Shown in pieces: positions 1 through 64,000 of a stretch of 64,000 bases of DNA. Position numbers and translations under genes: made by a program. The number at the start of each line of letters is the position of its first letter. Position 1 is the stretch's first letter. The stretch is from positions 434,001 to 498,000 of the forward strand of contig NZ_VOHA01000004.1 of the NCBI RefSeq assembly GCF_007859315.1. Reading direction: 5' to 3'. The notes under the pieces were generated by a model that was given only the letters and a program-made list of their open reading frames with translations, ran no database searches and was not told the DNA's origin. Source of the stretch: Reyranella sp. CPCC 100927 (lineage in GTDB: Bacteria > Pseudomonadota > Alphaproteobacteria > Reyranellales > Reyranellaceae).

Positions 1-242
1 GCCGCGATTGCGTGCTGGAAACGGCGATCAGCGGCGATCTGGCCCTGGTGCGTGCCGACCTGGCGGATCGCTACGGAAACCTGGTCTTCCGCCACGCACA
101 GATGAACTTCGGGCCGGCGATGGCCACGGCGGCGACCCTGACCGTGGCGGAGGTCCGCGAGTCGCGCGAAGAGCCGATCCCGCCGGAGCAGGTGCAGGTA
201 CCCGGTGTCTTTGTCGACCGTGTCGTGGCGGTGGGAGCGTGA
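1..242 (+). CDS. 3-oxoacid CoA-transferase subunit A, C-terminal part
   Basis: The 5-prime end lies outside the window; about 79 codons remain, ending in TGA at 240-242. The remaining protein carries the family stretch ADRYGNLVFRHAQMNFGPAMATAA, here seen as DRYGNLVFR followed by NFGPAMATAA, which is typical of the alpha subunit of 3-oxoacid (succinyl-CoA or beta-ketoadipate type) CoA-transferases. The subunit B gene starts two bases after the stop, so the two are translationally coupled. The pair moves CoA between an acyl-CoA and a 3-oxoacid in the cytosol. The exact substrate (succinyl, acetyl or ketoadipyl) cannot be read from this fragment. Confidence 0.85.
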   Translation, partial: RDCVLETAISGDLALVRADLADRYGNLVFRHAQMNFGPAMATAATLTVAEVRESREEPIPPEQVQVPGVFVDRVVAVGA

Positions 243-244
243 CC

Positions 245-922
245 ATGAAAGCGCTCAACCGCAATCAAATGGCGTGGCGCGCGGCGCAGGACATCGCCGA
301 CGGTACGGTCGTCAATCTCGGCATCGGCATCCCGGTGTTGGCGTCCGATCACCTGCCGGCCGGCCGGGACGTCTTCTTCCAGTCCGAGAACGGAGTCATC
401 GGCGTCGGTCCGGCGGCTGCTGCTGATCACGTCGAGCCGGACCTGGTCGATGCCGGCAGCCGCAAGGTCACCTTGCGGCCCGGCGGCAGCATCATCGATT
501 CAGCGTGGTCGTTCGCCATGATCCGCGGCGGTCATATCGACGTGACCGTCCTGGGCGCATTCGAGGTGGCGGCCAACGGCGATCTCGCCAACTGGGATGC
601 GCGTATCCCCGACAAAGGCCCGCTGGTGGGCGGCGCCATGGACCTGGCAGTGGGAGCCAAGGCGACCTGGGTGATCATGGAGCACAACACCCGCGACGGC
701 CGTCCGCGCCTGCTGGAGGCCTGCAGCCTGCCGCTGACCGCTGTACGCTGCGTCAAGCGCATCTACACCGACATCGCCGTCGTCGATGTGACGGCGCAAG
801 GCTTCGTCGCGCGCGAGGTGCTGAAGGGCATGACTGCCGAGACCCTGCGGTCACGCACCGGTGCTGCCATCGCGATTGCTGCCGATTGCCGGCCACTGGT
901 GGCACCGGCGCTGAGTGCGTAG
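245..922 (+). CDS. 3-oxoacid CoA-transferase subunit B
   Basis: This 225-residue protein has the usual length of the beta subunit. It contains GIGIPVL near residue 26 and SENGVIGVG near 47, in which Glu48 is the position of the catalytic glutamate that forms the glutamyl-CoA thioester in this family. I chose the ATG at 245, two bases after the subunit A stop, rather than the longer upstream reading, because the family begins at this point. Together with subunit A it activates a 3-oxoacid with CoA. A hairpin follows the stop and separates it from the convergent binding-protein gene. Confidence 0.9.
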   Translation: MKALNRNQMAWRAAQDIADGTVVNLGIGIPVLASDHLPAGRDVFFQSENGVIGVGPAAAADHVEPDLVDAGSRKVTLRPGGSIIDSAWSFAMIRGGHIDVTVLGAFEVAANGDLANWDARIPDKGPLVGGAMDLAVGAKATWVIMEHNTRDGRPRLLEACSLPLTAVRCVKRIYTDIAVVDVTAQGFVAREVLKGMTAETLRSRTGAAIAIAADCRPLVAPALSA

Positions 923-943
923 CCTCTCCACCGGGTGGGGAGG
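923..943. terminator. Hairpin between convergent genes
   Basis: CCTCTCCACC is followed directly by GGGTGGGGAGG, giving a ten-pair stem with one G-T wobble and almost no loop. It sits between the stop of the CoA-transferase subunit B and the stop of the convergent binding-protein gene. There is no T-tract, so termination is inferred from position and stem strength only. Confidence 0.45.
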
Positions 944-946
944 ATC

Positions 947-1672
947 CTACGCCGGCGGTGCCACCGAGAGGCCGCGCACGTTGTGGCGTTCGATCAGGCT
1001 GGCCACGAAACCCGATGCCTTGGCCTCCTCGACGAAGCTGCGCAGGAAGGCCGCTGCGGCATCATTGCCACGCGCCGTGCCGATTGCCTGTTGAACGGCC
1101 GCGAACTGGCCGTCGAGGATGCGCGCGCCGGGAAGGTTCTGGACGTCCGACAGCAGCCGTGGCCGCAGGCCGGCGAGGGCTTCCAGCTTGTCCGCCACGA
1201 ACTGTTCGTAGGCGGAATCGAGGCTGGTCGAGCGCACCAGCGCGGCATTCTTGATGTTGCGGTCCAGCCATAGGCCATAGGCGCTGCGTGCCGTGACGGC
1301 GATACGCACGCCGGCGCGATCGACGTCGGCGATCGTCTTCAGCGGCGATCCGGCCGGCACGAGATACGTGGCTTCAATCTCGACATAGGCGGCCGTGAAG
1401 GCGATCGTCTCGGCACGCTGCGGCTCGGCGCCGATCAGCCCGATATCCCAGGCGCTGGTCCCCGCCGCATCCGCAAGCTCGCCCGGTGTCTTGTAGGGCA
1501 CGTACTTGACCGGCACACCCAGGCGCCTGGCGATCTCGCCCGCCATGTCGGGCGAGACGCCTTGCGGATCGCCCGAGGCACTCTTTCCTGTCACCAGCAG
1601 GAAATTGCTGAGGTTGATGCCGGCGCGCAGGACGCCCGTGGGTGCGAGTTGGGAAACGACGTCTGGAGACAT
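947..1672 (-). CDS. ABC transporter solute-binding protein, family 3
   Basis: This 241-residue protein shows the family 3 (polar amino acid type) periplasmic binding fold: LAPTGVLRAGINLSNF at the start, a DMAGEIARRLGVPVKYVPY segment, AWDIGLIGAEPQRAETIAFT and a C-terminal helix region. It starts at the mature fold with no visible signal peptide, and I see no better upstream start. It could be a cytosolic ligand sensor, or exported in another way. No transporter membrane genes are adjacent. It converges on the CoA-transferase pair. Ligand unknown. Confidence 0.75.
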   Translation of the reverse strand: MSPDVVSQLAPTGVLRAGINLSNFLLVTGKSASGDPQGVSPDMAGEIARRLGVPVKYVPYKTPGELADAAGTSAWDIGLIGAEPQRAETIAFTAAYVEIEATYLVPAGSPLKTIADVDRAGVRIAVTARSAYGLWLDRNIKNAALVRSTSLDSAYEQFVADKLEALAGLRPRLLSDVQNLPGARILDGQFAAVQQAIGTARGNDAAAAFLRSFVEEAKASGFVASLIERHNVRGLSVAPPA

Positions 1673-1768
1673 GAAACGCTGATCCTCGAGGGAAGAAGTG
1701 TCTCATCGTAGAGTGGACTGTCGGCGATGTGCAATCGTCGGCTCAGCGCAGGCGCCATGCGGCCGCCG

Positions 1769-2563
1769 TCACCGTTCGGCATCCAGTCGCGCACCGAGCG
1801 CCGCCGCGAAGCGATCGAGATCACTCAGCGGCAGATCGGCGATGGCATGGAACGTGAAGCCGGCGTGCGACCAGCGACGCAGTCCGAACCCATCGCGCAC
1901 CTCGCCTTGCGTCGTCAGGCTCCCTCTGTCCGGCCACAGGAAGAGGGCGATGACGTGCCGGTTACGCCGGTAGACCAGCACGGCGGTCTTGCGGCCGTCG
2001 ATCACGTCGACCCTGCCACCGACCAGCGGGAAGCCATCGGTGGTGAGGTCGTGAACCGGCGGTGCGTAGGCGACACGGCCGCCAAACCAGGGCTTCACTG
2101 TGTGGCGATCCGATGATGCGACTTCCACCAGCCGCTCGCCTGACGTGACGCGCAGATAGCCGTCGACGACCTCGCGGGTGGCATCGGACTCCCCCGGCAG
2201 CGGCAGATAGCGGCCCACGGCCCAGCCGGCAGTCAAGGCCACCACGACCGTGGCCGCCCACCGCAGAACGTCTCGCCGGGCCGGGGTGGGGCGCGGCGCC
2301 ATGGAGACCACCGTGGGCGCATCATCATGGGGGGCCAGGGTGTCCAGGATGGCAGTCCGAAGAGCGGCGGGCGCGCGCGGCGATGGTGCTTGCCGCAGGG
2401 CATCGCGCAACAGCCGCGCCTCATCCAGGCGCTGCTGGCAGTGCGGGCAACGGGGCAGGGCGCTCTCGATGGCAATCGACATGTCGGCCGACAACTCGCC
2501 ATCGGCATAGGCGTCGATCAGGCTTTCGCAGGTGGCGCAGTCCATCTCGGTCATCGTCGTCAT
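1769..2563 (-). CDS. Membrane anti-sigma factor for the adjacent ECF sigma
   Basis: The 264-residue protein overlaps the sigma gene stop by four bases (ATGA), so the two are made together. Residues 1-60 form a small zinc-finger anti-sigma domain, one helix spans about residues 100-120 (VLRWAATVVVALTAGWAVG), and the remaining 140 residues would be periplasmic. The usual H-x3-C-x2-C zinc motif is altered: Ala35 stands where His is expected before Cys39 and Cys42, while Cys9, Cys12 and His41 offer other ligands. Known members hold the sigma factor at the membrane until a stress signal releases it. The target genes are probably the divergent metallophosphoesterase operon. Confidence 0.85.
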   Translation of the reverse strand: MTTMTEMDCATCESLIDAYADGELSADMSIAIESALPRCPHCQQRLDEARLLRDALRQAPSPRAPAALRTAILDTLAPHDDAPTVVSMAPRPTPARRDVLRWAATVVVALTAGWAVGRYLPLPGESDATREVVDGYLRVTSGERLVEVASSDRHTVKPWFGGRVAYAPPVHDLTTDGFPLVGGRVDVIDGRKTAVLVYRRNRHVIALFLWPDRGSLTTQGEVRDGFGLRRWSHAGFTFHAIADLPLSDLDRFAAALGARLDAER

Positions 2564-3108
2564 CCACCATCCGACTGGCGGCGGATCTCCGCCGCCAGGG
2601 CCGCCCGCGCCCGCGCCAGGCGCGACATCACCGTGCCGATCGGCACATCGAGAATTGTTGCGATGCGCTTGTAGGAGAGGTCCTCGATCTCGCGCAGCAC
2701 CAGCACCTCCCGGGCCGCTTGCGGCAGGGCATCGAGCGCGGCCATCACCGAGCGGCGGGCGTCAGCTTCCAGTAAGGTCTTCTCCGGCGTGGCGGGGATG
2801 GCGGCCAGCGCCTCGGTGCCCGCCAGAACCACGTCGAGCGCCGCATCGGCATGGTCCAGGTCCGCCATGGGGGCGCCACGTGCCTGCCGGTGCGACATGA
2901 ACGTGTTGCGCACGATGCTCAGCAGCCACGGCCGCGCGTCGGGGCCGCGGAACGTCTCGAAGTAGCGCCATGCCCGCAGGAACGCCTCCTGCGTGACGTC
3001 CTGCGCCTCGCTGTCGTCGCGCGTCAACCGCCGCGCAAAGCCGTAGGCGGCATCGAGGTGCGGTAGCGCCAGGGCGGCAAAACGCTGTGCCCGGACCTTG
3101 TCAGTCAT
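2560..3108 (-). CDS. ECF (sigma-70 family) sigma factor
   Basis: The 182 residues fit an extracytoplasmic function sigma factor. Region 2 is seen as DVTQEAFLRAWRYFETFRG near residue 37 with WLLSIVRNTFMSHRQ after it, and region 4 as VLVLREIEDLSYKRIA and VPIGTVMSRLARARAAL near the end. It is followed in the same operon by its membrane anti-sigma factor. Its own promoter carries GGAATAA, 14 bases, CGGTCT, the same pattern as the divergent promoter at 3177-3203, so it likely activates both itself and the metallophosphoesterase-cupredoxin pair. Confidence 0.92.
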   Translation of the reverse strand: MTDKVRAQRFAALALPHLDAAYGFARRLTRDDSEAQDVTQEAFLRAWRYFETFRGPDARPWLLSIVRNTFMSHRQARGAPMADLDHADAALDVVLAGTEALAAIPATPEKTLLEADARRSVMAALDALPQAAREVLVLREIEDLSYKRIATILDVPIGTVMSRLARARAALAAEIRRQSDGG

Positions 3109-3134
3109 GCCGTCGTACGCGGAACATCGATCCT

Positions 3135-3161
3135 AGACCGGACCGTGCGCCTTTTTATTCC
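3135..3161 (-). promoter_or_regulatory. Likely ECF-dependent promoter of the sigma gene
   Basis: On the minus strand GGAATAA (3161-3155) is followed after exactly 14 bases by CGGTCT (3140-3135), 26 bases before the sigma start codon. GGAA-type minus-35 boxes are usual for ECF sigma factors. The same two boxes with the same spacing occur on the other strand at 3177-3203. I read this as the autoregulated promoter; assignment is by pattern, not by mapped transcripts. Confidence 0.65.
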
Positions 3162-3176
3162 ATCGCGGTGCCATCA

Positions 3177-3203
3177 GGAATAACCGGCTTCCGGTGACGG
3201 TAT
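3177..3203 (+). promoter_or_regulatory. Likely ECF-dependent promoter of the metallophosphoesterase-cupredoxin pair
   Basis: GGAATAA (3177-3183), a 14-base spacer and CGGTAT (3198-3203) match the divergent minus-strand promoter in both boxes and in spacing. It ends 43 bases before the ATG of the metallophosphoesterase. I noticed no third copy in this window, which suggests the two promoters respond to the same sigma factor encoded next door. Confidence 0.65.
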
Positions 3204-3246
3204 CCCCTGCGCGTCTCCCAACCCAGACCGGACGCCAGGAGGGTGC

Positions 3247-4131
3247 ATGACCACGGGTTACGACCGCCGCGAATTCCTCAGGCTCGGCGGCATCGCCGGC
3301 GTTGCCTTTGCCTCGGGTTTGTTCTCGACCGCCGGCGCGCGGGCACAGGCCGCCGATTTCCATTTCGTGCAGTTTTCCGACACGCATTGGGGTTATGCCG
3401 GTGCTGCCAATCCGGACGCCGCGCACACGCTGGAAAAGGCGGTCGCGACGGTCAACGGCCTGGCGTCACAACCTGACTTCATCGTCTTCACCGGCGATCT
3501 GACACATACGACGGATGATCCCAAGGAACGCCGGACGCGATTGGCGCGGTTCAAGGAGATCGTTTCGGCCCTGCGCGTCAAGGACGTCCGGTTCATGCCG
3601 GGCGAGCATGACGCGGCGCTCGATCGCGGCGAAGCCTACAAGGAATTCTTCGGCGCGCCGTATTACACGTTCGATCACAAGGGCGTGCATTTCATCGCAC
3701 TCGACAACGTCTCCGACCCGGCCGCCAAGGTCGGTGACGAACAATTGGCCTGGCTGGCCGCCGACCTCAAGCAGCGCAAGCCCGACGACCGCATTGTCGT
3801 GCTGACACACCGCCCGCTGTTCGATCTCTATCCGCAATGGGATTGGACAACGGCAGACGGCGCCAAGGTCATGGAATTGCTGATGCCGTATCGCAACGTG
3901 GTGGTGTTCTACGGCCACATCCATCAGGAACACCATCACACCACGGGCCACATCCAGCACCACGCGGCGCAGTCGCTGATCTTCCCGCTGCCACAGGCAG
4001 GATCGCAGCCCAAACGCGGCCCGCTGCCCTTCGATGCGGCCAATCCTTATCGCGGCCTGGGAACGCGCGACGTCGGCGTCAGCCCGGCCAGCGGCTACGG
4101 CATCAAAGAACTGCCGGTCGCCAAGGCCTGA
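3247..4131 (+). CDS. Tat-exported metallophosphoesterase
   Basis: The 294-residue protein begins with a twin-arginine signal (DRREFLRLGG, residues 6-15, then a hydrophobic run to ARAQA), so the folded enzyme is probably moved to the periplasm. The calcineurin-like metal site is visible: D45-x-H47 (SDTHWG), GDLTH near 83, GEHD near 121 in place of the usual GNHD, TH near 187 and GHIHQ near 226. The substrate may be a phosphodiester or phosphomonoester but is unknown. The stop overlaps the ATG of the cupredoxin gene, so both are one operon, probably driven by the neighbouring ECF sigma. Confidence 0.85.
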   Translation: MTTGYDRREFLRLGGIAGVAFASGLFSTAGARAQAADFHFVQFSDTHWGYAGAANPDAAHTLEKAVATVNGLASQPDFIVFTGDLTHTTDDPKERRTRLARFKEIVSALRVKDVRFMPGEHDAALDRGEAYKEFFGAPYYTFDHKGVHFIALDNVSDPAAKVGDEQLAWLAADLKQRKPDDRIVVLTHRPLFDLYPQWDWTTADGAKVMELLMPYRNVVVFYGHIHQEHHHTTGHIQHHAAQSLIFPLPQAGSQPKRGPLPFDAANPYRGLGTRDVGVSPASGYGIKELPVAKA

Positions 4132-4505
4132 TGATGATCGATCGTAGAACCACGCTGCGGTGGCTCATCGCGGCGCCGGCGGCGGCCGGTCTTGTCGTGG
4201 CCGCCGCCGGTTTGGCGGCCGAACCTGCCGCGCGCGAAATCCACATTTCGGCCAAGCGGTTCGAGTACACGCCATCAACCATCACCGTGAAACTGGGTGA
4301 GTCCGTCGTGCTGCTCCTGACCGCCGAGGATCGTATTCATGGCTTCAAGATGCCTGACTTCAACCTGCGTGCCGATATCGTGCCCGGTGTGACGACCACC
4401 GTGCGGCTGACGCCAGATCGTGCCGGCAAGTTCAGCTATTTCTGTGACGTCTTCTGTGGCGATGGCCATGAGGACATGGAAGGCACCATGATCGTCGTTG
4501 CGTAG
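4131..4505 (+). CDS. Small exported cupredoxin with a complete CuA-type site
   Basis: The 124-residue protein has a Tat-like or Sec signal (DRRTTLRWLIAAP to about residue 30) and one cupredoxin domain. The metal ligands of the binuclear CuA centre of cytochrome oxidase subunit II are all in register: His70 (EDRIHGFKMP), then Cys105-x3-Cys109-x3-His113-x2-Met116. There are no transmembrane helices beyond the signal, so this is a stand-alone periplasmic CuA protein rather than an oxidase subunit. Its ATG overlaps the stop of the metallophosphoesterase. It may transfer electrons or carry copper; a role in oxidase assembly is possible but not shown. A convergent TetR gene follows. Confidence 0.85.
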   Translation: MMIDRRTTLRWLIAAPAAAGLVVAAAGLAAEPAAREIHISAKRFEYTPSTITVKLGESVVLLLTAEDRIHGFKMPDFNLRADIVPGVTTTVRLTPDRAGKFSYFCDVFCGDGHEDMEGTMIVVA

Positions 4506-4517
4506 ATGCGCCGTCGT

Positions 4518-5072
4518 TCAAGCGCTGGTCGTCATGGCCATGAGTTCGGCGACCAGCGCTTGCTCGTTTGGCAGATCCAGGATGCCGGCGGCATACAGCG
4601 AGATGCCACCATAGAGGATCATGTATACTTTCATGACGGTTCGACGCCGTTCTGCCGATGTCTGGTCTGGGCGGCAGAAGACCCGCATTGCTTCTGTAAT
4701 GACGCCGTGCGTGGCGGCCTGCAGCGGCGGGTTGTGCTTCATCGTGCCGTGCCGCCGGCTCGACATCAGGCTGTAGATCGACGGGTTGGCCAGTGCGAAG
4801 CGTACATACTGGCGGGTGTAATCCGCCGCCGTCGTGGCTTTCCTCAGGAGCGCCGCCAGTCGCGTGAAGCCTTCCATGGCGACTGCGTCGAGCAGCGCCT
4901 CGCGGTCTTCGAAGTGATTGTAGATCGACCGGTGGGCGACACCCACGGCCCCCGCGACCTGGCGCAAACTGAGCGTCTCGTGTCCTGTGCCAGCGACCAG
5001 GTCATAGGCCGCATCGAGTGCCGCTGCCTTCAGGTTGCCGTGATGAAAAGTATCCCGCTGGGATTTCGTCAT
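4518..5072 (-). CDS. TetR family regulator
   Basis: The 184 residues carry a TetR-type helix-turn-helix at the N-terminus (ETLSLRQVAGAVGVAHRSIYNHFEDREALLDAV, residues about 33-65) and a helical ligand domain typical of the TetR_C_33-like group. It lies downstream of the methyltransferase gene on the same strand and could regulate it or itself. Effector unknown. The gene converges on the cupredoxin gene with only 12 bases between the stops. Confidence 0.9.
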   Translation of the reverse strand: MTKSQRDTFHHGNLKAAALDAAYDLVAGTGHETLSLRQVAGAVGVAHRSIYNHFEDREALLDAVAMEGFTRLAALLRKATTAADYTRQYVRFALANPSIYSLMSSRRHGTMKHNPPLQAATHGVITEAMRVFCRPDQTSAERRRTVMKVYMILYGGISLYAAGILDLPNEQALVAELMAMTTSA

Positions 5073-5130
5073 GCGCCTTCATACAAAGAAGGTGATCACG
5101 ATACCAGATCGGCGGTGGCCTCCAGATCAA

Positions 5131-5940
5131 TCAGGCGACGCGCGCCTTGATGGCCCATGCACGGGCCGCCAGATGAATGGAGCCGTCGTCGCGATGCGGC
5201 AGCATGTCATACAGCGCCTGTTTCAGTCGCTCGCGAGCGTCTGTGGAGAGTGTGGCGCAATATCCAGGTGCCGGTCCGGCGCCCAGCGTGAACGGGCGCC
5301 AGAGATCGTCGAAGTCCTCGAACACGGTCGCGATCTCGAGCGGCGCGCATGCGATGGACGCCAGGCCTGCGTTGGTGGCCAGCGCCGTCAGCCCGTCCGG
5401 CGTGCAGTAGGGGAAACGCTTGTTTTCGGCGAGATCTCCCGCTGCCGCATCGAGACTGGCCGCGGCCGCCCAGAAGGCACGCATGAACGCGACGCCGCCA
5501 CCGGGATAGTCCCACACGTAGAGCCCCACCGAACCACCAGGGCGCGTCACCCGTTTCATCTCGGCCAGCATCGTCTCCTTGTCATGCACGAAATTCAGAA
5601 CGAGTGCCGACACGGTGATATCCCGGCTCGCCGTCTCCAGGGGAAGGTCCTGTGCGTCGCCAACCTGGAAGAAGGCCCGCTCATGGGGCGTGGCCGCCCG
5701 AGCCCTCTCAAGGAAGCCCGCGGACGAATCCACGGCGATCAGGCTCCTGGGTTGGCACTGCGCCAGGATGGAAGCGGACAGCGCCCCGGTCCCACAACCG
5801 ACATCCAGCCAGTTCTGGTCATCCGGCGCCCCGAGCCAGTCCAGGAAGCGGGGCGCAATCGCGCGGCTCCAGCGCCCCATGTAGGAATCGTAACTGTCCC
5901 CGGCATTCCAGGCATCATGGCGCGTGACGGAATTCGTCAT
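5131..5940 (-). CDS. Class I SAM-dependent methyltransferase
   Basis: I chose the ATG at 5940 (MTNSVTRHDAWNAGDSYD), giving 269 residues; a longer open frame upstream would run into the crotonase gene and adds a low-complexity stretch. The SAM-binding motif I is NWLDVGCGTGALS near residue 40, followed by IAVDSSAGFLERAR (motif with the acidic ribose ligand) and PGGSVGLYVWDYPGG (post-motif III). This is the UbiE/Coq5-like Methyltransf_11 or 25 layout. Substrate unknown. It lies 17 bases after the crotonase stop, in the same transcription direction. Confidence 0.88.
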   Translation of the reverse strand: MTNSVTRHDAWNAGDSYDSYMGRWSRAIAPRFLDWLGAPDDQNWLDVGCGTGALSASILAQCQPRSLIAVDSSAGFLERARAATPHERAFFQVGDAQDLPLETASRDITVSALVLNFVHDKETMLAEMKRVTRPGGSVGLYVWDYPGGGVAFMRAFWAAAASLDAAAGDLAENKRFPYCTPDGLTALATNAGLASIACAPLEIATVFEDFDDLWRPFTLGAGPAPGYCATLSTDARERLKQALYDMLPHRDDGSIHLAARAWAIKARVA

Positions 5941-5957
5941 GGCGGATCTCCAAGGTG

Positions 5958-6707
5958 TCACCGGCGAGGCTGGGTGTCGCGCGGCTGCATGGCACGGCGC
6001 GCGACGCGTCCTTCGGCGTACGCCAGGGTGATGTCGGTGTCGATGGCGTCCCGGATGGCTTTGATGGCCGGCTCGCGGGCGCGCAGCTTGGTGGCGGCAT
6101 GGGCTTCGAGATCGATGGCGGTCAGCGCCTCGGCTGCCTGCTGCGCCGCCGCGCCCAGATCCGCGGCGGGGACCGTCCAATCGAAGAAGCCGGCTGATAC
6201 CGCCTCATCCGGGCCGAACATCTGGCCGGTCGCGACCGCGCGGCTGAAATAGGGCGGAGTCAGCCTCTGGCGTGCGACCTCGATGGCGAACCGGGGAACA
6301 GTAAGACCGATCGCAACCTCGTTCATCCCGATCTTGTAGCTGCCCTGGGCCGCGATCCGGATGTCCGATGACAGGATCAGGAAAGCGCCCATGGGAAACG
6401 CGTTGCCGTTGCAGGCGACGACGACAGGGCGTGGAAACGACAGGATCCTGAGCGCCAGTTCACTGCCCAGCTTCAGCATTTGGTGGATGTCGCCGGCGCT
6501 GCCGCGGGCAAACACGTTGAGATCAAAACCGCCGGAGAAGTGCCGGCCCCGTGCGCTGAGGATGACGATGGCACGATCGCTCTCCGCCTTGTCGAACGCG
6601 GCATGAAGCTCACTCAGCATGACGACCGACATCACGTTCGCCTTGCCGTCGTTCATGATGATTTCGCTGACCGGGCCAGCACGCAGATAGGTCAACGGCT
6701 TGGACAT
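5958..6707 (-). CDS. Crotonase family protein, probably an isomerase-like member
   Basis: The 249-residue protein has the crotonase fold: GRHFSGGFDLNVF (oxyanion hole region), FPRPVVVACNGNAFPMGAFLILSSD and YKIGMNEVAIGL. Of the two glutamates used by enoyl-CoA hydratase, the first position is Phe (MGAFLIL instead of GGCELAL) while the second Glu is kept (GMNEVAIG). Single-glutamate members are usually enoyl-CoA isomerases or have other chemistry, so I would not call it a hydratase. Its start overlaps the end of the LuxR regulator gene by 16 bases, which suggests coordinated expression. Confidence 0.85.
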   Translation of the reverse strand: MSKPLTYLRAGPVSEIIMNDGKANVMSVVMLSELHAAFDKAESDRAIVILSARGRHFSGGFDLNVFARGSAGDIHQMLKLGSELALRILSFPRPVVVACNGNAFPMGAFLILSSDIRIAAQGSYKIGMNEVAIGLTVPRFAIEVARQRLTPPYFSRAVATGQMFGPDEAVSAGFFDWTVPAADLGAAAQQAAEALTAIDLEAHAATKLRAREPAIKAIRDAIDTDITLAYAEGRVARRAMQPRDTQPRR

Positions 6708-7459
6708 TGGCGGGTTTCCTCGTGCACTGAAGTATGGACGTCGGTGAAGGTTTGCAGCACGAGGCGGACCAGGTTCGCCTGTCGGCGGGTACCGGTCTTG
6801 TCCAGTGCGCGTTTGAGGTACTGGCGGGCACTGGACACACAGATGCCGAGCGTCTCGGCAACTTGCGTGATGTCCGCGCCGCGCGACAGCATTGCGGTAA
6901 CGGACGCTTCGCGCGGTGTCAGGCCGTAGGTCGCACCGAGGCCATGCGTATCGATACGGACGGGGGCCGCCGGATCGACGACAAACAATGCGGCGCAGCG
7001 TAGTTCACACGAAGCGGTATCGGCCATGCCATCGAGACGCACGATGGTGACGACCAGCGGTGCGAGTCCTGAAGGGCGTTCCAGGTACAGACGGGTGGGT
7101 AGCGCGGTGGTGGACTGGACGGTTGGAGCCTGGGGCAACGCATCAGCGGCCAGCGATGTCACGGATGCCAGGATCGCGGCTCTCAAGACGCGTGTTTCGG
7201 CTGATGATCCGGCCTTTACACCGGTGTTGTCCGTAGCGAGGCCATCTTCGCACGCCAGAATTCGCGCGGCGTGACTGTTCACGAAAACGGGACGTCCGTC
7301 AGCATCCACCACGATGACACCGACATTGAGGCGCTCGAGCACGGCGCCATGAGCCTTCCCGACGGCATGGCTGCCGGCGACGCCCGCGGTGTTCGGCATC
7401 GGGACAGGGAAGAGAGGGGCGGTGCCCGTGCCATTCAGAACAGCAAGCAGGCCTGTCAT
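6692..7459 (-). CDS. LuxR-type transcriptional regulator with PAS-like N-terminus
   Basis: I chose the ATG at 7459, which has GAGG six bases upstream; a GTG directly before it is possible. The 255 residues contain a PAS-like segment (ERLNVGVIVVDADGRPVFVNSHAARIL, around residues 43-70) and a C-terminal LuxR helix-turn-helix (LTPREASVTAMLSRGADITQVAETLGI, around 185-212). No receiver domain is present, so it probably senses a small molecule or redox state through the PAS part. It overlaps the crotonase gene and likely regulates the crotonase-methyltransferase unit. Confidence 0.88.
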   Translation of the reverse strand: MTGLLAVLNGTGTAPLFPVPMPNTAGVAGSHAVGKAHGAVLERLNVGVIVVDADGRPVFVNSHAARILACEDGLATDNTGVKAGSSAETRVLRAAILASVTSLAADALPQAPTVQSTTALPTRLYLERPSGLAPLVVTIVRLDGMADTASCELRCAALFVVDPAAPVRIDTHGLGATYGLTPREASVTAMLSRGADITQVAETLGICVSSARQYLKRALDKTGTRRQANLVRLVLQTFTDVHTSVHEETRQCPSR

Positions 7460-7491
7460 CACGTGCCTCGAATAAAGTTCATGATCAAAGC

Positions 7492-7502
7492 ATCCATTGG
7501 AT
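7492..7502. promoter_or_regulatory. Small palindrome upstream of the LuxR gene
   Basis: ATCCATTGGAT is a perfect palindrome around a central T, about 33 bases upstream of the LuxR start. Its size and place would suit a regulator half-site pair, but it is short and may be chance. The rest of the 264-base gap between the LuxR and DUF2161 genes shows nothing I can name. Confidence 0.25.
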
Positions 7503-7723
7503 ACTTAACGCATCACGGCGAACGGCACAAGTCGCGTCGCTGCTGTTCGAGGAGCGTCCGTGCCGGCGCGACGGGAGCACCGGCTTGCTGGTGGAGCCTA
7601 GTGAAGCGGGCACCACAAGTCATAGGCGAGCGACGGGATTTCTATAGGCGCTCGAAAGAACGTCCAACGACAGGAAAATCGCGTCGGATCAAGTCGTTAC
7701 AATACGGAAATACGGGAGCCGGA

Positions 7724-8410
7724 TCACACGTGCTGAGCATCGGGTTCCGGTGAACGCGACACCTCGGTAGGCACCATACCGAACCGTTCCAAACCGCGCC
7801 GCCCTTCCGGGGTCAGGCCGTAGACGGCGCGTCCGGTGCGTTCGAACCAGCCATAGACATCCTGCTGCAGGAGGCGCCCGATGTGGGGACCGCAGCCTGA
7901 CGTGCGCAGTGCCGAGAGTTTCATCGGGCCGTGGGCGGCCAGAAGACTGGCACAGCGCAGCGCCTCCTGCCGATAGGCTGTCATGATGGGTTGCCGTGTC
8001 GAGCCGCCGCGGGTCGGATCGCCGACGCGGCGTGCATGTTCGCCGAGCAGCCGATGAACACGCCTGGTGTTCTTGCGCGGCGTATAGGGCAGGGGATCGA
8101 GGATGACCTCGACATGCGCATGGGCCACGATCATCAGTCCCAGGCCCAGGCGTCGACAGAGCTTCTTCACGTCCCGCATGCGCTTGGGCCACGTACCGAC
8201 GGCCAGGTAGACGGAGTCGGTCAAGGTGAGACGATCGACCCCCTGCATGACCAGGCCGAGGTTGAACGCGCGTTTCAGTTCGACCACGACAGGTGGCTCC
8301 GCGCCGCGCACGCCGACGAGGTCGCAGTGGCGCACCTCGCCCTTCACGACATAGCCTTGCCCCTCGAGCAGGGCTTTCACGGGTGCGTAGAGGTCGCTCT
8401 CCAGAGGCAT
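7724..8410 (-). CDS. DUF2161 family protein (putative PD-(D/E)XK nuclease fold)
   Basis: The start is the ATG at 8410, which shares one base with the stop of the LysR gene (TAATG), so translation is coupled. The 228 residues begin PLESDLYAPVKALLEGQGYVVKGEV and continue HCDLVGVRG and PVVVELKRAF, which places Asp and the ExK motif as in PD-(D/E)XK nucleases; this matches DUF2161. The C-terminal half looks like a winged-helix segment (LAAHGPMKLSALRTSG, RAVYGLTPEGRRGL). Function is not established; DNA cleavage or repair is an inference from the fold. Confidence 0.72.
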   Translation of the reverse strand: MPLESDLYAPVKALLEGQGYVVKGEVRHCDLVGVRGAEPPVVVELKRAFNLGLVMQGVDRLTLTDSVYLAVGTWPKRMRDVKKLCRRLGLGLMIVAHAHVEVILDPLPYTPRKNTRRVHRLLGEHARRVGDPTRGGSTRQPIMTAYRQEALRCASLLAAHGPMKLSALRTSGCGPHIGRLLQQDVYGWFERTGRAVYGLTPEGRRGLERFGMVPTEVSRSPEPDAQHV

Positions 8411-9279
8411 TATCGCGGTCCTCCGATCCAGCCGAGCGACGATGTAGCGTCGACCACCGCATCGATCATGTCTTTCGGCAGGCCTGTTCGCCATTTCAGC
8501 CCGATCGCGCGCGCCAGGCCGAGCTTGGTCACCGCCAGCGAAACGACATCCCTTGTCGCGAGACTGCGCGGCGCAATGGCGATGCCGATTCCCTGCGCCA
8601 CAAGGCGCAACGCCAGATCATCGCGTTGCGCCCGCGCCGCCGTCCGTATCGTGATACCCGCTGCGCTCAGACGGCCATTCTTCAGTTCGCACGTGCCGCG
8701 CATGACGATGGGTTCGCCGTCCAGATCCGCCGTGGTGATGCGTGCGGGCCGGCGGCCCGCCAGCCGATGATCTCGGGGGACGAGGGCGACGAACGGCTCT
8801 CGCCAGAGGACGCGCGTGGTCGTGGTTTCCTTGCCGACAAGCGTCCAGGCCGCGTCGATGCGCCCTGCGCGCAGCCATTGCACCAGGCGCTGCTGGTCAC
8901 CTTCCCACAGCTGCAGGCGTGTGCTGGGCTGCCGGTGAGACCACACCTCGGTGAGAGATGACACGTCGCTCCCCGCAATGGTGGTGAGCACACCCACGCG
9001 CAACCGCGGCGATGCCTCGGGCTTGGCCCGGAATGTCAGGCGCGCGGCTTCGCATCGTTTCAGGATGTCGACGGCGTGCTGGTGGAAAGCCATGGTATTC
9101 GGCGTCGCGACCAGCCGACGTCCGTAGCGCTCGAAAAGCGGAGCCCCCAGCTCTTGTTCAAGGGTCCGGAGGCCAACGGAAATCGCTGGCTGGGAAATGT
9201 GCAGTCGCTTGGCCGCCTTGCCGACGCCACCGCACTCCACCACAGCCGAGAGGAATTGGAGATGTTGGATCTTCATCAT
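8410..9279 (-). CDS. LysR family regulator
   Basis: The 289 residues have the LysR N-terminal helix-turn-helix (LQFLSAVVECGGVGKAAKRLHISQPAISVGLRTLEQELG) and a LysR substrate-binding domain. A second ATG three bases downstream is an equally good start. It is divergent from the enoyl-CoA hydratase gene, and the AT-rich inverted repeat between them (9286-9323) is the likely operator. The DUF2161 gene follows in the same transcript. Effector unknown, perhaps an acid or acyl-CoA precursor handled by the hydratase. Confidence 0.92.
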   Translation of the reverse strand: MMKIQHLQFLSAVVECGGVGKAAKRLHISQPAISVGLRTLEQELGAPLFERYGRRLVATPNTMAFHQHAVDILKRCEAARLTFRAKPEASPRLRVGVLTTIAGSDVSSLTEVWSHRQPSTRLQLWEGDQQRLVQWLRAGRIDAAWTLVGKETTTTRVLWREPFVALVPRDHRLAGRRPARITTADLDGEPIVMRGTCELKNGRLSAAGITIRTAARAQRDDLALRLVAQGIGIAIAPRSLATRDVVSLAVTKLGLARAIGLKWRTGLPKDMIDAVVDATSSLGWIGGPR

Positions 9280-9285
9280 ATTTGA

Positions 9286-9323
9286 TTATAAGAAAGTATC
9301 ATAAACATATATTATACTTATAA
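9286..9323. promoter_or_regulatory. AT-rich inverted repeat, likely LysR operator
   Basis: TTATAAG (9286-9292) is mirrored by CTTATAA (9317-9323), with further symmetry inside (AAGTAT and ATACTT). The spot is almost free of G and C in a GC-rich region and lies exactly between the divergent LysR and enoyl-CoA hydratase genes, which is where LysR regulators bind. It may also hold the minus-10 region of one or both promoters. Confidence 0.6.
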
Positions 9324-9369
9324 AGAGAGCATGGCTAGCCTCCGGCCCGACATATCGATCGGAGGCTTC

Positions 9370-10149
9370 ATGGTTTACGACCACATTCTGACCGAGACCC
9401 ACGGCAGGGTTGGCCTGGTCCGCTTCAACAGGCCGGATCGGCGCAATGCACTCAGCATGGCGCTGATCGCCGAGTTGCGCGATGCACTGGACATCTTCGA
9501 GGCTGCCGGTGAGATCGGTGCTATTGTGGTGACCGGCAATGACCAGGCGTTCGCGGCCGGTGCCGACATCGGTGAGATGGCGGCCCTGGAGTCGTTTGCC
9601 GACGTCTTCCAGTCCGAGTTCAGCGGGGCTGACTGGCTGAGGCTATCGACGTGTCGCAAACCCACCATCGCGGCCGTAGCGGGTTATGCGCTGGGTGGTG
9701 GATGCGAACTCGCCCTGATGTGCGATTTCATCCTGGCCGCTGATAATGCCAGGTTTGGCCAGCCGGAGATCACGGTCGGCGCCACGCCGGGATGTGGCGG
9801 CACGCAGCGTCTGCCGCGGGCGATCGGCAAGGCCAAGGCGATGGAAATGTGCCTGACGGGCCGCCTGATGGATGCAGCCGAGGCGGAGCGCAACGGCTTG
9901 GTTGCACGGATCGTGCCCCTCGCCAGCCTCGTCGAGGACGCGATCAACACAGCCAAGGCCATCGCCGGTCGTTCGCGGCCGGCGACGATGCTGGTCAAGG
10001 AGTGCGTAGGCCGTGCCTTTGAAATGCCCCTGGCCGAGGGCGTTCTCTTCGAGCGGCGGATGTTCCAGGCATGCTTCGCGCTTGATGACCGGCGTGAAGG
10101 CATGACCGCCTTCGCGGCCAAGCGGCCGGCGCGTTTCCGCGATCGTTGA
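9370..10149 (+). CDS. Enoyl-CoA hydratase
   Basis: The start is the ATG at 9370, preceded by GGAGG at 9361-9365; this gives 259 residues, the usual length. Both catalytic glutamates are present: GGGCELALMCD near residue 113 and FGQPEITVGATPGCGGTQRL near 133. It should hydrate 2-enoyl-CoA in beta-oxidation or an aromatic-acid pathway. It is divergent from a LysR gene and probably controlled by it. It is clearly a different type from the single-glutamate crotonase at 5958-6707. Confidence 0.93.
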   Translation: MVYDHILTETHGRVGLVRFNRPDRRNALSMALIAELRDALDIFEAAGEIGAIVVTGNDQAFAAGADIGEMAALESFADVFQSEFSGADWLRLSTCRKPTIAAVAGYALGGGCELALMCDFILAADNARFGQPEITVGATPGCGGTQRLPRAIGKAKAMEMCLTGRLMDAAEAERNGLVARIVPLASLVEDAINTAKAIAGRSRPATMLVKECVGRAFEMPLAEGVLFERRMFQACFALDDRREGMTAFAAKRPARFRDR

Positions 10150-10182
10150 CCAGCCAGCGGCTCGGTTGCCGACCCTTGGGAT

Positions 10183-11127
10183 TCAGGCGGTCGACTTCGG
10201 TCGCCGCGGCCAGCGGTTGGCGACCTGCGGCAACACCGCATCGATCAGCTGGCGGGTTTGGGCCAGCATGTCGTCTCCAGCGCCCATCGGCCGCAGAATG
10301 AACTTCGAGATGCCGGCATCGACGTACTCGGCAATGCGCGCCAGGATCGCGTCCGCATCGCCGAGAGCGAAATAGCGCTTGGCATCGCGTCCGGTGCGTT
10401 TTTCGTACGCTGCCATGGCTTCGGTGACAATGCGGTCGCCGGCATCGCCGAAATAGAAGGGGAAGCCGGCGCCGTAGTGGTCCGCGTCGATGGACCGCCC
10501 GGCGTCTGTTGCGGCGGCCTTGATTGCGGCCACCACGCGCGCGGCGTCGTCCGGCGTCTCGCCGCCGGCCTGCCAGCCGGTGCCGATGCGCGCGGTGCGG
10601 CGGATGGCGGCCTCGGATGCGCCGCCGATCCACAGGGGCAGGTCGGCCTGCACGGGCTTGGGCGCGATCGATGCCCCCGACAGGCGGTAGTAGGTGCCGG
10701 CGAAGTCGACGCTGTCTTCGCGCCACAGGCGCTGGATGATCTCCAGTCCCTCGTCGGTACGGCGGCCGCGGGTGCGCGTATCGACGTTGAGCGTCTTCCA
10801 CTCCGGCGCCAGCGGACTGCCGATGCCGAACGCCGGCAGCAGGCGTCCATCGGAGAGCACGTCGATGGTGGCACACTGCTTGGCCACCAGGACGGGATCG
10901 CGCAGCGCCACGGAGATGACGTTGACCCCGAATTTCAACCGGCGTGTGCGGCCTGCCAGCGCCGCGATCGCCGTCATGCACTCGAGGATCGGCTGGCGGC
11001 TGACGACACGATCAGTCTGCCATAGGGAGTCGATCCCGCCGTGTTCGCAGAGATCGACCCAGCGCCAATAGTCCGCGGCCGTGGCGAACGGAAACTCCAT
11101 CAGTCCGAGGCCGATTGCGACGCTCAT
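10183..11127 (-). CDS. LLM class flavin-dependent oxidoreductase
   Basis: The 314-residue protein belongs to the bacterial luciferase-like fold: GLGLMEFPF at the first strand, RRLKFGVNVISVALRDPVLVAKQCATIDVLSDGRLLPAFGIGSP in the middle and LPLWIGGASEAAIRRTARIGTGWQ. Such proteins are often labelled F420-dependent, but most alphaproteobacteria lack F420, so FMN is just as likely. It is the last of a group of three LLM genes on this strand, 21 bases after the upstream LLM gene. Substrate unknown. Confidence 0.85.
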   Translation of the reverse strand: MSVAIGLGLMEFPFATAADYWRWVDLCEHGGIDSLWQTDRVVSRQPILECMTAIAALAGRTRRLKFGVNVISVALRDPVLVAKQCATIDVLSDGRLLPAFGIGSPLAPEWKTLNVDTRTRGRRTDEGLEIIQRLWREDSVDFAGTYYRLSGASIAPKPVQADLPLWIGGASEAAIRRTARIGTGWQAGGETPDDAARVVAAIKAAATDAGRSIDADHYGAGFPFYFGDAGDRIVTEAMAAYEKRTGRDAKRYFALGDADAILARIAEYVDAGISKFILRPMGAGDDMLAQTRQLIDAVLPQVANRWPRRPKSTA

Positions 11128-11148
11128 GGCAGGGATTCCTCGCGTGTC

Positions 11149-11997
11149 TTAAGCCCCGTGCGCGGCGGCCAGCGGCGCCCAGGTGTCGAGCGTCCGCAGG
11201 ATGTCGTCGCGGCTCTTGTCCGGCACGCCGAACAGCGCGCGCTGAACGCCGGCCTTGGCGTAGCCCTCCAGTGCCGCCGCGTCCGGCGGCGCACCGAACA
11301 CCGAGGTCGTCAACGTTGCCGGATCACGCCCGGCCGCCGATGCCATCCGGTGCAGGCGATCGAGCGAGGCTGCGGCGTCGAAGCCGCGCATGGCGCGCGG
11401 GAACCAGCCGTCGCAGTAGGCGACGACCCGCTTCAAGGTGTGATCGGTTTCGCCGCCGAGCAGGATCGGCGGATGAGGACGCTGGGCCGGCTTGGGATAG
11501 CTCCAGATCGGGTCGAAGTTGACCATGTCGCCGTGGAACGACGCTTCCTCCTGGCTCCAGATCGCCTTCATGGCCAGCACCCGCTCGCGCATCAGCTTGA
11601 AGCGGGTGTCATAGCGGGCACCGTGGTTCTCCATCTCGTCGACGTTCCAGCCGCCGCCGATGCCGAAGATGAAACGGCCGCCCGACAGCAGGTCGAGGCT
11701 GGCGATGACCTTGGCCAGCACGATGGGATCGTGCTGAGGGACCAGACAGACACCGGTGCCGACCAGCAGCTTGCGCGTCACCGCCGCGGCAAAGGCGAGG
11801 CCGATGAAGGGATCGTGTGTGCGGGCGTACCGCTTGGGCAGCTCACCACCGCCGGGGAAGGGTGTTTTCCGGCTCAGCGGAATGTGGGTGTGCTCCGGAA
11901 CGAACAGCGATTCGAACCCGCGTTCTTCCAGGGCGCGTGCCAGTTCGGCGATATCGATTCCGTAGTCGGTCGGGAAGTAGAAGACTCCTACACGCAT
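11149..11997 (-). CDS. LLM class flavin-dependent oxidoreductase
   Basis: This 282-residue luciferase-like protein shows MRVGVFYFPTDYGIDIAELARALEERGFESLFVPEHTHIP, then LLVGTGVCLVPQHDPIVLAKVIASLDLLSGGRFIFGIGGGW and PPILLGGETDHTLKRVVAYCDGWFP. It is close to the TIGR03619 type. It lies directly upstream of the LLM gene at 10183 and likely shares its transcript. A stretch in it resembles a tRNA T-arm by chance (see rejected items). Substrate and flavin are unknown. Confidence 0.85.
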   Translation of the reverse strand: MRVGVFYFPTDYGIDIAELARALEERGFESLFVPEHTHIPLSRKTPFPGGGELPKRYARTHDPFIGLAFAAAVTRKLLVGTGVCLVPQHDPIVLAKVIASLDLLSGGRFIFGIGGGWNVDEMENHGARYDTRFKLMRERVLAMKAIWSQEEASFHGDMVNFDPIWSYPKPAQRPHPPILLGGETDHTLKRVVAYCDGWFPRAMRGFDAAASLDRLHRMASAAGRDPATLTTSVFGAPPDAAALEGYAKAGVQRALFGVPDKSRDDILRTLDTWAPLAAAHGA

Positions 11998-12092
11998 CGC
12001 GCTTCTCCACGGGACAGGTTGGGGTGTGGCTCACCTTGATACGACATCCGACGCCTGCTTGTCGCCGGGTTCACTCCAGCCCAGGAGGCGGG

Positions 12093-12548
12093 TCACCCAA
12101 CTTCATGGATGTGCGGCTGGAGTGCATTGTGCCCAAGTTCCAGGGTTGCAAGCGCGATGGGCAGCCTGAAACGGCGTGGTCCTGCACTTCCCGGATTGAG
12201 GTAGAGCACGGTACCGACGGACTCGATCTTCGGCTGATGCGAGTGGCATGACACGACGACATCGATTCCGCTGGTCGCGGGATCAAGGTCTATCTCTTTG
12301 AGGTTGTGAAGCACATAGATGCGTCGGCCGCCGAGCATCACGAGCGCCGTGCTCGGATACGCGGCCGCCCATTCGCCTCGATCGACGTTCCCCCGGATCG
12401 CCGTTGTCGGCGCGAGTTTGCGGAGTCCTGCGATCACCTCGGGGCTGCCGATATCGCCAGCGTGAATGATGTGATCAGCACCCACGAGCCGTTCGGTCGC
12501 CTCAGGGCGCAGAAGACCGTGGGTGTCAGAGATCACACCGATCTTCAT
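12093..12548 (-). CDS. YfcE/MJ0936-type metallophosphoesterase
   Basis: The 151 residues match the small YfcE-type phosphodiesterase family. Visible metal ligands are ISDTHGLL (D-x-H), HAGDIGS (GD), RGNVDRG (N) and CHSHQPKI, where Cys replaces the Gly of the usual GHTH but both His are kept. YfcE enzymes act on model phosphodiesters; the natural substrate is unknown. It lies between LLM genes on the same strand and is 19 bases downstream of the acetoacetate-decarboxylase-like gene. Confidence 0.87.
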   Translation of the reverse strand: MKIGVISDTHGLLRPEATERLVGADHIIHAGDIGSPEVIAGLRKLAPTTAIRGNVDRGEWAAAYPSTALVMLGGRRIYVLHNLKEIDLDPATSGIDVVVSCHSHQPKIESVGTVLYLNPGSAGPRRFRLPIALATLELGHNALQPHIHEVG

Positions 12549-12567
12549 CGCTGAGGCGTCCGGTGGC

Positions 12568-13338
12568 TCATTCGTCTGCCCGTGATTCCCGAATCCGGCG
12601 GGTGCCTTGATAGACCGGCTTCAATGGATCCATCACGAAGCGAATGCGCGGCAGGTCCGTGTCGACCATGGCGACGGTCGCGACGATGGGATCGCCCGGG
12701 CGCAAGTTGCCGGCGTTCCATGCCGCGGCGTCGAAAGTGCGCACCTCGGGCCGGCCGCGCTCGGCCTTGTGGAAGGCGTACTTGGGATCGACCTGGATCA
12801 GCATCGGCGACGTGGTGCCGTCCAATGGCGCATTGGCCATGGTCACCCAGTTGATGAGCTGCACGTCCGATCCGGAAATCGCCTCGGGATTGACGAGGGC
12901 GCAGTCCAGCACCGTGGTGCCGTCTTTCTCGACAACGCCCATCAGGCGGTCGTGGCGGCGCGTCAGGCTGACTTTGGCGGCGGTGGCGGGGATGCCCCAG
13001 CCGTGCCGCAGGCCATCGGCGGCTTCCGGTGTGCTGGCATAGGCTCCCAGTACCAGGCCGCGGGGGTGTGCCCCGGCGCGGCTGCCCAGGCGCACGGTCG
13101 CCAGCGTAAAGGGTCCAACCGGACTCTCCGGGCAGCGCGTGACGGTGATCGCCAGGTAGGAGGGCACCGCCGGATGCATGGCCTTGGGCAGCAAGGCGTC
13201 CGCCGCCGTCCGCGACGTTTCCAGCAACAGCTGCATGGTCTCGGCACCCGGCAATGCCCACGCCGGGGTATCGAGGTTGGGCAGCGTCGGCAGCCGGTTC
13301 GCGATGGTGGCGAGATCGAGGTGACCGAAGAGCGGCAT
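12568..13338 (-). CDS. Acetoacetate decarboxylase-like protein
   Basis: I chose the ATG at 13338, which shares a base with the stop of the upstream LLM gene (TGATG). The 256-residue protein has the general pattern of the acetoacetate decarboxylase superfamily: AMHPAVPSYLAITVTRCPESPVGPFTLATV, then LGAYASTPEAADGLRHGWGIPATAAKVSLTRRHDR, in which the Lys would correspond to the Schiff-base or fold-equivalent region. I cannot confirm the catalytic Lys without an alignment; some members of this fold are aldolase-dehydratases or non-catalytic. It is coupled to an LLM monooxygenase, which hints at a shared substrate. Confidence 0.55.
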   Translation of the reverse strand: MPLFGHLDLATIANRLPTLPNLDTPAWALPGAETMQLLLETSRTAADALLPKAMHPAVPSYLAITVTRCPESPVGPFTLATVRLGSRAGAHPRGLVLGAYASTPEAADGLRHGWGIPATAAKVSLTRRHDRLMGVVEKDGTTVLDCALVNPEAISGSDVQLINWVTMANAPLDGTTSPMLIQVDPKYAFHKAERGRPEVRTFDAAAWNAGNLRPGDPIVATVAMVDTDLPRIRFVMDPLKPVYQGTRRIRESRADE

Positions 13339-14462
13339 CACACGCCTCCCGCGGCAGCGGCCGGCGCCAAGGTGGGCCTTGCGCCTGATGTGGCGAACGC
13401 TGGCATCACTTCCTTGGCGAACAGCCGAAGGCTTGCCAGCACCTGGTCCTGCGGTACGACCTCATTGGCGTTGAGGAGGAAGTTGATGCGATCGACGCCA
13501 ATCGATTCCCATCGCTTGATGGCATTGATGATCCGCTTCGGATCGCCAAAGCACAGGCCCTCGGCCTGCTCCGACGTGGAGTCGGGGCCGGTGGCGGCGC
13601 GGCGCAGCTGCGGCAGCAGGCCGAGCGACTGGTAGGAGCGCGACGCGTAGACCTCCCGTGTCGAGATCAGCTGCGCGGCAAGGTAGTTGAACGTGTCACC
13701 CAGCCGCTTGCCCATAGCGACGCCCGTGTCGTTGTCCTCGTGGCAGAAGAGGAAGTTGGTGGTGCCGACCTGCTCGTTGACGAAGGCGCCGACCGGCTCG
13801 CACAGCTGGATGCGGCGGCGATACTCGCGGATCTTCTTGTCCTGCTCGGCGAAGCCGGCAAAGGTCAGACCGAGGCTGCCCAGGCCGCGGTCGGCGGCAT
13901 CGAGCTCGGTACCGGGGCTGGTGACGGCAACCCACATCGGCGGATGCGGCCGCTGATAGACCTTGGGCAGGATGGTGCGTTCCGGCATCGACCAGAACTC
14001 GCCCTCATACGCGAACGTCTCCTGCATCCACATCTTGGGCAGGCAACGCACGAACTCGTCCCACGATTTCTTGGTGTCGTCGGGGTTGGCGCGGAAGCCG
14101 CCCAGCTCGGTCCAGGTGGCGGAGCGCCCCGTGCCGACCTCCAGCCGCCCGCCGGACAGGATGTCCAGGGTCGCGGTGCGTTCGGCGATCTTGATCGGGT
14201 GATTGAACTGCGGCACGCAGACCACGATACCGTGCCCGACACGGATGTTCTTGGTCACCATGGCGCAGGCGGTGAGGAACAGCTCCGGCGCAGAGCAGTG
14301 GGAATACTCCTCGAGGAAATGATGCTCGACTGCCCAGACCTGCTCGAACCCGAGCTCGTCGGCCAATTTCACCTGCTCCAGGCAGTTCATGTAGACTTCG
14401 CGTTCGCGCTCGCGTGTCCAGGGACGCGGCACGGAGATTTCGTAGAAGATCCCGAATTTCAT
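13338..14462 (-). CDS. LLM class flavin-dependent monooxygenase
   Basis: The 374-residue protein starts MKFGIFYEISVPRPWTRE and has FEQVWAVEHHFLEEYSHCSAPELFL, NIRVGHGIVVCVPQFNHPIKIAERTATLDILSGGRLEVGTGRS and PPMWVAVTSPGTELDAADRGLG. The length and the EHHF motif are typical of the larger luciferase-like monooxygenases. It heads a minus-strand unit with the decarboxylase-like and phosphodiesterase genes. The acceptor is unknown; oxidative cleavage of an unusual carbon source would fit the setting. Confidence 0.87.
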   Translation of the reverse strand: MKFGIFYEISVPRPWTREREREVYMNCLEQVKLADELGFEQVWAVEHHFLEEYSHCSAPELFLTACAMVTKNIRVGHGIVVCVPQFNHPIKIAERTATLDILSGGRLEVGTGRSATWTELGGFRANPDDTKKSWDEFVRCLPKMWMQETFAYEGEFWSMPERTILPKVYQRPHPPMWVAVTSPGTELDAADRGLGSLGLTFAGFAEQDKKIREYRRRIQLCEPVGAFVNEQVGTTNFLFCHEDNDTGVAMGKRLGDTFNYLAAQLISTREVYASRSYQSLGLLPQLRRAATGPDSTSEQAEGLCFGDPKRIINAIKRWESIGVDRINFLLNANEVVPQDQVLASLRLFAKEVMPAFATSGARPTLAPAAAAGGV

Positions 14463-14632
14463 AGGCGTTTCTCCGACACGGACTTCGCCGTTTCACGACA
14501 ACGATAGTCACGGGCAGTGGAGGCCGGCAAGGCACCCGGTCGCGCTCTTTCGCGTGGCAGACATACCGGACGATGGGATGAGGCAGACTCTCGCACCTTG
14601 GCGCAGAATGCCGCCCAAAGTCGGGAGGTTCC

Positions 14633-15655
14633 ATGTCCATACGTATCTTCGCCCATCTGACGGACGATCTCAGCGCCGCAGCGCGCGAGGCCCGCGAAAT
14701 CGAGGCGCTGGGCTTCGATGGTGCGGTGACGCAGGAAACGGCGCACGATCCGTTCTTTCCGCTGTTGCTCGCCGTCGCCAACACCACGCGGCTCCATCTG
14801 ATGACGGACGTTGCGATCGCGTTTGCGCGTTCGCCCATGACCCTGGCCAATGTCGCGCACGACCTGAACGCGTCCTCGGGCGGACGCTTCACGCTGGGGC
14901 TGGGCTCGCAGATCAAGCCACATATCACGCGCCGTTTCAGCATGCCGTGGTCGCATCCGGCGGCGCGGATGCGTGAACTGGTGCAGGCCATCCAAGCGAT
15001 CTTCGCCACCTGGTACGACGGTGCGCCGCTGCGCTTCGAGGGCCAGTTCTACACGCACACGCTGATGACACCGGCCTTCACGCCGACGAACACGGCGCAC
15101 GGCAAGCCCGCGATCGGTATTGCCGCGGTGGGACCGCTGATGACCGAGACAGCGGGTGCCGTGGCCGACCGCCTGTTCGTGCATCCCTTTACCAGCGAGA
15201 ACTATCTGCGCCAGGCCACCCTGCCGCATCTCAAAGCCGGACTCGATAGTGCCGGTCGTCCCGCGGGCGCCTGCCAGTTGTTTTATGGGCCGCTGATCGT
15301 CACCGGCACGACCGAGGAGATCTTTACCCGCTCACGCCAGGCGACCCTCGATCGCATTGCCTTCTATGCCTCGACGCCGGCCTATCGGCCGGTGCTGGAG
15401 GCCCATGGCTGGGGTGACCTGCAGCCCGAGTTGCAGGCGATGACCCGGGACGGACGCTGGTCGGAGATGGGACGCCTGGTCAGCGAGGAGATGCTGAACA
15501 CGCTGGCCGTGGTCGGTGACGTGAAGGACATCGCGCCTCAGATCTGGGCCCGCTACGGCGATCTCGTGACCGATTTCAGCCTGTCCAGCGGTACGGTCGA
15601 TCGGTCGGCACTGGCGCGGATCGCGGCGGATCTGCGCGCACTGGCGGCGGCGTAG
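14633..15655 (+). CDS. TIGR03617-type LLM oxidoreductase
   Basis: The 340-residue protein has the luciferase-like fold: EAREIEALGFDGAVTQETAHDPFFPLLLAVANT, LMTDVAIAFARSPMTLANVAHDLNASSGGRFTLGLGSQIKPHITRRFSMPWSHP, and a C-terminal segment with AVVGDVKDIAPQIWARYGDLVTD. This matches the TIGR03617 group, usually annotated as F420-dependent. It is preceded by GGGAGGTTCC before the ATG and is transcribed divergently from the LLM gene at 13338. Cofactor (F420 or FMN) and substrate cannot be told from the sequence. Confidence 0.85.
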   Translation: MSIRIFAHLTDDLSAAAREAREIEALGFDGAVTQETAHDPFFPLLLAVANTTRLHLMTDVAIAFARSPMTLANVAHDLNASSGGRFTLGLGSQIKPHITRRFSMPWSHPAARMRELVQAIQAIFATWYDGAPLRFEGQFYTHTLMTPAFTPTNTAHGKPAIGIAAVGPLMTETAGAVADRLFVHPFTSENYLRQATLPHLKAGLDSAGRPAGACQLFYGPLIVTGTTEEIFTRSRQATLDRIAFYASTPAYRPVLEAHGWGDLQPELQAMTRDGRWSEMGRLVSEEMLNTLAVVGDVKDIAPQIWARYGDLVTDFSLSSGTVDRSALARIAADLRALAAA

Positions 15656-15748
15656 CCCCTGAGAGCACGGGCGGGACGCCGCTTCCAGGGATCTTGAGGC
15701 ACACGGCTGGCATCACCATCTGTCAGGGCGTAGGCTCCGGGCTGGGAG

Positions 15749-17041
15749 ATGGCGCCGCGCGTGTCGAGCGAGTTCAGTTCCAAGGCAGCCGCGTTGCAAC
15801 GCTGGCTGCTCCAACAAGCGTTGCTGGCAACGCCGGCCGGGCGCGTCGCCAGTCATTTCGTCGATAGCCTGGTGGACATGGGCGTGCCGCTGTGGCGCGC
15901 CTCTCTCCTCACATCGACGCTGCATCCGCAGGTCGAAGGCATCGGGCTGACGTGGACACGCGACGGCCAGCGCCTGCGCCAGGAATATCAGCACGGCTCC
16001 TTCGAGCGGGTACCGAGCCTGAGCCCTGTCTACGACGCCGTCGTCGCCGCGCAAGGCCGACCGTCCGCTGATGGCACGCCGATGCAAGGTGACATCACGC
16101 CGATGACACGCTATCGCCTGGAACGCGGCGAGGGCGCGGCAAACTACGCCATCCTGGATGAGTTCCGCCGGGCCGGTGCCACCGACTATCTGTGTTTTGC
16201 GATTCCTTTCGCCATCGACGGCAATGTCCATGCGGGCGATGCCGGTGCAGTGATCACGGTACTGGTCGACCGCGCTGGCGGCTTCACCGAGAAAGAGGTC
16301 ACTGTCATCACTGACCTGATCCCGGCGCTGGGCGCCGCGTTGCGGCCGGGTGTGGATCTGGCGGCGATCCGCAGCGTGCTCGATACGTACCTGGGGCGCG
16401 ATGTTGGCCGGCGCGTGCTCGATGGCGCGATTCGGCGCGGCTCCGTCGAGGCGATCTCGGCGGCCATCGTGGTCGGTGACCTGCGGGGCTTCACGGCGCT
16501 GGCCGACGAGGTACCGCGCGAGCGCCTGGTCAGCATGCTGGACGATTATCTCGACTGCCTGGTGAGCCCGGTTGAAGAGTCCGGCGGCGAGGTGCTGAAG
16601 TTCCTGGGCGATGGCCTGCTGGCCACGTTCGCGTTCGACAACAGCGAACCCGGACCGATCTGTGCGGCGGCATTAACGGCAGCGACCGAGGCACTGCGCC
16701 GCATCGACGTGCTGAACCGCAGCCGATCTGCCGACGGCCAGCCCGTGATGACGCTCGATCTCGCCCTGCACGCAGGCGAGGTGTTGTACGGCAATGTCGG
16801 CTCGGCCCGGCGGCTCGATTTCACCATCATCGGGCCGGCGGTCAATGAATCAGCACGCCTGGAGGCACTGTGCGCCACGTTGGATGTGCCCCTGGTAGCC
16901 AGCCGCCGGTTCGTCGATCTGCTGGGCACTGCAGCAAAGTTCCGCAGCCTGGGGCCACGGGTGTTGCGCGGCGTGCGCACGCCGGTCGAGGTCTTTACGC
17001 TGGTGTCCGGCAACGTCGACGCGGGAGCCCGTAATGTCTAG
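15749..17041 (+). CDS. Class III adenylate cyclase, first tandem copy
   Basis: The 430-residue protein has an N-terminal region of about 220 residues (starting LQRWLLQQALLATPAGR) that looks GAF-like but that I cannot assign firmly, then a class III cyclase domain. The metal-binding Asp pair is in VVGDLRGFTALAD and KFLGDGLLATF; the Lys of KFLGD and the Asp in RRLDFTIIG are the pair expected for ATP rather than GTP; VNESARLEAL carries the transition-state Asn and Arg. It is therefore likely an active adenylate cyclase. No membrane segment is seen. The end overlaps the second copy by eight bases. Confidence 0.88.
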   Translation: MAPRVSSEFSSKAAALQRWLLQQALLATPAGRVASHFVDSLVDMGVPLWRASLLTSTLHPQVEGIGLTWTRDGQRLRQEYQHGSFERVPSLSPVYDAVVAAQGRPSADGTPMQGDITPMTRYRLERGEGAANYAILDEFRRAGATDYLCFAIPFAIDGNVHAGDAGAVITVLVDRAGGFTEKEVTVITDLIPALGAALRPGVDLAAIRSVLDTYLGRDVGRRVLDGAIRRGSVEAISAAIVVGDLRGFTALADEVPRERLVSMLDDYLDCLVSPVEESGGEVLKFLGDGLLATFAFDNSEPGPICAAALTAATEALRRIDVLNRSRSADGQPVMTLDLALHAGEVLYGNVGSARRLDFTIIGPAVNESARLEALCATLDVPLVASRRFVDLLGTAAKFRSLGPRVLRGVRTPVEVFTLVSGNVDAGARNV

Positions 17042-18281
17042 CGCAGCCGCCGTCACTGTCGCGACGGTGAAACACTGGCTCGTTCACCAGGCCTTGCTGG
17101 CAACGCCGGTGCCGCGGCTCGCGGCGCACTTTGCCGATAAGCTGCTGGCGCTGGGTCTGCCGCTGTGGCGCGCCCATGTCGGCGTCAACACGGTGCATCC
17201 GCAATTCGAATCCATCGGACTGACCTGGACGCGCCAGGGCAAGCGCCAGATCGAGGAGTTCGAGCACGGCTCCATGGCCAAGGTCGTCAACTCCAGCCCG
17301 TTCTATGAACCCATCACGGCGGCACAGATGCTGGCACGCTCTGCCCCCGCCGACAGCGAGGAAACCGTCATCCCGATGACGCGCTACCGGCTGGAGCGCG
17401 GCGAGGGATGGCAGTCATCTCATCTGCTGAGCGAATTCCATGCTGCCGGCGGCACCGACTACGTGTGCTTCGTCATCGTCTTCGGCAACGACGGCCGGCT
17501 GGGGGCGTTTATGTCGGGCGTCGCGGTGAGCTTCACGGGCGATCGGCCCGGCGGCTTCACTGACGAGGAGATCGCCATCTTGACCGACCTGATGCCGACC
17601 TTTGGTGCGGCGCTGCGGGTTGGCGCCGACCTCTCCAAGACGCGCACTTTGCTGGAAACCTATCTCGGCCGTGATGTCGGACGCCGGGTGTTGAGCGGCG
17701 ACGTGCGGCGCGGCTCGGTCGAGGCGATGTCAGCCGCCATCGTCGTGGGTGACCTGCGGGGCTTCACGACGTTGGCTGACGAAGTGCCGCGCGATCAGCT
17801 GGTCAGTATGCTGGACGACTACCTCGACTGCCTGGTCACGCCGGTCGAGGCCTCCAACGGTCACGTGCTGAAGTTCCTGGGTGATGGCCTGCTGGCGACG
17901 TTCGCCTTCGATGACCGCGACCCACAGGCTGTCTGTGGCGATGCGCTGGGGGCCGCGACGGCCGCCCTGCAGCGAATCGATGCGTTGAATGTACAACGCC
18001 GGCGCGATGGAAAGCCTGTCATGATGCTGGACCTCGCGTTGCACATGGGCGAGGTGCTGTACGGCAATGTCGGTTCCGACCGGCGGCTGGACTTCACCAT
18101 CGTGGGGCCGGCCGTCAACGAGGCGGCTCGGCTGGAGGCGCTCTGCACGACACTTGATGTGCCGTTGGTAGCCAGCCGCCGCTTCGTCGATGCCCTGAAA
18201 GCACCAGAGAAATTCCGCAGCCTGGGGCCGCGCGTGCTGCGCGGCGTGCGTACGCCGGTCGAGGTCTTCACGACGGTGTAG
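17034..18281 (+). CDS. Class III adenylate cyclase, second tandem copy
   Basis: This 415-residue protein is a paralogue of the gene just upstream along its full length; for example WLVHQALLATP and IGLTWTRQGKRQ match the first copy. The cyclase domain again has VVGDLRGFTTLAD, KFLGDGLLATF, RRLDFTIVG and VNEAARLEAL, so all catalytic positions are kept. The N-terminal halves differ more than the C-terminal halves, which suggests the two may sense different inputs or pair as a heterodimer. The ATG lies inside the end of the first gene. Confidence 0.88.
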   Translation: MSSAAAVTVATVKHWLVHQALLATPVPRLAAHFADKLLALGLPLWRAHVGVNTVHPQFESIGLTWTRQGKRQIEEFEHGSMAKVVNSSPFYEPITAAQMLARSAPADSEETVIPMTRYRLERGEGWQSSHLLSEFHAAGGTDYVCFVIVFGNDGRLGAFMSGVAVSFTGDRPGGFTDEEIAILTDLMPTFGAALRVGADLSKTRTLLETYLGRDVGRRVLSGDVRRGSVEAMSAAIVVGDLRGFTTLADEVPRDQLVSMLDDYLDCLVTPVEASNGHVLKFLGDGLLATFAFDDRDPQAVCGDALGAATAALQRIDALNVQRRRDGKPVMMLDLALHMGEVLYGNVGSDRRLDFTIVGPAVNEAARLEALCTTLDVPLVASRRFVDALKAPEKFRSLGPRVLRGVRTPVEVFTTV

Positions 18282-18282
18282 G

Positions 18283-19410
18283 TTACGTCACCGCCGGTAG
18301 GACCGTCTCCAGCAGCAAGGCCAGCGGCGGCGCCCACTGGTCGGGCTTGTTGTAGTTGCCGAAGGTCGTGACGACGACCAGGTCGAGGCCGGGCAGCACG
18401 TACAGGCGTTGGCCGCCGTTGCCGGCGGCGCCGATCCAGCGCTCGCGGCGCGCACCACCCGGGCCGACGGGAAACGCGCCCATGTACCAATGATAGCCGT
18501 AGCGCCTGAAGTCATCGATCCGGGCACGGTCCTGCAAGGTGGCGTTGAGCCATGACGGCGGCACGACCGGGCGCCCATCCCAGACACCGTTCTGCAGCAT
18601 CATGTGGCCGATGCGGGCTAGATCGCGCGGCGCCAGCCGCAACCCCGACGCCGCCGACGGGGTGACCTTGTCCATGCCCCGCGACCACTCGAACGTGCCG
18701 ATGCCCAACGGCGCGAACAGGGCGTCCCGGGCGAAGTCGGGCAGCGATCGGCCCGTGCCCTTGGCGATCAGTTGTCCCAGCAGCGCCGTGGCACCGCCGC
18801 TATAAGTCCAGCGTGCGCCGGGTTCGCCGACAATGGGACGCTCGAGAACGAAGCGGTAGCGATCGGGTGCCATCTCCATGGCGATCTCGCTGTTGGCTGG
18901 GCTGGTGTAGGGGATGTCCTCGTTCCACGCCGTGCCCATGGTCATGGTCAGTACATGGCCGATCGTCAGTTTCTGTCGCGCCGGATCGCTTGCCAGATCG
19001 GGATACTCGGGGAATTGCGCCAGCAGCGGTTGATCGGGTGCCGGCACTTTGCCCTGCGACAGCGCGATGCCGTAGAGCAGGCCGACGATGCTCTTGGTGA
19101 CTGAACGCAGGTCATGCAGCGTGGTCGGCCGGAATGTGACCGTGCCCAGCGGATCACCCCAGCTTTCATCGGCACCGGTCATGTAGCGCTCGAGCACCAG
19201 CTTGCCGGCCCGCGCAACAATGACGCCGTGCAGGTTGGGCAGTTTGCCGGCAGCGATGGCGGCATCCAGCCGGGCCGACAGATCGGGCGCGAAACCGGCG
19301 GCGGCAGGCGTCACGGGTGTCCAGTCGAACGGTGCCGCTTGGAGCGGACCGGCAGTCATCAGAAGGGCTCCGGTGCTGAGCAGGAACGGACGGCGATGGA
19401 AGCGACGCAT
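18283..19410 (-). CDS. Serine hydrolase of the beta-lactamase class C family, exported
   Basis: I chose the ATG at 19410 (MRRFHRRPFLLSTGALLMTAGPLQAAP), which gives a clear signal peptide and 375 residues; the longer frame adds an unlikely His-rich leader. The nucleophile motif is S-V-T-K (DLRSVTKSIVG) and the second motif is YSGG instead of YxN, as in many esterase-like or peptidase-like members. Function is probably periplasmic hydrolysis of an amide or ester, not proven beta-lactam resistance. It lies 49 bases after the GntR gene and opposite an amidase. Confidence 0.85.
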   Translation of the reverse strand: MRRFHRRPFLLSTGALLMTAGPLQAAPFDWTPVTPAAAGFAPDLSARLDAAIAAGKLPNLHGVIVARAGKLVLERYMTGADESWGDPLGTVTFRPTTLHDLRSVTKSIVGLLYGIALSQGKVPAPDQPLLAQFPEYPDLASDPARQKLTIGHVLTMTMGTAWNEDIPYTSPANSEIAMEMAPDRYRFVLERPIVGEPGARWTYSGGATALLGQLIAKGTGRSLPDFARDALFAPLGIGTFEWSRGMDKVTPSAASGLRLAPRDLARIGHMMLQNGVWDGRPVVPPSWLNATLQDRARIDDFRRYGYHWYMGAFPVGPGGARRERWIGAAGNGGQRLYVLPGLDLVVVTTFGNYNKPDQWAPPLALLLETVLPAVT

Positions 19411-19459
19411 GATGGCCTCCAGACAGTGCTCCGGTTGAGAGTGATGGTGATGGCGGTGC

Positions 19460-20293
19460 TCATCGACGGATCCCGGCATGCCGTGGCGTCACGCTCACGC
19501 GCATTTCGGAGTCCAGCACCAAGCGGCTGCTGACGGCGCCTTGCATTTTCTTGACGTAGGACTCGGCTTCGATGACATGAGCCAGCATCAGCTTGCGCAC
19601 CTTCTCCACGTCGCGTTTGCGGGCGGCATCGAGCAGGGTGCGATGGGCCGCGACATTGGTTCGGCCCATTTCGCCATAGTGCGCATGCATCGGGCTGAGG
19701 CCGAACACGACCAGGCGCCGCAGCATCTGGTTGATCATCTGGCAGGAGAAACGGAGGAACGGGTTGGGGTTGGCTGCGGCGAGGATGTCGTGGAAGTGCA
19801 GGTCTTCCTGGCGCTGTTTCAAGGCCTGGTCGACATCCGCCGCGGCGGGGGCGCATGTTTCGATGCTGGCTTCCAGCGCGACGAAGTCGCGTTTGGTCAG
19901 GTGGGGCACCGCGCCAGCCGCGAGTTCCGGCTCCAGGATACGGCGTACGGCGTAGATGTCGCCGACATCGACATCCTTGAAGAAGAGATAGTTCTGCACC
20001 AGCTGGAACGTGCGTTCGAAGGGGACTTCCACGACGGTGGCGCCGCCGGCCGGACCGGTGCTGACCGAGATAAAGCCCTGGACATCCAGCGACTTCAGCG
20101 CCTCGCGAATCGTGCCCTTGCTGACCGAGAACAGCAGCTGCAGTTCGGCTTCCTTGGGCAGCTTGTCGCCCGGCTTCAATTCACGCGTGACGATCCAGCG
20201 TTTGATTTCCTCCACCACCAGATCGCCGCGCTTGGGCGCGCGCAGGGGGTCGCCTGTCACTTTCCGTGCCTCGACCGTTCGCCTTGCCGTCAT
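19460..20293 (-). CDS. GntR family regulator, FadR/FCD type
   Basis: The 277 residues have a GntR winged helix (LKPGDKLPKEAELQLLFSVSKGTIREALKSLDVQGFISVSTGPAGGATV) and an FCD-type effector domain with the metal-binding His and Asp pattern seen in parts (VRRILEPELAAGAVPHL, HFHDILAAANPNPFLRFSC). It is divergent from the amidase gene and precedes the serine hydrolase gene on its own strand. The palindrome at 20315-20332 is the likely operator. The pair of hydrolases around it suggests control by an organic acid released from an amide. Confidence 0.9.
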   Translation of the reverse strand: MTARRTVEARKVTGDPLRAPKRGDLVVEEIKRWIVTRELKPGDKLPKEAELQLLFSVSKGTIREALKSLDVQGFISVSTGPAGGATVVEVPFERTFQLVQNYLFFKDVDVGDIYAVRRILEPELAAGAVPHLTKRDFVALEASIETCAPAAADVDQALKQRQEDLHFHDILAAANPNPFLRFSCQMINQMLRRLVVFGLSPMHAHYGEMGRTNVAAHRTLLDAARKRDVEKVRKLMLAHVIEAESYVKKMQGAVSSRLVLDSEMRVSVTPRHAGIRR

Positions 20294-20314
20294 CCACAGA
20301 TCCCGTTAGTTTCA

Positions 20315-20332
20315 TATTTATTATGATAAATA
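20315..20332. promoter_or_regulatory. Inverted repeat, likely GntR operator
   Basis: TATTTAT (20315-20321), four bases (TATG) and ATAAATA (20326-20332) form a perfect seven-base inverted repeat in the short gap between the divergent GntR and amidase genes. It stands out as AT-rich in a GC-rich setting. It would allow the regulator to control both directions. Confidence 0.55.
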
Positions 20333-20386
20333 CTAGAATTGCTGTGAAAGAGCGTCAAGCAGGCTTTGGCGCGGCAGGAGGGGTGG

Positions 20387-21766
20387 ATGAATGCTGCATT
20401 GTTGAAGCTCGACGCGGTCCAACTGGCCGCGGCCTATCGCAGGCGCGAGGTATCGCCCGTCGAAGCTGCCAGGGCCGTGCTCGAGCAAGCTGAAGCCACG
20501 CAGGCGACGCTCAACGCATTCGTCACGTTGGACCCTGTTGGCGCGATGGCGGCGGCCAGTGCGGCGGAGAGGCGATGGCGGGACGGGACGCCGCTCAGTG
20601 CCATCGATGGCGTGCCTGTTTCCATCAAGGACAACGTCTACACGGACGGCATGCCAACCCGCTTCGGTTCCAAGGCGATTGCCGAAGCGGATACGCAAGG
20701 ACCTGACAGCCCGGTCGTGGCACGCCTGCGCGAGGCTGGTGCCGTGATCTTCGGCAAGACCACGCTGCCTGACTATGCGCACAAGATCGTGACCGACAGT
20801 CCATTGACCGGCATCACGCGCAACCCGTGGGATGTCTCACGCAGCCCAGGCGGCTCCAGCGGCGGCGCGTCGGCGGCGATCGCGGCGGGCATCGGGCCGC
20901 TGGCGGTGGGCACCGACGGTGGCGGATCGATTCGCGTTCCCGCGGCATGGAGCGGCATCTACGGCTTCAAGCCCAGTTTCGGGCGTGTGCCGCATCATCC
21001 GCGCGGCGCCTTTCCGACGGTGAGCCATGTCGGTCCGATGACGCGTACCGTACGCGACGCCGCGCGCATGATGACCGTGATAGCGCGACCCGACCCGCGC
21101 GATTGGTACGCATTGCCCTATGACGGCCTGGACTACGAGGAGAACCTGACGATCGAGCTGAAGGGCAAACGCATTGCGTTCAGCCCGGATTTCGGGCTGC
21201 CATACCCGATGGAGCCGGAGGCGGCGGCGGTGATCGCCCGTGCCGTCCGGACCCTCACTGACCTGGGCATCTGCACAGAAGTCGATCAGCCCGAGGACAT
21301 CGCGGCCAGCGGCGGGATCCACGGCGTTCATTGGTGCGCGTTCTCGGCTCGATTAGCGGAGCGTCTGGGTCCGCGCGCGGCGTTGCTCGACGTCTCGATG
21401 CAGGCCCTGGTGCAGCGAGCCAAGACATTTCCGCCGGGCGCCTTCGTCGATGCCGTCGTGGCCCGCGGCGAGATCGGCAGCCGCATTCAGGGCTTCTTCG
21501 CGCGCTACGACCTGCTCGTGGGGCCGGTCATCGACCGCAGCGCGCCGGTGATCGCCGAGATCGATCCTGTCGAGCCGCCGCTGCCGTACTTTACGGGCTG
21601 GTGCAATCAGGTCGGTCTGCCGGCCGCCAGTGTTCCCTGCGGCCTCACCCGTGACGGGCTGCCCGTCGGCCTGCACATCATCGGTGGTCCCAGAGCGGAT
21701 GCCCTGGTGCTGGCCGCCAGCCACGCCTGCGAGCAGATATTCGGTCGACTGACGCTACCGATGTGA
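20387..21766 (+). CDS. Amidase (amidase signature family)
   Basis: The start is the ATG at 20387, preceded by AGGAGGGG; an upstream TTG in frame is less likely. The 459-residue protein has the full Ser-cisSer-Lys triad context: [13 protein letters not shown] (Lys near residue 84), [16 protein letters not shown] (cis-Ser) and [14 protein letters not shown] (nucleophile Ser). It hydrolyses an amide in the cytosol to an acid and ammonia or amine; the substrate is unknown. It is divergent from the GntR gene and ends at a complex hairpin element ahead of the convergent binding-protein array. Confidence 0.92.
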
Positions 21767-21768
21767 AA

Positions 21769-21850
21769 CCTCTCCCGCAAAGCGGGAGAGGGAGGGGCTC
21801 ATCCCGACGGGTGCTACGCCCCGTCGACCTCGCCCGCGAGCGGGAGAGGT
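21769..21850. repeat. Triple-hairpin extragenic element between convergent genes
   Basis: The 88-base gap holds three stems in a row. The first is CCTCTCCCGC, loop AAA, GCGGGAGAGG (21769-21791). The second is GACGGG and CCCGTC (21806-21825) around eight bases. The third is ACCTC-CCCGC mirrored by GCGGG-GAGGT (21827-21850) with one mismatch. The first and third share the CCTC-CCCGC sequence. Such arrays are typical of dispersed extragenic palindromes and would end transcription from both sides. Whether it recurs in the genome needs a search. Confidence 0.55.
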
Positions 21851-21854
21851 GACG

Positions 21855-23048
21855 CTACTTCACCAGCGGGCAGTTGCCGTCCTTGAGCGGGCGATAGGCC
21901 TGGTCGCCGGGGACTGTGGTGATCAGCTTGTAAAGGTCGTCCTTGCTCTTGGACTCGGCCGGTGTCTTGACCTGGAACAGATGCATGTCGCGCACCAGGC
22001 GGCCATCCTCGCGCAGCTTGCCATTCTTGGTCATCATGTCGTTGACCGGTAGTTCGCGCATCTTGGCCATGACAGCCTTGGGCTCGTCGGTCCCGGCGGC
22101 CTGCACGGCCTTCAGGTAGTGCGACGTGGCGCTGTAGACACCGGCAACCGCCATGTTCGGCAGCTTGTCCTTGAGCTTGCGGAAGCGCGCGGTCCAGGCA
22201 CGGGTCTCGTCGTTGAGATCCCAGTAGAACGCCTCGGTCAGCAGCAACCCCTGCGCCACCGGGATGGTGAGCGCCTGTACGTCAGAGGCGAACACCAGAA
22301 GACCTGCCAGTTTCTGATTGCCCTTGCCGATGGCGAATTCACCGGCCTGCTTGATGGCGTTGATGGTGTCGCCGCCGGCATTGGCCAGCGCGATGATCTT
22401 GGCCTTCGATGTCTGTGCCTGCAGCAGGAACGATGAAAAGTCCTGCGTCGAAATCGGGTGTCGCACGCTGCCTACGACCTTGCCGCCAGCCGCGGTCACC
22501 ACCGAGGTGACGTCCTTCTCCAGGGCGTGACCGAAAGCATAGTCGGCCGTCAGGAAGAACCAGGTATCGTAGCCTTCCTTCACCAGCGCCGAGCCGGTGA
22601 CGTGGGCCAGTGCATAGGTGTCGAACACCCAGTGTGCGCCGGTGGCGGAGCAGGCTGGGCCGGTGAGGTCGACGGTACCGGCCGCGGTGTTGATGTCGAT
22701 CTGGCCCTTTTCCTGGGAGACCTGGCGTACCGCCAGCGCCACCGAGGAGGTATCGAGGCCTGTGATCATCTTCACGCCGTCGACGTCATACCATTTGCGC
22801 GCAATGGCGGCGCCGATATCGGCCTTGTTCTGGTGATCGGCCGATACCACCTCGATCGGCCGACCCAGCACCTTGCCGCCGATATCGTTGACCGCCAGCT
22901 GGGCGGCCTCGACCGAGCCGGCGGTGAGATCGGCATAGACGCCGGAGAAGCCATCGAGCACGCCGATCTTTAGCGGCGATTGCGCCCATGCACTGTCCAC
23001 CGACGTCGATGCCAGGGCCAGTATTGCCAAGAGATATCGTCTACGCAT
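21855..23048 (-). CDS. LIV-type ABC solute-binding protein, array copy 1 (type A)
   Basis: The start is the ATG at 23048, preceded by GGAGGG; the protein has 397 residues with a signal peptide ending near SAWAQ. It is a Peripla_BP_6-type binding protein: LKIGVLDGFSGVYADLTAG, VVSADHQNKADIGAAIARKWYD, FFLTADYAFGHALE and AGVYSATSHYLKAVQAAGT. It is the last of four closely related tandem genes. Signature residues (TGLDTSS, DTWFFL, LITTVPG) group it with copy 3 rather than its direct neighbour. It probably feeds the livGFHM transporter nearby. Ligand unknown. Confidence 0.9.
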   Translation of the reverse strand: MRRRYLLAILALASTSVDSAWAQSPLKIGVLDGFSGVYADLTAGSVEAAQLAVNDIGGKVLGRPIEVVSADHQNKADIGAAIARKWYDVDGVKMITGLDTSSVALAVRQVSQEKGQIDINTAAGTVDLTGPACSATGAHWVFDTYALAHVTGSALVKEGYDTWFFLTADYAFGHALEKDVTSVVTAAGGKVVGSVRHPISTQDFSSFLLQAQTSKAKIIALANAGGDTINAIKQAGEFAIGKGNQKLAGLLVFASDVQALTIPVAQGLLLTEAFYWDLNDETRAWTARFRKLKDKLPNMAVAGVYSATSHYLKAVQAAGTDEPKAVMAKMRELPVNDMMTKNGKLREDGRLVRDMHLFQVKTPAESKSKDDLYKLITTVPGDQAYRPLKDGNCPLVK

Positions 23049-23116
23049 TAAACCCTCCACTCAATGTGCATGCCGAGGATGCATCGAGAGCGGAGGGTTT
23101 GTTCAAATCATGACCA

Positions 23117-23143
23117 TCCCATGCCTGTCGTGCACGCATGGGA
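23117..23143 (-). terminator. Hairpin between array copies 2 and 1
   Basis: TCCCATGC (23117-23124) is mirrored by GCATGGGA (23136-23143), an eight-pair stem with an 11-base loop, 12 bases after the stop of copy 2. No T-tract follows on the minus strand, so it may stabilise the upstream message or weaken read-through rather than stop it. A stronger hairpin holds the matching place after copy 4. Confidence 0.4.
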
Positions 23144-23154
23144 CGCTATCGCGA

Positions 23155-24348
23155 TCAGTTCTTGACCAGCGGGCAGTTGCCGTCCTTGAGCGGGCGGTAG
23201 GCCTGATCGCCCGGTACCGTGGCGATCAGCTTGTAGATGTCGTCCTTGCCCTTGGACTCGGCCGGCGACTTCACCTGGAACAAGTACATGTCGCGCACCA
23301 GGCGGCCATCCTCGCGCAGCTTGCCGTTCTTGGTCATGACGTCGTTGACCGGCAGCTCGCGCATCTTGGCCATGACCGCCTTGGGCTCGTCGGTGCCGGC
23401 GGCCTGCACCGCCTTCAGGTAGTGCAGGGTGGAACTGTAGACACCCACCGTCAGCATGCTGGGCAGCTTGTCCTTGCGCTTGCGATAGCGCGCCGTCCAT
23501 GCACGGGTCTCGTCGTTGAGATCCCAGTAGAACGCTTCGGTCAGCACCAGGCCCTGGGCCACCGGCAAGGTCAGTGACTGCACGTCGGTGGCGAACACCA
23601 GCAGGCCGGCCAGTTTCTGGCCGCCCTTGACGATGCCGAATTCACCAGCCTGCTTGATCGAGTTGATGGTGTCGGCGCCGGCGTTGGCAAGGCCGATGAT
23701 CTTCGCTTTGGATGCCTGGGCCTGCAGCAGGAACGACGAGAAATCCTGGGTCGAGAGCGGGTGCCGGACGCCGCCCAGCACCTTGCCGCCGTTGCTGGTG
23801 ACGACCGACGTGACATCGCGCTCCAGCGCATGGCCGAAGGCGTAGTCGGCGGTGAGGAAGTACCAGGAGTCGCCGCCCGCCTTCACCAGCGCCGAGCCGG
23901 TGACGTGGGCCAGCGCGTAGGTGTCGTAGACCCAGTGCGCGCCGGTGGGCGAGCACGACGGGCCGGTGAGGTCGACGGACGCGGCGCCGGTGTTGATGTC
24001 GATCTTGCCTTTTTCCTGGGCAATCTTGCGCACGGCCAGCGCGACCGACGATGTCCCGATGCCGGTGATCATCTTCACGTCGTCGACGTCGTACCATTTG
24101 CGGGCGATGGCGGCGCCGACGTCGGGCTTCGTCTGGTGGTCGGCCGACAGGATCTCGATGGGACGGCCCAGAACCTTGCCGCCGAAATCATCGATCGCCA
24201 TCTGGATCGCTTCGACCTCGCCGATGGTGAGGTCGCCGTAGACGCCCGAGAATCCTTCCATGACGCCGATGCGCAGGGGGGCCTGCGCCCAGGCGGTGCT
24301 GCCGAGCAGCGCGCCCAGGACGAGGCCTGCAAAGAGGGATTTCTTCAT
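23155..24348 (-). CDS. LIV-type ABC solute-binding protein, array copy 2 (type B)
   Basis: The 397-residue protein starts MKKSLFAGLVLGALLGSTAWAQ, a clear signal peptide, with GGAGG in front of the ATG. It shares the fold and most motifs of its neighbours, including the Cys pair in PSCSPTGAHW and GNCPLVKN. Features such as DSWYFL, EKGKIDINTG, LPSMLT and LIATVPG group it with copy 4. The gene follows copy 3 after only 39 bases. It is a periplasmic receptor for a LIV-type transporter; the ligand is unknown. Confidence 0.9.
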   Translation of the reverse strand: MKKSLFAGLVLGALLGSTAWAQAPLRIGVMEGFSGVYGDLTIGEVEAIQMAIDDFGGKVLGRPIEILSADHQTKPDVGAAIARKWYDVDDVKMITGIGTSSVALAVRKIAQEKGKIDINTGAASVDLTGPSCSPTGAHWVYDTYALAHVTGSALVKAGGDSWYFLTADYAFGHALERDVTSVVTSNGGKVLGGVRHPLSTQDFSSFLLQAQASKAKIIGLANAGADTINSIKQAGEFGIVKGGQKLAGLLVFATDVQSLTLPVAQGLVLTEAFYWDLNDETRAWTARYRKRKDKLPSMLTVGVYSSTLHYLKAVQAAGTDEPKAVMAKMRELPVNDVMTKNGKLREDGRLVRDMYLFQVKSPAESKGKDDIYKLIATVPGDQAYRPLKDGNCPLVKN

Positions 24349-24387
24349 GTGTTACCTCCTAACTGTTTGATCATGTCGTTGAGCTTC

Positions 24388-25584
24388 TTACTGTTTGACC
24401 AGCGGGCAGTTGCCGTCCTTGAGCGGGCGGTAGGCCTGTTCGCCGGGCACCGTGGTGATCAGCTTGTAGACATCGTCCTTGCTCTTGGACTCGGACGGCG
24501 CCTTCACCTGGAACACATGCATGTCGCGGACCAGGCGACCATCTTCGCGCAGCTTGCCGTTCTTGGTCATCATGTCGTTGACGGGCAGCTCGCGCATCTT
24601 GGCCATGACAGCCTTGGCTTCGTCGGTGCCGGCTGCCTGTACCGCCTTCAGATAGTGCAGCGTGGCGCTGTAGGCACCGGCGATCACCATGTTGGGCAGC
24701 TTGTCCTTGCGCTTGCGGAACTTTGCGGTCCAGGCGCGGGTCTCGTCGTTGAGGTCCCAGTAGAACGCCTCGGTCAGCACCAGGCCCTGGGCCAAGGGCA
24801 GGGTCATCGCCTGGATGTCGGTGGCGAAGTTCACCAGGGTGACCAGCTTCTGGCCGCCCTTGCCGATGGCGAACTCGTTGGCCTGCTTGATCGAGTTGAC
24901 GGAGTCGGCACCGCCGTTGGCGAGCGCGATGATCTTGGCCTTGGAGGCCTGCGCCTGGAGCAGGAACGACGAGAAATCCTGGGTCGCCAGCGGGTGCTTG
25001 ACGGTGCCCACGATCTTGCCGCCGTTGGCGGTCACCACGGCCGTGAGGTCGCGTTCGATCGCGTGGCCGAAGGCGTAGTCGGCGGTCAGCAGGAACCAGG
25101 TATCGTCGCCGGCCTTGGCCAGCGCCGAGCCGACGACCTGGGCCAGGGCGTAGGTGTCGTAGACCCAGTGCGCACCGGTGGCCGAGCATGACGGTCCGGT
25201 AAGATCGACCGTTCCGGCCACGGTGTGGATGTCGATCCGGCCCTTTTCCTGGGCGATCTTGCGTACTGCCAGTGCCACCGATGAGGTGTCGAGGCCGGTG
25301 ATCATCTTGACATCGTCGACGTCGTACCACTTGCGGGCAATGGCGACGCCGATGTCGGGCTTGTTCTGGTGATCGGCTGTCAGGATCTCGATCGGCCGCC
25401 CCAGGACCTTTCCGCCCATCTCGTCGACCGCCATCTGGGCGGCCTCGATCTCGCCACTGATGAGGTCGGAGAAGACGCCCGAGAATCCCCCGATGACGCC
25501 GATGCGCAAGGGGGCCTGGGCCCACGCGCTGCCGGCCGTCAGCGCTGACAGGATGAGACCGGCGATCAGATGCTTCTTCTTCAT
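24388..25584 (-). CDS. LIV-type ABC solute-binding protein, array copy 3 (type A)
   Basis: I chose the ATG at 25584 (MKKKHLIAGLILSALTAGSAWAQ), preceded by GGGAGG; the longer frame upstream lacks a signal. The mature part has LRIGVIGGFSGVFSDLISG, LTADHQNKPDIGVAIARKWYD and FLLTADYAFGHAIERDL. TGLDTSS, DTWFLL, VAGTVDLTGP and LITTVPG mark it as close to copy 1. It differs in places that could shape the pocket, such as LVTLVNFATDIQAMTLPLAQ. It lies after the hairpin at 25618-25660. Confidence 0.9.
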   Translation of the reverse strand: MKKKHLIAGLILSALTAGSAWAQAPLRIGVIGGFSGVFSDLISGEIEAAQMAVDEMGGKVLGRPIEILTADHQNKPDIGVAIARKWYDVDDVKMITGLDTSSVALAVRKIAQEKGRIDIHTVAGTVDLTGPSCSATGAHWVYDTYALAQVVGSALAKAGDDTWFLLTADYAFGHAIERDLTAVVTANGGKIVGTVKHPLATQDFSSFLLQAQASKAKIIALANGGADSVNSIKQANEFAIGKGGQKLVTLVNFATDIQAMTLPLAQGLVLTEAFYWDLNDETRAWTAKFRKRKDKLPNMVIAGAYSATLHYLKAVQAAGTDEAKAVMAKMRELPVNDMMTKNGKLREDGRLVRDMHVFQVKAPSESKSKDDVYKLITTVPGEQAYRPLKDGNCPLVKQ

Positions 25585-25617
25585 GATATGCTCCCTCCCG
25601 AAGGCATTCGCGCCCAA

Positions 25618-25660
25618 CTCAAACGGAACGACGGTTCGTGTGAACCGTCGTTCGCTTGAG
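25618..25660 (-). terminator. Long hairpin between array copies 4 and 3
   Basis: GAACGACGGTTC (25626-25637), loop GTGT and GAACCGTCGTTC (25642-25653) form a perfect 12-pair stem, and CTCAA (25618-25622) with TTGAG (25656-25660) extends it. It begins 15 bases after the stop of copy 4 and lies 34 bases before the start of copy 3. There is no T-tract. It likely stabilises the copy 4 message or lowers read-through, so copy 4 would be the most abundant receptor. Confidence 0.55.
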
Positions 25661-25674
25661 CCGGTGGTGCCAAC

Positions 25675-26871
25675 TCAGTTCTTGATCAGTGGGCAGTTGC
25701 TGTCCTTGAGCGGACGGTAGGCCTGATCGCCCGGTACGGTGGCGACCAGCTTGTAGATGTCGTCCTTGCTCTTGGATTCGGCCGGCGCCTTCACCTGGAA
25801 CAGGTACATGTCGCGGATCAGCCGGCCATCGGCGCGCACTTTGCCGTTCTTGGTCATGAAGTCGTTGACCGGCAGTTCGTGCAGCTTGGCCATCACCGCC
25901 TTGGGCTCGTCGGTGCCGGCAGCCTGTACGGCTTTCAGATAGGCGAGGGTGGCGCTGTAGACGCCCGCGGTCAGCATGCTGGGCAGCTTGTCCTTGCGCT
26001 TGCGGAAGCGGGCCGTCCATTCGCGGGTCTGGTCGTTGAGATCCCAGTAGAACGCCTCGGTCAGCACCAGGCCCTGGGCCACCGACAGGCCCAGCGACTG
26101 CACGTCGGTGGCGAACACCAGCAGGCCGGCGAGTTTCTGGCCGCCCTTACCGATGCCGAACTCGTTGGCCTGCTTGATCGACGTGATCGTGTCGGCGCCG
26201 GCATTGGCCAGACCGATGATCTTCGCCTTCGAGGCCTGCGCCTGCAGCAGGAACGACGAGAAGTCCTGGCTCGACAGCGGATGCTTGACGCCGCCCACCA
26301 CCTTGCCGCCAGCCGCCTTGACGACCGCGGTCACATCGCGCTCCAGGGCGTGGCCGAACGCGTAGTCGGCGGTCAGGAAGAACCAGCTGTCGCCGCCGTC
26401 CTTCACCACGGCCGAGCCGGTCACCTGGGCCAGCGCGTAGGTGTCATAGATCCAGTGGGCGCCGGTCGCCGAACACGATGCACCCGTCAGGTCGGCCGTC
26501 GCCGAGCCGGTGTTGATGTCGATCTTGCCCTTTTCCTGGGCGATCTTGCGCACCGCCAGTCCGACCGACGACGTGTCGATGCCGGTGATCATCTTGACGT
26601 CGTCGATGTCGTACCACTTGCGCGCCAGCGCGGCGCCGACATCGGGCTTGTTCTGGTGGTCCGCGGATACCACTTCGATCGGGCGGCCCAGGACCTTGCC
26701 GCCAAAATCATCAACGGCCATCTGTGCCGCTTCAGGTTGACCTGCGGTCAAGTCACCATAGACACCAGAGAAGCCTGCAAGAACGCCGATTCGGAACGGC
26801 GCCTGCTGCGCCCAGGCGCTGCCGGTGGACAGCAAAGCCGCGATGGCGGCGCCGACGATGATTTTTTTCAT
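25675..26871 (-). CDS. LIV-type ABC solute-binding protein, array copy 4 (type B)
   Basis: The start is the ATG at 26871 (MKKIIVGAAIAALLSTGSAWAQQ), with GGAGG five bases upstream; 398 residues. It is the first gene of the four-gene array and so nearest to the promoter region. DSWFFL, EKGKIDINTG, LPSMLT and LVATVPG place it with copy 2. The ligand-facing regions cannot be assigned to a compound. The fold and signal peptide show a periplasmic binding protein of an ABC importer. Confidence 0.9.
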   Translation of the reverse strand: MKKIIVGAAIAALLSTGSAWAQQAPFRIGVLAGFSGVYGDLTAGQPEAAQMAVDDFGGKVLGRPIEVVSADHQNKPDVGAALARKWYDIDDVKMITGIDTSSVGLAVRKIAQEKGKIDINTGSATADLTGASCSATGAHWIYDTYALAQVTGSAVVKDGGDSWFFLTADYAFGHALERDVTAVVKAAGGKVVGGVKHPLSSQDFSSFLLQAQASKAKIIGLANAGADTITSIKQANEFGIGKGGQKLAGLLVFATDVQSLGLSVAQGLVLTEAFYWDLNDQTREWTARFRKRKDKLPSMLTAGVYSATLAYLKAVQAAGTDEPKAVMAKLHELPVNDFMTKNGKVRADGRLIRDMYLFQVKAPAESKSKDDIYKLVATVPGDQAYRPLKDSNCPLIKN

Positions 26872-27170
26872 GAAACCTCCCGCATACGCAAATTGCACAT
26901 ACAGGTCGTTATAAACATTTCACAGATGCGAAACCATAGCACCCCATCGCAGAGCGGGGCGGGACGGCGGCAACAGGTGTGCCAGTCGGGCAACTTGCGC
27001 GACGTGCAAAGGCGTTTGCTTTTCAAGCAACAGACTTTGCATAGTAAGCAAATTGATGTTGACTATAATGCAAAACATTGAGAGTAATGCTGTGTGCAGC
27101 GAAGGCGTGGACGGATTGCAGCGACATGCCGGGCGCATCAGTTCCAGCGATTTTGATGAGGGAGGAGCTC
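26872..27170. promoter_or_regulatory. Divergent regulatory gap between the receptor array and the cupin gene
   Basis: The 299-base gap is AT-richer than its surroundings, mainly at 27010-27080. It has two small inverted repeats, TTGCTT-TTC-AAGCAA (27016-27030) and TTTGC-7-GCAAA (27036-27052), next to a consensus minus-10 TATAAT at 27064-27069. I see no good minus-35 at the right distance, so an activator may be needed. The inverted repeats would suit a regulator controlling the minus-strand array and the plus-strand catabolic genes together. Confidence 0.45.
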
Positions 27171-27617
27171 ATGAGCGAGACGGCACGCCCATCGCGCAAG
27201 GATGGGGACCACGCGTTCGAAGCCATTCATGCCGACGAGCGTCCCTGGGAGACGCTTCGCTTCGACGGAGTCCAGAGCAAGATGCTGTTCCACCCGCGGC
27301 CGGATCGGCCCACGGAACCCAATGCAGGATTTGTCCGCTATGCACCGGGCACAGGCTATCCGCTGCACCGGCATGACTTCGCGCAGATCTGGTACATCAT
27401 GGAAGGCGAATTCATCGTCGACGGCAAGACGTACGGGCCCGGCACGATGGTGTTTCATCCCGATCCGCACTTCGAAGCGGAAATGCACACCAAGACCGGC
27501 GGTGTCTGGCTCATCGTCCAGTACCAGGGACCCAGCACCAGCCAGCCGGCCATTTACGAAGGCCGCTTCAATATGACCGAGCGCAAGCCGCTGGCGCAGG
27601 AACGCCTCGACGTTTGA
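27171..27617 (+). CDS. Cupin domain protein
   Basis: I chose the ATG at 27171, which has GGAGGAG just upstream; 148 residues. The cupin motif 1 is seen as GTGYPLHRHDFAQIWYIMEGEFIVDGKTYGPG (two His and a Glu as metal ligands) and motif 2 as GTMVFHPDPHFEAEMHTKTG. It is a small metal-binding beta-barrel that may be an enzyme, a lyase or dioxygenase of the cupin type, or a sensor. It is the first gene of a plus-strand unit leading to an alcohol dehydrogenase, a binding protein and livGFHM. Confidence 0.85.
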   Translation: MSETARPSRKDGDHAFEAIHADERPWETLRFDGVQSKMLFHPRPDRPTEPNAGFVRYAPGTGYPLHRHDFAQIWYIMEGEFIVDGKTYGPGTMVFHPDPHFEAEMHTKTGGVWLIVQYQGPSTSQPAIYEGRFNMTERKPLAQERLDV

Positions 27618-27734
27618 GCCGCGGCCTCGCGTGATCTCGCCGCGGGCGGTTTGATCGCCCGTCTTCGGCGACGCACGTCTTCAATCCTCAACTCGACAAT
27701 GGCGCCGAGCGACCGCTTCGGCGCGTGCAAGCGC

Positions 27735-28871
27735 ATGGCCATCATCAACTACCTTACGCACATCCGCTTCGAGCCCGGAGCTCTCGCGGCCCTGGCCGAT
27801 GACCTGTCGGCGCTGGGGATCCGTCGTCCATTGATTGTCACCGACCGGGGGATCGTCCAGGCCGGCCTTCTGGACCGACTGGTGGCGGTATTGCCAGGTT
27901 CTCTGCGCAACCCGCCGGTCTTCTCGGCAACACCGCCGAACCCGACGGAAGTCGCCGTCGGCGACGCGTTGGCGACGTACAACGATCACGCCTGCGACGG
28001 CGTGATCGCACTGGGCGGTGGTTCGCCGATCGACCTCGCCAAGGCCGTTGCGCTGATGGCCACGCATGACGGTCAGATGGAGCGCTACGCCGCCGTTCAC
28101 AGCGGTGCGGCGCTTATTACCAGCGCCGTCGCGCCAGTCATTGCCATCCCGACGACGGCTGGAACTGGCAGCGAGGTTGGTCGCGCCGCGCTTGTCACAC
28201 TGAATGACGGGCGCAAGCTCGGTTTCGTCAGTCCTCATCTCATTCCACGGCGCGCGATCTGCGATCCGGATCTCACAACAGGATTGCCGCCTGGACTGAC
28301 GGCCGCGACCGGCATGGACGCGCTCGCGCACTGCATCGAGACCTTCCTGTCGCCGCGGATCAATCCGCCCGCAGACGCCATCGCACTGGATGGCGCCGGT
28401 CGCGTCTGGCGCAATATCGAGCGGGCCGTGACCGATGGGACCGATGAACAGGCTCGCTGGGAGATGATGATGGCGGCGCTTGCCGGTGGGCTCTCCTTTC
28501 AGAAGGGCCTCGGCGCCGTCCATGGATTGTCGCATGCCCTGGGTGGCCTGAAGGAGCCCAGCCTGCATCACGGCACCCTGAACGCTGTTCTCCTGCCACC
28601 CGTGCTGCGGCTGAATCGCGCCGCCGCGGGTAGCAAGTACGAACGTCTCGCTTCGGCGCTTGGCCTGGACGCAGGGACCGACCTCGCCGATGCGATCGAA
28701 ACACTCAACGCGCGTTTGGGGCTGCCTTCCTCGCTGAAGGGAATGGGCATTGCGCCGACAGTGGTGAGCGACATGGCGCAGCGGGCCATGGCCGATCACT
28801 CCACACCGACAAATCCAAGAGCGATGACCGTCGCGCTCTACGAACAGTTGCTGCGCGGCGTTCTCGCGTGA
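27735..28871 (+). CDS. Iron-containing alcohol dehydrogenase
   Basis: I chose the ATG at 27735 (MAIINYLTHIRFEPGALAAL), which gives 378 residues, normal for the family; the frame extends upstream without a better start, and no strong ribosome site is visible. Motifs are ALGGGSPIDLAKAVAL (nucleotide-binding), PTTAGTGSEVGRAALVT, GMDALAHCIETFLSPR and HGLSHALGGLKEPSLHHGTLNAVLLP, which supply the metal-binding Asp and His residues. It would oxidise an alcohol or reduce an aldehyde or maleylacetate-like compound. It sits in the same unit as binding protein copy 5, so the imported compound may be its substrate or a precursor. Confidence 0.9.
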   Translation: MAIINYLTHIRFEPGALAALADDLSALGIRRPLIVTDRGIVQAGLLDRLVAVLPGSLRNPPVFSATPPNPTEVAVGDALATYNDHACDGVIALGGGSPIDLAKAVALMATHDGQMERYAAVHSGAALITSAVAPVIAIPTTAGTGSEVGRAALVTLNDGRKLGFVSPHLIPRRAICDPDLTTGLPPGLTAATGMDALAHCIETFLSPRINPPADAIALDGAGRVWRNIERAVTDGTDEQARWEMMMAALAGGLSFQKGLGAVHGLSHALGGLKEPSLHHGTLNAVLLPPVLRLNRAAAGSKYERLASALGLDAGTDLADAIETLNARLGLPSSLKGMGIAPTVVSDMAQRAMADHSTPTNPRAMTVALYEQLLRGVLA

Positions 28872-28890
28872 CGGCACAGGGGAGGTTTCA

Positions 28891-30099
28891 GTGGCAAGGT
28901 ATACTCTGACCGCAGCATGGCTTCTGGGTTTCGCGTGCGTGCTCAACGCGCCGGCGAGCCGGGCCGACGGAATGTCCGACGGTGTGATCCGGATCGGTAT
29001 CTTGAACGACCGCTCGGGGCCGTACGCTGACTTGACGGGCGAAGGCTCCGTGGTCGCCGCGCGCATGGCGGCAGAGGAGGCGGGCGGCACCGTTGCGGGT
29101 GTGCCCATCGAGATCATCTCTGCCGATCATCAGAACAAGGCCGACGTCGGAGCCGCCGTCGCCAGACGTTGGTTCGACGCCGGCCAGGTCGATGTCGTTG
29201 CCGACCTGTCGAACTCGGCGGTCGGCTTCGCGACCGTCGGGCTCGCAGCGGAAAGGAACAAGATCGTATTGAATGCCTCGGGTTCCGCCGACTTCACGAG
29301 CAAAGCCTGCACGGCCATCTCCTTCCAGTCGCCGTACAACAGCTACACCAATGCATTCGGACTGGCGAGCGCAGTGACGAAGCGTGGACTCGACTCGTGG
29401 TTTCTCGTTACGGTCGACTATGCCTTCGGGCGTGCGCTGGCGACGGATATCCGCCGCGCCGCTGAAGCGAACGGCGGCAAAGTGCTCGGCGAGGTCCGCC
29501 ATCCGGTCAATGTGACCGACTTCAGCTCGTATTTGTTGCAAGCCCAGTCGTCGGGCGCCAAGGTGATCGCCCTGGCGAATGCCGGCAACGACTTCGTGAA
29601 CAGCCTCAAGCAGGCGGTCGAGTTCGGCATCACAAAGAAGCAGGTCGTGGTGGCGCCGACCGTCTTTCTGACGGATATCAACGCCATCGGCTTGCCGACA
29701 GCCCAGGGGCTCCAGTTCATCACCGGGTTCTACTGGGATCGTGACGATGCCTCGCGGGCATGGGCGAAGCGATTCTTCGAACGTCACGGCGCGATGCCGA
29801 CCATGAGCCAGGCCGGCGTATATTCGATGGTCCGCCACTACCTTCGTGCCGTCCAGGCCGTCGGCACGGATGACGGCCCGACGGTGGCTGCCAGGATGCG
29901 CGACCTTCCGGTCACCGACTTTTTCGGCGGCCGCGTGCGGGCAGACGGTCAGTTCCTGCACGATATGTACCTGGCTCGCGTCAAGAAGCCTGCCGAATCG
30001 CAGCGCAAATGGGACTATTACGACATTCTCTCCACGATCCCCGCCGAGCAAGCCTTCCGTCCCGTGGAGCAGGGCGATTGCCCGATGATCAAAAAGTAA
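28891..30099 (+). CDS. LIV-type ABC solute-binding protein, copy 5
   Basis: The start is a GTG at 28891 with GGGGAGG ahead; 402 residues with a signal peptide ending near ASRADG. It belongs to the same family as the four array genes (ADHQNKADVGAAVARRWFD, VDYAFGRALATDI, DFSSYLLQAQSSGAKVIALANAG) but is more diverged, and the conserved Cys pair is kept (KACTAISF and GDCPMIKK). It faces the array across the cupin and dehydrogenase genes and precedes livGFHM, so it is the natural cognate receptor for that transporter. Confidence 0.9.
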   Translation: MARYTLTAAWLLGFACVLNAPASRADGMSDGVIRIGILNDRSGPYADLTGEGSVVAARMAAEEAGGTVAGVPIEIISADHQNKADVGAAVARRWFDAGQVDVVADLSNSAVGFATVGLAAERNKIVLNASGSADFTSKACTAISFQSPYNSYTNAFGLASAVTKRGLDSWFLVTVDYAFGRALATDIRRAAEANGGKVLGEVRHPVNVTDFSSYLLQAQSSGAKVIALANAGNDFVNSLKQAVEFGITKKQVVVAPTVFLTDINAIGLPTAQGLQFITGFYWDRDDASRAWAKRFFERHGAMPTMSQAGVYSMVRHYLRAVQAVGTDDGPTVAARMRDLPVTDFFGGRVRADGQFLHDMYLARVKKPAESQRKWDYYDILSTIPAEQAFRPVEQGDCPMIKK

Positions 30100-30113
30100 G
30101 ACGGTGTATCTGT

Positions 30114-30170
30114 TGCATGCAATAACTTGTCTTGCATACAATATCTTAAAATGCATACAATAGAACCATG
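30114..30170 (+). promoter_or_regulatory. Three 19-bp direct repeats ahead of livG
   Basis: TGCATGCAATA begins at 30114, and TGCATACAATA begins at 30133 and 30152: the three cores are spaced exactly 19 bases apart, close to two helical turns, so they face the same side of the DNA. Each core resembles half of the TTGTATGCAA-type sites of GntR/FCD regulators when read on the other strand. They lie 15 bases after the stop of binding protein copy 5 and about 280 bases before livG. The rest of the gap (30171-30445) holds the palindromic element described next and nothing else I can name. Confidence 0.6.
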
Positions 30171-30246
30171 AAGCAGATCAGCCGTGCCGGCATCCGGTTC
30201 CGTTCGCTGCGCTCGGCGTGAAGCATGATATGTGCCACGTGGTGCC

Positions 30247-30317
30247 GTTGTCGTTTCGCACGAAGCGGGAAACATCTCCGCGAGCCAAGACGTCCCGATC
30301 ACGCCGGGAATGACAAC
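30247..30317. repeat. Extragenic palindromic element ahead of livG
   Basis: GTTGTC at 30247-30252 is mirrored by GACAAC at 30312-30317, and the ends match further with two mismatches (GTTGTCGTTTC against GTTGTCATTCC). Inside are smaller stems such as TCCCG-7-CGGGA. This looks like a REP or small MITE-type element, 71 bases long, between binding protein copy 5 and livG. A genome search would show whether it is repeated. Confidence 0.4.
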
Positions 30318-30445
30318 CATACGATCCGGTGAGGTCGCGCGGCGAAACAAGGCTTTGGATTTGACACGGTCGGTGGCGTTGTTTTTGTTTGCGGGCTCGT
30401 GCTATGGCTCGGCCTACAGGGAAGGCACGCGTACAAGAAGGCAAG

Positions 30446-31201
30446 ATGGCAGACGATATTATTCTCGAGGCGACAGGCCTGACGAAGGAGTTTCTGGGAT
30501 TCGTCGCTGTTAAGGATGTCGATTTGCGCGTGCGTCGTCATTCGATCCACGCGCTGATCGGTCCTAACGGCGCGGGGAAGACGACGTGCTTCAACCTGCT
30601 GACCCACTTCCTAGTTCCAACCTCGGGACGCATCCGCTTCAACGGCAACGATATCACCGGCAGTTCGCCGGCCGCGATCGCACGCATGGGGCTGGTGCGT
30701 TCGTTTCAGATCTCGGCCGTGTTCCCGCATCTGTCGGTGCGCGACAACGTTCGCGTGGCTTTGCAGCGGCCATTACGCAACTCTTTCCAATTCTGGCGCA
30801 GTGAACGTGTTCTTGACTCACTGAATGCGCGCGCCTTGGAATTGATCGACGCGGTTGGCTTGGGACCCTATGCCGAGTTGCCCGCGGTGGAGCTGCCGTA
30901 CGGCCGCAAACGCGCGCTGGAGATCGCCACGACCCTCGCCCTCGATCCGGAGATGATGTTGCTCGACGAACCGATGGCGGGTTTGGCGCACGAGGATATC
31001 GATCGCATCGCTGCTTTGATCCGCAAAGTCGCGGCTGATCGCACGGTGCTGATGGTCGAACACAACATGTCCGTGGTCGCGGACCTGTCCGACATGATCA
31101 CGGTGCTGGCGCGTGGCGAGAAACTGGCCGAAGGGCCATACGGCGAGGTGTCCAAGCATCCCCAGGTGATTGAAGCTTATGTCGGGACCGGTCATGGCTG
31201 A
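30446..31201 (+). CDS. livG: LIV-type ABC transporter ATPase LivG
   Basis: I chose the ATG at 30446 (MADDIILEATGLTKEFLGF), preceded by AAGAAGG; 251 residues. It has Walker A GPNGAGKTT, the LIV-specific insert after VRSFQISAVFPHLSVRDNVRVALQ, a signature region LPYGRKRALEIATTLALDPEMMLLDEP with Walker B, and the H-loop as VEHNM. The signature is PYGRKRALE rather than LSGGQ, as is usual for LivG. It powers uptake with LivF and is followed by livF with an eight-base overlap. Confidence 0.92.
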   Translation: MADDIILEATGLTKEFLGFVAVKDVDLRVRRHSIHALIGPNGAGKTTCFNLLTHFLVPTSGRIRFNGNDITGSSPAAIARMGLVRSFQISAVFPHLSVRDNVRVALQRPLRNSFQFWRSERVLDSLNARALELIDAVGLGPYAELPAVELPYGRKRALEIATTLALDPEMMLLDEPMAGLAHEDIDRIAALIRKVAADRTVLMVEHNMSVVADLSDMITVLARGEKLAEGPYGEVSKHPQVIEAYVGTGHG

Positions 31202-31898
31202 GCCGCTTCTGAAGGTCTCGGGCCTGCACGCCTGGTACGGCGAATCGCACATTCTGCAGGGCGTCGATTTCGAGGTCGGGAAGGGCGAGATCGTCACCCT
31301 GCTGGGCCGCAATGGAGCCGGCAAGACGACGACGCTGAAGTCGGTCATGGGCATCGTCGGCAAGCGCCAGGGCAAAATCGTGTTCGATGGCGAGGAGACG
31401 GTCGGCCGGCCCTCGGACTTCATCGCGCGCTGCGGCATTGCCTATTGCCCGGAGGAGCGCGGCATTTTCGCCAGCCTCAACGTCGAGGAAAACCTGATGC
31501 TGCCGCCGGTCGTGAAGCCGGGTGGCGTGACGATCGACGAGATCTACAAGCTGTTCCCCAATCTGTTGGAGCGGCGGCGCAGCCAGGGCACGAAACTGTC
31601 GGGTGGCGAGCAGCAGATGCTGGCCATCGGCCGCATTCTGCGCACCGGCGCCAGCATGCTGCTGCTGGACGAACCGACCGAAGGCCTGGCGCCGGTGATC
31701 GTGCAGCGGATCGGCGAAGTGATTCGCCAGCTGAAGGCGCGCGGTTTCACGGTGCTGCTGGTGGAGCAGAATTTTCGCTTCGCTGCGACGCTGGCCGACC
31801 GGCATTACATCGTCGAGGACGGCCGGGTGATTGACATGATCAAGGCGGCCGACGTCGAGCGCAGTATCGACAAGCTGCACGAATACCTGGGTGTTTAA
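31194..31898 (+). CDS. livF: LIV-type ABC transporter ATPase LivF
   Basis: I chose the ATG at 31194 (MAEPLLKVSGLHAWYGESH), inside the end of livG; 234 residues. Walker A is GRNGAGKTTTLKS, the signature is LSGGEQQMLAIGRILRTG, Walker B is MLLLDEPTEGLAP, and the H-loop region reads VLLVEQNFRFA. GIAYCPEERGIFASLNVEENL is the LivF-type Q-loop segment. It forms the cytosolic ATPase pair with LivG. Confidence 0.92.
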   Translation: MAEPLLKVSGLHAWYGESHILQGVDFEVGKGEIVTLLGRNGAGKTTTLKSVMGIVGKRQGKIVFDGEETVGRPSDFIARCGIAYCPEERGIFASLNVEENLMLPPVVKPGGVTIDEIYKLFPNLLERRRSQGTKLSGGEQQMLAIGRILRTGASMLLLDEPTEGLAPVIVQRIGEVIRQLKARGFTVLLVEQNFRFAATLADRHYIVEDGRVIDMIKAADVERSIDKLHEYLGV

Positions 31899-31939
31899 GA
31901 TGACCATCCTTGACACCGCCGCGGGCGGGTGAGGGCGCG

Positions 31940-32821
31940 ATGTTCGAATTGCTCGGAATCCCGCCACAGGCACTGTTCGGCCAGCTGTTGCTGGGCCTGA
32001 TCAATGGTGCCTTCTACGCCATGCTCAGCCTTGGGCTGGCGGTGATCTTCGGTCTTCTCAACGTCATCAACTTCACGCACGGCGCCCAGTACATGATGGG
32101 GGCCTTCGCGGCCTGGCTGATGCTGGGCTATCTCGGCATCCCGTTCTGGGTCTCGCTGGTGCTGGCGCCGATCATCGTCGCCTTGTTCGGCGTGCTGCTC
32201 GAACGCCTGTTGCTGCGACGAATCTACCACCTCGATCACCTCTACGGCTTTCTGCTGACTTTCGGCCTGGCGCTGATCATCGAGGGTCTGTTTCGATGGC
32301 GCTGGGGCTCATCCGGTCAGCCCTACGACAACCCGATACCTGGCGGCGTCAATCTCGGATTCATGTTCCTGCCGTACTATCGTGGCTGGGTGGTGGTGGC
32401 ATCGCTCGTGATCTGCCTGGCCACCTGGTATGCCATCGAGCGCACGCGGCTGGGTGCCTATCTGCGGGCGGCGACGGAAAATCCGACGCTGGTGCGGGCC
32501 TTCGGCATCAACGTGCCGCGCATGATCACGCTGACCTATGCCTTTGGCGTCGGGCTGGCGGCACTGGCCGGTGTTCTGGCGGCGCCGATCCAGCAGGTTT
32601 CGGCGCTGATGGGAACCAACCTGGTGCTGGTGGTGTTTGCCGTCGTCGTGATCGGCGGTATGGGCTCGATCATGGGTTCGATCGTCACCGGCTTCGGGCT
32701 AGGCGTCATCGAAGGCTTGACCAAGGTGGCCTATCCGCCGGCGTCGAACATCGTGATCTTCGTCGTTATGGCCGTGGTTCTGCTCGTCAAGCCGGCTGGC
32801 CTCTTCGGGCGGACCAAATGA
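31940..32821 (+). CDS. livH: LIV-type ABC transporter permease LivH
   Basis: I chose the ATG at 31940 (MFELLGIPPQALFGQLLLGLINGAFYAMLSLGLAVIFG); 293 residues with about eight membrane helices. The family marks NGAFYAMLSLGLAVIFGLLNVINFTHG and TENPTLVRAFGINVPRMITLTYAFGVGLAALAGVL are clear. It forms the membrane channel with LivM. The stop overlaps the livM start by four bases (ATGA). Confidence 0.92.
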   Translation: MFELLGIPPQALFGQLLLGLINGAFYAMLSLGLAVIFGLLNVINFTHGAQYMMGAFAAWLMLGYLGIPFWVSLVLAPIIVALFGVLLERLLLRRIYHLDHLYGFLLTFGLALIIEGLFRWRWGSSGQPYDNPIPGGVNLGFMFLPYYRGWVVVASLVICLATWYAIERTRLGAYLRAATENPTLVRAFGINVPRMITLTYAFGVGLAALAGVLAAPIQQVSALMGTNLVLVVFAVVVIGGMGSIMGSIVTGFGLGVIEGLTKVAYPPASNIVIFVVMAVVLLVKPAGLFGRTK

Positions 32822-33756
32822 CCTCACGGACCTTCGGTTTCATCCTGCTCGCGGCGGCGCTGGTTGCGCCGTTCGTGGCCTATCCCGTGTTCCTGATGAC
32901 GGCGCTGTGCTTTGCGCTGTTCACCTGTGCCTTCAATCTGCTGATTGGCTATGTCGGCCTGATGAGCTTCGGCCATGCGATGTTCTTCGGCATGGCCGCC
33001 TACGTCTGCGGCCACGCCATCAAGGTCTGGGGCTGGCCACCCGAATTGGCACTGCTGGCCGGCGCCGCCGTTGCTGGTGCGCTGGGCGTTGTCACCGGTG
33101 CGCTGGCGATCCGCCGACAGGGTATCTATTTCGCCATGATCACCCTGGCGTTCAGCCAGATGGTCTTCTTCTTCTGCCTGCAGGCGCCATTCACCGGCGG
33201 CGAGGACGGGCTGCAGGGCGTGCCGCGCAGCCCCATGCTGGGCGGTCTGCTGCCGATCCAGAACGATACGGTCCTGTACTATGTCGTCCTGGCGATCTTC
33301 CTGTTCGGTTTCGGCGCCGTCTATCGCATCATCCACTCGCCGTTCGGACAGGTGCTGAAGGCGATCCGCGAGAACGAGCAGCGCGCCATTTCGCTGGGCT
33401 ACAACGCTGATCGTTACAAGCTGGTTGCGTTCGTCCTGTCGGCGACCCTGGCAGGACTGGCGGGTGCGCTCAAGGCGATCGTGATGCAGTTTGCGACGCT
33501 GACCGACGTGACGGCGGCGATGTCGGGCGAGGTCGTGCTGATGGCACTGATCGGCGGCATTGGCACCATCTTCGGACCCGTGGTCGGCGCTTTGGTGATC
33601 ATCACCATGCAGAACTACCTTGCTGCCACGGGCGAGTGGGTCCTGGTGATTCAGGGTGTCATCTTCGTCGTCATCGTGCTGGCGTTCCGCAAGGGTGTGG
33701 TCGGCGAGATCGCCGATCGCTGGCGCGCGTATACGACGCGATCTTCGAAATCCTGA
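32818..33756 (+). CDS. livM: LIV-type ABC transporter permease LivM
   Basis: I chose the ATG at 32818, which overlaps the livH stop; 312 residues. FNLLIGYVGLMSFGHAMFFGMAAYVCGHA, LAIRRQGIYFAMITLAFSQMVFF, GEDGLQGVPRS and LKAIRENEQRAISLGYNADRYKLVAFVLSATLAGLAGALKA are all LivM hallmarks. It completes the transporter livGFHM. A hairpin follows before the convergent HxlR gene. Confidence 0.92.
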   Translation: MTSRTFGFILLAAALVAPFVAYPVFLMTALCFALFTCAFNLLIGYVGLMSFGHAMFFGMAAYVCGHAIKVWGWPPELALLAGAAVAGALGVVTGALAIRRQGIYFAMITLAFSQMVFFFCLQAPFTGGEDGLQGVPRSPMLGGLLPIQNDTVLYYVVLAIFLFGFGAVYRIIHSPFGQVLKAIRENEQRAISLGYNADRYKLVAFVLSATLAGLAGALKAIVMQFATLTDVTAAMSGEVVLMALIGGIGTIFGPVVGALVIITMQNYLAATGEWVLVIQGVIFVVIVLAFRKGVVGEIADRWRAYTTRSSKS

Positions 33757-33800
33757 CACCGGCGTGTCGCCCCGGGCGGCAGCCGGGGCGGTCGGTGTCA
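33754..33800. terminator. Bipartite hairpin between livM and the HxlR gene
   Basis: An outer stem TGACACCG (33754-33761) with CGGTGTCA (33793-33800) encloses an inner stem CGCCCCGG (33768-33775) with CCGGGGCG (33783-33790). It begins on the livM stop codon and ends at the end of the convergent HxlR gene, so it can end transcription from both sides. There is no T-tract. Confidence 0.55.
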
Positions 33801-34175
33801 GCGGAGCACTCGAAGCGGCGGTCGGGGCAGGGTCGGCGGCGTCCAGACGACGCCATCCTTGGCCAATCGGGCCTTGCCCCAATCCATCATCGGCGTCAGC
33901 AGGGAAACCAGTCCGTGGCCGTCCGGCGTGAGGGCGTACATTGACCCGCTGCTGTTGCGTGTTCGCCGGATAATGCCGTCCGCCTCCAGTTCCTTGAGAA
34001 GGGATGACAGCACCTGCTGGCTGACGCCGGCGGTTGCCTTGCGCAGCTGGCCGAAACTCAGCCGGTCCAGCGACAACAGATAAAGGATGCGCACCTTCCA
34101 CTTGCCCGAGACGATGGCTAGCACCGTCTCGACGGGGCAGGGATCGAGCGCCGGGCGTTTGCGGTCGTAGGGCAC
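33798..34175 (-). CDS. HxlR family regulator
   Basis: The 125-residue protein (GTG start) has the HxlR winged helix: DPCPVETVLAIVSGKWKVRILYLLSLDRLSFGQLRKATAGVSQQVLSSLLKELEADGIIRRT, with the conserved Cys in PCPVE that can sense thiols or electrophiles in this family. It is divergent from the small membrane protein gene 89 bases away and probably controls it. Confidence 0.9.
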   Translation of the reverse strand: MPYDRKRPALDPCPVETVLAIVSGKWKVRILYLLSLDRLSFGQLRKATAGVSQQVLSSLLKELEADGIIRRTRNSSGSMYALTPDGHGLVSLLTPMMDWGKARLAKDGVVWTPPTLPRPPLRVLR

Positions 34176-34264
34176 TCCTGCGGGCTCCCAGGTCAGAAAT
34201 TTCTGTGTCTGGCGCCACCAAGGCTAGCATGGAACGCTGGCCCGTCGCTGCGTTGGAGAAGCCG

Positions 34265-34663
34265 ATGGCCCGGAAGATCCTGAAATACTCGTTGCTGGCC
34301 GGGGTTGCCTATTTCTGCTGCATGGCCGTTGCGCACTTCTTCGGGCTGAAGGTACCGATCCTGTTCGTCTACTACGACACGCCTTTCTATGCCTATCAGG
34401 ACAAGATCATCGCGTTCGCCGTCGTCACCTACGCATGTCTGTTCTTTGCCGGCGCGCAGCACGGCGCCGTCGTTCCCGCCGTGCTGGTGTCGATCTGGGT
34501 GACGGTGCTGGGCCTTGGCGCCGTGAACGTCTCGCAGGCGCTGCAGGAGGTTCTGTCCGGCCGGTCGACCACGCCTTATTGGATCCAGACCGCGCTGATC
34601 GCGGGCTACGCGATCTGGTTGACGATCTTCTACGGCCGTTCGCGGGCGCAAGGCGCGACCTGA
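34265..34663 (+). CDS. Small integral membrane protein of unknown function
   Basis: I chose the ATG at 34265, which has GGAGAAG a few bases upstream; 132 residues. About four hydrophobic helices are visible: YSLLAGVAYFCCMAVAHFFG, IIAFAVVTYACLFFAGAQHGA, VVPAVLVSIWVTVLGLGAV and YWIQTALIAGYAIWLTIFYG. I do not recognise the family. It is divergent from the HxlR gene and may be its target, and it precedes the aminotransferase gene by 70 bases. Confidence 0.75.
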   Translation: MARKILKYSLLAGVAYFCCMAVAHFFGLKVPILFVYYDTPFYAYQDKIIAFAVVTYACLFFAGAQHGAVVPAVLVSIWVTVLGLGAVNVSQALQEVLSGRSTTPYWIQTALIAGYAIWLTIFYGRSRAQGAT

Positions 34664-34733
34664 TTTTCCAGGGTTGGATCGCCGGGTCGTCCGCGCTACC
34701 GTCAGGATCATTCCGTCGATCCTGGTGAAATCC

Positions 34734-36017
34734 ATGACACTGCGTGCATCGGAGACCGAGTCCTCCATCGTCGAGACGGCGCGACGCGTGCTGCCTGCCG
34801 GCGGCTTCGGCAACACGACCAGCGAGGTCGTTATTCGCGAAGGTAAGAACGGCCGCGTCTGGGATGTCAGTGGCAATGAGTACGTCGACTTTCTGCTCGG
34901 CTCGGGGCCGATGCTGGTCGGCCATGCGCATCCCGACGTCACCAAGGCGGTGCTGGAGCAGGTGCCGCGCGGCACCACGTTCTTCGCCAACAACGAGCAC
35001 GGCATCCAACTCGCCGACGCCATCGTCGAGGCGGTCCCGTGTGCCGAGAAGGTGCGTTTCGTGTCGACCGGCTCGGAGGCGGACCTTTACGCCATGCGCG
35101 TCGCGCGCGCCTTTCGCAAGCGCGACAAGATCCTGAAGTTCGAGGGCGGCTATCACGGCATGAGCGACTACGGGCTGATGAGCCTGTGGCCGACACGGTC
35201 GGGCAACTTCCCGCAGGCGGCACCCGACTCGGCCGGCATTCCCGCCGCCTTGCGCCAGGAAATGCTGGTGGCGCCGTTCAACGATCTCGATGCGGCATCG
35301 ACGCTGATCAGCGAGCACCTCGACGATCTGGCCGGCGTGATCGTCGAGCCGATGCAACGCTCGGTTCCACCGCAGCCAGGCTTTCTCCAGGGCCTGCGCG
35401 AGATCACGCAGCGCCACGGCATTCCGCTGATCTTCGATGAAGTCGTGACCGGCTTCCGATTCGCGTATGGCGGGGCACAGGATTTCTATAGCGTGACGCC
35501 CGACATCTGCACCCTGGGCAAGGTGGTGGGCGGCGGCTTCCCGCTGGCAGCGATCGCCGGGCGGGCCGACATCATGGCGCATTTCGATCGTGGCGCCGTG
35601 GGCGAGGCGGGCTTCCTGCCGCAGATCGGCACGTTGAGCGGCAATCCCATCGCGGCGGTCGCGGGGTTGGCTACCCTGGAGGTTCTGCGTCGCCCCGGCG
35701 TCTACGAACGCCTGTTCGCCACCGGCCGTACGCTGATGGAAGGCCTGCAGGCACGCCTCGACAAGGCCGGCGTCAAGGCACGGGTGATCGGCGTGCCGCC
35801 GCTGTTCGACGTGGTGTTCGCCGACGGTGAGATGCGCGACTATCGCGATACCGCCCGCGGCGATGCGCAGATGATGCGCCGCTTCAATCAGGCCCTGCGC
35901 GAAAACGGCGTGTTCAAGGGCGACAGCAAGTTCTACATCTCGCTGGCGCACGACGAGCGCGATGTGGCCACGACACTCGCCGCGTTCGACGCCGCCGCCA
36001 GGGCGTTGGCGGCATAG
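34734..36017 (+). CDS. Class III aminotransferase, glutamate-1-semialdehyde aminomutase-like
   Basis: I chose the ATG at 34734 (MTLRASETESSIVETARRVLPAGG), giving 427 residues. PLP-site motifs are FVSTGSEADLYAMRVARAF, EGGYHGMSDYG, FDEVVTGFRFAYGG and CTLGKVVGGGFPLAAIAG, in which the Lys forms the internal aldimine. The fold is that of HemL, but a true HemL has GTPMFGGG-type differences I cannot judge, so a general amino-acid or amine transaminase is just as likely. A strong terminator follows. Confidence 0.88.
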   Translation: MTLRASETESSIVETARRVLPAGGFGNTTSEVVIREGKNGRVWDVSGNEYVDFLLGSGPMLVGHAHPDVTKAVLEQVPRGTTFFANNEHGIQLADAIVEAVPCAEKVRFVSTGSEADLYAMRVARAFRKRDKILKFEGGYHGMSDYGLMSLWPTRSGNFPQAAPDSAGIPAALRQEMLVAPFNDLDAASTLISEHLDDLAGVIVEPMQRSVPPQPGFLQGLREITQRHGIPLIFDEVVTGFRFAYGGAQDFYSVTPDICTLGKVVGGGFPLAAIAGRADIMAHFDRGAVGEAGFLPQIGTLSGNPIAAVAGLATLEVLRRPGVYERLFATGRTLMEGLQARLDKAGVKARVIGVPPLFDVVFADGEMRDYRDTARGDAQMMRRFNQALRENGVFKGDSKFYISLAHDERDVATTLAAFDAAARALAA

Positions 36018-36021
36018 CCGG

Positions 36022-36054
36022 GGGCGCGGGCCAGAGGGCCCGCGCCCAGGTTTT
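36022..36054 (+). terminator. Rho-independent terminator after the aminotransferase gene
   Basis: GGGCGCGGGCC (36022-36032), loop AGAG, GGCCCGCGCCC (36037-36047) form a perfect 11-pair stem followed by a short T-run (TTTT at 36051-36054). It stands just after the aminotransferase stop and before the convergent small protein gene. Confidence 0.75.
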
Positions 36055-36056
36055 CC

Positions 36057-36398
36057 TCAAATCACCCGACGCAGCACGTGGTGGCGGTTCTTGGTGTAGG
36101 GCCTGACTTGCGTTGCCCAGCGGCCGGCCTCCACCGCCTCCTGCCATGCCGGACTGAGCAGCACATCAGGGCTGTCGAGTTCGTAGATCGCGGTGTAGGT
36201 GGGAACATCCTCACCGGTGATCGGTTTCTTTTCACCGCCGATCATGACGGCGGCGGCCTCAGTCTTGGCGCGGCGCACAGCGCCGACGCCGGGAACCTTC
36301 TGCATGAACCCGATGTGCTCGGCGTAGATCTCGTTGAACAGATCTTCCTTGCTGGGCTCGATATCCATGGAGACGATGAATAGATATTTTCCAGCCAC
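36057..36398 (-). CDS. Small ferredoxin-fold protein, possibly DUF4286 family
   Basis: I chose the GTG at 36398 (MAGKYLFIVSMDIEPSKEDLF), because GGAGG lies six bases upstream; another GTG at 36404 sits directly on that site and is less likely. The 113 residues resemble small dimeric alpha-beta barrel proteins such as DUF4286 or EthD-like: FIVSMDIEPSKEDLFNEIYAEHIGFMQKVPGVGAVRR. Function unknown; such folds often act in minor degradation steps. It follows the NIPSNAP gene on the same strand by 12 bases. Confidence 0.65.
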   Translation of the reverse strand: MAGKYLFIVSMDIEPSKEDLFNEIYAEHIGFMQKVPGVGAVRRAKTEAAAVMIGGEKKPITGEDVPTYTAIYELDSPDVLLSPAWQEAVEAGRWATQVRPYTKNRHHVLRRVI

Positions 36399-36410
36399 GA
36401 TCACCCTCCG

Positions 36411-36737
36411 TTATTTGACCGACGAGAATGCGGTCGGCTGCAGGAGGGCGTTGCTGACGTTGGCGACGATCTGGCCGTCCTTCTCGGTTTCGGCGCGCGC
36501 CGCCAGCCATTCCGGATCGGTGGTGAAGCGCGTCCATTTCTGCTCGCGCTCGGCCAGCGACTCCCAGGCCAACAGATAGTACAGGTCCTGGTTCGACTCG
36601 CCGACGGCCACTGTCCAGAAACCGGCCTGACGAATGCCGTGCTTGTCCCACAGCTTCAACGTGATGGTTTCGAAGCGCTTGAGTAGCGCCGGCAGGCGGC
36701 CGGGCACGCAGCGATAGATGCGAAGCTCATGAATCAT
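36411..36737 (-). CDS. NIPSNAP family protein
   Basis: The 108 residues match the NIPSNAP domain: MIHELRIYRCVPGRLPALLKRFETITLKLWDKHGIRQAGFWTVAVGESNQDLYYLLAWESLAEREQKWTRFTTDPEW, seen here as the pieces HELRIYRCVPGRLPALL and YYLLAWESLAERE. The domain is a ferredoxin-like dimer of unknown chemistry, often next to catabolic genes. It is first in a two-gene unit with the DUF4286-like gene. Confidence 0.85.
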   Translation of the reverse strand: MIHELRIYRCVPGRLPALLKRFETITLKLWDKHGIRQAGFWTVAVGESNQDLYYLLAWESLAEREQKWTRFTTDPEWLAARAETEKDGQIVANVSNALLQPTAFSSVK

Positions 36738-36895
36738 GGGGCGTTTCCCTGGGCTGATGAACCGGTGCCCATCTTAGCGGTGTCGGCTCAATTGTCGCGA
36801 GTCCGCCGGCTGCACATCTGTCAGTCGGGTTTGGCCGTTCTCTGCTGGCCGGGCGGCCGGCATGCTGGAACGGTCATGTCGCGGAGGCACGGTGC

Positions 36896-37864
36896 ATGGA
36901 TTACACCACGCTTGGCCGGACCGGTTTGCGCGTCAGCGTCGCCGGCCTGGGATGCGGCGGCAACAGTCGAATCGGACGTGGTACCGGACTTGGCGAGGAC
37001 GAGTCCGTCGCGCTGGTGCGTGAGGCGCTCGATCTGGGCGTGAACTTTATCGATACCGCCGAGGCCTATGGCACGGAGGACCTTGTTGGCCGCGCCATTC
37101 AGGCCGTGCCACGCGACTCGGTGGTGATTTCGACCAAGTGCCTGACCCGCCACGGTGGAAACCTGCAGTCCGCGACCGATGTGGTCCGCGCGCTGGAGGA
37201 TTCGCTGGGTCGGCTGGGGACGGAGTATGTCGATGTCTTTCATCTGCATGCGGTGGCACCGGCGGCCTACGCGCATGCCCGCGACGTCCTGGCGCCAGCC
37301 CTGCTGCGTGAAAAGGAGAAAGGCAAACTGCGCCATCTCGGGATTACCGAGACCGGTCCTCACGATCCCCAGCAGGCGATGCTGCAACAGGCCGTTCACG
37401 ACCCATGCTGGGAAGTGATGATGCTGGCCTTTCACATGATGAACCAGGGCGCCCGTCGGCAGGTTTTTCCCCACACCCGGCGTGAGGGCATCGGCACCCT
37501 GCTGATGTTCGTGGTGCGCAATATCTTCAGCGTCCCGGGCCTGCTGGCGCAGACAGTGAAGGGCCTTGTCGCGGAGGGCCGGCTGCCTGCCCGATTCGGT
37601 GACACCGAGGCGCCGCTGGACTTTCTTTTGCATGCGGGCGGTGCCACCAGCCTCACCGATGCGGCCTATCGTTTCGCACGCCATGAACCGGGTGCCGATG
37701 TGGTGCTGTTCGGCACCGGCAAGCGCGCCCACCTGCGCGCCAACATCGAGTCGATCCTCAAGCCGCCGCTGCCGGCCGCAGACGTGCGGACGCTTTACGA
37801 TCTGTTCGGTGATCTGCAGGGTGTCGGGCTCGACCTGCCTGGTCGCGTGCAGGCGAAAGCGTGA
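36896..37864 (+). CDS. Aldo/keto reductase
   Basis: The 322-residue protein has the family tetrad: Asp and Tyr in FIDTAEAYGTEDLVG, Lys in VVISTKCLTRHGG and His in VDVFHLHAV. The N-terminal YTTLGRTGLRVSVAGLGCGG is the NAD(P)-linked group marker. It may be a sugar, aldehyde or lactone-forming dehydrogenase. GGAGG precedes the ATG. It is first in an operon with an amidohydrolase 25 bases later and an SDR, a set that would suit stepwise oxidation and hydrolysis of a lactone-forming substrate. Confidence 0.88.
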   Translation: MDYTTLGRTGLRVSVAGLGCGGNSRIGRGTGLGEDESVALVREALDLGVNFIDTAEAYGTEDLVGRAIQAVPRDSVVISTKCLTRHGGNLQSATDVVRALEDSLGRLGTEYVDVFHLHAVAPAAYAHARDVLAPALLREKEKGKLRHLGITETGPHDPQQAMLQQAVHDPCWEVMMLAFHMMNQGARRQVFPHTRREGIGTLLMFVVRNIFSVPGLLAQTVKGLVAEGRLPARFGDTEAPLDFLLHAGGATSLTDAAYRFARHEPGADVVLFGTGKRAHLRANIESILKPPLPAADVRTLYDLFGDLQGVGLDLPGRVQAKA

Positions 37865-37889
37865 TCTTGAGAGCGGAGGAGACAGGCCC

Positions 37890-38942
37890 ATGAACACGAC
37901 GGCTTCATCACCGTTTCACGGTTACCTGCCGGTACGCGAGGACTGGCTCGACCGCCGCCGCGAAGAGATCCTCGAGCCGGACCTGCCGATCGTCGATCCG
38001 CACCACCATCTCTGGGATCGGCTGGGCTGGCGCTATCTGCTGCCCGAACTGCTGGCTGACACCAACAGCGGTCATAATATCGTGGCCACGGTGTTCGTGC
38101 AGTGCCGGGCCATGTATCGCGCCGACGGTCCGGCGGAACTGAAACCGCTGGGCGAGACCGAGTTCGTGAACGGCATCGCGGCGATGAGTGCCAGCGGCGG
38201 CTATGGCCAGACCCACGTCTGCGAGGGCATCGTCGGTCATGCCGACCTGACGTTGGGCGCGCGGGTCGAGGCGGTTCTGGACGCCCATCTGCGCGTGGCC
38301 GGTGACCGCTTCCGCGGCATTCGCCACATCGCGGCCTGGGACGCCGATCCGTCGATCGGAAATCCCAACTACGCCGTGCCGCAGGATCTGATGCAGAGCG
38401 CTGCCTTTCGCGAGGGCTTCGGGCGGTTGGGCAAGCTCGGTCTGTCGTTCGACGCTTGGCTCTATCATCCGCAGATCGACGACCTCGCGGTGCTGGCCAG
38501 TGCGTTTCCCGATACGCCCGTCGTGCTCAATCACGTCGGGGGGCCGCTGCACATCGGCGCCTACACAGGCAAGCAAAAGGACGTGTTCGCCCGCTGGCAA
38601 CCCGCGATCCGGGCCCTCGCTGCCTGTCCCAACGTGCACGTCAAGCTGGGTGGCCTCGGCATGCGCATCAACGGCTTCGACTTCCACGAGAAGGATGAGC
38701 CACCGTCATCCGAAACCCTGGCCGCGACGTGGAAGCCCTATGTCGAAACCTGCATCGAGGCCTTCGGTGCGAAGCGTTGCATGTTCGAGAGCAATTTTCC
38801 CGTCGACAAGGGTTCGTATGCCTATCCGGTGTTCTGGAACGCCTGCAAGCGGCTGGCCAAGGGTGCCAGCGCATCGGAGAAGGCTGACCTGTTCAGTCGA
38901 ACCGCGGCGCGATTCTACCGGCTGGCCAGCGTAGCGCAGTGA
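37890..38942 (+). CDS. Amidohydrolase family protein (COG3618-like, lactonase type)
   Basis: I chose the ATG at 37890, which has GGAGGAGA nearby; 350 residues. Metal-site motifs are IVDPHHHLWDRLGW (H-x-H), GIRHIAAWD, VVLNHVGGP and MFESNFPVDKGSY (an Asp ligand). COG3618 members include 2-pyrone-4,6-dicarbaxylate and sugar lactone hydrolases, which fits the neighbouring aldo/keto reductase and SDR. The exact substrate is unknown. Confidence 0.85.
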   Translation: MNTTASSPFHGYLPVREDWLDRRREEILEPDLPIVDPHHHLWDRLGWRYLLPELLADTNSGHNIVATVFVQCRAMYRADGPAELKPLGETEFVNGIAAMSASGGYGQTHVCEGIVGHADLTLGARVEAVLDAHLRVAGDRFRGIRHIAAWDADPSIGNPNYAVPQDLMQSAAFREGFGRLGKLGLSFDAWLYHPQIDDLAVLASAFPDTPVVLNHVGGPLHIGAYTGKQKDVFARWQPAIRALAACPNVHVKLGGLGMRINGFDFHEKDEPPSSETLAATWKPYVETCIEAFGAKRCMFESNFPVDKGSYAYPVFWNACKRLAKGASASEKADLFSRTAARFYRLASVAQ

Positions 38943-38967
38943 CCGATCCTGCGGTGGGAGGAAACAC

Positions 38968-39720
38968 ATGACACGCCCATTGGACGGCAAGGTTGCGCTG
39001 GCGACGGGCGCCGGCAAGAACATCGGCCGTGCGATTGCGCTGGGCCTGGCGCAGGATGGCGCATCGGTGGTTGTCAACGGCCGGTCTGATCGTGCCGCCA
39101 TCGATGCGGTGGTGGGCGAGATCACAGCGGCCGGTGGCAAGGCGATGGGGTACATCGCCGACGTCGCCGATCCGCGCAGCGTGGAGCAGATGATCGCGGC
39201 AGCCGTCGATGCTCTGGGTGGCCTCGACATCGTCGTCAGCAATGCCGGCTTGCGCCGGCAGACCGCGCTGTTGGAGATGTCCTACGCGGAATGGCGCGAG
39301 ATTCTATCGGTTGCCCTGGATGGCGCCTTCATTCTCGCCAAGGCCGCTGCGCCGCACCTGATCCGACGCGGCGGTGGTGCGATCGTGGCTCTGTCGGGTG
39401 TATCGGCACATGTCGGAACCCCCAACCGCTGCCATGTCTGCGCCTCCAAGGCGGGCCTGGAAGGGTTGATGCGGGCGCTCGCCATCGAGCTGGCACCTCA
39501 TCGCATCACGTCCAACTGCGTGGCGCCCGGTGCGATCGACACGGTACGCGGTGCCGCGGCCGGCGTCTTGCCCGGCACCCTGACCGATCGGACGATCCCG
39601 CTGCAGCGCAAAGGCACGGTCGAGGAGATCGCCGCCATGGTGCGCCTGCTGGTCGGTCCCGACGGTGGCTATATCACCGGCCAGACGATCCACGTGAACG
39701 GCGGCGCGTTTTTGACGTGA
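38968..39720 (+). CDS. Short-chain dehydrogenase-like protein lacking the catalytic Tyr
   Basis: The 250-residue protein has the SDR cofactor loop ATGAGKNIGRAIALG, the structural NAG as VSNAGLR and the Ser of ALSGVSAH. The active-site motif Y-x3-K reads V-C-A-S-K, so Val stands where Tyr is expected, although the Lys is kept and His and Cys lie close by. The C-terminal INGG-like end HVNGGAF is normal. It may still bind cofactor or use another proton donor, or be non-catalytic. It is third in the aldo/keto reductase operon, and its end overlaps the convergent ampR-like gene by 47 bases. Confidence 0.85.
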   Translation: MTRPLDGKVALATGAGKNIGRAIALGLAQDGASVVVNGRSDRAAIDAVVGEITAAGGKAMGYIADVADPRSVEQMIAAAVDALGGLDIVVSNAGLRRQTALLEMSYAEWREILSVALDGAFILAKAAAPHLIRRGGGAIVALSGVSAHVGTPNRCHVCASKAGLEGLMRALAIELAPHRITSNCVAPGAIDTVRGAAAGVLPGTLTDRTIPLQRKGTVEEIAAMVRLLVGPDGGYITGQTIHVNGGAFLT

Positions 39721-40597
39721 CCGGTTCGGGCGCGGCGACGGACTGCAGCAGCCAGTCCTGGAAGGCGCGCATGGCCTTGGTCTGCTGCTTCGACTTGAGC
39801 CACGTCAGCCAGTAGGCACCCAGCGTGATCTCGACACCGAAGGGCCGCACCATGCGGCCTTGGCGCAGTTCGCGCGCGAACATCCGGACCGGCAGCAGCG
39901 CAACGCCGGCACCCTGGGCGGCGGCCTCGGCCATGGTGACCGATGAATCGAAAATGGCGCCGCGTACGACCGGGCAGGGGACGCCGGCCGCCTCGAACCA
40001 ATGCGCCCATTCATCGGCGCGGTACGAGCGTAGCAGGGTCTGGCGTGCCAGGTCCGCCGGGCGCCGCAGTTTTTTCGCGATGTCGGGTGCGCAGACCGGC
40101 GACAAGGGCGCCGTGAACAGAGGCGCTGCCTCGGTACCATGCCAGGATCCGTCGCCGAAGCGGATCGCGTAGTCCAGGCCTTCGCCCGCGATGTCGACGC
40201 GGTTGTTGTTGGTCAGCAGACGCAGGTCGACATAGGGATGGATATCGCAAAATTCCTTCAGTCGCGGCAGCAGCCATCCGGTGGCGAACGTGCCGACCGT
40301 TCCGACGGTCACCACGTCGCGAAAATGTCCGTCCTCGAACCGTTCCAACACGGCACGAATGCGGCCGAAGGAATCGGCGAGAACAGGGATCAGGGCCTGG
40401 CCTTCGTCGGTCAATGCGAGGCCGCGCGGTAATCTCCGGAACAGGCGCAGACCCAAGATTTCCTCGAGGCTGTTCACCTGGTGACTGACGGCAGCCTGAG
40501 TGACGCGCAGCTCCAAGCCGGCCTTGGTGAAGCTGAGATGACGGGCTGATGCCTCGAAGGCGCGCAACGCGTTCAGGGGAACATGGGAGTTCAACAT
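39674..40597 (-). CDS. ampR: AmpR-like LysR regulator of the adjacent beta-lactamase
   Basis: I chose the ATG at 40597 (MLNSHVPLNALRAFEASARHLSF), 307 residues. The N-terminal PLNALRAFEASARHLSFTKA, the VTQAAVSHQV helix, LLRSYRADEWAHWF and NNRVDIAGEGLDYAIRFG closely follow AmpR, the cell-wall-fragment-sensing activator of ampC in enterics and Pseudomonas. It is divergent from a class A beta-lactamase, as in inducible beta-lactamase loci. AmpR senses muropeptides rather than the drug itself. The C-terminal tail is basic and overlaps the convergent SDR gene. Confidence 0.87.
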   Translation of the reverse strand: MLNSHVPLNALRAFEASARHLSFTKAGLELRVTQAAVSHQVNSLEEILGLRLFRRLPRGLALTDEGQALIPVLADSFGRIRAVLERFEDGHFRDVVTVGTVGTFATGWLLPRLKEFCDIHPYVDLRLLTNNNRVDIAGEGLDYAIRFGDGSWHGTEAAPLFTAPLSPVCAPDIAKKLRRPADLARQTLLRSYRADEWAHWFEAAGVPCPVVRGAIFDSSVTMAEAAAQGAGVALLPVRMFARELRQGRMVRPFGVEITLGAYWLTWLKSKQQTKAMRAFQDWLLQSVAAPEPVTSKTRRRSRGSSGR

Positions 40598-40718
40598 GGT
40601 GCCTTGTCCGGGCTGAGAACGGAGACCCAAATTTTCCTAGTGGGTCGCCGGATTTATCATCGTTTGTCAATGACCATCTCCGCCGACATTTTGCGCCCGC
40701 CAGTAACGGAGAGTAGCG
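40598..40718. promoter_or_regulatory. Divergent ampR-bla intergenic region
   Basis: The 121-base gap separates the ampR-like gene from the beta-lactamase gene and must hold both promoters and the regulator site. It contains AT-richer stretches (AAATTTTCCTAG and GGATTTATCATCGTTTG) in which several T-11-A LysR-type half-sites can be drawn, but I cannot single one out. Confidence 0.4.
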
Positions 40719-41615
40719 ATGATCACACGGCGTCTTTTTTCGGCGGCAACATGCGGTGGCTTTTTCGGCACTGTCGCCGCGGGCAGGGCAGGCTTGGCGC
40801 GTTCCGCGGGTGGTTTGTCCGGCAGGCTGGCCGGCGACCTTGCGAAGCTCGAAGCTGAAAGCGGGGGGCGGCTGGGAGTCGCCGTCATCGACACGGCAAG
40901 CGGCATCCAGGTCGGGCATCGCATCGACGAACGGTTCCTGATGTGCAGCACATTCAAACTGCTGGCGGCTGCCGCCGTCCTGGCGCGTGTCGATGCCGGC
41001 AAGGAGAAACTCGACCGCCGCATTCGCTTCGAGAGCGGCGATATCCTGCCGTATTCACCGGCGACCAAGGATCGCGTCGGCGGCATGGGCATGTCGCTGG
41101 CGGAGTTGTGCGAAGCGGCCATGGTGTTGAGCGACAATACGGCGGTGAACCTGATGATCGCCACTTTCGGCGGCCCCCCAGGACTGACGGCGTATGTGCG
41201 GTCGCTCGGTGATACGGTCACGCGCCATGATCGTAGTGAACCCGGTCTCAATGACGCGGATGGCGTGCTCGATACGACCACCCCCGCGGCCATGGCGGCC
41301 AATATCCGCACACTCGTCCTGGGAACGGCGTTGTCGGAAGCATCGCGCCAGCAACTGACGGCGTGGATGATCGGCAACAAGACGGGCGACACGCGGCTGC
41401 GCGCCGGCCTGCCCAGGGATTGGCGCATCGGCGAGAAGACTGGATCGGGCAAGGGGACGAGCAATGACATTGGCCTGGGCTGGCCGCCGGGCCGTGCGCC
41501 CGTCATCATGGCTGTCTATCTTACCGGCACGTCGGCCAGCGCCGAGCGGCAGCACGCGACGATCGCGGGTGTCGGGCGTGCGGTTGCGGCCGCATTGGAA
41601 CCGCTGGCACGCTGA
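40719..41615 (+). CDS. bla: Class A beta-lactamase
   Basis: The 298-residue protein starts with a Tat-like signal (ITRRLFSAATCGG). All class A motifs are present: S77-T-F-K80 (as MCSTFK, with Cys just before the Ser), S-D-N in VLSDNTAVNL, E-x2-L-N in RSEPGLND, and K-T-G in GEKTGSG. The Cys before the nucleophile occurs in carbapenem-hydrolysing types, but here the second Cys of their disulfide is not seen after KTG. It should hydrolyse beta-lactams in the periplasm. Expression is probably induced through the divergent ampR-like gene. Confidence 0.93.
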   Translation: MITRRLFSAATCGGFFGTVAAGRAGLARSAGGLSGRLAGDLAKLEAESGGRLGVAVIDTASGIQVGHRIDERFLMCSTFKLLAAAAVLARVDAGKEKLDRRIRFESGDILPYSPATKDRVGGMGMSLAELCEAAMVLSDNTAVNLMIATFGGPPGLTAYVRSLGDTVTRHDRSEPGLNDADGVLDTTTPAAMAANIRTLVLGTALSEASRQQLTAWMIGNKTGDTRLRAGLPRDWRIGEKTGSGKGTSNDIGLGWPPGRAPVIMAVYLTGTSASAERQHATIAGVGRAVAAALEPLAR

Positions 41616-41648
41616 AGCGTAGGGATTTCGCGCCACGGTGCATCGGCA

Positions 41649-41684
41649 GGACCGGCGGCCGCTCCGCCGGTCCGAGCGTATTTT
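41649..41684 (+). terminator. Terminator after the beta-lactamase gene
   Basis: GGACCGGCGG (41649-41658), five-base loop, CCGCCGGTCC (41664-41673) form a perfect ten-pair stem, followed by TATTTT at 41679-41684. It separates the beta-lactamase gene from the kinase gene. Confidence 0.65.
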
Positions 41685-41752
41685 CGAGTGGTATATTAGG
41701 CTAGTTCTATTTTAAGATGTAGGCATTACTTGAATGATGATGAGGGAAGCGC

Positions 41753-43540
41753 ATGGCGGCTTCTCACAACGCGCTCGATTTTCGCGCTCTGTTTGAAGCT
41801 ATTCCCGGACTGTATCTGGTTCTGCGCCCCGATCTCCGGATCGCCGCGGTCAGCGCCGCCTATCTGGCGGCGACGATGACGCGGCGCGAGGAGATTCTCG
41901 ATTGCAACATTTTTGACGTCTTTCCCGACAATCCCGATGACCCGATGGCCACTGGGGTCAGCAACCTGCGTGCTTCGCTGCTGCGCGTGATCGCGGACCG
42001 CGTGCCCGACACCATGGCGGTGCAGAAATACGATGTGCGCCGCCCGGTATCGGAAGGTGGCGGTTTCGAGGAACGCTACTGGAGCCCGGTCAATTCACCC
42101 GTCCTCGATGAGGCAGGCGACGTTGTCTGGATCATCCACCGCGTCGAGGACGTTACCGAGTTCGTTCGGGCGCAGCAGCAGGAACTGGCTCAGGAGCGCC
42201 GGACCCAGGATTTGCAGGAGCGCGCCGAGCGCACCGAAGCAGAAGTCTTCCGCCGGGCGCAGGAACTGCAGCGCAGCAATCGTGCGCTGCGCGAAAGCGA
42301 AGAGCGGCTGCGTCATCTCAACGAGACCCTCGAGCAGCGTGTGCTGGAGCGGACGCAGCAACTGGAGACCGAAGTTCGCGAGCGGGAACGCGCGCAGGAG
42401 GCGTTGCGCGAAACCCAGAAGCTCGAGGCGATCGGTCGGTTGGCGGGTGGCGTTGCCCACGACTTCAATAACCTGCTGACCGTGATCGAAGGCACGGCAG
42501 AGCTTCTGCTCGACCGCCTTCAGTCACCCGAAGACGTACAAGCCGTGAACACGATCGAGCGCGCGGCCGAGCGCGGTGCGCGACTGACCCGCCAGCTGCT
42601 GGCTTTTTCGCGCCAGCAAGCGCTGCGGCCGGAGCGGGTCGATTTACGATCGCGGGTCCAGGACATCACGGAACTGCTGCAACGGGCGCTACGGGGTGAT
42701 ATTCGCATCGTGTTGACGTTGGCCGATGATCTCTGGCCGATCTGGTGCGATCTTGGCGAGCTGGAACTGGCTCTGCTGAACATCTGCGTCAATGCCCGTC
42801 ACGCGATGCCGAGCGGCGGTCTGGTGCGCATCGACGCCATGAACATGACACTGCCGGACGACGGTGAGACGGACATCGGGCTGGTCGGTGATTTCGTGTC
42901 GGTCGGCATTACCGACACCGGTACCGGAATCGATCCGGCGGCCCTGGCCCACGTGTTCGAGCCGTTCTTCACGACCAAGGAGATCGGCAAAGGCACTGGC
43001 CTGGGCTTGAGCCAGGTCTATGGCTTCACGCAGCAGGCCGGCGGGCTGGCGACCATTCGCAGCGAGCTCGGACAGGGCACCACGGTTACGCTGCTGCTGC
43101 CGCGTTCGACACAGGCTGAGGCGGCGGGCCCGGGGCAGGCACCCCTGCGGCTACGCCACAGCACCGGCACGGTTCTCCTCGTCGAGGATGACGATGATGT
43201 CGCGAACGTCGCCACGCGCATGCTGCGCTTGATCGGCTATCAGGCACAGCACGTGCACGATCCGCGCACGGCACTTGCCTTGTTGCTGAGCGGCCAGCGG
43301 TTCGGCCTGATATTCACCGACATCGTGATGCCCGGCGGCATGAGCGGCCTGGAGTTCGCGCGCAAGGTTCGCCAGCACTTTCCTCAAGTTCCGATCCTGC
43401 TCACCAGTGGCTACAGCCACGCTGCCGCCGACGTGCTCGAAGAAGGCTTCATCGTTCTCTCCAAGCCCTATCGGGCCGATTCCCTGTCGGAGGCCATCCG
43501 GCAGAGCCTTGCGCGCGATCGCCAGCAGCATCTGGCTTAA
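41753..43540 (+). CDS. Hybrid sensor histidine kinase
   Basis: The 595-residue protein has a PAS domain (residues about 10-140: FRALFEAIPGLYLVLRPDLRIAAVS), a coiled-coil linker rich in Glu, Arg and Gln (about 140-220), a histidine kinase with the phospho-acceptor His236 in GGVAHDFNNLL, an ATPase domain with NAR and GTGLGLSQVYGF, and a C-terminal receiver domain with LLVEDDDDV, the phospho-acceptor Asp in IFTDIVMPGG and TSGYS, KPY. There are no membrane helices, so it senses in the cytosol. The response partner is not adjacent. Upstream DNA is AT-rich and probably holds its promoter. Confidence 0.92.
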   Translation: MAASHNALDFRALFEAIPGLYLVLRPDLRIAAVSAAYLAATMTRREEILDCNIFDVFPDNPDDPMATGVSNLRASLLRVIADRVPDTMAVQKYDVRRPVSEGGGFEERYWSPVNSPVLDEAGDVVWIIHRVEDVTEFVRAQQQELAQERRTQDLQERAERTEAEVFRRAQELQRSNRALRESEERLRHLNETLEQRVLERTQQLETEVRERERAQEALRETQKLEAIGRLAGGVAHDFNNLLTVIEGTAELLLDRLQSPEDVQAVNTIERAAERGARLTRQLLAFSRQQALRPERVDLRSRVQDITELLQRALRGDIRIVLTLADDLWPIWCDLGELELALLNICVNARHAMPSGGLVRIDAMNMTLPDDGETDIGLVGDFVSVGITDTGTGIDPAALAHVFEPFFTTKEIGKGTGLGLSQVYGFTQQAGGLATIRSELGQGTTVTLLLPRSTQAEAAGPGQAPLRLRHSTGTVLLVEDDDDVANVATRMLRLIGYQAQHVHDPRTALALLLSGQRFGLIFTDIVMPGGMSGLEFARKVRQHFPQVPILLTSGYSHAAADVLEEGFIVLSKPYRADSLSEAIRQSLARDRQQHLA

Positions 43541-43551
43541 CGGCGGAACGG

Positions 43552-44436
43552 TTATTTGCCTTCCAGCCGTCCGCGACGGCGTACGAACGCCTGAGCCATG
43601 AACTCGGTGAAGGCGCGCACGCGGGCGGTGCGCCGCAGGTCCTCGTGCGTCAGGATCCAGAGCGCCGAGGATGGAGGAATGCCAGGATCGCCAAGCCGCA
43701 CCAGGCCGGGTGACAGGTCGCCGAGATAGCGGGGCAGGGCGGCGAGCCCCAGGCCGGCCGTGGCAAGGTCGCGCAATGCCAGAAGCGAGTCGGCGCGGCC
43801 GGCAACCGCGACATCGGGCATTTCCCGTCGGAACCAGCGCGCGGCGACTGTACCGGCAAGGCTGTCGTCGGGAAGCAGCCAGGCGTGGCTGTGCCAGCTC
43901 TTGCGGGGCGCCGGGGTGCGATCGAGGTAGGCGCGGCTGGCATAGACGCCGTAGGCGATGGCGGCGATGCGGCGGCCGACCAGCGTCTGCGGCGGGTCGA
44001 CCGCGGTGCGGATCGCCACGTCGGCATCACGCTTGGTCAGGTTCAGCATCACGTTCGAGACGCCGACTTCGACGACGATACCCGGATGGGCTGCCCGAAA
44101 CTCGCTCAGCATCTCGGGCAACAGTGATGCCATCAGCGTGTCGGCGGTCGTGACCCGCAAACTTCCCGACAATCGCAGATCCTGCCCTGCCAACCGTCGT
44201 TCGAGGCCGGTCACGGTGGTATCGATCTGCCGCGCGGCGTCGATCAGCGCTTCGCCGGCTTCGGTCGGCACGTAACCCGACGGCAGTCGTTCGAACAATC
44301 GCACACCGGCTGCGTCCTCGAACGCCGCGATGCGGCGCAGGACCGTGGTGTGATTGACGCCGAGCGCGCGTGCCGCGCCAGCCAGCGTGCCCTCGCTGCC
44401 GACCGCGAGCACGTAGCGCAGTCCATCCCAGTCCAT
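43552..44436 (-). CDS. LysR family regulator
   Basis: The 294 residues have a LysR helix-turn-helix (DWDGLRYVLAVGSEGTLAGAARALGVNHTTVLRRIAAFEDAAGVRLFER) and a LysR effector domain. It is divergent from the glutathione S-transferase gene and likely controls the GST-YdcZ-SMR unit through the inverted repeat at 44453-44473. Effector unknown. It converges on the kinase gene with 11 bases between the stops. Confidence 0.9.
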   Translation of the reverse strand: MDWDGLRYVLAVGSEGTLAGAARALGVNHTTVLRRIAAFEDAAGVRLFERLPSGYVPTEAGEALIDAARQIDTTVTGLERRLAGQDLRLSGSLRVTTADTLMASLLPEMLSEFRAAHPGIVVEVGVSNVMLNLTKRDADVAIRTAVDPPQTLVGRRIAAIAYGVYASRAYLDRTPAPRKSWHSHAWLLPDDSLAGTVAARWFRREMPDVAVAGRADSLLALRDLATAGLGLAALPRYLGDLSPGLVRLGDPGIPPSSALWILTHEDLRRTARVRAFTEFMAQAFVRRRGRLEGK

Positions 44437-44452
44437 GACCGACCTGTGCGTT

Positions 44453-44473
44453 TATGCAGTGACAGACTGCATA
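44453..44473. promoter_or_regulatory. Inverted repeat between divergent LysR and GST genes
   Basis: TATGCAG (44453-44459), seven bases, CTGCATA (44467-44473) make a perfect inverted repeat just upstream of the LysR start and 68 bases before the GST start. The size and place suit a LysR operator. Confidence 0.55.
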
Positions 44474-44540
44474 TCGACAGATGGCCGTGCGTACAAGCAC
44501 ATCCTATCTGGGTCCTCGAAGGAACTCAGAGGATCCAGTG

Positions 44541-45176
44541 ATGAACCCTATCGAGCTTTACACGTACCAGACCCCCAACGGCCACAAAGCCTCGATCATG
44601 CTTGAGGAAACCGGCCTGCCGTACCGCGTGCATGTCATCGACATCGAGGCGGGTGACCAGCATCGTCCGGACTTCCTGACGCTCAATCCCAACAACAAGA
44701 TTCCGGTCATCGTCGATCCGGATCGCCAGCGCACCGTGTTCGAGTCCGGCGCCATCCTCTTCTACCTGGCCGATCGCACCGGTGTGCTGCAGCCCCGGAC
44801 CGACGATGAGCAGCTGACGACGCTGCAGTGGACATTGTTCCAGGCCGCCCATGTCGGTCCGACCTTGGGCCAGCTCTGGAACTTCAAGATCTTCGCGACC
44901 GAGAAGATCCCGTCCGTCATCGCGCGCTTCGAACGCGAAGCGCAACGCGTCTTGGGTGTGCTCGACCGGACACTGGCACAACGTGCCTATCTGGTGGGCG
45001 ACTACGGCATCGCCGACGTGATGACATGGCCCTGGATCCATGCCGCCGTCGCCAAGATCGGTGTCCCGATCGATGCCTTTTCCCACCTGTCGCGCTGGTA
45101 CGCCGACATCGCCCAGCGGCCCGCCGTGCGGCGCGGCCTCGAGGTGCCGCGCCTGTCGCACGAGCATGCCGCCTAA
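44541..45176 (+). CDS. Glutathione S-transferase
   Basis: I chose the ATG at 44541 (MNPIELYTYQTPNGHKASIMLEETGLPY), 211 residues. The N-terminal thioredoxin-like half has NPNNKIPVIVDPD with the cis-Pro and FESGAILFYLADR for the gamma-glutamyl site; the helical C-terminal half has VLDRTLAQRAYLVGDYGIADVMTWPWI. It resembles the YghU/YfcG type. It detoxifies electrophiles by glutathione addition or disulfide reduction. It starts a unit with two export-type membrane genes. Confidence 0.9.
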   Translation: MNPIELYTYQTPNGHKASIMLEETGLPYRVHVIDIEAGDQHRPDFLTLNPNNKIPVIVDPDRQRTVFESGAILFYLADRTGVLQPRTDDEQLTTLQWTLFQAAHVGPTLGQLWNFKIFATEKIPSVIARFEREAQRVLGVLDRTLAQRAYLVGDYGIADVMTWPWIHAAVAKIGVPIDAFSHLSRWYADIAQRPAVRRGLEVPRLSHEHAA

Positions 45177-45206
45177 GACCGAACAACGTCGTCAAGGAAA
45201 TCGACC

Positions 45207-46130
45207 ATGGAAAACCTGCTCATCCCCGCCTCGCTTGTCGCCGGCGCTTTGCTCGCAGTCCAGGCGGGTGCCAATGCCCAACTCTCGAAGGCGGTCGGCA
45301 GTCCGTTCGGGGCCACCGCGATCCAGCTCTCGGTTGGCACGATCGCGCTCGCGGTCATCGCCGCGCTGACCTGCACCTTGGGTACGCTGCTGGCGCTGGG
45401 TGACGCGCGCTGGTGGCACGTGCTGGGTGGCACGGCGTCGGCGTTCTACGTGGTGTCGACGATCCTGCTCTTCCCGCGGCTCGGTGCGGTAGTGAGCGTC
45501 GGGTTGTTCATCGCCGGCCAGATGCTGGCCTCGCTGGCGCTGGATCACTTCGGCCTGTTGGGCGTACCGATTGCGCCGCTGGGCACATCGATGATGATCG
45601 GCGGACTGGCCGTGCTGGGTGGCGCCGCGGCCATCGTCCTGGGACAGCAGGGCGCGGCATCGACACTGTCGGCCTCGAAGCTCGGCTGGGTTGCGCTGGC
45701 GTTGGCGGCTGGTGCTGTGCTGCCGGTCCAGGGCGCCGTCAACGCGCTCCTGCGCGCCCAGATCGGTGCCCCGTTCGCCGTCGGTACGGTCAGCTTCCTG
45801 GTGGCGGCGCTGTCGATGATCGTCGTGCTGCTCCTCGCCATGGCCGTGCTCAAGGCACCGGCGCCGGGCCTGGGTGGCATCGTGCGCATGCCGTGGTGGG
45901 GCTGGTTGGGCGGCTTCGCGGGCGCGATCTACGTCACCACCGTTTTCGTCGGCATGCCGGTGATCGGTGCGTCGGCCGTGGTTGGGTTCACCGTTGCCGG
46001 CCAACAGGCCGCCTCGGTCCTCGTCGACCGCTACGGCTGGTTTCGCCTGCCTCGGCGCCCAGCCTCCAGCCTCCGCCTCGCCGGTGTGATCGCGCTGCTC
46101 GCGGGCGTCGCCGTCATCAAGGGCTTTTGA
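45207..46130 (+). CDS. DMT transporter, YdcZ (DUF606) type with two repeats
   Basis: The 307-residue protein has about ten hydrophobic helices in two similar halves, each starting with a pattern like LLAVQAGANAQLSKAVGSPFGATAIQL and VLPVQGAVNALLRAQIGAPFAVGTV. This is the fused form of the YdcZ/DUF606 family in the drug-metabolite transporter superfamily. Substrate unknown. It lies between the GST gene and the SMR gene, so export of a small cation or conjugate is plausible. Confidence 0.85.
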   Translation: MENLLIPASLVAGALLAVQAGANAQLSKAVGSPFGATAIQLSVGTIALAVIAALTCTLGTLLALGDARWWHVLGGTASAFYVVSTILLFPRLGAVVSVGLFIAGQMLASLALDHFGLLGVPIAPLGTSMMIGGLAVLGGAAAIVLGQQGAASTLSASKLGWVALALAAGAVLPVQGAVNALLRAQIGAPFAVGTVSFLVAALSMIVVLLLAMAVLKAPAPGLGGIVRMPWWGWLGGFAGAIYVTTVFVGMPVIGASAVVGFTVAGQQAASVLVDRYGWFRLPRRPASSLRLAGVIALLAGVAVIKGF

Positions 46131-46168
46131 TCCGCCGTGCACAGGCCCGTGTATCCAAGGAGTATGTC

Positions 46169-46498
46169 ATGTCCAATTCTGTCGCCTGGTTGTTCCTGGT
46201 CCTGTCGGGGATTGCCGATGTCGTCTGGGCCGTCGCTACCAAGTATGCGGCGGGCTACACCAGACTCGGCTGGACCGCGGTCTCCGTGGTGGCGCTGATC
46301 GTCTTCCTGGGCCTGCTGACGCAGGCCCTCAAGATCCTGCCACTGGGGACCGCCTACGCGGTATGGACCGGCATCGGTGCCGTCGGTTCGGTGCTCGCCG
46401 GCCTGCTGCTGTTCGGCGAGGCAATGACCGCAGCGCGTCTGATGGCCATCGTCGCGATCGTGGGTGGTGTCGTCGCGCTCAAGGTTTTGCCGTCATGA
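46169..46498 (+). CDS. Small multidrug resistance protein with Asp17 in place of the invariant Glu
   Basis: The ATG at 46169 has AAGGAG seven bases upstream; 109 residues with four membrane helices. It is close to the Gdx/SugE guanidinium-exporter type (VVWAV, KYAAGYT, GTAYAVWTGIGAVGSVLAGLLLFGEA). In these proteins one Glu in helix 1 binds the substrate and protons; here the aligned residue is Asp17 (SGIADVVWAV). A tandem GST and YdcZ gene come before it. No guanidine riboswitch is visible. Whether the change alters or weakens transport is unknown. Confidence 0.9.
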   Translation: MSNSVAWLFLVLSGIADVVWAVATKYAAGYTRLGWTAVSVVALIVFLGLLTQALKILPLGTAYAVWTGIGAVGSVLAGLLLFGEAMTAARLMAIVAIVGGVVALKVLPS

Positions 46499-46506
46499 AC
46501 GCGCCG

Positions 46507-47964
46507 TTAGCCGGCGAACGGATCTTCGACCTTCGGCCAGAAGGGCGTCGTGCGCTTGGTGTAGGGCAGGCGCGTATAGGCGGGCTCGGCGCCGCCTGGT
46601 GTGGTGACGTAGAGCGTTTCTTTCGCGATCGGCGCGAAGCCGTTGTAGAAATGCTGCGCCGACTTCACCACCACCAGCCGATAGCGGGTCGGATCGATAC
46701 CCAGTGCCCGGAACGCATCGGCATGCAGGGTTTGCGTGCGGAGGTTGTTGACCACGATGTCCGCCAGGTCGGACGACAGCCACACGAGATCACCCAGCGG
46801 CGACATTACGGGACCATAGGGCTGCTGCACGCCATAGGCGATCTGGCGCACCGTGACACGCAGGTCGACGGGATCGCCGCTCACCTTGCCGCTCTTGCCG
46901 CCCAGCCGCATGTCGAGCGTCGCGCCGACTCCGGCCTCCTCCGCGATCTGGAAGGCGATGGGATCCCACATGACACCGAACAGCGTAGGACCGGCGCGCC
47001 GGTCGAGGATACGACGCAGGAGGAACGTCGAATCGCCGGGTGCGCCGCTGCCCGGATTGTCGGCGCGATCGGCCAGCACCACGGTGCCTTCGTTGTGGGC
47101 GCCGGCTCGGTCGAGGGCTTCGTCCGGCGTCAGGAAGCGCGTGATAAAGTTGTGGCGATCGGCAAAGAGTTCGCGGCCGAGTTGGGCTGCGAGGCGTTCG
47201 GCTTTGCCGATATCGCCGTCGCTCACCACCAGCATGCGGGTGCCGACATCCTCGACATCGGCAAAGGCGAAACCGTGCGCCATCGAGACCGAGAGGATGC
47301 CATCCTTGCCCTCGAAGGACTTCATGCGGGCAACGAAGCTCTTCATGGGCTCGACGGGCGTGCGGTAGGACCCCATCATCCGGCAGTCATAGCGCGCCAT
47401 GACGGGACGGACCCGGTGCTGCGCGGCGTCGGCGCAGATCGCGAACAGTTCGGCTGCCCTATCCATCGGGTCGATGTGTGGGTATTCCTTGTAGATCACG
47501 ATCGCTGTGGCATCACGGATCATCGCCGCGCTGAGGTGACAATGCAGGTCGAGCTCGGCGCCCACGACGACATCGGGGCCGACGATCTGCCGCACGCGGG
47601 TCAGGATATCGCCTTCGCAGTCGTCATAGCCGTCGGCGACCATGGCTCCGTGCAGGTTCAGCAATACGATGTCCAGCGGCAACGCTTGGCGGATATCGGC
47701 CAGGATTTCGTCGCGGAATCCTTCGTAGACGGCGCGTGATGTGATTCCGGAAGGTGCCGCGAACGTGAACAGTCCTTCGATCGCCGTCCAGCCGCGTCCC
47801 TCAGTCTCGCGGCGCCAGACATGCAGCGGCCCCGACATCGACCCCGGGGGATGACGCGTGGCATCGCCGCGGAAGATGCCGAAGGTGGCAAAAGCACGGT
47901 GACCGGTCGGGAAGGGGACAAAGGCATTGGTTTCGGTGCCGAAACCGGCAATGAAGACACGCAT
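46507..47964 (-). CDS. M81 family metallopeptidase (MlrC-like)
   Basis: The 485-residue protein begins RVFIAGFGTETNAFVPF and has LLNLHGAMVADGYDDCEGDILTRVR, ELDLHCHLSA and YKEYPHIDPMDRA, followed by the C-terminal domain VLADRADNPGSGAPGDSTFLL. These are marks of the M81 family, which includes microcystinase C; it probably cleaves a small linear peptide in the cytosol. No signal peptide is seen. A TRAP-type binding protein lies directly upstream on the same strand. Confidence 0.88.
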   Translation of the reverse strand: MRVFIAGFGTETNAFVPFPTGHRAFATFGIFRGDATRHPPGSMSGPLHVWRRETEGRGWTAIEGLFTFAAPSGITSRAVYEGFRDEILADIRQALPLDIVLLNLHGAMVADGYDDCEGDILTRVRQIVGPDVVVGAELDLHCHLSAAMIRDATAIVIYKEYPHIDPMDRAAELFAICADAAQHRVRPVMARYDCRMMGSYRTPVEPMKSFVARMKSFEGKDGILSVSMAHGFAFADVEDVGTRMLVVSDGDIGKAERLAAQLGRELFADRHNFITRFLTPDEALDRAGAHNEGTVVLADRADNPGSGAPGDSTFLLRRILDRRAGPTLFGVMWDPIAFQIAEEAGVGATLDMRLGGKSGKVSGDPVDLRVTVRQIAYGVQQPYGPVMSPLGDLVWLSSDLADIVVNNLRTQTLHADAFRALGIDPTRYRLVVVKSAQHFYNGFAPIAKETLYVTTPGGAEPAYTRLPYTKRTTPFWPKVEDPFAG

Positions 47965-47973
47965 CGGTTCAAC

Positions 47974-48957
47974 TCACTTTTCCACGGTCGCCAGCAGGCG
48001 GGCGCGCTCGGGGCCTACCTGCTTTTTCCAGGCGTCGATGGCATCGCGGGCGCTGCGCGCAAACAGCGCCCGTAGTTCGGGGGTTAGTGCATCGGCCTTG
48101 GTAATGGTGACGCCGTTCTCGGCCATGCGGGCATAGTTCGCGGCAAGCCGCGTTTCCAACAACTGCCATTGCCGGGCTTCGGTCGCCTCTGCCGCGCGGT
48201 CGACGGCGGTGTGGAGATCATCTGGCAACGCCTTGAAGTACCCGGCGTTCACGATCGCGAGACTGAGCGGCACCGCATAGTTGATCTCGGTGAAATGCCG
48301 CAGGTGCTCCCACAGGCGGCGGCCGGCGCCACCGTCACCGGACGACAGGACGGCGGCAATCGAACCGTCGACCAGCTTGGGCATGGTGTCGGTGAACGAC
48401 AGGTTGGCTGGATGGGCGCCGGATGCGGCGAGAACCTGGGCGCTCGTTGCGTCATATGTTCGGATGGCCAGGCCGGCCAGGTCGGCCGGGGCGATAATGG
48501 GTTTCTTGGCCCATAGCCCGGAAGGGGGCCATGGCGTCGCGAAGAGCAGGACCTGCCCCTCCTGCGCTAGGCGTTCGGCGTAGGCTACTCGTGCTGCCGC
48601 ATAAAGACGACGTGCGTCCGCTTGGGTGGCGGCCAGAAATGGCAGGGACGACAGCAGGAACAGCGGATCGAACTGGCCCAGGCCGCCGGCGAAGGCGTCG
48701 GCGCCCATGACCCGGTGGTCGCTGATGGCTGTTGGCACGTCGGCCGACTTCAAGGCGGCGTCGAACGACACGTTGACGGCAATCCGGCCACCGCTTTCAC
48801 GCGCCAGGGCGTCCGCGAAGAAACGCAGCCCCTCGCCTGACATCGACGTGGCCGGGTATTCCGTCGACATCGACCACGTGGTGCTGCGCGCCTGTGATGC
48901 CCGGATGGGCAGGGTCGTGGCAGCCAGCAATCCCATCACACGGCGACGCGAGATCAT
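47974..48957 (-). CDS. TRAP transporter solute-binding protein, DctP family
   Basis: The 327-residue protein has a Tat-like signal (ISRRRVMGLLAATTLP) and the DctP fold: EGLRFFADALARESGGRIAVNV, LFATPWPPSGLWAKKPI, ADLAGLAIRTYDATSAQVLAASGAHPANLSFTDTMPKLVDGSIAAVLSS. No TRAP membrane subunits are in the window, so it is an orphan receptor here. It is nine bases upstream of the M81 peptidase gene; the ligand may be a peptide-like acid. Confidence 0.87.
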   Translation of the reverse strand: MISRRRVMGLLAATTLPIRASQARSTTWSMSTEYPATSMSGEGLRFFADALARESGGRIAVNVSFDAALKSADVPTAISDHRVMGADAFAGGLGQFDPLFLLSSLPFLAATQADARRLYAAARVAYAERLAQEGQVLLFATPWPPSGLWAKKPIIAPADLAGLAIRTYDATSAQVLAASGAHPANLSFTDTMPKLVDGSIAAVLSSGDGGAGRRLWEHLRHFTEINYAVPLSLAIVNAGYFKALPDDLHTAVDRAAEATEARQWQLLETRLAANYARMAENGVTITKADALTPELRALFARSARDAIDAWKKQVGPERARLLATVEK

Positions 48958-49052
48958 CGGCTCTTCCCCCGTTGTTGTGCCGGCAGCGTAGCGGCGTCCC
49001 GCAACGGTTGCTAGGATCGTACCGTTCCCTGTTGCAGAGAGCTGCCAGCGCC

Positions 49053-49538
49053 ATGCCGTCGTTCGATATTGTTTCCAAGACTGACCTGGCCGAGGTCGAC
49101 AACGCCCTCGATGGTGTTCGCCGCGAGATCGGCACGCGTTTCGATTTCAAGGGCAGCAAATCGACCCTGGAGCGCAAGGACGATGCCATCACCATCATTG
49201 CCGACGACGAGATGAAGCTGCGCCAGGTGCAGGAACTGGTGCGCGGCTATTTCGTGCGCCGCAAGCTCGACCACAAGGCGCTCGATTTTGGCGAGTCCGA
49301 GCGCGCGTCCGGCAATTCCGTACGCCAGATCGTGACCGTCAAGCAGGGGATCGATCGCGACCTTGCCAAATCGGTCGTCAAGGCGGTCAAGGACTCCAAG
49401 CTGAAGGTCCAGACCGCTATCCAAGGCGACGAACTGCGAATCACCGGCAAGAGCAGGGATGATCTGCAGGCTGCGATCGCCCTGGTGCGGGGCCTTGATG
49501 TCGATAGGCCCGTCCAGTTCGTGAATTTTCGGGATTGA
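49053..49538 (+). CDS. yajQ: YajQ family cyclic-di-GMP-binding protein
   Basis: The 161-residue protein matches YajQ/DUF520 end to end: MPSFDIVSKTDLAEVDNALDGVRREIGTRFDFKGS, the central KALDFGESERASGNSVRQIVTVKQGIDRDLAKSVVK and the end KSRDDLQAAIALVRGLD. Known members bind nucleotides and, in some species, cyclic di-GMP. It starts 95 bases after the TRAP gene and is divergent from it. Confidence 0.95.
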   Translation: MPSFDIVSKTDLAEVDNALDGVRREIGTRFDFKGSKSTLERKDDAITIIADDEMKLRQVQELVRGYFVRRKLDHKALDFGESERASGNSVRQIVTVKQGIDRDLAKSVVKAVKDSKLKVQTAIQGDELRITGKSRDDLQAAIALVRGLDVDRPVQFVNFRD

Positions 49539-49722
49539 TGTCACCGGCGCGGCGCAAAACGCCATGCCCGTGCTCCCATGGCTGCGCGGTAGTGTCGAAA
49601 CCTTCTGTATACGGTGTTGCTTTACGTCGAGAGCCTTGCCGTGTGAAATTGAGACTGTTCCCGCGCCGTGGAATCGGTGTTAGGGTTCATTAGGGGACAA
49701 GAAAAAAGTGGGATCGGCCTGT

Positions 49723-50259
49723 ATGACGACCCAGGCAACAGGGCAAGGCAGCAGTGCTCCGGAGACGGTTGAGTTCCGTGGTCGAGTGAAGTGGTTCAAC
49801 GCCACCAAGGGATTCGGGTTTGTGACAACCGAATCGGGCGGCGGCGATGCGTTCCTTCACATCACGGTGCTTCGACAGGCCGGGCATGAAGATATTGCGC
49901 CCGGCGTGACCCTTGGCTGCCATGCCACCAAGGGACCCAAGGGGTTGCAGGTGATGCGCATTACGTCGGTGGACCTCAGTACCGCCGGCCCGATGCCACG
50001 CCCGGAAGCGCCACAGGCGCCGACTGCCAGCGAGACATCGGAAGACGAAGCCGACTTCGTCGTCGGCTTGGTGAAGTGGTACAACGCCGAGCGCGGCTAC
50101 GGTTTCGTGTGCCCGCAAGCCACCGACAAGGACGTCTTCGTGCATGCCGCGACCTTGCGACGGCACGGTATCGAGAGCCTGACCCCCGGCCAGACCGTGC
50201 GCGTGCGCGTCACGACCGGCCCCAAGGGATTGCAGGTCGCCGAGATCCGGTTGTCGTAG
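49723..50259 (+). CDS. Double cold-shock domain protein
   Basis: The 178-residue form starts at the ATG at 49723; a GTG at 49708 in the same frame is also possible and I cannot decide. It has two cold-shock domains: VKWFNATKGFGFVTTES with DAFLHI, then after an acidic linker VKWYNAERGYGFVCPQ with DVFVHA. Both copies keep the RNP1 (GFGFV, GYGFV) and RNP2 aromatic residues. It likely binds single-stranded nucleic acid. The upstream 180 bases form a long leader with no other feature I can name. Confidence 0.92.
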   Translation: MTTQATGQGSSAPETVEFRGRVKWFNATKGFGFVTTESGGGDAFLHITVLRQAGHEDIAPGVTLGCHATKGPKGLQVMRITSVDLSTAGPMPRPEAPQAPTASETSEDEADFVVGLVKWYNAERGYGFVCPQATDKDVFVHAATLRRHGIESLTPGQTVRVRVTTGPKGLQVAEIRLS

Positions 50260-50263
50260 CGCA

Positions 50264-51232
50264 TCACTTGATCTCGCGAACGTAACTGTCCACCGGCACG
50301 TCGCGCTTGATCAGGCCGCGGGTCTTGAGAAACGCCGCGAAGCGCTCGTAGCGGGCACGATCGAGGCTGGCGGGATCGGCCGCCAGCAGCGGCAGCGTGT
50401 CCTTCCACGCCCGCCGATTCAACTCATTGGCGATTTCCTTGCCGCCGTACTTGGCGAATTCCGCCCAGGCCGCATCGGGATTGGCGCGCAGCCAAACCGT
50501 GGCCTCGCGGATCGCGTCCAGCAGGCGACGCATCTTTCCAGGGTCGAGACCGTCGCGACGGGCCACCAGGATCAACTCGTCGTAAACCGGCACGCCATGG
50601 TTCTCGACCAGGAAGGCGGTGCCCTTGAGCTGGGCGATGTCGAGGTCGTTGAGCTCGAAGTTGCGGAAGGCGCCGATCACTGCATCGACCTGCTTGGACT
50701 TCAGCGCCGTGGTGAGATTGAAATTGACGTTGATCAGGGTGACATCCTTCAACGTCAATCCGGCGGTTTCGATCATCGCGGCAAGGATCGCGTCCTCGAA
50801 GCCGGCCACCGAGTAGCCCACCTTCCTGCCTTTGAGGTCGGCGAGGGTCTTGACCGGACCATCGGCCAGCGAAACCAGGGCGTTCAACGGCTGTGCCACC
50901 AGCGCACCTATGCGGACCAGCGGCAGGGCTTCGCTGGCGCGTTCGGGGGCCACGAACATTTGAAGCTGCGGCTGATAGGATACCGCAATGTCACCCTTGC
51001 CGGCGGCGACCAGCTTGGGCGGCGCGCTGGGATCGGCCGGTACGATCAGGTCCACATCGAGATTCTGCTTGGCGAAAAAGCCTTTGGTCTTAGCGATCAC
51101 CAGCGCTGCGTGATCGGGGTTGAGGAACCAGTCCAGCAAGACGGTGAGCTTGTCTGCCGCCGCCGCGGGCCGGGCCGCGATGATGGCGCCGAGAGCCAGG
51201 CCGGCCAGCGTTTGTCGGCGATTGAGGATCAT
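50264..51232 (-). CDS. thiY: Thiamine-precursor binding protein ThiY
   Basis: The 322-residue protein has a Tat-like signal (ILNRRQTLAGLALGAIIAARPAAAADK) and the THI5/NMT1 fold: LDWFLNPDHAALVIAKTKGFF, PKLVAAGKGDIAVSYQPQ and LKGRKVGYSVAGFEDAIL. It is the last gene of the TPP-riboswitch operon with ThiX and ThiZ, so it binds the pyrimidine precursor (formylaminopyrimidine or hydroxymethylpyrimidine) in the periplasm. Confidence 0.92.
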   Translation of the reverse strand: MILNRRQTLAGLALGAIIAARPAAAADKLTVLLDWFLNPDHAALVIAKTKGFFAKQNLDVDLIVPADPSAPPKLVAAGKGDIAVSYQPQLQMFVAPERASEALPLVRIGALVAQPLNALVSLADGPVKTLADLKGRKVGYSVAGFEDAILAAMIETAGLTLKDVTLINVNFNLTTALKSKQVDAVIGAFRNFELNDLDIAQLKGTAFLVENHGVPVYDELILVARRDGLDPGKMRRLLDAIREATVWLRANPDAAWAEFAKYGGKEIANELNRRAWKDTLPLLAADPASLDRARYERFAAFLKTRGLIKRDVPVDSYVREIK

Positions 51233-51259
51233 GGCTGCTCCTTGTTCGTTGAAAGCTGC

Positions 51260-52006
51260 TCAAGAAGTGTGCGGTACCCATGGCATCGCGCGACGCAGCA
51301 GGGCGTCCGCCAGGAAGTAGAGCGCGACGCCGATGAGGCAGAGCATCACCAGCGCGGCGAACGCCAGCGCCGTCTGACCGCGGGCAAGCTGTTGCATCAT
51401 CAAGTAGCCCAGGCCGGCGCTGGCGCCGACCCATTCGCCGACGATGGCGCCGATGGGCGCGACGACCACCGCCACGCGCACGCCGGACGCGAAAGCCGGC
51501 AACGCTGCGGGCAAGCGAATGCGCATCAAGGTCGCTCGTGGCGGAGCGCCCATGATCTGGGCCAGGTCGAGCCAACCGGGATCGACACGGCGCAGCCCGT
51601 CGTAGAACGCGCTGGCGACAGGGAAGAAGATGATCAGCGTCGCCATCGCGATTTTCGAGGCCAGCCCATAGCCCAGCCACAAGACCAGAAGGGGCGCGAT
51701 GGCGAACACGGGCACCGCCTGGCTGATCACCATCAGGGGCAGCCCCCAGGCCCGCAGGCGAACCGAGCGTGCCATCGCCAAGGCGGCACCGCCGCCCAGG
51801 ATGACCCCCAGCACCAGCCCGATGATGATTTCCATCAGCGTCCACGCCGCGTGCTCGGCCAGCAGATCGCTGCGGTCCATGAATTCCAGTGCTACGACGC
51901 TGGGCGGCGGCAGGATGTAGTGCGGGATATCGCCCACCCACACAGCGGCCTCCCACAGCGCCAACAGCCCGGCGGCAATCAGCAGGGGGCGGAGCGATCC
52001 GGTCAC
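51260..52006 (-). CDS. thiX: Thiamine-precursor ABC permease ThiX
   Basis: The 248-residue membrane protein begins at a GTG that overlaps the ThiZ stop (GTGA). It has the SsuC/TauC-type permease layout: PLLIAAGLLALWEAAVWV, HAAWTLMEIIIGLVLGVILGGGAALAMA, FAIAPLLVLWLGYGLASKIAMATLIIFFPVASAFYDGLRR and the EAA-like loop APPRATLMRIRLPAALPAFASGVRVA. It carries the pyrimidine precursor across the inner membrane. Confidence 0.9.
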   Translation of the reverse strand: MTGSLRPLLIAAGLLALWEAAVWVGDIPHYILPPPSVVALEFMDRSDLLAEHAAWTLMEIIIGLVLGVILGGGAALAMARSVRLRAWGLPLMVISQAVPVFAIAPLLVLWLGYGLASKIAMATLIIFFPVASAFYDGLRRVDPGWLDLAQIMGAPPRATLMRIRLPAALPAFASGVRVAVVVAPIGAIVGEWVGASAGLGYLMMQQLARGQTALAFAALVMLCLIGVALYFLADALLRRAMPWVPHTS

Positions 52007-52851
52007 GACGCACCTCCAGCCGTTGCATCGGCCAGGCGCCGCAGCAATTCGGCCTGCGTCGCCAGCACACCGGGATCGGTCGCCGCTCGTGGCACGGCCC
52101 CCTGAGGTTCCCAGGCGGTGTCCAGTGTCGCCGGCGCGCCCGCCATGACATGGATGCGATGGCCCAGACGTGCCGCCTCCAGCGGATCGTGCGTCACCAG
52201 CAGCACGGTGCGGCCGACCAGCAGGCGGGCAGCGAGGTCCTGCAGCTGCAGGCGGCTGATCGCATCGAGGGCGCCGAACGGCTCGTCCATCAGGACGACA
52301 GGCCGGTCCTCGACCAGGGTACGCACCAGGGCGACGCGCTGGCGCATGCCGCCGGACAAGGCGTCGGGCCGTGCCGTCAGCCGATCGCCGAGGCCGACGT
52401 CCTGGAGCAACGCTGTGGCCCGCTGTCGGGCCTGAGCACGCGCCGCGGCATCGCCGCGCAGCCGTGGTCCCAGGGTCGCGTTGCCCAGAACGTCAAGCCA
52501 GGGCAGCAGCAGATCGGTCTGCGCCATGTAGGCGATGCGTCCGGTTAGTGCCTGCCCATCCGATGTCGTCAGCACCGTGCCATCTTCCGGCGCCAGCAGG
52601 CCGGCAATCATGCGCAGCAGGGAGGTTTTGCCGACACCGGACGGCCCCAGCAGACAGGTGGTACGCCCCGCCGGCAGCACCAGCGTCAGCCCGTCGAACA
52701 GCGCCGTGCCTTCGAACAGCACACGGGCGGCACTCAAGCGGATGGCCGGCGCCGCCGGCAGGCCGGTCGGCGCCGTTCCCGCGTCGCGTGCGAGGCCTTC
52801 AGGGTAATGACTGGAGGACGCCCCTGTCGGAGCGGCCGTGATCGACGACAT
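52003..52851 (-). CDS. thiZ: Thiamine-precursor ABC ATPase ThiZ
   Basis: The start is the ATG at 52851, with AGGGA nine bases upstream; a GTG six bases earlier is too close to that site. The protein (282 residues) has Walker A LGPSGVGKTSLLR, signature LSGGMRQRVALVRTLVE and Walker B VVLMDEPFGALDA. The first 40 residues are a low-complexity leader. It heads the thiZXY operon and is controlled by the TPP riboswitch that ends at its ribosome binding site. Confidence 0.92.
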   Translation of the reverse strand: MSSITAAPTGASSSHYPEGLARDAGTAPTGLPAAPAIRLSAARVLFEGTALFDGLTLVLPAGRTTCLLGPSGVGKTSLLRMIAGLLAPEDGTVLTTSDGQALTGRIAYMAQTDLLLPWLDVLGNATLGPRLRGDAAARAQARQRATALLQDVGLGDRLTARPDALSGGMRQRVALVRTLVEDRPVVLMDEPFGALDAISRLQLQDLAARLLVGRTVLLVTHDPLEAARLGHRIHVMAGAPATLDTAWEPQGAVPRAATDPGVLATQAELLRRLADATAGGAS

Positions 52852-52853
52852 GC

Positions 52854-52944
52854 TCACCCGTCCCTACGCCGGTGCGAACCGGATCAGGTTCCAGGGGTCG
52901 TCCTGTCAGACCTCTCAGCCGCCTGTCGCGGCTCCCCCCGGTGA
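52854..52944 (-). ncRNA. TPP riboswitch whose 3-prime end is the ribosome binding site
   Basis: Read on the minus strand, the aptamer has the conserved GGCTGAGA, ACCTGATC and GCGTAGGGA blocks in order. TCACC (52944-52940) can pair with GGTGA (52858-52854), closing the basal stem just after the conserved AGGGA at 52865-52861. That AGGGA is also the Shine-Dalgarno of thiZ, nine bases before the ATG at 52851, so ligand binding would hide the ribosome site directly, without a separate expression platform. Confidence 0.9.
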
Positions 52945-53045
52945 CAAGGTGCGATGATGGCGAGGTGTCGTGCATGCTGCAAGCGGCTTTCTTTTTGCCA
53001 TCTCTCCCCGCTACCATGCGCGCCGTCCAGCAGAGGAGGGTGCTC

Positions 53046-53429
53046 ATGGCGGTGGTGATGCGGGTCGAGGACATGGCCGGCGCGTTCGCCGAGGCATTCT
53101 CCGCCGGCAACCTGGATTCCCTGACCAGCCTTTATGAGGAGAACGCCGTGCTGGCGCCGCAGCCTGGCGCGCGCGTGGTCGGCAAGGCGGCCATCCGTGA
53201 GGCCTTCGCCCGCATGACCGCGCAGCGGCCACGCATGACCATGACGGCGGCCATGATCATGGAACGCGATGGACTGGCGCTCGTGCGCCACGACTGGGTG
53301 CTGACCGGCACCGATGCCGCGGGCAAGCCGACGGAGCGCAAAGGGACCAGTGCCGAGGTTTTGCGGCGTCAGCCCGATGGCCGGTGGCTCTATGTGCTCG
53401 ATCACCCGACCGGGGTGGACAAGGTATGA
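53046..53429 (+). CDS. SnoaL-like (NTF2-fold) protein
   Basis: I chose the ATG at 53046, which has GAGGAGGG upstream; 127 residues. VEDMAGAFAEAFSAGNLDSLTSLYEENAVLAPQPGARVVGKAAIREAF and LVRHDWVLTG are typical of the SnoaL/DUF4440 or SgcJ-type NTF2 fold. Such proteins are small enzymes or binding modules of many functions. Its stop overlaps the DUF192 start (ATGA), so the two are coupled. Confidence 0.8.
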   Translation: MAVVMRVEDMAGAFAEAFSAGNLDSLTSLYEENAVLAPQPGARVVGKAAIREAFARMTAQRPRMTMTAAMIMERDGLALVRHDWVLTGTDAAGKPTERKGTSAEVLRRQPDGRWLYVLDHPTGVDKV

Positions 53430-53950
53430 CGGTGAGCGCCGTGCGAAGCGATGCGTTGGTCGCGGTCGGACGACGGGTGGTCGCCGGCCTGTTTGCTCTT
53501 CTGGTCTTTGCCAGCATGGTGCCCGTTGCCGTGGCGCAACCGGCGCCGCCGGCGGTGGCGTTCGAGAAATCGAGCCTCGTCATCGACACTGCCGCCGGCG
53601 AGCAGAAATTCGATGTCGAGCTTGCGCTGACGCCCGAACAGCAGCAGCGCGGCCTGATGTTCCGCCAGAAGCTCGGCGTGCATGAAGGGATGCTGTTCGA
53701 TTTTGTCCGCACGCAGCCGCTGTCGTTCTGGATGGCCAACACGCTCATTCCGCTCGACATGCTGTTCATCAACGCCGACGGCACCATCGCGCGCATTCAT
53801 GCCAACACCGAACCGCTGTCGACCCGTAACATCGACAGCGGTTCGCCGGTGCGCGCCGTGCTGGAGATCAACGGCGGCGCCGCCCGCATGCTGGGAATCA
53901 AGCCCGGCGACACGGTGCGCCACGCCGTGTTCGGCAACGCCAAGCAGTAA
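53426..53950 (+). CDS. DUF192 family exported protein
   Basis: The 174-residue protein has an N-terminal hydrophobic signal (ALLVFASMVPVAVAQ) and one DUF192 domain: FDVELALTPEQQQRGLMFRQKLGVHEGMLFDFVRTQPLSFWMANTLIPLDMLFINADGTIARIH. The fold is a small beta-barrel of unknown function, often periplasmic. It follows the SnoaL-like gene with overlapping start and stop. A convergent gene of unknown function lies nine bases later. Confidence 0.88.
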   Translation: MTVSAVRSDALVAVGRRVVAGLFALLVFASMVPVAVAQPAPPAVAFEKSSLVIDTAAGEQKFDVELALTPEQQQRGLMFRQKLGVHEGMLFDFVRTQPLSFWMANTLIPLDMLFINADGTIARIHANTEPLSTRNIDSGSPVRAVLEINGGAARMLGIKPGDTVRHAVFGNAKQ

Positions 53951-53959
53951 CTGCTTGTC

Positions 53960-54658
53960 TCAGCGGCGGAAGGGCGGGGTCACGGCGGCTCCGGGCGTCT
54001 TACTGTAGGGGCCTGACTGAAACACCTTGGGGCCGACTGGCGACCATTTGATGCGCAGGATGTAGTCCCGCGGCGGCCCCACGCGCAGGACGCGCGCCAG
54101 ATTGTTGGCCAACCGCAATCCCGTGACGTCGCTGGCGTACTTCTTGTTGGCGTCAACGATGTCGTTGAAGACGAACACCAGGTTGTTGAATGTGACTGTG
54201 TAGACCCCCTGGGCCGGGGCCAGCCGCGTGGCCATCAGATTGCCTGTCACCTGGAAATCGCCGGCGCTCTTGTTGGAGCCGTGAAGCACGGCATAGCCCG
54301 TGCGGTAGCCACCCGTGCTGCTGCCGACTTCGGCGTGGAACGTGAGCTTGAAGGGGCGCGATAGGCGGCCGTTGTTGGCAGCGACTTCCGCCGCGAGAGA
54401 GTCGGCGTAGGCGCTGAGTTGCGTATCGATATGCCGGGCGAGGTTGGCTTCCGCCCGCATGTAGTTGGCCCATTTCGGGTTGTCGAACGTCACCTCGCCG
54501 TTGACTTTGCCCTCGAACCAGAGATCGAAGATCTCGCGGGCGTATTCGTCCAGATATTCCCTGATACCGGCGAGCATCGTTTGTGCCGTCGCGACATTCG
54601 CGACCTGCTCGAGGCTGGGTGAGAAAAGACGGGCAGGAATCGCCAAGACGGTCTCCAT
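53960..54658 (-). CDS. Unrecognised protein
   Basis: The 232-residue frame is open, has an ATG start and converges neatly on the DUF192 gene. I do not recognise the family. It has a mostly helical first half (EYLDEYAREIFDLWFEGKVNG, NYMRAEANLARHIDTQLSAYADSLAAEVAAN) and a beta-rich, Asn-rich second half (KLTFHAEVGSSTGGYRTGYAVLHGSNKSAGDF). No signal peptide or membrane segment is evident. A surface or contractile role would be speculation. Confidence 0.6.
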   Translation of the reverse strand: METVLAIPARLFSPSLEQVANVATAQTMLAGIREYLDEYAREIFDLWFEGKVNGEVTFDNPKWANYMRAEANLARHIDTQLSAYADSLAAEVAANNGRLSRPFKLTFHAEVGSSTGGYRTGYAVLHGSNKSAGDFQVTGNLMATRLAPAQGVYTVTFNNLVFVFNDIVDANKKYASDVTGLRLANNLARVLRVGPPRDYILRIKWSPVGPKVFQSGPYSKTPGAAVTPPFRR

Positions 54659-54841
54659 TGGTGGGCGGAAGTGTGCAAATCACCCCGCCGCGTTATGGCG
54701 CCCGCATCTAACAGAAATTATTTGAGCGGTCACTCTCTTTCTTTGCCGATTACGGATGAATGGGGTTCACCGATGGGCGGCTGCGTTTCGCTTGCTGGTG
54801 AAGCGGTGCGACCCGATCCTTCGATCACGAGGAGGAACACC

Positions 54842-55966
54842 ATGACGATCCTGATGAGCGACCAGAAGGTGACGCAGCGCATTCTCGAGCATATCGAAAA
54901 GGGCACTACCGATCTCAGCGACGACATCTGGCGGGAGCCTGTGGCGAACTATCGGTCGGGGGATCGGCTGGCTGCCGAAATTAACCTGCTGCGGCGGCTT
55001 CCGGTCCCGTTCTGTCCCTCGGCCGCGCTGGCGGAGGCGGGGGCCTACATCGCGCGCGAGGCCGCCGGCACGCCGATCATCGTCGTCCGCGGCCAGGATG
55101 GCGCGGTCAGGGCGTTCCGCAACGCCTGTCGCCATCGCGGCATGCTGGTCGCGACAGGCTCCGGATGCACCAAGGCCTTCGTCTGCCGGTATCACGGCTG
55201 GACCTACCGGCTTGACGGCAGCCTCAGCCACATCCCGCACGAGTACGGTTTCCCCGATCTCGACAAGGCGACGCACGGCCTTGTCTCCGTGCCTGCGGTC
55301 GAACGATCTGGATTGGTGTTCGTGGCGCAGGACGGCGACATCGACAACGCTGGCGTACTGGACACGTTGCCCGACCTGATCGGGCCGCAGCAGAAGATCT
55401 TTGCCAGGACTGAAAGCGAAACCGAAGCCAACTGGAAGATCGTGGCTGAGGGCTTTCTCGAGGGCTATCACATCCGCTCGACCCACCGCGATACGTTCTA
55501 TCCCTACGGATTCGACAATCTCAACGTGATCGAGCAGTTCGGCCGCAACAGCCGCGTGACCTTCCCGTTCCGACGCATCGCGAAGCTGGCGGACGTGCCG
55601 CCGGAACGCCGCCGCGTCGACGGGTTGTTGACCTACGTCTACCACCTGTTTCCCAACGTGATGATCGCAGTGCTGTCGCAGCACACCAAGGTGGTCCTTC
55701 TGGAGCCGGTGTCCATCGACCGCACGCGGTTGATCACGTTCGCACTGTCGAATATCGGCAGCAGCGACAGCGAGCAGCAGGAGGCCGTGGCCCGCGACGC
55801 CGCCTTCGTCGACCAGACCGGCGCTGCCGAGGATCGTGACGTGACCTGTGCGATTCAGCGCGGCATCGGCAGCGGTGCCAACACGGTCTTCACCTACGGA
55901 CGCTTCGAGGGTGCGATCGCGCATTTCCACCGCTCGCTCGATGCAGCATTGGCGACGGGATCCTAG
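54842..55966 (+). CDS. Rieske-type aromatic-ring-hydroxylating oxygenase, large subunit
   Basis: I chose the ATG at 54842 (GAGGAGGAAC upstream); 374 residues. The Rieske cluster ligands are C96-x-H98 (NACRHRG) and C115-x2-H118 (VCRYHGWTY). The mononuclear iron His pair is in EGFLEGYHIRSTHRD. It is a terminal oxygenase that would receive electrons from a reductase encoded elsewhere. The upstream gap (54659-54841) looks AT-rich in its middle but shows no defined site. Confidence 0.9.
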   Translation: MTILMSDQKVTQRILEHIEKGTTDLSDDIWREPVANYRSGDRLAAEINLLRRLPVPFCPSAALAEAGAYIAREAAGTPIIVVRGQDGAVRAFRNACRHRGMLVATGSGCTKAFVCRYHGWTYRLDGSLSHIPHEYGFPDLDKATHGLVSVPAVERSGLVFVAQDGDIDNAGVLDTLPDLIGPQQKIFARTESETEANWKIVAEGFLEGYHIRSTHRDTFYPYGFDNLNVIEQFGRNSRVTFPFRRIAKLADVPPERRRVDGLLTYVYHLFPNVMIAVLSQHTKVVLLEPVSIDRTRLITFALSNIGSSDSEQQEAVARDAAFVDQTGAAEDRDVTCAIQRGIGSGANTVFTYGRFEGAIAHFHRSLDAALATGS

Positions 55967-55982
55967 ATCTCGTCGCTGAAGT

Positions 55983-55999
55983 GCAACGAAGTTCGTTGC
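55983..55999. terminator. Hairpin after the Rieske gene
   Basis: GCAACGA (55983-55989), AGT and TCGTTGC (55993-55999) form a perfect seven-pair stem 17 bases after the Rieske stop. There is no T-run, so a terminator role is only likely by position. Confidence 0.4.
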
Positions 56000-56074
56000 T
56001 GTGACTGGGTTCCTTTGTCGGAAAATTGACAGTAGCCTCCCTCAGCATGTTGGGGTGCGTTGGGGGTAGAGGGA

Positions 56075-58162
56075 ATGAATTGCGGGGAGTCGCGCCGCCA
56101 TGGTCGTTGGGCGGCAGCCACGGTCGTTTTGTTCGTTGGTTGTGGTGGCGCATTCGCGCAGCAGTCTCCAGAAAACCCGAAGCCGCAGGAGTTGCCGCGC
56201 ACGGTCGTCACGGCGCCGCGGCCGGCCGAGGCGCAGCCGGTTGACGCTGCCAGCGAGCGCAGCATATCGGGCGAGCGCACGCTGTCGCGTCCGACAGCGC
56301 GACCTGGCGAAGCGTTGGAGGTGACACCCGGCCTGATCGTCAGCCAGCACAGCGGCGAGGGGAAGGCCAACCAGTACTACCTGCGCGGCTTCAACCTCGA
56401 CCATGGCACGGACCTTGCGATCACCCTGGACGGCATGCCGATCAACATGCGCACGCATGGCCACGGCCAGGGCTACGCCGACATCAACTTCCTGATCCCC
56501 GAACTGCTGCGCAGCGTCACCGTTCGCAAGGGACCGTACTTCGCCGACGAAGGTGATTTTTCGTCGGCTGGCGCGGTTCACCTGGCCTATGCCGATAAGC
56601 TCGATCGCAGCCTGCTGCAGGCCACGGGCGGTAGCTTCGGTTACTGGCGTGGGCTTGGCATGACATCGTTCGCGGTCGGACCGGGCACCGTGCTGGCCGC
56701 CGGTGAGGTCACCTTCTACGACGGGCCATGGAAGGTCGACGACAACGTCCGTAAGTTCAATGCCGTGGCGCGCTACAGCCAGGGGACGGACGATAACGGC
56801 TTTGCCATTGCCGCGATGGGCTATCACAACCGGTGGACCGCGACGGACCAGATCCCGGCTCGTGCGGTGTCATCGGGGCTGATCAATCGCTTCGGCTCAC
56901 TTGATCGCACCGACGGCGGCATTTCCAGTCGGTTCAGCCTGTCGGGGCGCTGGAGCCGATCGGATGACGACAGCAGCAGCCGGATCGAGGCCTATGCGAT
57001 CCGCAGCACGCTGAACCTGTTCAGCAACTTCACCTTCTTTCTCGACGATCCGGTCGATGGCGATCAGTTCCGGCAGCGCGACAAGCGCACCATCCTGGGC
57101 CTGAATGCGAGTCATACCTTCAAAGGTCGCCTGGGCGACCGGCCAACGGAGACCCGGATCGGCTTCCAGGGCCGCTTCGACGACATTCGCGTCGGCCTGC
57201 TCAAGACCCATGAACGCAAGACGCTGTCGACCGTTCGGGAAGACCGGGTGAAGGAGTCCAGTCTCGGCTTCTATATCCAGAACGCCACGCGCTGGACGGA
57301 CTGGCTGCGCACGAGCGTCGGTGTGCGCGGCGACTATTTTGATGCCCAGGTGCGCAGCGATACGCCGGCCAACTCGGGCAAGACGCACGATTTCATCGCC
57401 AGCCCCAAGGCGGGCCTGGTGCTGGGGCCGTTTGCCAAGACCGAGCTGTTCCTGAACGGTGGTTTTGGATTCCACAGCAACGACGTACGGGGTGTCACCA
57501 TCTCGGTCGATCCAATCGACAAAGTGTCGCCGCAGTCGCGCGTGCCGCTGCTGGTGCGCTCCAAGGGGGCCGAGATCGGCGTGCGCACCCAGGCGCTGAA
57601 GGGGCTCGACAGTTCGCTGGCGCTCTTCGTGCTGACCTTCGATTCCGAGATCCTGTTTGTCGGCGATGCCGGCACGACCGAGGCAAGCCGCCCCAGCCGG
57701 CGTGTCGGCATCGAATGGACGAACCACTACCAGGCTATGCCGTGGCTGGCGCTGGATCTTGACGTCGCCGTCACGCGCGCGCGTTTCACCAATCGCGATC
57801 CGGCCGGCAAGCGTATTCCCGGCGCGCCCGGTGTCGTGATCTCGGCTGGTGTCGAATTGGGCGAGGACCTGGGTTGGTTCGGCGCCCTGCGGCTGCGCTA
57901 TTTCGGGCCGCGTCCCTTGATCGAAGACAACAGCGTGCGTTCGCGATCGACGACATTGGTCAGCGGGCGCGTCGGCTATGCCTTCGATAATGGTGTTCGC
58001 GTTCAACTCGATGTCTTCAACCTGCTGAACAAGAAGGCCAGCCAGATCGACTATTTCTATGCCTCGCGCCTGCAGGGCGAGGCCCCCGACGGCGTCGATG
58101 ACCGCCATTTCCATCCCGCCGAGCCACGTGCCTTCCGTCTCACCTTGGCCAAGGTATTCTAA
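56075..58162 (+). CDS. TonB-dependent receptor
   Basis: The ATG at 56075 follows GGGGGTAGAGGGA; 695 residues with a signal peptide ending near FAQQ. The plug domain has PTARPGEALEVTPGLIVSQHSGEGKANQYYLRGFNLDHGTDLAITLDGMPINM and the rest is a beta-barrel that ends in the aromatic residue Phe (LAKVF). The plug style with HGTDLAITLDG is common but its ligand is unknown. It faces the copper-locus receptor with a strong hairpin between their stops. Confidence 0.88.
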   Translation: MNCGESRRHGRWAAATVVLFVGCGGAFAQQSPENPKPQELPRTVVTAPRPAEAQPVDAASERSISGERTLSRPTARPGEALEVTPGLIVSQHSGEGKANQYYLRGFNLDHGTDLAITLDGMPINMRTHGHGQGYADINFLIPELLRSVTVRKGPYFADEGDFSSAGAVHLAYADKLDRSLLQATGGSFGYWRGLGMTSFAVGPGTVLAAGEVTFYDGPWKVDDNVRKFNAVARYSQGTDDNGFAIAAMGYHNRWTATDQIPARAVSSGLINRFGSLDRTDGGISSRFSLSGRWSRSDDDSSSRIEAYAIRSTLNLFSNFTFFLDDPVDGDQFRQRDKRTILGLNASHTFKGRLGDRPTETRIGFQGRFDDIRVGLLKTHERKTLSTVREDRVKESSLGFYIQNATRWTDWLRTSVGVRGDYFDAQVRSDTPANSGKTHDFIASPKAGLVLGPFAKTELFLNGGFGFHSNDVRGVTISVDPIDKVSPQSRVPLLVRSKGAEIGVRTQALKGLDSSLALFVLTFDSEILFVGDAGTTEASRPSRRVGIEWTNHYQAMPWLALDLDVAVTRARFTNRDPAGKRIPGAPGVVISAGVELGEDLGWFGALRLRYFGPRPLIEDNSVRSRSTTLVSGRVGYAFDNGVRVQLDVFNLLNKKASQIDYFYASRLQGEAPDGVDDRHFHPAEPRAFRLTLAKVF

Positions 58163-58182
58163 ACCTGGCCCCTGGCCCGCAT

Positions 58183-58207
58183 CGGGCGAAAGCTCTGCTT
58201 TCGCCCG
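58183..58207. terminator. Strong hairpin between the two convergent TonB receptor genes
   Basis: CGGGCGAAAGC (58183-58193), loop TCT, GCTTTCGCCCG (58197-58207) form a perfect 11-pair stem. A second perfect palindrome, CACTCCCGGGAGTG (58229-58242), abuts the stop of the other receptor gene. No T-tract is seen, so a bidirectional terminator is inferred. Confidence 0.6.
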
Positions 58208-58243
58208 ACTGAGCGAGCGGAACGCCCGCACTCCCGGGAGTGT

Positions 58244-60334
58244 TTACCACTTGAACTCCAGCCCCACGAAGACGGCGCGGCCTTCACCGGGATTGTAGAG
58301 CTGGTCGACCGGCGTTGCGACCGGCCGTGCGTTGGTATTGGAGACGTAGGTCTTGTTGAACAGGTTGCGGGCGTCGAGGAAGACGCTGAGCCCGTTTTCG
58401 AACGTCCATCCCGCCCGGGCGCCGAATAGCGCATAGGACCGGGTGCGGAATGCCTTGGTGTTGGCGTTGTCGACGTAGTAGCCCTGCGGCACCCACTCGA
58501 TGTTCGGCCCGAACCAGAAGCCCAGCGGATGGCTGTAACGCAGTTCGGCGCGGAGGTAGTGGCGTGGCGCGCCGGGGATCTGGTTGTTGCCGGCGACCGG
58601 GTCGTTGCGGAACCGGAAATCGCTGAATGTGTAGGCCAGCCGCGCGTCGATCTTGTCCTTGGTTCCGGCCGCCGGTGTCGCCAGCCCTTCGAACAGCGTG
58701 GCATCGAGACCGAGCTCGACGCCCTGATGAACCGTGCGATCGGCATTCAGTGCGAAGCCGCCGTCGCCCGAGCCCGGCACGACAAAAAGCTGCAGTTCAT
58801 CCCGAACCCAGGCGCGGTAGAGCGACACGTCGAAGCCGATGCCGCGCCACTTGCCGCGCGTACCGATCTCGGCCGTCCACGATTTCTGCGGCTTGAGGTT
58901 GGCGAAGCCTGGGTTGGCGTTGGGGTTGAGCTCGGAGAAGGTCGGCGGCTCCGAGGCGCGGCTGAGATTGGCGAAGACCTGGAGGTCCTGGCGCGGCTGC
59001 CACAGGACACCGATCTTGGGATTGAAGCTGGTGAAGGTCTTGCTGCCGCTGTCATCACCGTTGCTCAGGAACTTGTCCTCCAGGCGCCGTCGCGCGCGGT
59101 TGAACTGGGCACCGACGATGATGGCGACGGTCGGGTCGAGATAAATCCGGTTCTCGCCGTAGAGCTCGATGTTGGTCGAATGCTCATCGACGTGGTTCAT
59201 CAGGCCGTTCCGGTGGCCGTTGCTGTTGATGTAGGTCTTGTTGACATTCACCCCGGTGAAGAGGTTGGCGCCCACGACATATTCGTTCTTCAGGCCGCCG
59301 ATCATGCCGGTGCCTTTCCAGCGCACACTGCCGCCGCCATCGTCGGAGACATTGTCGACAATGCCGAACGACAGGGGATGGAACAGCACCTTGTGGTGAT
59401 ACCAGGCCGAGAAAGTCAGCTCGTCATCGCCGAAGCGAAACGTCGTGCGATTGGAAAGCCGCAGCGAATCGATGTCGCGGCGCGTGCCCTTCGCGAAACT
59501 CGAGGGGTCCGTTGACCGCGGGTCGCTGTAGGTGCGCGAACGGCTGAGCGAACTGGGGATCTTCTGGCGGATATGGTTGACGCCGGCGAAGAAGCGCGTC
59601 TCGGCGTTATCACCGAAGCGGTAGCCGAGATTGCCGTTGAAGCGCAGGTAGTTGCGTGCGGTGTGGTCGCGATAGCCGTCTGAGCGGCTGTAGGTTGGCG
59701 ACAGCCAGAAGTCCCATGGACCCAGGCTGCGGCTGACGGCGACTTGGCCGCCGGCGCTGCCGAAACTGCCGCCATCGGCGCGCAGCAGCAGTCGCGGGGC
59801 ATCGCGTCCAGTCGGCGAGACGTAGTTGATGGCGCCGCCGAGTGACGCAGCACCCCACTGCAGGCCATTGGCGCCACGGAACACCTCGATGTAGCGGACA
59901 CCCAGCGGGTCGAGTTCCTGCGTGTCGGCGCCGCCATCGGCCAGGTTCATCGGAACGCCATCGACCATGATGCGGATACCCCGCAGATGGAAGTTCCGCG
60001 ACAGGCCGGAACCGCGAATCGAGAGCCGGGCGTCCTCTTGGCCGTATTTCGGCTGGGCGAATACGCCCGGCACATAGTCGAGCGCGTCCTTGACGGTGAC
60101 GGCACGGCTGTCGCGAATGCGCTCGGCCGGCACGATGCCGACGCCGCCCGGCGTGCGCTCGATATCGCGACGCGCGTCATCGAAGGAGGGCACCGTCAGC
60201 GACCGGCTGGGCCTCTCGCCGGTCACGGTCACCGGCGGCGTCTCGATCGGCGCCTGGGCAAGGGCCTGTTGCGTGAACAGAATGAGACCCAGCGCCGTGG
60301 CCGTGGGCGCGGACCAACGTCTGTCGAATGGCAT
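58244..60334 (-). CDS. TonB-dependent receptor of the copper-type locus
   Basis: I chose the ATG at 60334, 696 residues, with a signal peptide ending near ALAQA. The plug (TVTGERPSRSL, SIRGSGLSRNFHLRGIRIMVDGVP, RGANGLQWGAASLGGAINYVSPTG) and the C-terminal FKW aromatic end mark an outer-membrane TonB receptor. It follows the DUF2946-A gene by 129 bases on the same strand. Import of copper or a copper-chelate is the best guess from neighbours, but siderophore uptake cannot be excluded. Confidence 0.88.
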   Translation of the reverse strand: MPFDRRWSAPTATALGLILFTQQALAQAPIETPPVTVTGERPSRSLTVPSFDDARRDIERTPGGVGIVPAERIRDSRAVTVKDALDYVPGVFAQPKYGQEDARLSIRGSGLSRNFHLRGIRIMVDGVPMNLADGGADTQELDPLGVRYIEVFRGANGLQWGAASLGGAINYVSPTGRDAPRLLLRADGGSFGSAGGQVAVSRSLGPWDFWLSPTYSRSDGYRDHTARNYLRFNGNLGYRFGDNAETRFFAGVNHIRQKIPSSLSRSRTYSDPRSTDPSSFAKGTRRDIDSLRLSNRTTFRFGDDELTFSAWYHHKVLFHPLSFGIVDNVSDDGGGSVRWKGTGMIGGLKNEYVVGANLFTGVNVNKTYINSNGHRNGLMNHVDEHSTNIELYGENRIYLDPTVAIIVGAQFNRARRRLEDKFLSNGDDSGSKTFTSFNPKIGVLWQPRQDLQVFANLSRASEPPTFSELNPNANPGFANLKPQKSWTAEIGTRGKWRGIGFDVSLYRAWVRDELQLFVVPGSGDGGFALNADRTVHQGVELGLDATLFEGLATPAAGTKDKIDARLAYTFSDFRFRNDPVAGNNQIPGAPRHYLRAELRYSHPLGFWFGPNIEWVPQGYYVDNANTKAFRTRSYALFGARAGWTFENGLSVFLDARNLFNKTYVSNTNARPVATPVDQLYNPGEGRAVFVGLEFKW

Positions 60335-60463
60335 TGTCGTGTCTCCCCACCACGCGGCGTGCGGCACGGCCTGGCGTGGCAGTCGTCAGAGCAGGAACGG
60401 GTGGTCCACGAGGGTGGACCTGGGATGGTTGGTGGCCGCCGGCACACTGGCCGGCAGGCGTCG

Positions 60464-60919
60464 CTACGACGTGATGCGAGCAGAGCGGGGAGGGTCGCGC
60501 GGATGGCCTGGTTGCTGCGGCGGCAGGTTGGCGGTTCGCTGCGGGCCTCGCGCGCGTGGCGGTGCCGTGGCGTTGGCCGCGCGGGCGGGCGGCAGGATCT
60601 CGGGCGGATCGGGCGCGATCAGCGGTATGGTGGCGGCGAGGCAACAGGCGTGCTTGGAGGCCTTGGCCTGCACGTCGAACGGCAGATGGAATCCCACGGC
60701 CTTGCCGTCGCCGGCATCCACCGCGGTCAGGGCATCGAGGCTGATCAGCTTCAGGCCATCACCCGAGCAGATCACCACGTAGCCGTTGACCGGGCCATCG
60801 GCGAAGCGCTGCAGGGCCCGGGCATGTGCGATGGGTGAGAAGGCCTGGAGCGTGAGCGCCAGCAACGCCAGCCACAGCGCCAGGGCTCGCCGCCACGTGA
60901 CCTCCCGGGCGCGCGTCAT
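60464..60919 (-). CDS. DUF2946 protein, copy A
   Basis: I chose the ATG at 60919, overlapping the CopC-CopD stop by four bases (ATGA); 151 residues. It has a signal-like start (LALWLALLALTLQAFSPIAHARALQ), the pieces YVVICSGDGLK and SKHACCLAA, and a Pro-rich tail. Those Cys and His residues could bind copper. The copy at 63231-63650 is a close relative, so the locus has two. Function is unknown, but DUF2946 is often found near copper genes. Confidence 0.8.
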   Translation of the reverse strand: MTRAREVTWRRALALWLALLALTLQAFSPIAHARALQRFADGPVNGYVVICSGDGLKLISLDALTAVDAGDGKAVGFHLPFDVQAKASKHACCLAATIPLIAPDPPEILPPARAANATAPPRARGPQRTANLPPQQPGHPRDPPRSARITS

Positions 60920-62583
60920 GGCCGGATCTCGATCGTATCTTCGAGCGTCACCAGCTCGAAGTCGGAGATCAGGATGTCCGCGCGCACAGACCAGCGGCCC
61001 GGCGTCGGCAGCACGAGACCGTCGACCACCCAAGTGCCGTCGTCGCGCTTTTGCGCCGGGCGTCGTATCGGCTCGATGCCGGCAGCCGGATTGGCCAGCG
61101 CCAGCGTCACCTCCTTGGCCTCCAATGGCGTGAAGTCGCCGGCGATCGTCACCACGGTAATCGTCACGGGGCCGGTGCGGCCTGGCAGCACCGTGATATC
61201 GGCCATCGCTGCTGGCGTATGGATGTGCACATAGGCCGGTGCCTGGGCGGCGCTCGCGAGTGCCCGTGGCGGCGGTGTGAAGCGCCACAGCGATACCACG
61301 CCGAGAATGCCCACCACGAGGACGGTCTCGACCAGAATCGCCCGGGCCAGGTGCCGAGCCGCGTTCGGTCTGTCGCGTCCGACCGGCGCTGTCCACCGCC
61401 AGCGGTTGGCGGCCGCCAACCCCAGGAGAGCGAGGAGAAGTCCGCCCTTGATCAGCAGGACGTCGCCGTAGTCCGTTGTCCACAAAGCGCTTGGCCGCTC
61501 GAGCTGGATGATGGCCAGCGTGATGCCGGAGGCGGCGAGCAGCACAAGGACGATCGGAATGATGCGCGAAAAACGCTGCAGTGTGGCGGCAGACTCCGGT
61601 GCACGGGCCGAGAGTTGCGTGGCGAGCGGCACCAGGGCACCGATCCAGAAAGCGATGCTGACCGTGTGAAGGAACACCGCCGACCGGGTCAGCCACTGGG
61701 GATGCGCCGCACCGGCGTGTCCGCTCGCCGCCAGGGCAACGCCGACGCCCGCCAGCGCCAGTAACGACAGGCCGCGGCTGTAGCGCTGCACGGCCTGGCG
61801 CAAGGTTACCAGAGCCAGCAGCAGCGTCACGGCCGCCACGATGACGGTCCGTCCGTAGCTGGTGCTGAGGCCGGCGGCCCAGGTTGCCGGCATCGCAACG
61901 CCGGAAAGGGTCCCGTCCAGCGCATCGATGCCCTGGAGACCGACCGAAAGTGGCGCTGCGATCAGGCCCAGTACGATGATGCGGGAGACGAAGCGCACAC
62001 CGTATCGCGAGCCCGGCGACAGCCAGGCCCGGTAGAAGGCGCCGCCCACCCCGAAGAACAGGCTCGCCAGCAAGGCCAGCTTGACGACCCAGATGGTACC
62101 GCGCACCGGATCTTGGTACGGCGGCACGGTGATCGGTGCGGCAACGGTGCTGGGTGTTCGGACCGAAAACACGACAGCACCGGCGACGGGATGACCGTCC
62201 TCGGAAACCACACGCCAGCTCAGCACGTGGGTACCGGAGGCGAGATCGCCAGGTGCCTCGACGGCCACGGTTGGGCCATCCTGCGATAATCGGTCCAGAG
62301 TGAGCGTACTGCCGTCCGGCCGGGCGAGCTTGAGCACCAACGGCGCGACCGGTTCGTTGAAGGTCAGGCTGAAGCGCGTCGGTGGGTCGGCGACAACGGC
62401 ACCATCCGCCGGTTCGGCCCGCAGCAAGGCGGCATGCGCCAGCGCCTCGCCCGCCGAAGCGGCGAGGGCGAGCACGACAACGACCAGCGTTGCGAGGATG
62501 CGCCATCTCGCCTGGAAGCGCGGGCGTTCTCGCTCCCGCACGGAGGATGGCTGCATGGGCGGTAGGTGCTCGCTCTCGGTCAC
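60916..62583 (-). CDS. Fused CopC-CopD copper protein
   Basis: The GTG start at 62583 gives 555 residues, with YcnI ending two bases upstream. After the signal-like region, the CopC domain begins at His50 (ALAHAALLRAEPADG), and its second metal ligands lie in Asp129-x-His131 (SEDGHPVAG). The rest has about eight membrane helices of the CopD type (LALLASLFFGVGGAFYRAWL, HTVSIAFWIGALVPLATQL). This fused form (YcnJ-like) takes up or handles copper at the inner membrane. Confidence 0.9.
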   Translation of the reverse strand: MTESEHLPPMQPSSVRERERPRFQARWRILATLVVVVLALAASAGEALAHAALLRAEPADGAVVADPPTRFSLTFNEPVAPLVLKLARPDGSTLTLDRLSQDGPTVAVEAPGDLASGTHVLSWRVVSEDGHPVAGAVVFSVRTPSTVAAPITVPPYQDPVRGTIWVVKLALLASLFFGVGGAFYRAWLSPGSRYGVRFVSRIIVLGLIAAPLSVGLQGIDALDGTLSGVAMPATWAAGLSTSYGRTVIVAAVTLLLALVTLRQAVQRYSRGLSLLALAGVGVALAASGHAGAAHPQWLTRSAVFLHTVSIAFWIGALVPLATQLSARAPESAATLQRFSRIIPIVLVLLAASGITLAIIQLERPSALWTTDYGDVLLIKGGLLLALLGLAAANRWRWTAPVGRDRPNAARHLARAILVETVLVVGILGVVSLWRFTPPPRALASAAQAPAYVHIHTPAAMADITVLPGRTGPVTITVVTIAGDFTPLEAKEVTLALANPAAGIEPIRRPAQKRDDGTWVVDGLVLPTPGRWSVRADILISDFELVTLEDTIEIRP

Positions 62584-62584
62584 G

Positions 62585-63103
62585 TCACTTCTTGGGCAAC
62601 AGTTTCAGGCCCGGCGCCGGGCTCTCATAGTCGCCCGCCTTCTTGCCCTCGGCCGGGATTTCGATCCACCGCGACGCCGCACCGCCAGCACACTCCTGGA
62701 CGACCGGAAAATAGATCACCGTGTTCGGCTTGAGATCGGCGCTCAGGTAGGCTTGCAGCACGAACTCGTCGTAGAACTCGTCCGGCAGCATGCCGCCGCT
62801 CCAGCTGACCTCCTTGGCGCCTTCGCTGACCGCACCGTGATAAAGGTCGTAGGCCTTCGCATACTTGCCCTTGGCGACCTTCAGTTCCCAGCCCGGCTTG
62901 GGCATCGGCTTCACGCCGATGACACCTTCCGGAATCTTGATGCGCACCGCGGTCGTTGCCGCGCCCTTGCAGCCGTGCGGCACGCGAAACACCGCCTTGT
63001 AGCCTGACGAGACCGGGGCATCCTGGGTCTCCAGTGTGACATGCGCCAGGGCGGGCGTGGCGCACGCCGCGATGACAGCGGCGACAATGGCCTGCTTCAA
63101 CAT
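62585..63103 (-). CDS. ycnI: YcnI family copper-binding protein (DUF1775)
   Basis: The 172-residue protein has a signal peptide whose cleavage leaves His21 at the N-terminus (ATPALA, then HVTLETQDAP), as in YcnI, where the N-terminal His helps bind copper. The domain VSSGYKAVFRVPHGCKGAATTAVRIKIPEGV and PNTVIYFPVVQECAGG fits DUF1775. It is directly upstream of the CopC-CopD gene, with two bases between them. It likely delivers or holds periplasmic copper. Confidence 0.9.
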   Translation of the reverse strand: MLKQAIVAAVIAACATPALAHVTLETQDAPVSSGYKAVFRVPHGCKGAATTAVRIKIPEGVIGVKPMPKPGWELKVAKGKYAKAYDLYHGAVSEGAKEVSWSGGMLPDEFYDEFVLQAYLSADLKPNTVIYFPVVQECAGGAASRWIEIPAEGKKAGDYESPAPGLKLLPKK

Positions 63104-63156
63104 GACTGTTCTCCGTCGATTCGAATGATCTGTTCTCCGCCAGTGCGGAAAGCGTC

Positions 63157-63176
63157 AAAACGCACCGGGTGCGTTT
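63157..63176 (-). terminator. Terminator between DUF2946-B and YcnI genes
   Basis: AAACGCACC (63158-63166) and GGTGCGTTT (63168-63176) form a nine-pair stem, and on the minus strand the second arm leads into a short T-run (GCGTTTTGAC). It lies 54 bases after the DUF2946-B stop and would reduce read-through into ycnI, so ycnI may have its own promoter. Confidence 0.6.
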
Positions 63177-63209
63177 CGTCATCGAGCCCGCCGAATGCAG
63201 GCGTGGAGT

Positions 63210-63227
63210 GCGCGGCGATCGCCGCGC
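63210..63227. repeat. Perfect 18-bp palindrome after DUF2946-B
   Basis: GCGCGGCGATCGCCGCGC is self-complementary over all 18 bases, three bases beyond the DUF2946-B stop. It may be a regulator site or part of a terminator. It is the longest unbroken palindrome I noticed here. Confidence 0.4.
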
Positions 63228-63230
63228 CAG

Positions 63231-63650
63231 TCAAACCGGTGGGCCGCGCGGGTGGCCGGGGCGATCCGGCGGCAAGCCACGCACGTGGTGCGGGCTTGCC
63301 GTAAGCGGTGGCGCCGTTGCGGTTGCAACGCGCGGCGGCGCCAGCAGCGTGGGCAGATCGGGTGCGACGGCCGGTACGGCGGCAGCGAGGCAGCATGCGA
63401 ACTTGCCAGCCTTGGCGTTGACGTCGAACGGCAGGTGGAAGCCGACAGCCTTGCCGTCGCGGGCGTCCGCCGCGACCATGGCGTCGAGATCGATCAGCTT
63501 CAGGCCGTCGGGCGCGCAGATCACGACATAGCCGCTGCCGGGATCGGCGGCGAAGCGCTGCAGGGCGCGGGCGTGTGCCAGCGGGGAGAAGGCCTGGATC
63601 GTGAGCGCCAGCAGCGCCAGCCACAACGCCACGGCCCGGCGCCCGGTCAT
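63231..63650 (-). CDS. DUF2946 protein, copy B
   Basis: I chose the ATG at 63650 (MTGRRAVALWLALLALTIQAFSPLAHARALQ), 139 residues; a longer start at 63695 is possible. It aligns with copy A along its length (YVVICAPDGLK, AGKFACCLAAA). The Cys and the CC pair are kept. It is the first gene of the copper-type locus as read on this strand and is followed by a terminator. Function is unknown; copper binding is inferred. Confidence 0.78.
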   Translation of the reverse strand: MTGRRAVALWLALLALTIQAFSPLAHARALQRFAADPGSGYVVICAPDGLKLIDLDAMVAADARDGKAVGFHLPFDVNAKAGKFACCLAAAVPAVAPDLPTLLAPPRVATATAPPLTASPHHVRGLPPDRPGHPRGPPV

Positions 63651-63807
63651 GTGCGGGGCACTGGACTTCGAAGAGGCGGCGTGAGAACGATCCATTGGTC
63701 CGAAACGCGGGTTCGGTGGCATTTTTAGCGCCGGGAATGAACGAAGTCGAGGCGGGCGCCGGTAACTGCGACGAGATGCACCGCCAGCGACGTCGAGGAG
63801 GAACCAC

Positions 63808-64000
63808 ATGCCCAGTTCCGTCAACCGCCAGTGGCTGCTCACCACGCGTCCGGCAGGCATGGTGGGGCCGGAGCATTTCACCCTGCGCGAACAGCCGGTA
63901 CCGCAGCCAGGCCCAGGTGAGATTGTGGTGCGCTCCCGGCTGCTGTCACTCGATCCCGCGAACCGGGCCTGGATGTCGCCGGTGCCGACGTACAAATCGC
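63808..64000 (+). CDS. NADP-dependent medium-chain oxidoreductase, N-terminal part
   Basis: The gene runs past the end of the window; the ATG at 63808 has GAGGAGGA upstream. The visible 64 residues begin MPSSVNRQWLLTTRPAG and include EHFTLREQPVPQPGPGEIVVRSRLLSLDPANRAWM, which fits the CurA-like NADP-dependent oxidoreductases of the MDR superfamily. These are usually double-bond reductases or quinone oxidoreductases without zinc. The substrate is unknown. Confidence 0.85.
   Translation, partial: MPSSVNRQWLLTTRPAGMVGPEHFTLREQPVPQPGPGEIVVRSRLLSLDPANRAWMSPVPTYKS

Follow-up and report, generated by a model that had tools for sequence, protein, structure and literature searches.

Two elements of the same make lie back to back between the divergent genes of an ECF sigma factor and a metallophosphoesterase in a stretch of 64,000 nucleotides from Reyranella sp. 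CPCC 100927 (the window, in which position 1 is the first letter), and they raise the question of which regulator reads them and how many genes it serves. We consider it highly probable that they are back-to-back promoters read by the adjacent, stress-responsive ECF sigma factor, and that the regulon is local.

The paired elements and their uniqueness in the genome

The initial annotation had described twin copies of GGAATAA-N14-CGGTMT, and we found both to be correct to the base (3135-3161 on the minus strand and 3177-3203 on the plus strand, Table 1), with 14-base spacers that differ between the copies and with 15 bases between the opposing -35 boxes, which face each other. The features of ECF-type promoters were present, namely a GGAA-type -35, a -10 with GT, a spacing of about 16 and a position upstream of the own gene. 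The further claim that conservation is confined to the promoter elements is true of the two window copies and fails for the Reyranella-type relatives, whose sigma-side promoter carries a conserved extension, GGAATAAAATCGAC...CGGTATTG, absent from the window organism. A near-identical 12-base direct repeat, CCYAGACCGGAC, at 3132-3143 and 3222-3233 (90 bases apart), flanks the promoter pair, with one copy overlying the minus-strand -10 box, and is possibly due to chance.

Table 1. Genes and predicted promoter boxes of the locus (positions in the window)
Feature	Position	Strand	Remarks
Anti-sigma factor, 264 aa	1769..2563	-	PF13490 (zf-HC2-like N-terminal domain); start overlaps sigma stop
ECF sigma factor, 182 aa, regions 2 and 4_2	2560..3108	-	Pfam PF04542, PF08281; NCBIfam TIGR02937 (sigma70-ECF) over cut-off
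Intergenic region, both divergent promoters	3109..3246	.	138 bp; Shine-Dalgarno AGGAGG precedes phosphoesterase
-10 CGGTCT, sigma/anti-sigma promoter	3135..3140	-	26 bases upstream of sigma ATG
-35 GGAATAA, sigma/anti-sigma promoter	3155..3161	-	Pattern scan
-35 GGAATAA, phosphoesterase/cupredoxin promoter	3177..3183	+	Pattern scan
-10 CGGTAT, phosphoesterase/cupredoxin promoter	3198..3203	+	43 bases upstream of ATG
Metallophosphoesterase, 294 aa, twin-arginine signal DRREFLRLGG	3247..4131	+	PF00149
CuA cupredoxin, 124 aa, CxxxCxxxHxxM	4131..4505	+	PF13473, PF00116; start overlaps phosphoesterase stop

Genome scans were done by pattern. GGAATAA-N14-CGGTMT had two matches in the window and none in 100 dinucleotide shuffles, and the scan bore out the remark that the window holds no third copy. 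Throughout the whole assembly (9,084,006 bases) the exact pattern was limited to the same two sites, so that the genome-wide search returned just the proposed target set, and the pattern read backwards gave 0 matches in this assembly. The motif might have been equally common at random positions; in this 9.08 Mb genome it is unique. Patterns with one mismatch had 37 matches in the window's genome versus 16 for the backwards control; most of these lie within long reading frames, and they were discarded as targets. A copy with a spacing of 17 (G000:C45:289284) has its end two bases short of an ATG, which would put the start inside the gene, and was attributed to chance. Exact, one-mismatch and spacing-variant patterns yielded no further convincing target in this genome. 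Chance likeness of two AT-rich words in a GC-rich region has nothing in its favour except that the sites in one genome are few; against it stand the zero expectation from the shuffles, the uniqueness in 9 Mb and the conservation across dozens of loci described below. It is refuted by that uniqueness and by a held-out matrix scan, and we give this explanation virtually no weight.

Conservation among relatives of the same order

Phosphoesterase orthologues were present in 36 of 76 genomes of the order. Throughout the 30 order loci examined the sigma gene adjoins the phosphoesterase gene divergently, the anti-sigma and cupredoxin genes occur in nearly all, and the promoter element is found on at least one side in every locus (30/30) and on both sides in most, with an almost invariant GGAAT-N16-CGG spacing. 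The pattern GGAATAW-N14-CGGTAK had 53 exact matches in the 36 locus-bearing genomes plus one genome without the locus, and 44 of these were at the locus (in 34 of the 36 locus-bearing genomes), while the backwards control had 2 matches in total in the same genome set. Nine exact matches in the 36 genomes were off the locus; five of them were rejected as targets since they lie inside genes (G008, G010, G042, G058, G071), one since it ends 8 bases from an ATG (G043), and one since no convincing gene follows it (G037:C20).

These counts also bear on whether the promoters, although real, are read mainly by one or more other ECF sigma factors, with the adjacent sigma factor a passenger that has a different main target. 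With about 32 matches to sigma region 4 in the genome, the sites could be read or shared by another ECF; ECF26 members of S. meliloti overlap in promoter use (PMC3511301, PMC10880074), and at one locus, L150, the motif persists although the 4.3 kb upstream contain no sigma gene. However, the motif is nearly absent from same-order genomes that lack the locus (2 exact matches in 34 genomes), which would be unexpected if it served another resident ECF, and the sigma gene and the motif stay together over great distance, rearranged loci included. We regard reading by another ECF as quite unlikely.

Conservation in distant and rearranged loci

The wider set comprised the best 80 loci when 84,980 species genomes were scanned with phosphoesterase peptides and not with the motif, and included Alpha-, Beta- and Gammaproteobacteria; the family is patchy, being present in 9 of 289 evenly drawn alphaproteobacterial genomes. 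A related sigma gene was nearby in 79 of the 80 phosphoesterase loci and nearly always divergent. When a position matrix trained on 26 close loci (-35 and -10 columns only) was applied to a held-out set of 47 divergent loci, whose sigma factors were for the most part 42-54% identical, the score exceeded the 99% shuffle threshold on the phosphoesterase side in 47/47 and on the sigma side in 41/47, and a low-scoring sigma-side -10 (GAGTCT) occurred in 6/47. GGAAT was present in the divergent loci on the phosphoesterase side in 73/73 and on the sigma side in 72/73; the loci are not independent (several are from Duganella, Massilia and Rugamonas), so the counts overstate the number of separate events. 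The sigma-side -10 of relatives was mostly CGGTAT, and also CGGTCT, CAGTCT or GAGTCT. Both promoters were present in Cupriavidus and Caballeronia replicons and in L232 and L233, which are among the most distant loci (phosphoesterase identity 36%) and in which the -35 boxes nearly abut. In Gemmatirosa (L157, another phylum) the divergent genes are kept and no such element was found.

Some loci have a different gene order. As a natural REARRANGEMENTS, L115, L123 and L126 carry phosphoesterase-cupredoxin-sigma-anti-sigma in one direction with a single element at the operon head, and L234 has the order sigma-anti-sigma-phosphoesterase with its sole element preceding sigma. Such retention of the motif at the operon head is expected if the element is the promoter that heads each operon of the regulon. 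Instead, a conventional repressor or activator might bind the paired boxes as a two-site operator, as their inverted arrangement is conserved in a short intergenic region and the -35 boxes of L232 and L233 lie so close; but across loci the two GGAATAA boxes stand anywhere between 4 and more than 100 bases apart, without a fixed helical phase, -35 and -10 keep a constant spacing of 16 counted from GGAAT, the sigma/anti-sigma genes are the only conserved regulator genes, and the one-operon loci make do with single copies. An operator is, in our judgement, very improbable, and conserved phasing between the two promoters was likewise ruled out by the varying inter-box distances. The promoter reading is supported by the held-out matrix scan, the genome-wide counts, the rearranged loci and the homologues at 36% identity.

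Regulon size and additions

The initial annotation had guessed a target set of four, the sigma factor itself, its anti-sigma factor, a Tat-exported phosphoesterase and a CuA cupredoxin, and the genome-wide search supports this as the probable set in the window organism. The set appears larger in a few genomes (cytochrome c, small secreted protein), and the cupredoxin of distant loci is not of the CuA type. We presume that the regulon is essentially local, with four genes here, occasional additions in relatives and very probably little else.

The remaining two off-locus matches, in G035 and G037, stand before the genes of small secreted proteins, orthologues with 55% identity and conserved cysteines, whose ATG is 65 and 55 bases past the -10, respectively. 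Their spacers are unlike, which makes the boxes better conserved than the sequence around them. This protein is likely an accessory target in G035 and G037 only; it was rejected as a general third target because its many paralogues (up to 15 per genome, without a Pfam match) have no motif except in these two genomes.

The small secreted cysteine proteins of this family that have an upstream element in two relatives are encoded at L160:1750-2007 (-) and L162:1205-1459 (-). In three betaproteobacterial-type loci, a class I c-type cytochrome gene lies between the promoter region and the phosphoesterase, directly before the latter (L143:4608-4982, L144:4574-4963, L146:2836-3225).

Sigma factor and anti-sigma factor

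The sigma factor has regions 2 and 4 and a length close to the about 180 aa expected of an ECF sigma factor, and a cognate anti-sigma gene lies beside it here and in nearly all relatives. The anti-sigma factor has one hydrophobic helix (about residues 99-116), an N-domain that resembles the anti-sigma domains of ChrR, RslA and MucA by structure comparison, and a periplasmic domain similar to the C-terminal domain of RseB/MucB (model mean pLDDT 80). The similarity of the model to RseB has a Z of 9.1 and an rmsd of 3.0 over 95 residues at a sequence identity of about 12%, and Foldseek alone gives the periplasmic domain an E of only about 0.002.

The window protein has Ala at the His position of the canonical zinc anti-sigma motif HxxxCxxC; the zinc site is CxxC...CxxC with no His in the Reyranella-type relatives, and it has no Cys in several betaproteobacterial relatives. 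Zinc or thiol sensing by the N-domain is thus unlikely as a general signal, as the ligands are not conserved. The most conserved stretch of the protein is periplasmic (SSDxHTVKPWF...PPVxDL...GFPLxGGRxD), and since this is conserved and the zinc ligands of the N-domain vary or are missing by lineage, the signal is more likely sensed outside the cytoplasm.

Phosphoesterase and cupredoxin

Both target proteins have Tat-type signals. The phosphoesterase contains the blocks DxH, GD, H and GHxH, and in the third metal-binding block GEHD (window 3601-3612) replaces the canonical GNH[DE], with Glu for Asn; GEHD is found in 79/80 relatives and aligns with the GNHD of Rv0805, and all relatives that were aligned have Glu at this place. 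On these residues its membership of the PF00149 superfamily stands and canonical phosphoesterase activity is uncertain. Its structure model was poor (mean pLDDT 66) and was set aside, and its PADLOC matches were weak and partial.

The cupredoxin has CxxxCxxxHxxM with an upstream His, as expected of a CuA protein (motif in 73/77 relatives), and its closest solved structures are the CuA domains of cytochrome oxidase subunit II. In the distant loci L155, L156, L157 and L232-L235 a type-1-like (amicyanin- or plastocyanin-like) cupredoxin takes its place, and in L231 a TPR protein does. An exchanged copper centre with the rest kept constant points to a role in electron transfer rather than copper storage.

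The phosphoesterase-like protein might also be a periplasmic redox enzyme and not a phosphatase, which would act on some substrate at a two-metal centre with Glu for the usual Asn and pass electrons to the neighbouring copper protein. We consider this rather unlikely. If true, it would explain the CuA, type-1-like or added cytochrome c partners under constant sigma control, and it would parallel the sulfite dehydrogenase systems under ECF26 control.

Proposed mechanism

The elements, their conservation, the gene order and the near absence of other copies are read directly from the sequences, and we strongly infer that this particular sigma factor recognizes both promoters. For the release mechanism, the periplasmic signal, the electron-transfer role and the enzyme function we infer the following. 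At rest the membrane-spanning anti-sigma factor would hold the sigma factor; a periplasmic signal, sensed by the RseB-like outer domain of the anti-sigma factor, would free it, and the freed sigma factor would fire both promoters. The minus promoter would drive sigma and anti-sigma, giving positive autoregulation with a built-in shut-off, and the plus promoter would drive the Tat-exported metallophosphoesterase-like enzyme and its copper electron-carrier-like partner.

Comparison with known systems

A search of the open-access literature turned up no paper in which an ECF controls a metallophosphoesterase-cupredoxin pair. The promoter motif agrees with the published ECF26 consensus (-35 GGAATA, -10 GT; PMC6180224), and the layout of the anti-sigma factor (N-domain, one membrane helix, periplasmic C-domain) agrees with the ECF26 COG5662 type. 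The sigma factor is 34% identical to RpoE6, the sole ECF26 member compared, with a profile score of 106 bits, and the anti-sigma profile matches the protein beside RpoE6 in its N-terminal part alone; on this comparison with one reference member, the sigma factor is a possible member of ECF26.

In the ECF26 systems RpoE1 and RpoE4 of Sinorhizobium meliloti and SigE of Starkeya novella (sulfite response), the anti-sigma factor adjoins the sigma factor and the regulon is small and local (PMC3511301, PMC6180224, PMC6527743). The present locus is similar in its adjacent anti-sigma gene, its small local regulon and its -35 of GGAAT(A), and, as in these systems, the targets are an exported enzyme with a cytochrome and a cupredoxin (sorT-sorU-azu2 in theirs). 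However, the -10 given for RpoE4 and SigE is CGTC and here it is CGGTMT, and the enzyme there is a sulfite dehydrogenase and here a metallophosphoesterase. Like RpoE-RseA-RseB of E. coli and AlgU-MucA-MucB of Pseudomonas, the locus has a periplasmic domain of the RseB C-terminal fold, but here one protein combines the anti-sigma factor and the RseB-like part, and the regulon is tiny. The enzyme shares the calcineurin-like superfamily and the metal blocks with Rv0805-type cyclic nucleotide phosphodiesterases and purple acid phosphatases, and differs from them in being Tat-exported, in its conserved Glu for the Asn of GNHD in Rv0805 and in being encoded nearly always beside a cupredoxin gene. 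The cupredoxin has the CxxxCxxxHxxM and upstream His of the CuA domain of cytochrome c oxidase subunit II, whereas here it is a free-standing exported protein, replaced in distant loci by type-1-like cupredoxins.

The switch is of a type ordinary for ECF sigma factors, while the module that it controls appears undescribed, and the regulatory sites of this module are unusually well conserved. Kept whole across genera that include Reyranella, Vineibacter, Herbaspirillum, Massilia and Sulfuriferula, the module links an uncharacterised family of exported metallophosphoesterases to copper electron carriers, and it offers a promoter and a regulon of an ECF module that can be tested directly, in which the regulon is so small that signal and function should be approachable.

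Follow-up and report, generated by a model that had tools for sequence, protein, structure and literature searches.

Among the described operators of GntR-type regulators, one of the closest to the locus examined here is that of Atu1419 from Agrobacterium fabrum, a GntR/FCD protein of the VanR group which binds the 10-mer ATGTATACAT overlapping the -10 box of two promoters, contacts the DNA through Glu34, Arg45, Thr46 and Arg49, and represses by covering the promoter until a small molecule lifts the repression (PMC7797058). NanR of Escherichia coli, a GntR repressor with three GGTATA repeats, binds cooperatively as three dimers (PMC8012715). Upstream of the gene for Ms0535, a VanR-like GntR protein of Mycobacterium smegmatis, two TTGCATGCA sites are protected by the protein (PMC4609117), and a comparative study reports double sites with extra half-sites 7-12 nt from the site centres (PMC4494728).

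The locus that we describe here, three palindromes spaced 19 bp apart ahead of a livG-type gene, resembles each of these systems in part. As with Atu1419, the site is a short 10-bp palindrome with a TGTATACA core over a -10 box, here a possible one, and autoregulation is predicted, with aromatic catabolic genes on the Atu1419 side; unlike here, where two or three sites follow one another at 19 bp, the sites of Atu1419 are 109-190 bp apart and tetramer looping is thought to join them (PMC7797058). The likeness to NanR is in the three repeats at a promoter and in the use of one operator type at several operons. The NanR repeats, however, are not palindromes and follow one another at less than half a helical turn, whereas ours are 19-bp-spaced palindromes, and its cooperativity needs a 32-residue N-terminal extension (PMC8012715), which is absent from the regulator proposed below, the GntR domain match of which begins at residue 13; neither the packed non-palindromic repeats nor the N-terminal extension of a NanR-type cooperative triple-repeat operator was thus found. 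The two sites of Ms0535, unlike the present array, are inverted with a 4-nt spacer, and the protein acts as an activator (PMC4609117). A literature search for the sequence TTGTATACAA together with GntR returned no match, and the literature listings surveyed on GntR/FCD operators did not mention any array of three palindromes with a 19-bp step.

The window, that is, the whole analysed stretch of 64,000 nucleotides from Reyranella sp. CPCC 100927, carries the following features around the array (all on the plus strand; the starts of the four downstream genes were placed by eye):
28891..30099, plus: LivK-type substrate-binding protein gene, ending 14 bp before the array
30113..30122, plus: predicted operator copy 1, TTGCATGCAA, a perfect palindrome
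30132..30141, plus: predicted operator copy 2, TTGCATACAA, an imperfect palindrome whose first six bases are a possible -35 element
30151..30160, plus: predicted operator copy 3, ATGCATACAA, an imperfect palindrome
30156..30161, plus: possible -10 element TACAAT, 18 bp after the TTGCAT at 30132; a weak match with 8/12 consensus bases
30446..31201, plus: livG-type ATPase gene, the first downstream of the array (ORF 30389-31201)
31194..31898, plus: livF-type ATPase gene (ORF 31170-31898)
31940..32821, plus: livH-type permease gene (ORF 31910-32821)
32818..33756, plus: livM-type permease gene (ORF 32296-33756)

Beyond this livGFHM operon lies an HxlR gene (33801-34175). On the minus strand, 21855-26898 holds four tandem LivK-type genes, which share 76-83% identity among themselves and about 47-50% with the fifth, 28891-30099. 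Another set of phased palindromes, three copies of TTGC-N7-GCAA exactly 21 bp apart, occupies 26995-27051 upstream of a cupin gene near 27078-27617, and a genome search for the phased pair of that motif, with up to one mismatch allowed, found no other occurrence.

In the window sequence, the phased repeats TGCATGCA, TGCATACA and TGCATACA stand at 30114, 30133 and 30152 with a step of exactly 19 bp, as the first-pass annotation had read them; TGCATGCAATA is found at 30114, and TGCATACAATA at 30133 and 30152. They had been described there as direct repeats, and repeated and phased they are; each copy, however, is a 10-bp palindrome of the form TTGYATRCAA (perfect or imperfect), i.e., a full two-fold site, which makes the array three full predicted operators in a row and not plain direct repeats. 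The spacers between the palindromes are unrelated in sequence, and the array is therefore not a simple tandem duplication. The spacing had also been taken as close to two turns of the helix. B-DNA has 10.5 bp per turn, so by arithmetic the 19-bp step corresponds to about 1.8 turns, and neighbouring sites would lie near each other, rotated by roughly 70 degrees. The array ends about 285 bp ahead of livG, and the 71-bp stretch 30100-30170 has a G+C content of 35% vs 65% across the window. Allowing one mismatch, TGCATRCAATA has four matches in the window (the three copies and the reverse reading of copy 1) vs a shuffle mean of 0.55, and the phased pair has one match vs 0.00 expected; among 20,000 dinucleotide shuffles of the same 71-bp stretch, the pair appeared once and the triple never. 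The stretch between the array and livG (30163-30446), searched as a repeated element, matched the genome only at itself.

We then searched the genome (9,084,006 bases, 9.08 Mb, in 81 contigs) for the exact pattern TGYATRCA-N11-TGYATRCA. It matched a total of 7 phased pairs, which fall at just four loci, so that the genome-wide search for phased sets of the core, proposed as a check in the first-pass annotation, yielded three further loci, all of them on contig C7 and within 12 kb:
C7:60120-60165: three copies, before a CaiB-type CoA-transferase gene
C7:66277-66303: two copies, before a cupin gene (named by eye) read on the other strand
C7:72032-72077: three copies, between a divergent GntR/FCD gene and a LivK-type substrate-binding protein (SBP) gene
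C34:464114-464159: three copies, the array of the window itself
C7:72125-72853, outside the window: the GntR/FCD regulator gene

With two mismatches allowed, four further places in the genome were matched vs two forward matches of a reversed control pattern, and the reversed pattern had no match in 101 genomes. The bases TG.AT.CA are common to all 11 copies of the four arrays. Three of these copies are symmetric; the remaining eight are not, and each of them reads TGCATACA in the direction of the target gene assigned to its array, the SBP gene and not the regulator being taken as the target of the C7:72032 array. The earlier suggestion of a distant or unlinked regulator is thereby supported, since the same phased sites recur at three C7 loci, one of which adjoins a GntR/FCD gene.

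The product of that gene, C7:72125-72853, has the two domains of a FadR-type GntR/FCD protein (PF00392 at 58.7 bits, cut-off 27; PF07729 at 66.1 bits, cut-off 24.3), and its GntR domain match starts at residue 13. Its closest solved protein is PDB 6z74 (E 7.7e-17), which we take to be Atu1419 from the topic of the Atu1419 paper, the search table naming it only as a GntR-family regulator. In the alignment to 6z74, the C7 protein keeps the SRTPVR stretch and the helix-2 Glu, and it has the counterparts of the DNA-contact residues Glu34, Arg45, Thr46 and Arg49 of Atu1419. Its own promoter region, moreover, holds the same site at the same spacing (C7:72032-72077). From the array and its palindromes, the four genomic loci, the adjoining regulator gene, and the recurrence beside GntR/FCD genes elsewhere (below), all read from sequence, we consider it highly probable that the repeats are three adjacent operators of one VanR-like GntR/FCD repressor, that encoded at C7:72125-72853. 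A GntR/FCD gene within the window (19463-20293, minus strand) was considered as the regulator and rejected; its product is 23.5% identical to the C7 protein, and its upstream region is without the motif and holds an unrelated AT-rich palindrome.

The array could instead be bound by another GntR/FCD protein, chiefly the paralogue encoded at C12:717071-717706, or by both paralogues. This protein is 36-37% identical to the C7 regulator, has TTGCATGCAAT sites with the same palindrome beside its own gene, and as a user of that palindrome could cross-bind the array. Its locus (L019, G000:C12:708000-727000), however, has TTGCATGCAAT-like sites at C12:716944, 716964, and 717047, the closest pair of which is 20 bp apart; and the sister genome G001 keeps the C12-type protein at 92% identity, with TTGCATGCAAT sites and a 20-bp pair there too, yet has neither the 19-bp array nor a close C7-type regulator. 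This observation indicates that, within the few genomes of which the question can be asked, the 19-bp array goes with the C7 gene, and we regard binding by the C12 paralogue, or by both, as improbable.

Comparisons with relatives were made at several depths. The exact phased pair was found in one of 101 genomes, that of the window itself, and was absent from the 100 relatives. Lack of conservation in relatives had been named in the first-pass annotation as evidence against a regulatory site, and this is partly what we found; on the other side, the same 100 genomes also have no regulator closely related to that of C7, while the array stands at four loci of its own genome and the same architecture lies beside GntR/FCD genes in unrelated bacteria. 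With both the array and the regulator absent from the relatives, phylogenetic footprinting of the livG promoter was impossible. Relatives of the C7 regulator were matched in 4 of 101 genomes at E 1e-30 (none above 42% identity apart from its own gene) and in 3 of 385 genomes at E 1e-40, and the best family matches of the SBP upstream of the array are only 50-53% identical. Among plasmids, 31 records carry a GntR relative and 323 an SBP relative, all below 60% identity. Close paired sites were present in 9 of the 398 genomes of a phylum sample, and the 11 pairs outside the genome of the window had spacings of 13, 14, 21, 23, 24, and 26 (by count of the printed matches), never 19.

A scan that used no protein was made for three TGNATNCA at 19 bp, a looser pattern, across the collection genome_contigs, described as 84,980 species (about 85,000 genomes). 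It returned 49 stretches, the genome of the window not among them, which divided into 27 simple tandem repeats and 22 arrays with unrelated spacers (the cut was set at 8/11 identical spacer bases in the first array of each locus). A GntR-like ORF lay within 1 kb of 13/22 unrelated-spacer arrays vs 0/27 tandem repeats (Fisher p 1.9e-6); the HMM used for this count had been trained on those very ORFs, but phmmer, which needs no training, picked out the same 13 loci. The 13 loci include Faecalicatena and related gut Firmicutes, two spirochaete-type records (Breznakiella, MS502-93), and a Xanthobacteraceae bin, although several of them, being from related gut Firmicutes, are not independent. In the Xanthobacteraceae bin (L054), a GntR/FCD gene and an Asp/Glu-racemase-like gene (named by eye) diverge from the two sides of the array. 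When the 13 regulators were aligned with those of C7 and C12 (L054 has two GntR ORFs, one of which was left out), all 15 carried GntR and FCD domains, and E32, S42, R43, P45, and R47 were invariant. A GntR gene was not detected within 1 kb of the other 9 of the 22 arrays; three of these nine (L047, L062, and L069) have perfect TGYATRCA cores in all three copies and are possibly further targets of unlinked regulators.

The scan bears on a further explanation, in which the repeats are recognised by a nucleoid protein or by a regulator from some other family, and the GntR gene on C7 is a neighbour by coincidence. A LysR-like gene (named by eye) does adjoin the C7:60120 array. Nevertheless, 13 of 22 arrays found without reference to any protein lie by GntR/FCD genes in other bacteria, and the characterised GntR proteins Atu1419 and Ms0535 bind the same palindrome (PMC7797058; PMC4609117), which leaves such a coincidence very unlikely. 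Still harder to credit is the notion that no regulator is involved and that the copies are mere repeats of promoter elements, or a tandem duplication in the course of decay, as TTGCAT and TACAAT do resemble -35 and -10 hexamers but the palindromes are kept while the spacers are unrelated, and palindromes and phase alike are common to four loci.

The predicted operators of the C7 repressor could contain a promoter. A TTGCAT in the next-to-last copy, followed after 18 bp by a TACAAT in the last and directed toward the target, is present in three of the four genomic arrays, the fourth having TACATT. These hexamers are weak matches, other segments of the same stretches scoring equally, and a stricter consensus promoter scan of the window did not list them. 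The shared orientation of the asymmetric copies would be accounted for if the operator concealed a -10 hexamer.

In the mechanism that we propose, one dimer of the C7 repressor would sit on each palindrome, three in a row, and neighbouring dimers, 19 bp apart, would aid each other's binding. The bound dimers would hide the promoter that copies 2 and 3 are proposed to contain (TTGCAT, 18 bp, TACAAT), and binding of a pathway effector would make the repressor leave and turn livGFHM on. From such an internal promoter the ATPase and permease genes alone would be transcribed, to the exclusion of the LivK-type gene 28891..30099, which lies upstream of the array and so would not be driven by it. The C7 regulator would in this way couple transporter synthesis to a distant pathway, the cluster at C7:46000-85999, which encodes HMGL-like, D-glutamate-cyclase-like, zinc-type dehydrogenase, and arylmalonate-decarboxylase-like enzymes together with molybdenum hydroxylase subunits, an isochorismatase-type hydrolase, and a CoA-transferase. 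No homologues of the LivG, LivF, LivH, or LivM proteins of the window were found in these 40 kb. The likely purpose of the arrangement is to supply the C7 cluster's binding protein with permease and ATPase; as the C7 SBP gene is itself under an array, in a neighbourhood without a permease gene, its product would on the simplest reading borrow livGFHM. Identities of 43-47% between the C7 protein and the five binding proteins of the window make such sharing plausible.

The array would belong, judging by its sequence, among the operators of GntR/FCD repressors, and the presence of exactly this triple 19-bp form in other, distant bacteria may deserve more than that placement. More tentatively, we raise the possibility that three palindromes at 19 bp are a distinct GntR/FCD operator architecture recurring in unrelated phyla, in which the step would be set jointly by edge-to-edge dimer packing and by the TTGCAT-18 bp-TACAAT arrangement, the array itself being the promoter, and that the remote livGFHM may be an internal, separately switched permease module for the C7 cluster. 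In essence, an unannotated promoter gains a candidate regulator, a predicted four-promoter regulon, and a spacing rule, and a ‘generic’ branched-chain-type transporter would be tied to a specific catabolic pathway. Should the triple array at 19 bp prove to be a general signature of GntR/FCD proteins, it would offer a simple DNA pattern for finding the regulons of this repressor family, which is very large and for the most part uncharacterised, and would also reveal targets that lie far from the regulator gene.
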